Source: an uncultured delta proteobacterium
Lineage (GTDB): Bacteria > RBG-13-61-14 > DRUE01
Assembly (NCBI GenBank): GCA_903930515.1
Contig: CAIYYW010000378.1
Location: 1 to 11,132 of the forward strand
Direction of reading: 5' to 3'
DNA length: 11,132 bases
Every line of letters begins with the position of its first letter. Within the stretch, counting starts at the first letter, position 1. The notes beneath the pieces were generated by a model. It was not told the DNA's origin. It was given only the letters and a program-made list of their open reading frames with translations, and did no database searches. A program made the position numbers and the translations under genes. Shown here piece after piece: positions 1-11,132 of the stretch.

Positions 1-102
1 AGTGTATCAAAGCGGAAATTCCTGTCAACCCACAGCACAGCTATATTGAGCAGTGCTTATGCCTTCAGTGTATCAAAGCGGAAATTCCTGTCAACCCACA
101 GC
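1..102 (-). CRISPR. End of a CRISPR array, type II-C-like repeat
   Basis: Two identical 36-base copies occupy 1-36 and 67-102 and are separated by a unique 30-base spacer at 37-66. The 36/30 geometry is the usual one for type II arrays. Read on the minus strand, each repeat starts GCTGTGGG and ends CCGCTTTGATACACT. From memory, this 3' half closely resembles the type II-C repeat used with Geobacillus Cas9 (ending in ATCGCTGTGGTATAAT), which sets the likely orientation: leftward transcription with the repeat starting in G. The first copy touches the window edge, so more repeats probably lie outside. No cas gene is in the window. With only two copies visible, a plain direct duplication cannot be excluded, but the exact identity, spacing and repeat likeness favour CRISPR. 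Confidence 0.7.
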
Positions 103-242
103 GTTTTAAAAGAATTGGGAATCACTTTAGCGTGTTGCGAGCAAGGTTATTCAGCCGCAGCGAGCAACACGCTTTAAAATTGCAGTCATTGGGCTAGCCT
201 TCGTCTCGCCCGTACGCGGTGAAAGCTTGATTTGTTCTCAGG

Positions 243-264
243 TCCCGCTTTTAGGCGGGATTTC
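243..264 (+). terminator. Rho-independent-like terminator
   Basis: TCCCGC at 243-248 and GCGGGA at 255-260 form a 6-bp GC-rich stem with the loop TTTTAG, followed by TTTC on the plus strand. It would end rightward transcripts coming from the array flank. On the minus strand no T run follows, so it is a poor terminator for the leftward gene that ends at 286. The short T run keeps confidence modest. Confidence 0.4.
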
Positions 265-267
265 TGC

Positions 268-284
268 GCCCGGTGTGGCCGGGC
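268..284 (-). terminator. GC-rich hairpin just after the FG-GAP gene
   Basis: GCCCGG (268-273) and CCGGGC (279-284) form a 6-bp stem with a 5-base loop, one base beyond the stop codon of the minus-strand gene. No T run follows in the minus direction, so it may protect the 3' end or slow polymerase rather than act as a classic terminator. Confidence 0.3.
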
Positions 285-285
285 C

Positions 286-1827
286 TCACCAATTTCCCTG
301 ATTGACCAGGACCCGGAATTCTCCCCGGCGGTCGGGGTCCTGCTGATATACCAGGATGATGTCGGCCATATTGTCGTTGTTTAAGTCTTCCACCAGGGGA
401 ATGAGCGAGGTGGGCACCTGGATGATTTCCTGGCGGTTGGTTCGTTTGGCCATTTTGTCCTTGATCACCACTTGCAGTTCCTGCTCTCCCTTTCCCAGCA
501 ACATATCGTCAATGCCGTCTCCGTTGAAATCTCCAAAGGGGGTTGGGAACCCTCCGATCAATTTTCCTTCTCCGAAGTTAATATGGATAGAGGCCTGGTC
601 AATGGTTGTTGGCTGGTCGGGGATGGAATGATTGCTGGAAAGGTAGTATTGGAAATTAAAGGGGAAGTTGTTGGTGATCAGGACCTGGGCCGCGGAGACC
701 ACTCCGATCTGGATTGAGGGCATAATCAGGTCCGGGCTTTTGTCCGCGTTGACATCCCGGATAAAAGGCCCGATCACCCAGGAGGTTAGATTCCAGAGCC
801 GGCCGGGTTTGAGGTTTTTGCCCGAATCCACCCAATTATCTTTGCCGAAAAATATTTTCAATTCCGCCTTCTGGTTGAAGAATCCGCCGTGCTGATAATT
901 GCTGATCAGGTCGGCCTTGCCGTCATCGTCCAGGTCCGCGACCTGGATGGTCAGTTGTCCGCGGTTGCGGATTTTTTCCGTGGGATCGCTGAACGGCAGA
1001 TAGATCTTATAAGCGGGTTTCTCGCTATAGATACCGTCGTCGTTCAATTTATAAATCCAGAGGTTCTCCTCATTAAGCACGAACAGCTCGGGCTTGCCAT
1101 CCCCCTCCTGGTCGGCGATGTAAATGCTCGGGGTCTGGTAATGCACGCTGACCTCGCCGTGGGGAAAGATTTTCCGGAGCGGGGTGATTGAGAAATACTT
1201 GGTGTTGATGGGGAAGTCCAGGGTTGACTGCACCCACTTGTCTCCCTGGAAGTAAAACAGGTCGGAATCAAACAACTGGTAGATCATAATTTCGTTCAGG
1301 CCGTCGCGGTTCCAGTCATAAAGGAAGTCGTAATAGAGCAGCCGGTCGGGGTCTGAAATCTGGATCAGCTGGTTGGAGAACTTGATCAGGGGGAGCGGGC
1401 CTTCCAGGGTCTTGTTGACAAACCGGTAATAATCCGCGCTGTTCCGGCTCAGCGCCACGATCACCTGGCCCGGCTCGCCCGGAATGGCTCCGAAATCATA
1501 AAGGGTATAGCGCTGCGGTATTTCCACTTCCAGCCGTTGCTCAGCCTGATATTTACAGCCCGGGCTGGCCCAGTAAACGCTGATATACCTGCGGTTGGTT
1601 CCGCCCGGGGGATTGTTGTGATGGGTGACGATCAACTCCTTGGTTCCGTCTCCGTCCAGGTCCGCGGGGATCACATCTTCAATCTGCCCCTTGACTTTGA
1701 ACTGGCTCAACTGGAAATGGATCGGCGCCGGGGCCGGGGTCTGCGCCGGGGCCGGCGTTTGAGTCTTGGCCTGGCTATGGATCAGGGCGGGAACGATAAA
1801 AAGCAGAAGCATTTTCCAAGCTTTCAT
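286..1827 (-). CDS. Exported FG-GAP/VCBS-repeat beta-propeller protein
   Basis: The 513-aa protein begins with a Sec signal (K2, K5, then the hydrophobic run LLLFIVPALI, probable cleavage near HSQA at 17-20). A Pro/Ala/Thr/Gln-rich linker covers about 21-36. Seven Ca2+-loop-like motifs follow: DLDGDG (56), DWNRDG (171), DQEGDG (239), DLDDDG (298), DVNADK (358), DFNGDG (433) and DLNNDN (481), each followed by a hydrophobic strand. This is the FG-GAP/VCBS pattern of integrin-alpha-type propellers, and seven motifs suit a seven-bladed fold. The loops at 358 and 481 lack the final Gly. No enzyme domain or membrane anchor is seen, so it is probably an extracytoplasmic binding or surface protein of unknown ligand. 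The start is supported by GGAGG at 1838-1842, 10 bases upstream. It is transcribed away from the dodecin gene. Confidence 0.87.
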   Translation of the reverse strand: MKAWKMLLLFIVPALIHSQAKTQTPAPAQTPAPAPIHFQLSQFKVKGQIEDVIPADLDGDGTKELIVTHHNNPPGGTNRRYISVYWASPGCKYQAEQRLEVEIPQRYTLYDFGAIPGEPGQVIVALSRNSADYYRFVNKTLEGPLPLIKFSNQLIQISDPDRLLYYDFLYDWNRDGLNEIMIYQLFDSDLFYFQGDKWVQSTLDFPINTKYFSITPLRKIFPHGEVSVHYQTPSIYIADQEGDGKPELFVLNEENLWIYKLNDDGIYSEKPAYKIYLPFSDPTEKIRNRGQLTIQVADLDDDGKADLISNYQHGGFFNQKAELKIFFGKDNWVDSGKNLKPGRLWNLTSWVIGPFIRDVNADKSPDLIMPSIQIGVVSAAQVLITNNFPFNFQYYLSSNHSIPDQPTTIDQASIHINFGEGKLIGGFPTPFGDFNGDGIDDMLLGKGEQELQVVIKDKMAKRTNRQEIIQVPTSLIPLVEDLNNDNMADIILVYQQDPDRRGEFRVLVNQGNW

Positions 1828-1988
1828 TATTCAAAATCCTCCATTATTGAAATTGCGACGCTAAGGATTACTCGGGAGAGATGATAAATCCAAACCCCCT
1901 TTTTATCAATCCTCCGTCGCCGCGGCCTTGGTTTCTCCCCGGGGATGGGTCAAATCCCGGCCTGGTTTTGCGCCCGGGCGGCGGATAG

Positions 1989-2018
1989 TTGAAAAGGAAT
2001 TAAAACTATGCTAATAAT
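1989..2018 (+). promoter_or_regulatory. Sigma70-like promoter for the dodecin gene
   Basis: TTGAAA (1989-1994) and AATAAT (2013-2018) each match five of six consensus bases and are 18 bases apart. Transcription would begin near 2025 and leave a leader of about 80 bases. That leader holds an inverted repeat, CTGAAAT (2036-2042) with ATTTCAG (2068-2074), ahead of the ribosome site. The rest of the divergent gap (1828-2105) shows no gene and no clear promoter for the leftward gene. Confidence 0.42.
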
Positions 2019-2105
2019 CTTTTGTAATAAGCAGGCTGAAATCAACGGCTCAACGGGCAGGTTGAAAATTTCAGTCTAAAAAATTTTAAGAGGAGGAATT
2101 CTAAG

Positions 2106-2321
2106 ATGGCAGACAGTACTTACAAAATCATTGAACTGGTGGGCACCAGCGAGAAATCCTTTGAGGATGCCGCCAAGACCGCAGTCAACGCCGCGGCCAA
2201 AAACCTGAAGGACCTGAGAGTGGCCGAGATCACTCAACTGGATCTCAAACTGGAGAACGGCAAGGTCACCGCTTATCGCGCCCGGGTCAAGGTCTCGTTC
2301 AAGTTTCACGAGAAAAAATAA
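2106..2321 (+). CDS. Dodecin-family protein, calcium-dodecin-like variant
   Basis: The 71-aa protein has the dodecin layout of strand-helix-strand-strand: YKIIELVGTS (6-15), a helix over about 17-34, then LRVAEI (37-42) and the final strand VKVSFKF (61-67). Dodecins are small dodecameric shells that store flavin. Flavin dodecins have a Trp that stacks on the flavin ring (motif LRWFEV) and a Gln on the following strand (YQV). Here these positions are Val39 and Arg58. From memory, the LRVA and YR pattern resembles mycobacterial Rv0379, described as a calcium dodecin. The family call is firm; the ligand is open. A strong GAGGAGG ribosome site lies about 10 bases upstream (near 2091-2097). The next gene starts 181 bases on, so it is probably a single-gene unit. 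Confidence 0.92.
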   Translation: MADSTYKIIELVGTSEKSFEDAAKTAVNAAAKNLKDLRVAEITQLDLKLENGKVTAYRARVKVSFKFHEKK

Positions 2322-2502
2322 GACCAGTCGCGGGTTGAGTCCCTGAGCCGGGGCCGGTTCCGCCTATCGGCCGGATTGGCAGGCCTGATCAAAATCATGA
2401 TCGGGTTAAAGGGAAGGGAGTGGGCGGGGACCGTCAGTTGGGGAGAGACGCGCCGGGACTTGACCGGGATCGGGATCAATCCTAGGATTCGGTGGATTTA
2501 AA
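2322..2502 (+). promoter_or_regulatory. Gap before the symporter, with a possible promoter
   Basis: TTGACC (2460-2465) and TAGGAT (2483-2488) are 17 bases apart and match the sigma70 consensus at five and four positions. A start near 2495 would leave a leader of only about 8 bases before the ATG at 2503, so translation would be almost leaderless. The only Shine-Dalgarno-like bases are GGTGG at 2491-2495. A 5-bp GC stem (GGCCG 2352-2356, CGGCC 2368-2372) lies after the dodecin gene but has no T run. Confidence 0.28.
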
Positions 2503-4122
2503 ATGGCCTTAGCCAGAATAGATATTTTCATCATCGTAGTCTATATGATCGGGATTATGATCCTGGGCACATACTTTTCCAAGTATGTCTCCAAATCCGA
2601 TGATTTTTATATCGCCGGCAGGACTCTTCCCTGGTGGGCGATCGGGATGAGCCTGGTCGCGACCGACATCAGCGCCCTGGATTTCATCGCGGCTTCCGGC
2701 CAGGGTTACAAATGGGGGATCGTGGTCGCCAACTTTGACTGGATCGGATGCCTGCCTCCGATGATCCTGGGAGCCTTCTTCATCGTGCCCTTTTACTGGA
2801 GGGCCGGGGTTTACACCATCCCCGAATATTTGGGACTGCGCTTCAACCCGGGCGTGCGCGGAATTCAAGGCGTGCTCTGGGGAGCGTTCCTCGCCTGCAT
2901 CCTGGGCGCGCTCTACTGGGCCACCGGCTTGATGATGGTGGAGTTTTTGCCCTTGCCCGACGACCTGCTGGGGGGGACCGTCAAGACCGCGCTGAACTTT
3001 ATGCTTTCCTTTTACGGATGCGCGGACGGAAACAACTGGCAGATTATGGCCTGGGTGATCCTGATCGCGGTCACGGTCGGGATTTATTGCTATGCCGGCG
3101 GACTCTCCGCGGTGGTGGTGACCGATGTGGCTCAACTGGTGATTATGTATATCGGGGGCGTGGCCATCATCGTTCTGGGGATGATCCGGGTGGGCGGCCT
3201 GCATTCAATGATGGACAAAATTTACGCGCTCGGCCCCCAGTTCCAGAACCATTTCCGGTTGTTCCTGCCCGCGGATTCGCCTTCGCCCTATCCCTGGCAC
3301 GGGATTTTGTTCGGCCTGGCCTTTGTGCTCGCGCCCGCTTACTGGCTCGGCAACCAGGCCATTGTCCAGCGAAACCTCGGCGCCAAGTCCGAATGGGACA
3401 CCAAGGCCGGGATGATCTGGGGATCATTCCTTCACGCCCTGATCCCGATTATGGTGACTTTTCCGGGATTGATCGCGCTCGCGCTATATCCGGGAGAAAA
3501 ATCCGGCGATGTGGCTTTTCCCAGGCTGATCCATAAATTGCTCCCGCCCGGTCTCACCGGCCTGATCTTTGCCGTGCTGCTCGCGGCCCTGATGAGCACT
3601 GCGGCCTCCAACCTCAACTCCGCGGCCACCATCTGGATGAAGGACATCTATCAGGCATTCCTTCACCGCACCGCCTCGGACAAACATTACCTGAATGTCG
3701 GACGGATCCTGACCGTAATCTTCGTGGTGTTCGGAATTTTTTTCGCGCCGATTGTCACCAAATACAGCGGTCTCTATATCGCGATCCAGTCCTTCCTGAC
3801 CTTCATCCAGGGGCCGAACCTGGCCCTGATCCTGCTCGGGATCCTCTGGACCAGAGCCACCGGCTGGGGCGGACTCGCCGGGTTGATCGCCGGACTCGCC
3901 ATCAGCATTTCTATGTTCATCTTCAAGAGCCATATTTTCACCCGCGAAGAGCCGTTCCTGTTCATCGCCTGGTGGAGCTTCTTCGGCTCCGCCCTGGTCA
4001 TCATCATTGTCAGCCTGCTCACAAAACCGGAGCCCCGGGAAAAATTGCTCGGCCTGGTCTGGAAATACGCGGACAAGGATAAATTCCTGCAGGACGCCCT
4101 GAAGGAGCGGGCGGGGAAATGA
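2503..4122 (+). CDS. Sodium:solute symporter family (SSS, TC 2.A.21) permease
   Basis: The 539-aa integral membrane protein has roughly 13-14 hydrophobic segments, the normal size for this LeuT-fold family, which moves a solute into the cell with Na+. Family landmarks are the first helix followed by FYIAGRTLPWW (35-45) and SLVATDIS (50-57), then YAGGLSAVVVTDVAQ (197-211), QAIVQRNLGAKS (285-296), and LMSTAASNLNSA (363-374) in the helix that carries the Na2 site. Ser365/Thr366 fall where the vSGLT Na2 serines are expected (inference). The short charged tail at 510-539 is cytoplasmic. The sequence is most like the sugar-type (SGLT) branch, but the substrate cannot be read from it. The start is the first in-frame ATG before helix 1, with a weak ribosome site. 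The stop overlaps the next gene by 4 bases, so it heads a cluster of four genes. Confidence 0.94.
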   Translation: MALARIDIFIIVVYMIGIMILGTYFSKYVSKSDDFYIAGRTLPWWAIGMSLVATDISALDFIAASGQGYKWGIVVANFDWIGCLPPMILGAFFIVPFYWRAGVYTIPEYLGLRFNPGVRGIQGVLWGAFLACILGALYWATGLMMVEFLPLPDDLLGGTVKTALNFMLSFYGCADGNNWQIMAWVILIAVTVGIYCYAGGLSAVVVTDVAQLVIMYIGGVAIIVLGMIRVGGLHSMMDKIYALGPQFQNHFRLFLPADSPSPYPWHGILFGLAFVLAPAYWLGNQAIVQRNLGAKSEWDTKAGMIWGSFLHALIPIMVTFPGLIALALYPGEKSGDVAFPRLIHKLLPPGLTGLIFAVLLAALMSTAASNLNSAATIWMKDIYQAFLHRTASDKHYLNVGRILTVIFVVFGIFFAPIVTKYSGLYIAIQSFLTFIQGPNLALILLGILWTRATGWGGLAGLIAGLAISISMFIFKSHIFTREEPFLFIAWWSFFGSALVIIIVSLLTKPEPREKLLGLVWKYADKDKFLQDALKERAGK

Positions 4123-4427
4123 GCGGATTGATTTTAAAAATCCTCTCCGGAGCGCTCGCGCTCCCGTTGCTCCAGGCAGAGGGACAGCAAGTGGTTTGGC
4201 CATTCCTTCAGATCGGCAATTTTGTGGAAGGAATTTTTGTGGCCATCCCTTATTGGGGACTCAAGCTGTTCATCAGCGTCTTTTTCATCGGCCTTGCCAT
4301 AACCCCGTTTTTCCTGCCCAAGGAATATATTTATCTCGGAGCCGGCGATCGGAAACGATGGAAAGACATCCGGTTTTGGGCCTTGGCGGCCGCGCTTTCC
4401 GAGCTGGTCGTCTATCTTTATTTTTAG
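4119..4427 (+). CDS. Small membrane protein (102 aa), possible symporter accessory
   Basis: I do not recognise a family. The ATG lies inside the symporter stop region (ATGA overlap), which usually means translational coupling. Residues 3-20 are hydrophobic and signal- or anchor-like. A long hydrophobic stretch spans about 36-66, then comes a basic patch (GDRKRWKD, 76-83) and a last hydrophobic segment at 86-102 that reaches the C terminus. Two or three membrane helices are therefore likely. Some SSS transporters are encoded next to a small membrane partner (for example DUF485 or DUF997 proteins), and this position fits such a role, but no sequence motif of those families is evident. An AAGGAG-like site lies about 11 bases before the start, within the end of the symporter gene. 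Confidence 0.78.
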   Translation: MSGLILKILSGALALPLLQAEGQQVVWPFLQIGNFVEGIFVAIPYWGLKLFISVFFIGLAITPFFLPKEYIYLGAGDRKRWKDIRFWALAAALSELVVYLYF

Positions 4428-4435
4428 GGAAGGAA

Positions 4436-4666
4436 ATGGAAGAGCAAGAAAAAAAACCTCAGTTTGAAGCCCTGGTCCCGCTCGGAATATTCCTGATGTT
4501 CTTCGGGGCCGTCATTACCTATGCCGCCACCATCCCCACCGACCGCATAGACAAACTGGTCAACTTCATCTGCGGGCTGGCTTTCCTGGCCTGGGGGGGC
4601 GCCTGGTTCTATGTGGGCTGGAGAAGGACCCGGAAAGAAAAACCACCTAAGAATGAAAAGCTTTAA
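4436..4666 (+). CDS. Two-helix mini membrane protein (76 aa)
   Basis: The frame is open further upstream, but that part overlaps the 102-aa gene in another frame. ATG at 4436, preceded by GGGAAGG at 4427-4433 and only 8 bases after the preceding stop, is the natural start. The protein has a charged N terminus (EEQEKK), helix one at about 13-31, a short loop TIPTDRID, helix two at about 42-61 and a very basic tail (RRTRKEKPPK). By the positive-inside rule both ends face the cytoplasm. No family is recognised. Its place between the other small genes of this cluster suggests a role with the symporter. Its 3' end overlaps the next gene by 14 bases. Confidence 0.75.
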   Translation: MEEQEKKPQFEALVPLGIFLMFFGAVITYAATIPTDRIDKLVNFICGLAFLAWGGAWFYVGWRRTRKEKPPKNEKL

Positions 4667-5195
4667 GCCCCGGGTCTCCGAGAAAGAGGCCCTGGACCAT
4701 CTAACTTTACACGGCAGAATTTTCAGATCTAAAAAAACCGTCCCCTACCGGATGGAGTTGATATATCTCCCCTATTACTTCTTTGAGATCCGGGTCAAAA
4801 ATAAAAAAGGAGTTGAGCGGGGATTCTTCGCCGCGATTGACGCCACCCTGGGCGGGTTCTCGCTGGTGGAAAAGGAAGTGATGCAACCCGATACCATCAA
4901 CGAGATAGAGTTCCAGCCTAAAATTTCCCTGGAAGAAGCCCAGGAATCCCTGGGAAAAGAAGTCAGATGGTTTTTGGTCAGCAAATCAATGCAGAGGCGG
5001 GAAAAATATCTGTTCCTCCACGCCGAACCCGGAGAACTCGCCTTCTTTCCCTACTGGGTCGGATACTATCATAACAAAGCCGGCGCCTGGGAATTCCTCG
5101 GTCTGGACGCCGTCTCCGGAATCCTCCAGGGAGGACCCGGCAGACGCCTCTTTATCCACGCCTTTGCCGAATCGCGCGTGAAAATAAATCCTTAA
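4653..5195 (+). CDS. Duplicated-domain protein of unknown function (180 aa)
   Basis: No signal peptide or membrane helix is seen, so a cytoplasmic protein is likely. It consists of two related units. Unit one (about 8-78) begins VSEKEAL and contains ELIYLPYYFFE, NKKG and IDATLGG. Unit two (about 91-165) begins ISLEEAQ and contains ELAFFPYWVGYY, NKAG and LDAVSG. The shared pattern is EL, three residues, PY, then NKxG, then DAxxG, with mainly beta-type residues between. ATG at 4653 was chosen because it starts just before the first unit and overlaps the previous gene by only 14 bases. An in-frame start at 4611 would add 14 residues that duplicate coding sequence of the previous gene and look non-native. 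The ribosome site is weak, so coupling to the gene before it is likely. Its function is unknown; its position suggests a soluble partner of the symporter cluster. Confidence 0.8.
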   Translation: MKSFKPRVSEKEALDHLTLHGRIFRSKKTVPYRMELIYLPYYFFEIRVKNKKGVERGFFAAIDATLGGFSLVEKEVMQPDTINEIEFQPKISLEEAQESLGKEVRWFLVSKSMQRREKYLFLHAEPGELAFFPYWVGYYHNKAGAWEFLGLDAVSGILQGGPGRRLFIHAFAESRVKINP

Positions 5196-5343
5196 ATTTT
5201 CAGCCGCAACGACCGCGGTAACTTAAAAATCCTGGCGTTATTTTTTTGCGCTTGCGGGTGTTGCCGGTCTATGGCAAGCTGATTTATGGAAAAAAGCCGC
5301 TGAAAAATTTACGATTTTTTATTTCATTTGAGGAGGAAGGATT

Positions 5344-6864
5344 ATGAAACAGACGATCAAGGATCTGTTGATAGAGCGGGAAGCCAGGCTCAAGAATAAG
5401 ACCTTTATCTTCTGGGAAAACGATGAGGTCAGCTACTCTAAATTGCTGGACACGGCTCGGCGGATCGGCTCCAGCCTTGCCGGCAAGGGACTCAACCGGG
5501 ACGACAAGGTCTGTATCTGGCTTCAGAACCGGCCGGAGTTCACTTACCTGATGTTCGGGTGCGCCTTTTCCGGGACCGTGCTGGTTCCCATCAACACCCA
5601 GTTCAAGGCCGAGGAGGCGCAATATATTATTGATAATTCCGAGGCAAAACTGCTCATCACCCAGCCCGAGTTCTATGAGATGGCGGCAAAGATAAAGCCC
5701 AACTGCCCCAAGCTGAAGGAGATCGTGGTGGTTGACCAGGCGCCCTCGGGGACCACGCCCTTCTCGGAGTTGTATAATCCGGCTCAGTCGGTGGACCGCG
5801 AGATTTCGGAGCAGGACATCGCCAGCATCATTTATACCTCAGGCACCACCGGCTATCCCAAGGGAGTCCTGCTTACCCAGAAGAACTATCTGGTCAACGC
5901 CAGCCAGATTGCGCAAGCCGCAAAGATGACCGAGGCGGACCGATTTATGTGCATCCTGCCCCTGTTCCATGTCAACGGCCAGCTGGTCACCGTGCTGGCG
6001 CCGCTCTATGCCGGCGCGAAGATGATCCTGACCAAAGGCTTTTCTCCCAAGGACTTCCTCGCCCGGCTCGCCCGCTACCAGGCAACCGCCTTCTCCGGCG
6101 TGCCCACTGTTTATGCCATCCTGAATAACCAGCCCGATGCCGAAAAATACGACCTCTCCAGCCTCCGATTCTGCATCTGCGGCGCCGCGCCTATGCCGGT
6201 GGAGGTCTTTGAAACCTTTGAGCGCAAATACAAAGCCTTCATCCTGGAAGGATACGGCTTGTCCGAAGGCACTTGCGCCAGCTCCCTCAATCCTCTTGAC
6301 GGCACTCGCAAGATCGGCTCCATCGGCACCCCCCTCAAAGGACAGGAGATGAGGATCGTGGACGACAAAGACCAGGAGGCTGCGAGAGGATCAGTGGGGG
6401 AGATCGTGGTCCGGGGAGAGAATGTGATGAAGGGCTATTACCGGAACCAGCAGGCAACCGAGGATACCTTGAAAGGGGGCTGGCTCCATACCGGGGACCT
6501 CGGGTATCAGGACCCGGACGGATACTTCTTCATTGTGGGCCGGAAAAAGGAAATGATCATCCGGGGCGGCGAGAACATTTATCCCAAGGAGATTGAAGAA
6601 GTGTTGTATAAGCATCCCGGAGTTTTGGACGCCGCAGTGGTCGGTCTGCCCGATAAGGTCTGGGGAGAGGAGGTCGGGGCGTTCATTGTCCCGAAGCCGG
6701 GACAGACTCTGACCGAGCCGGAACTGATTGAATACTGCAAGGCACGGATCGCCAATTACAAGTGCCCGCGGCGGGTATTCTTCCGCGAGGAATTGCCCAA
6801 GACCGCCACCGGCAAAATCCAGAAACGCAAAATCCTGGAACAATATCTGGCGGATAAAAAATAA
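5344..6864 (+). CDS. Acyl-CoA synthetase, AMP-forming (FadD-like)
   Basis: The 506-aa protein is a class I adenylate-forming enzyme of normal family length. It would activate a carboxylic acid with ATP to an acyl-AMP and pass it to coenzyme A. All core motifs are present: the phosphate loop YTSGTTGYPKG (164-174), LPLFHVNG (205-212), EGYGLSEG (302-309), GWLHTGDLG (379-387), the hinge region GRKKEMIIRGGENIYP (399-414) and the catalytic lysine Lys491 in PKTATGKIQKR. Sequence style suggests a medium- or long-chain fatty acid, or a ring acid; the chain length cannot be read. It is soluble. A very strong GAGGAGGAAGG site precedes the ATG. It is 148 bases from the symporter cluster and convergent with the next gene. 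Nothing appears broken. Confidence 0.93.
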   Translation: MKQTIKDLLIEREARLKNKTFIFWENDEVSYSKLLDTARRIGSSLAGKGLNRDDKVCIWLQNRPEFTYLMFGCAFSGTVLVPINTQFKAEEAQYIIDNSEAKLLITQPEFYEMAAKIKPNCPKLKEIVVVDQAPSGTTPFSELYNPAQSVDREISEQDIASIIYTSGTTGYPKGVLLTQKNYLVNASQIAQAAKMTEADRFMCILPLFHVNGQLVTVLAPLYAGAKMILTKGFSPKDFLARLARYQATAFSGVPTVYAILNNQPDAEKYDLSSLRFCICGAAPMPVEVFETFERKYKAFILEGYGLSEGTCASSLNPLDGTRKIGSIGTPLKGQEMRIVDDKDQEAARGSVGEIVVRGENVMKGYYRNQQATEDTLKGGWLHTGDLGYQDPDGYFFIVGRKKEMIIRGGENIYPKEIEEVLYKHPGVLDAAVVGLPDKVWGEEVGAFIVPKPGQTLTEPELIEYCKARIANYKCPRRVFFREELPKTATGKIQKRKILEQYLADKK

Positions 6865-6925
6865 GCGGCCGACGCGCAACCATCCATGATTTGCTTTTCA
6901 TTCGGTGCGCCCTGACTGAATATTA

Positions 6926-8014
6926 TCACACCCAGTTGGCCTTGATCGCGTCGAATTCCGGAACCTTGATGTCCTCAATGGTGATCATTCGCGGATCTGC
7001 TTGGCCGATCCCAAGCTCTGCGGCCCGATAGACCTGGACCTGATCCCACACGCTTTTATTCACATACGGCAGTTTAACCTTATTTTCCGAGCCATATCTC
7101 TTGAGCACGGCCAAGGCCATGGAATCGCAAGCCACCCGGTCTTTACCCGCGATGATCAAGCCGGACGGAACCCAGATGCCTCTAGCGGAAATCCCGTCCG
7201 GTCCGCCTTTAACCATAATGCTGGTCGCGTCCACAATGTTGATCAGGGGATTCACGCTCAGGTTCAACTCCGCTATCTTCTCCCCGATATTATTCTGATG
7301 CAGGCCGTTTACTCCTTCCTGCCAGCGGTCCTCCGGATGGCAAACCCCCACGAACGCTTTCAAGCAACAAGTGAACTCGGCCCGGGTGGACTGATGGTTC
7401 TTGAGCATCGGCACATTTATGAAATGATCAACCTCGGTCAATATCTTCGGAATCCGGAAACCGTTGCTCCAGTATCGTTGTTTAGGCTCAAACCGGACAT
7501 ACTCGCTTTTAAGCCAGGGGTAAAACTCCACTCCCTCTTCTTGACATACTCGCGGTATGCCGCTTTCAGCGAATGACTTATCATCCATTAAAGCCGGTCG
7601 GTCTCCTACCATCGGATGCGCCCCCCGTTCCTTGACCAGCCGGATCACGGCCCGGATCACTTCCGGGTTGGTGGTAATCCTTTGAGTCGGGTTCAAGGAC
7701 GGCCCGGTGACATTGGGCTTGATCATCACCCGCTGGCCCTTCTCAATCTCGGCCAGTCCGCCTGCGGCTAAAACCGCCTCCCGCAAAGTCTTCTCAAGGG
7801 AATCCCCAACACCGCTGATGCTTACCAGGGCCCTGGGCATCGCCGGATATACCCGGGTGGGCGGCAACGGCTCCGGCCCGGGATCAAGCAAGAGCTTGAT
7901 AGCTTTTTTCGGACTGGTGCAGCCCGGACTGACCCCAGCCGCGACCGCGCCAAAGCCGATCGCTTTGATAAATTTCCGGCGATTATATTTTTGACTCTTC
8001 CTGTTACTTTCCAT
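6926..8014 (-). CDS. Tat-exported DUF362 family protein
   Basis: The 362-aa protein starts with a twin-arginine signal: NRRKFIK (11-17), then a weakly hydrophobic Gly/Ala run and SPGC with Cys32. The cysteine may be a lipid anchor, but the bases before it are not an ideal lipobox. The DUF362 domain fills the rest: VMIKPNVTGP, TTNPEVIRAVIRLVKERGAHPMVGD, HFINVPMLKNHQSTRAEFTCCLKAFVG given in part, and DRVACDSMALAVL near the end. DUF362 proteins often carry ferredoxin clusters; no CxxCxxC pattern is seen here, so this is the cluster-free form. The biochemical role of the family is unsettled. Tat export suggests that it folds before export, perhaps with a cofactor. The start is supported by AGGAG (8020-8024), 5 bases upstream. 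It is convergent with the ligase, with 61 bases between them. Confidence 0.85.
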   Translation of the reverse strand: MESNRKSQKYNRRKFIKAIGFGAVAAGVSPGCTSPKKAIKLLLDPGPEPLPPTRVYPAMPRALVSISGVGDSLEKTLREAVLAAGGLAEIEKGQRVMIKPNVTGPSLNPTQRITTNPEVIRAVIRLVKERGAHPMVGDRPALMDDKSFAESGIPRVCQEEGVEFYPWLKSEYVRFEPKQRYWSNGFRIPKILTEVDHFINVPMLKNHQSTRAEFTCCLKAFVGVCHPEDRWQEGVNGLHQNNIGEKIAELNLSVNPLINIVDATSIMVKGGPDGISARGIWVPSGLIIAGKDRVACDSMALAVLKRYGSENKVKLPYVNKSVWDQVQVYRAAELGIGQADPRMITIEDIKVPEFDAIKANWV

Positions 8015-8362
8015 TTCAACTCCTATTAGGCTTCGGCGCAGCCATTACTCCCTTTTTTCCTCTCCTCCCTCTTCATTCCACCGATTCATCCTTCGCATTA
8101 GATCTGCTACGACGAACGGACCTCCCTGCAATCCCAATTTACCATTATTTTAATCAACGGCAACCAAGGTTTGAACAGACAAAGGGTAGGTGCCAAAAAA
8201 ACAGCCTCTAAAGCCTTAGTTTGTGGTTAATCTCCGGTGCGAGGAGAGGGAATTGAACCTAAAGTCAGCGTGGAACGCTCTGAGGACTCGCAAGGAGATA
8301 TCATCAGGACAAATCCGGACAGGGCTTTTGGCCTCTCTGACATCCGGTTCTGAATAGTGTAT
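8015..8362. other. 348-base gap with a small folded element, no gene
   Basis: No open frame looks coding. On either strand a two-stem structure can form: TGCGAG (8238-8243) with CTCGCA (8287-8292) outside, and AGCGT (8267-8271) with ACGCT (8275-8279) inside. A run of seven A at 8195-8201 would be seven U on the minus strand, but no good stem stands before it. ATCCGG occurs twice around 8310-8350. The gap is upstream of the DUF362 gene and could hold its promoter and leader; I could not find a convincing -35/-10 pair. Confidence 0.4.
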
Positions 8363-9817
8363 TTACATGCGGCCGGTCCAGCAGAAAGTGCAAACGCGCT
8401 CAGCCGGCAAACCGATCGCTGAAATGGTTTGCTGAGTCGTGAGGTAAATTATACGCTTAACGACTTCAACTTCAGTCTCTTTGTTGACATCTCTCCTGAT
8501 CCATTCGACCATTTCTTGGTATTGGTCACTTCCGGGATTGAGATAAGGAGCGATATCTATATCGTCCGTGTCTTTTCCTTCGATCGCCGCCATGGCTCTC
8601 CTGGCCGCCAGTTCATCACGTTTTTTGGTAGATTCTTCAAAGGGGCAGATTTCAATCAGGGGAGCGCAGGCAAGGCCTAAAGTGACCTCTTCGGGACGGC
8701 AACGGCTGATTTTCTTAATCAGCCAGCGGAGCTGGGTATTTCTCACCAGGGAATCGTCAAGCAACAAGAAACGCTTTCCCGAAATCACGGAGCGTATGGT
8801 ATTGATCTTGTGGAACGCCGCGAAATCCCTCATGTTTTGGTCGCTGTACATGTAGCTGCGAATACCGCGTTTTTTGCGAAGAGGCCTGAGCAAGGGAACT
8901 CCCGAAGCGTGTGCTGCTCCATGCGCGTGCCCCAGTCCTGAATCGGGAATTCCCGCAATGAAGTCAATTTGGTTGAACAGATCCAACTGTTTAAAATTTT
9001 GCCACAAGGCAGCACCGGTTCGGTCGCGCGTATCTTCCACGCAAATGCCCTGAATAATGGCTTCAGGATAAGCCGTGTAGACATAGAGAAAACCGCAAAT
9101 CTTGCCGGAGTCATTTCCCGGCAAAAGAGTCTTCGGACCATTGGCGTCGAGATAAACGATTTCACCGGCTTTCAGCTCCCTGAGTATTTCATAATCAAGG
9201 TTATCAAGGCCGGTTGTCTCGGTGACAACCGCGAAAGCGCCTTCTTTTACGCCAAGGCTCAGGCTGAATGTCCCACGAGGGTCTCTGGCCGCGTAAATGC
9301 CCTCTGAGTTCATAAGCAAGATGTTGATGGACCCGAACCCGGCAATCATGGCCCAGACTTTTTTTATGCCGTCGGCAAAATCAGTTCCTTTGCTGATTAT
9401 TTCACCGACGACTTCGGCCTTGTTGTAATTCCAGGTTTCCATTTTTTCATCCAAGGTTTTTTCCCTGAAATTACTGCCTTGTTTCTTTAAATCGTCGCCG
9501 ATTTTTTGAAGGTTGTTGAAATTGCCCTGAACAACAATGCTGAAGCTCCCGATACAGGTATCAAACTTGAGAGGCTGGATATCGGATGAGCTGGTAATCC
9601 CGATACCGATATTGCCGGGCAAGTTGCCTAGGAGGTCGCCGAACCTTGGTAAAAAGGGAATGTCGTGGATGCGATGGATCTCCTTGTACAGAGCTTTATC
9701 GTGATGGGTAAATATTCCTCCGATTGCTTGGCCAAGATGGTCATGGTCGCCAAGCAGGTTGTAAAGGTCATTGATGCATTTCTCTTTGACTGAAAAAACT
9801 CCCGCCAAACCGCTCAT
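8363..9817 (-). CDS. PurF-like amidophosphoribosyltransferase, glutaminase degenerate
   Basis: The 484-aa protein follows the PurF layout: an N-terminal class II glutamine amidotransferase domain (about 1-235) and a phosphoribosyltransferase domain (about 240-484). PurF makes phosphoribosylamine from PRPP and glutamine, the first step of purine synthesis. The PRPP loop LLLDDSLVRNTQ (351-362), AGIPDSG (288-294) and four likely [4Fe-4S] ligands are kept: Cys241, Cys391, Cys476 and Cys479 (CTFC). In the first domain the catalytic Cys of the MCGI start is Ser2 (MSGLAGVF), HRGQ reads HLGQ, and the Arg and Asn substrate contacts are missing. Glutamine use is therefore unlikely; free ammonia, another substrate or a regulatory role is possible. 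ATG at 9817 is chosen over TTG at 9838 because AGGAGG (9826-9831) lies 8 bases before it and inside the longer frame. No purine gene adjoins it. Confidence 0.85.
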   Translation of the reverse strand: MSGLAGVFSVKEKCINDLYNLLGDHDHLGQAIGGIFTHHDKALYKEIHRIHDIPFLPRFGDLLGNLPGNIGIGITSSSDIQPLKFDTCIGSFSIVVQGNFNNLQKIGDDLKKQGSNFREKTLDEKMETWNYNKAEVVGEIISKGTDFADGIKKVWAMIAGFGSINILLMNSEGIYAARDPRGTFSLSLGVKEGAFAVVTETTGLDNLDYEILRELKAGEIVYLDANGPKTLLPGNDSGKICGFLYVYTAYPEAIIQGICVEDTRDRTGAALWQNFKQLDLFNQIDFIAGIPDSGLGHAHGAAHASGVPLLRPLRKKRGIRSYMYSDQNMRDFAAFHKINTIRSVISGKRFLLLDDSLVRNTQLRWLIKKISRCRPEEVTLGLACAPLIEICPFEESTKKRDELAARRAMAAIEGKDTDDIDIAPYLNPGSDQYQEMVEWIRRDVNKETEVEVVKRIIYLTTQQTISAIGLPAERVCTFCWTGRM

Positions 9818-9825
9818 TCCCGATA

Positions 9826-9831
9826 CCTCCT
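9826..9831 (-). promoter_or_regulatory. Ribosome binding site deciding the PurF-like start
   Basis: AGGAGG on the minus strand, 8 bases before the ATG at 9817. An upstream in-frame TTG at 9838 would place this site inside the coding region, so the ATG is preferred and the protein begins Met-Ser-Gly. Confidence 0.75.
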
Positions 9832-9838
9832 GATCCAA

Positions 9839-10474
9839 AATGGAAAAATTTCCGCCACCTTCAGCTGGAACTGGAAACTGTGCCTGAAGCTGTAGCGCCC
9901 ATTTACTTTATCACCGTTTTCTCCTTTAGAACAGGTTGACATGTCAGTTGATTCCTTAACTAACCATTGCCGCTATAATAGCAGTTCGCCCGACTTTCGT
10001 CCAGTGTAACCCCGTTAAGGACAGGCGCAGAATGGAGGGGGCGTTCGAGTTATATCGGTGCCTGAAGAAGGAAAAATAAATCCGTCCAGCTAAGAAGAAG
10101 GCACAGGCCCTTCTCCTTGAACCCCTATAGCCCCTGCTGGTCCCTGATATTCTTCATCCAGGGGGGCGAACTCCACCAGGTCGGCCTGAAGCTGGTTGCT
10201 TACCCGCCTGATATCTCCCTGGGCGAATTCCACCGCCCACTGATGGGGTTTCCCCGGAAATCACCAGCGAAAATACCCAAAGGATTCCGCAATCGAAAAT
10301 TGCTATCACAGGAAATGCTTTGGAATCAGGTGATTGTCTGGCGCGAGGAGGGGGAATTTCCTGCCCCCACGATGGACGAAAGATAGAATCTGATGAAAGA
10401 GCTTGTTAACATGTCCTATGGCTTTAGAACCTGCTGCGACAGATGTTTGAGGCAGGAAACCTGTTTTTCGGACC
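9839..10474. other. 636-base gap, possible decayed gene, no intact gene
   Basis: I see no intact gene. On the minus strand 10093-10260 is free of stops and reads as plausible protein (for example QWAVEFAQGDIRR and DLVEFAPLDEEYQ), but it has no ATG and is closed by a TGA upstream (10261-10263) and a TAG (10090-10092). It may be a remnant. Within it GGGCGAA, one variable base, TCCACC occurs twice (10164-10177 and 10221-10234), and CCTGATAT twice (10143, 10207). A plus-strand frame at 10117-10386 begins with TTG, has no ribosome site and no recognisable domain. A GGGGG/CCCCC hairpin lies at 10350-10368. The left part must hold the promoter of the PurF-like gene, but none stands out. Confidence 0.4.
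9937..9946. promoter_or_regulatory. Perfect 10-base palindrome, possible operator
   Basis: TGACATGTCA reads the same on both strands and lies about 120 bases upstream of the PurF-like start, a position where a regulator could bind. A palindrome of this length can occur by chance, so it is only a candidate. Confidence 0.2.
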
Positions 10475-11132
10475 TCAAGCCTGCGCCCTGCTGTCTCCTT
10501 TCGGCAAGCGCATCCATCCGGGCACCGCCGGGTTGAGCAGCCACAGGAACCGCTGGTCCACATGGGGCTGAAGCCTTAAGACCGCCGGGATCGCAATGCG
10601 GGGTCCCCAGGGATGGGTGGCCCACAGCAGCCGCCGCGTCAGATAGCCGAGCTTCCACCACCGGTTCATGCGGCGGAATTCTCCGGTTGCCCGTTCGCGG
10701 TCATGCACGGCTATGGCCGCGATCCTGCCGGAGACGAGGGCCCCATGCACTCCCAGTACCATTGTGGGGTCCTGCATGCCGGAGAGGGTCCCGGCCAGGA
10801 TGAGATTGCCGGCAAACAGCCGCGGGTTAAAAAAGGACCCGGTGGGGGTGCCTACCATGTTCTCGATCAAGTGCCAGCGGGGAAACGCCAGGCCCTCATC
10901 CTCCAGGAGCTGTTTGGGAAACCACTCCATCGCCGCGGCCGAAAGCGGCTTGCCCCGCTGAAACAGTACCGCGGCTCCGGTGCCGTTGGCCGTGGCGTAG
11001 TAGGCATAGTCGCGCGTGTGTTCATTATAATAAGCCGCGCAAAACGGGCTGCGACCCTCGGGGGCCGGCCCTCCGGCGAAAAATCCATAGGCCCGGGTGT
11101 ATGGGATGTCGAGGGCGTCGAAGGCTTCCCGG
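10475..11132 (-). CDS. FAD-dependent oxidoreductase, C-terminal part (runs off right edge)
   Basis: The frame is open from the right edge to the TGA at 10475-10477, giving 218 visible residues without a start, so the N terminus with the dinucleotide-binding fold lies outside. The visible part contains YNEHTRDYAYY, then FNPRLFAGNLILAGTLSG, QDPTMVLGVHGALVSGRIAA and a basic tail with Trp and Arg. The Gly-rich segment followed by a helix ending SGRIAA is the typical C-terminal FAD-contact segment of geranylgeranyl-reductase- or phytoene-desaturase-like flavoproteins. Such proteins usually have GD in the first part (GDAAG); here it is GTLSG, so the Asp that contacts the flavin chain appears to be Thr. 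The likely role is oxidation or reduction of a lipid or isoprenoid, inferred from the family only. Its G+C is clearly higher than that of the PurF-like gene. Confidence 0.72.
   Translation of the reverse strand, partial: REAFDALDIPYTRAYGFFAGGPAPEGRSPFCAAYYNEHTRDYAYYATANGTGAAVLFQRGKPLSAAAMEWFPKQLLEDEGLAFPRWHLIENMVGTPTGSFFNPRLFAGNLILAGTLSGMQDPTMVLGVHGALVSGRIAAIAVHDRERATGEFRRMNRWWKLGYLTRRLLWATHPWGPRIAIPAVLRLQPHVDQRFLWLLNPAVPGWMRLPKGDSRAQA

Follow-up and report, generated by a model that had tools for sequence, protein, structure and literature searches.

F2, a widespread family of PurF paralogues without the glutaminase cysteine, and its putative divergent member in a delta proteobacterial genome

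By textbook knowledge, PurF catalyses the first and committed step of purine synthesis and depends on glutamine to do so. According to work cited in a survey of archaea (PMC3261824), E. coli PurF keeps an ammonia-dependent activity when Cys1 is exchanged for Ser or Ala, and the chemistry therefore needs no glutaminase. An ammonia-dependent activity was also proposed for crenarchaeal PurF' (Biol Direct 2011;6:63, PMC3261824), and this archaeal survey was all that was found on the subject, the literature searched containing no characterised Cys-less PurF.

In the present study a PurF-like gene of an uncultured delta proteobacterium (contig CAIYYW010000378.1) was analyzed together with a family of Cys-less PurF paralogues, here named F2. 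The term window refers to the whole stretch of 11,132 nucleotides that was examined. F2 resembles crenarchaeal PurF' (PMC3261824) as a second PurF-like gene without the nucleophile Cys and near purine genes; it differs in that many PurF' carry Ala or Val at the Cys position, a comparison drawn from the literature.

The window gene, its fold and its glutaminase site

The PurF-like gene occupies positions 8363 to 9817 on the minus strand, running from an ATG at 9817 to a stop at 8363 with 484 codons before the stop, and a Shine-Dalgarno-like AGGAGG is situated 5' of the ATG at 9826 to 9831 (minus strand). At the same composition an open frame of 484 codons would be expected by chance with a probability of about 2e-11, and the gene is real and of full length. 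Its neighbours encode a DUF362 protein, an acyl-CoA ligase and a sodium/solute symporter; neither the window ORFs nor a profile search revealed adjoining purine genes, and no structural RNA or tRNA was found in the window.

Compared with the PurF profile TIGR01134, the protein gave a near full-length match of 132 bits (E 3e-38), which is below the curated cut-off of 350 bits, and B. subtilis PurF (PDB 1ao0) was matched with an E of 3e-33. An AlphaFold2 model, for which family sequences served as input, displayed the PurF fold with a mean pLDDT of 92.9, its best structure matches being the PurF entries 6lbp, 1gph and 1ao0 with a TM of about 0.8 (0.80-0.81 for 1gph and 1ao0). With PurF of the B. 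subtilis type (TIGR01134), which carries a [4Fe-4S] cluster, the window protein shares the predicted Ntn plus type I phosphoribosyltransferase fold, as well as the four Fe-S cysteines, PDSG and most residues of the PRPP loop, but it is without the nucleophile Cys, the Arg loop, HNG and SDTE and shows RNTQ instead of RGTT.

Residues were compared in an alignment of the window protein with 100 homologues, namely 17 canonical PurFs and 83 Cys-less relatives. A previous sequence-only reading had stated that the catalytic Cys is replaced by Ser and that the Arg and Asn holding glutamine are missing, and both statements were confirmed. Translation and alignment place Ser2 (9812 to 9814, minus strand) at the nucleophile Cys; the loop bearing the Arg (RYxTxG), a residue present in 100% of the canonical PurFs, is deleted, HN of the HNG motif became VQ, and in addition the Asp of the SDTE motif became Lys133. 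With the Arg, Asn-Gly and Asp of PurF as glutamine-binding residues, which we take to be established family knowledge, the glutaminase site of the window protein is, judged by its residues, dead.

The same holds for the aligned F2 sequences, all of which have the Arg loop deleted and have lost HNG, with position 2 being Ser in 47 of 83, Gly in 36 of 83 and Cys in none. It had been proposed to check by a tree whether Ser2 marks a conserved clade; instead, Ser and Gly alternate, having been exchanged at least four times along the tree. Since it swaps with Gly across F2, Ser2 is no conserved nucleophile or otherwise functional residue, and Ser as an alternative Ntn nucleophile is unlikely for the same reason. 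A sequencing error at the Cys codon was ruled out, because Ser or Gly as well as the loss of the remaining glutamine residues are common to the whole family. Likewise, a propeptide concealing a Cys upstream of the ATG at 9817 was rejected: the seven in-frame residues in question (MDQEVSG) contain no Cys, and the AGGAGG suits this ATG.

The F2 family and the position of the window protein

Scanning of GTDB contigs yielded at least 580 confirmed relatives, and the 80 best were retained. Essentially all of these best 80 of at least 580 begin with [MV]-[SG]-G and possess a TDYHSHLGT-like motif, which in the N-domain occupies the place of the LQHRGQ segment of PurF, as well as a [DE]DSIVRGTQ loop. 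F2 retains the fold of PurF and the Fe-S cysteines, and the phosphoribosyltransferase site is mostly kept as well, with an invariant RGTQ replacing RGTT. Hosts belong to Omnitrophota, Clostridia, Bacteroidota, Syntrophaceae, Planctomycetota, Lokiarchaea and others, and within the small phylum to which genome G037 belongs the distribution is patchy. As far as aligned residues tell, the family, which spans bacterial and archaeal phyla, lost its glutaminase long ago, and the earlier view that the window gene does not reflect simple decay was upheld on this account. In NCBIfam the sole match of F2 is purF, below its cut-off; the family is widespread but little noticed.

The window protein almost certainly belongs to F2, as suggested by several comparisons. 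End to end, its identity amounts to 36-42% with F2 versus 25-28% with PurF, and it keeps 72 of the 94 columns invariant in F2. The split between PurF and F2 received an SH-aLRT value of 100, and the window protein fell on the side of F2, a placement to which the program attached a long-branch caution. Common to F2 and the window protein are the Met-Ser/Gly-Gly start, the lost glutaminase, the Fe-S cysteines and RxTQL; differences lie in Asn360 in place of Gly, a shortened flexible loop, and GDHDHLGQ in place of the TDYHSHLGT motif. Because it departs from both TDYHSHLGT and [DE]DSIVRGTQ, which are very common traits of F2 though not proven to define it, the window protein can at most count as a divergent member.

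It also has the longest branch, with 2.4 changes per site in the tree of PurF and F2 and 3.9 in the tree without PurF, and owing to this branch its place inside F2 is unsure. Close orthologues were found neither in GTDB contigs, where identity reached 40-42% at best among the best 80 of at least 580 relatives, nor in the two other genomes of its phylum or in viral contigs. The window copy is an odd, fast-evolving one.

F2 in purine operons and as the only PurF homologue

Within 6 kb of F2, a purine gene or carB is present at 20 of 80 loci (best 80 of at least 580 relatives). These amount to 45 purine or carB genes versus about two expected in a rough count, and PurF itself occurs at 12 loci. 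Omnitrophota provide an example with the order purB-purL-(purQ)-F2-purM-purD-purE, and in a genome of the order of the host an ordinary F2 adjoins purB.

PurF above the cut-off is also found in 32 of 40 F2 genomes, so that F2 is usually not the sole source of phosphoribosylamine. This co-occurrence, in which both genes are sometimes neighbours in one operon (e.g., genome G200), is compatible with a regulatory role in which F2, including the window copy, is impaired in catalysis and controls PurF by joining it in mixed oligomers. In the window copy the fold persists while the active site is changed, and precedents exist in trypanosomatids, where dead paralogues activate AdoMetDC or deoxyhypusine synthase (PMC5201418, PMC3663545). 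Nevertheless, such a regulatory partnership is considered unlikely, and F2 also exists without PurF in genomes with PurD and PurM, where there would be no partner to regulate.

Among Clostridia drawn at a completeness of at least 95%, F2 was detected in 15 of 59 genomes, six of which (6/15) possess no other PurF homologue. In these six no TIGR01134 match above the cut-off was found, and PurD and PurM are present in all of them. Of genomes drawn at a completeness of at least 99%, five of 34 with F2 have F2 only, the check for PurD and PurM covering just the six Clostridia. Completeness here means the value requested in the genome filter, and the probability that the numbers of F2-only genomes result from missing sequence is about 5e-5 for the Clostridia at 95% or more and about 2e-5 for the set at 99% or more. 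In two of the six F2-only Clostridia genomes, a purine operon with the order purE-F2-purM-purN-purO-like-purH-purD-purL carries F2 at the purF position; one was annotated gene by gene and the other read by similarity. F2 looks functional at the family level and, in some genomes, seems to substitute for PurF.

As F2 is the sole PurF-like gene in some anaerobes, it probably starts purine synthesis there without glutamine. PurD consumes phosphoribosylamine, and therefore F2 is a natural candidate for its synthesis in F2-only genomes. Using PRPP and ammonia, either free or supplied by a separate source, the enzyme would produce phosphoribosylamine, and de novo purine synthesis could thereby start without glutamine. 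Judged from genome context, an ammonia-dependent PRPP aminotransferase is held, with slightly better than even confidence, to be what the family encodes; the Gln of F2 at the position of the last PRPP-loop Thr of PurF speaks against it. If this is true, some anaerobic organisms use ammonia for the first step of purine synthesis. The label ‘amidophosphoribosyltransferase’ on F2 genes implies an activity with glutamine for which the sequence offers no basis.

Some further arrangements were observed. In the Clostridia purine operons at L121 (3717-14331) and L122 (3541-14001), where F2 holds the purF position and the rest of the genome contains no canonical PurF, a PurO-like IMP cyclohydrolase gene stands beside that of a PurH-type AICAR formyltransferase. 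At L123 (2393-9721), in an F2-only Clostridia genome, F2 ends a pyrimidine cluster of carB-like, pyrF-like, pyrE-like and pyrB-like genes, which were read by eye without a profile, and carB lies beside or near F2 at six other loci. F2 adjoins PurF at four loci of Lokiarchaea (L044, L052, L090, L105), in three of which the two genes are on opposite strands and face each other.

PRPP site, Fe-S cysteines and status of the window copy

The four PurF-type Fe-S cysteines had been described as retained, and indeed all of them are present in the window protein and invariant in all aligned homologues. By alignment the predicted ligands are Cys241 (9095 to 9097), Cys391 (8645 to 8647) and the CxxC of Cys476 and Cys479 (8381 to 8392), all on the minus strand. 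The PRPP loop, which had been regarded as intact, proved to be altered. Comprising residues 354-362 (8732 to 8758, minus strand), it reads DDSLVRNTQ in the window protein, DDSIVRGTT in canonical PurF and [DE]DSIVRGTQ in F2, and Asn360 (8738-8740, minus strand) replaces a Gly that all 100 aligned homologues share. Furthermore, T, G and A take the place of the conserved H, R and P at positions 379, 381 and 385, and the flexible loop is two residues short. Of the 42 columns invariant in PurF and F2 alike, 37 are kept, those lost being P185, S253, G360, P385 and L456. A PROSITE-like PRPP pattern fails on all F2 owing to TQ and was for this reason not counted as evidence.

For a Gly of positive phi, Asn is the commonest substitute and probably the mildest, and the PRPP loop of the window copy may for this reason still form. 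The exchange would leave catalysis reduced or lost, and the PRPP chemistry of the window copy itself is doubtful as judged from these substitutions. If catalysis was lost, the remaining Fe-S PurF fold might bind a ligand or serve as a partner. In F2 that replace PurF, the PRPP-loop Gly, TDYHSH, the YTP segment of the flexible loop and H/R/P are kept, whereas the window copy has lost all of them, which argues against an ammonia-dependent reaction in its case; that it retains this family function seems rather improbable. The earlier proposal of a working enzyme that uses a new amino donor can be maintained in part: it is well supported for the family, where F2 replaces PurF in some genomes, and weakly for the window member with its lost PRPP-site residues. 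A combined scenario, in which F2 took over from PurF as a glutamine-independent phosphoribosylamine synthase in several lineages of anaerobes and the window copy later left PRPP aminotransfer for a new Fe-S-dependent role in ligand binding, is decidedly unlikely.

Still less probable is that the window protein serves as a sensor of PRPP or nucleotides, or couples PRPP to an acceptor other than ammonia. The largely kept PRPP loop and Fe-S site would suit such a role, as would a conserved N-domain motif of the family's own, TDYHSHLGT in the place of LQHRGQ; however, this motif is degraded in the window copy, a regulatory domain is absent, and the gene context outside purines is inconsistent.

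The presence of a normal purF in the genome, raised earlier as a point to be checked, was verified: the host possesses a canonical purF (L001) with all motifs, located behind purB and purC. This PurF would carry the main flux. Because of its presence in the host genome, the window copy, whose branch is very long, is most likely a redundant, fast-evolving F2 outside any purine cluster.

Whether it is moreover enzymatically dead, a drifting or recently acquired redundant gene heading for loss, is a tentative proposition and on the whole unlikely. The branch of 2.4-3.9 would be in accordance with it, as would the lost residues invariant in PurF and F2 (P185, S253, G360, P385), the canonical PurF in the genome, the lack of adjoining purine genes, and the fact that F2 was not found in the sole other genome of the genus (87% complete). 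The GC3 of 0.56, versus 0.67-0.78 in the neighbours and 0.73 in the host's own purF and purine genes, points in the same direction and hints at foreign origin or a different constraint. However, the 484-codon frame is intact and preceded by a good ribosome site, the four Fe-S cysteines and 37 of 42 doubly invariant columns are kept, the fold model is confident, and an unconstrained frame at such divergence would have accumulated stops.

Downstream of the PurF-like gene and on the same strand, the DUF362 protein encoded at 6926-8014 of the window shows a twin-arginine- or lipoprotein-like leader (RRKFIKAIGFGAVAAGVSPGC).
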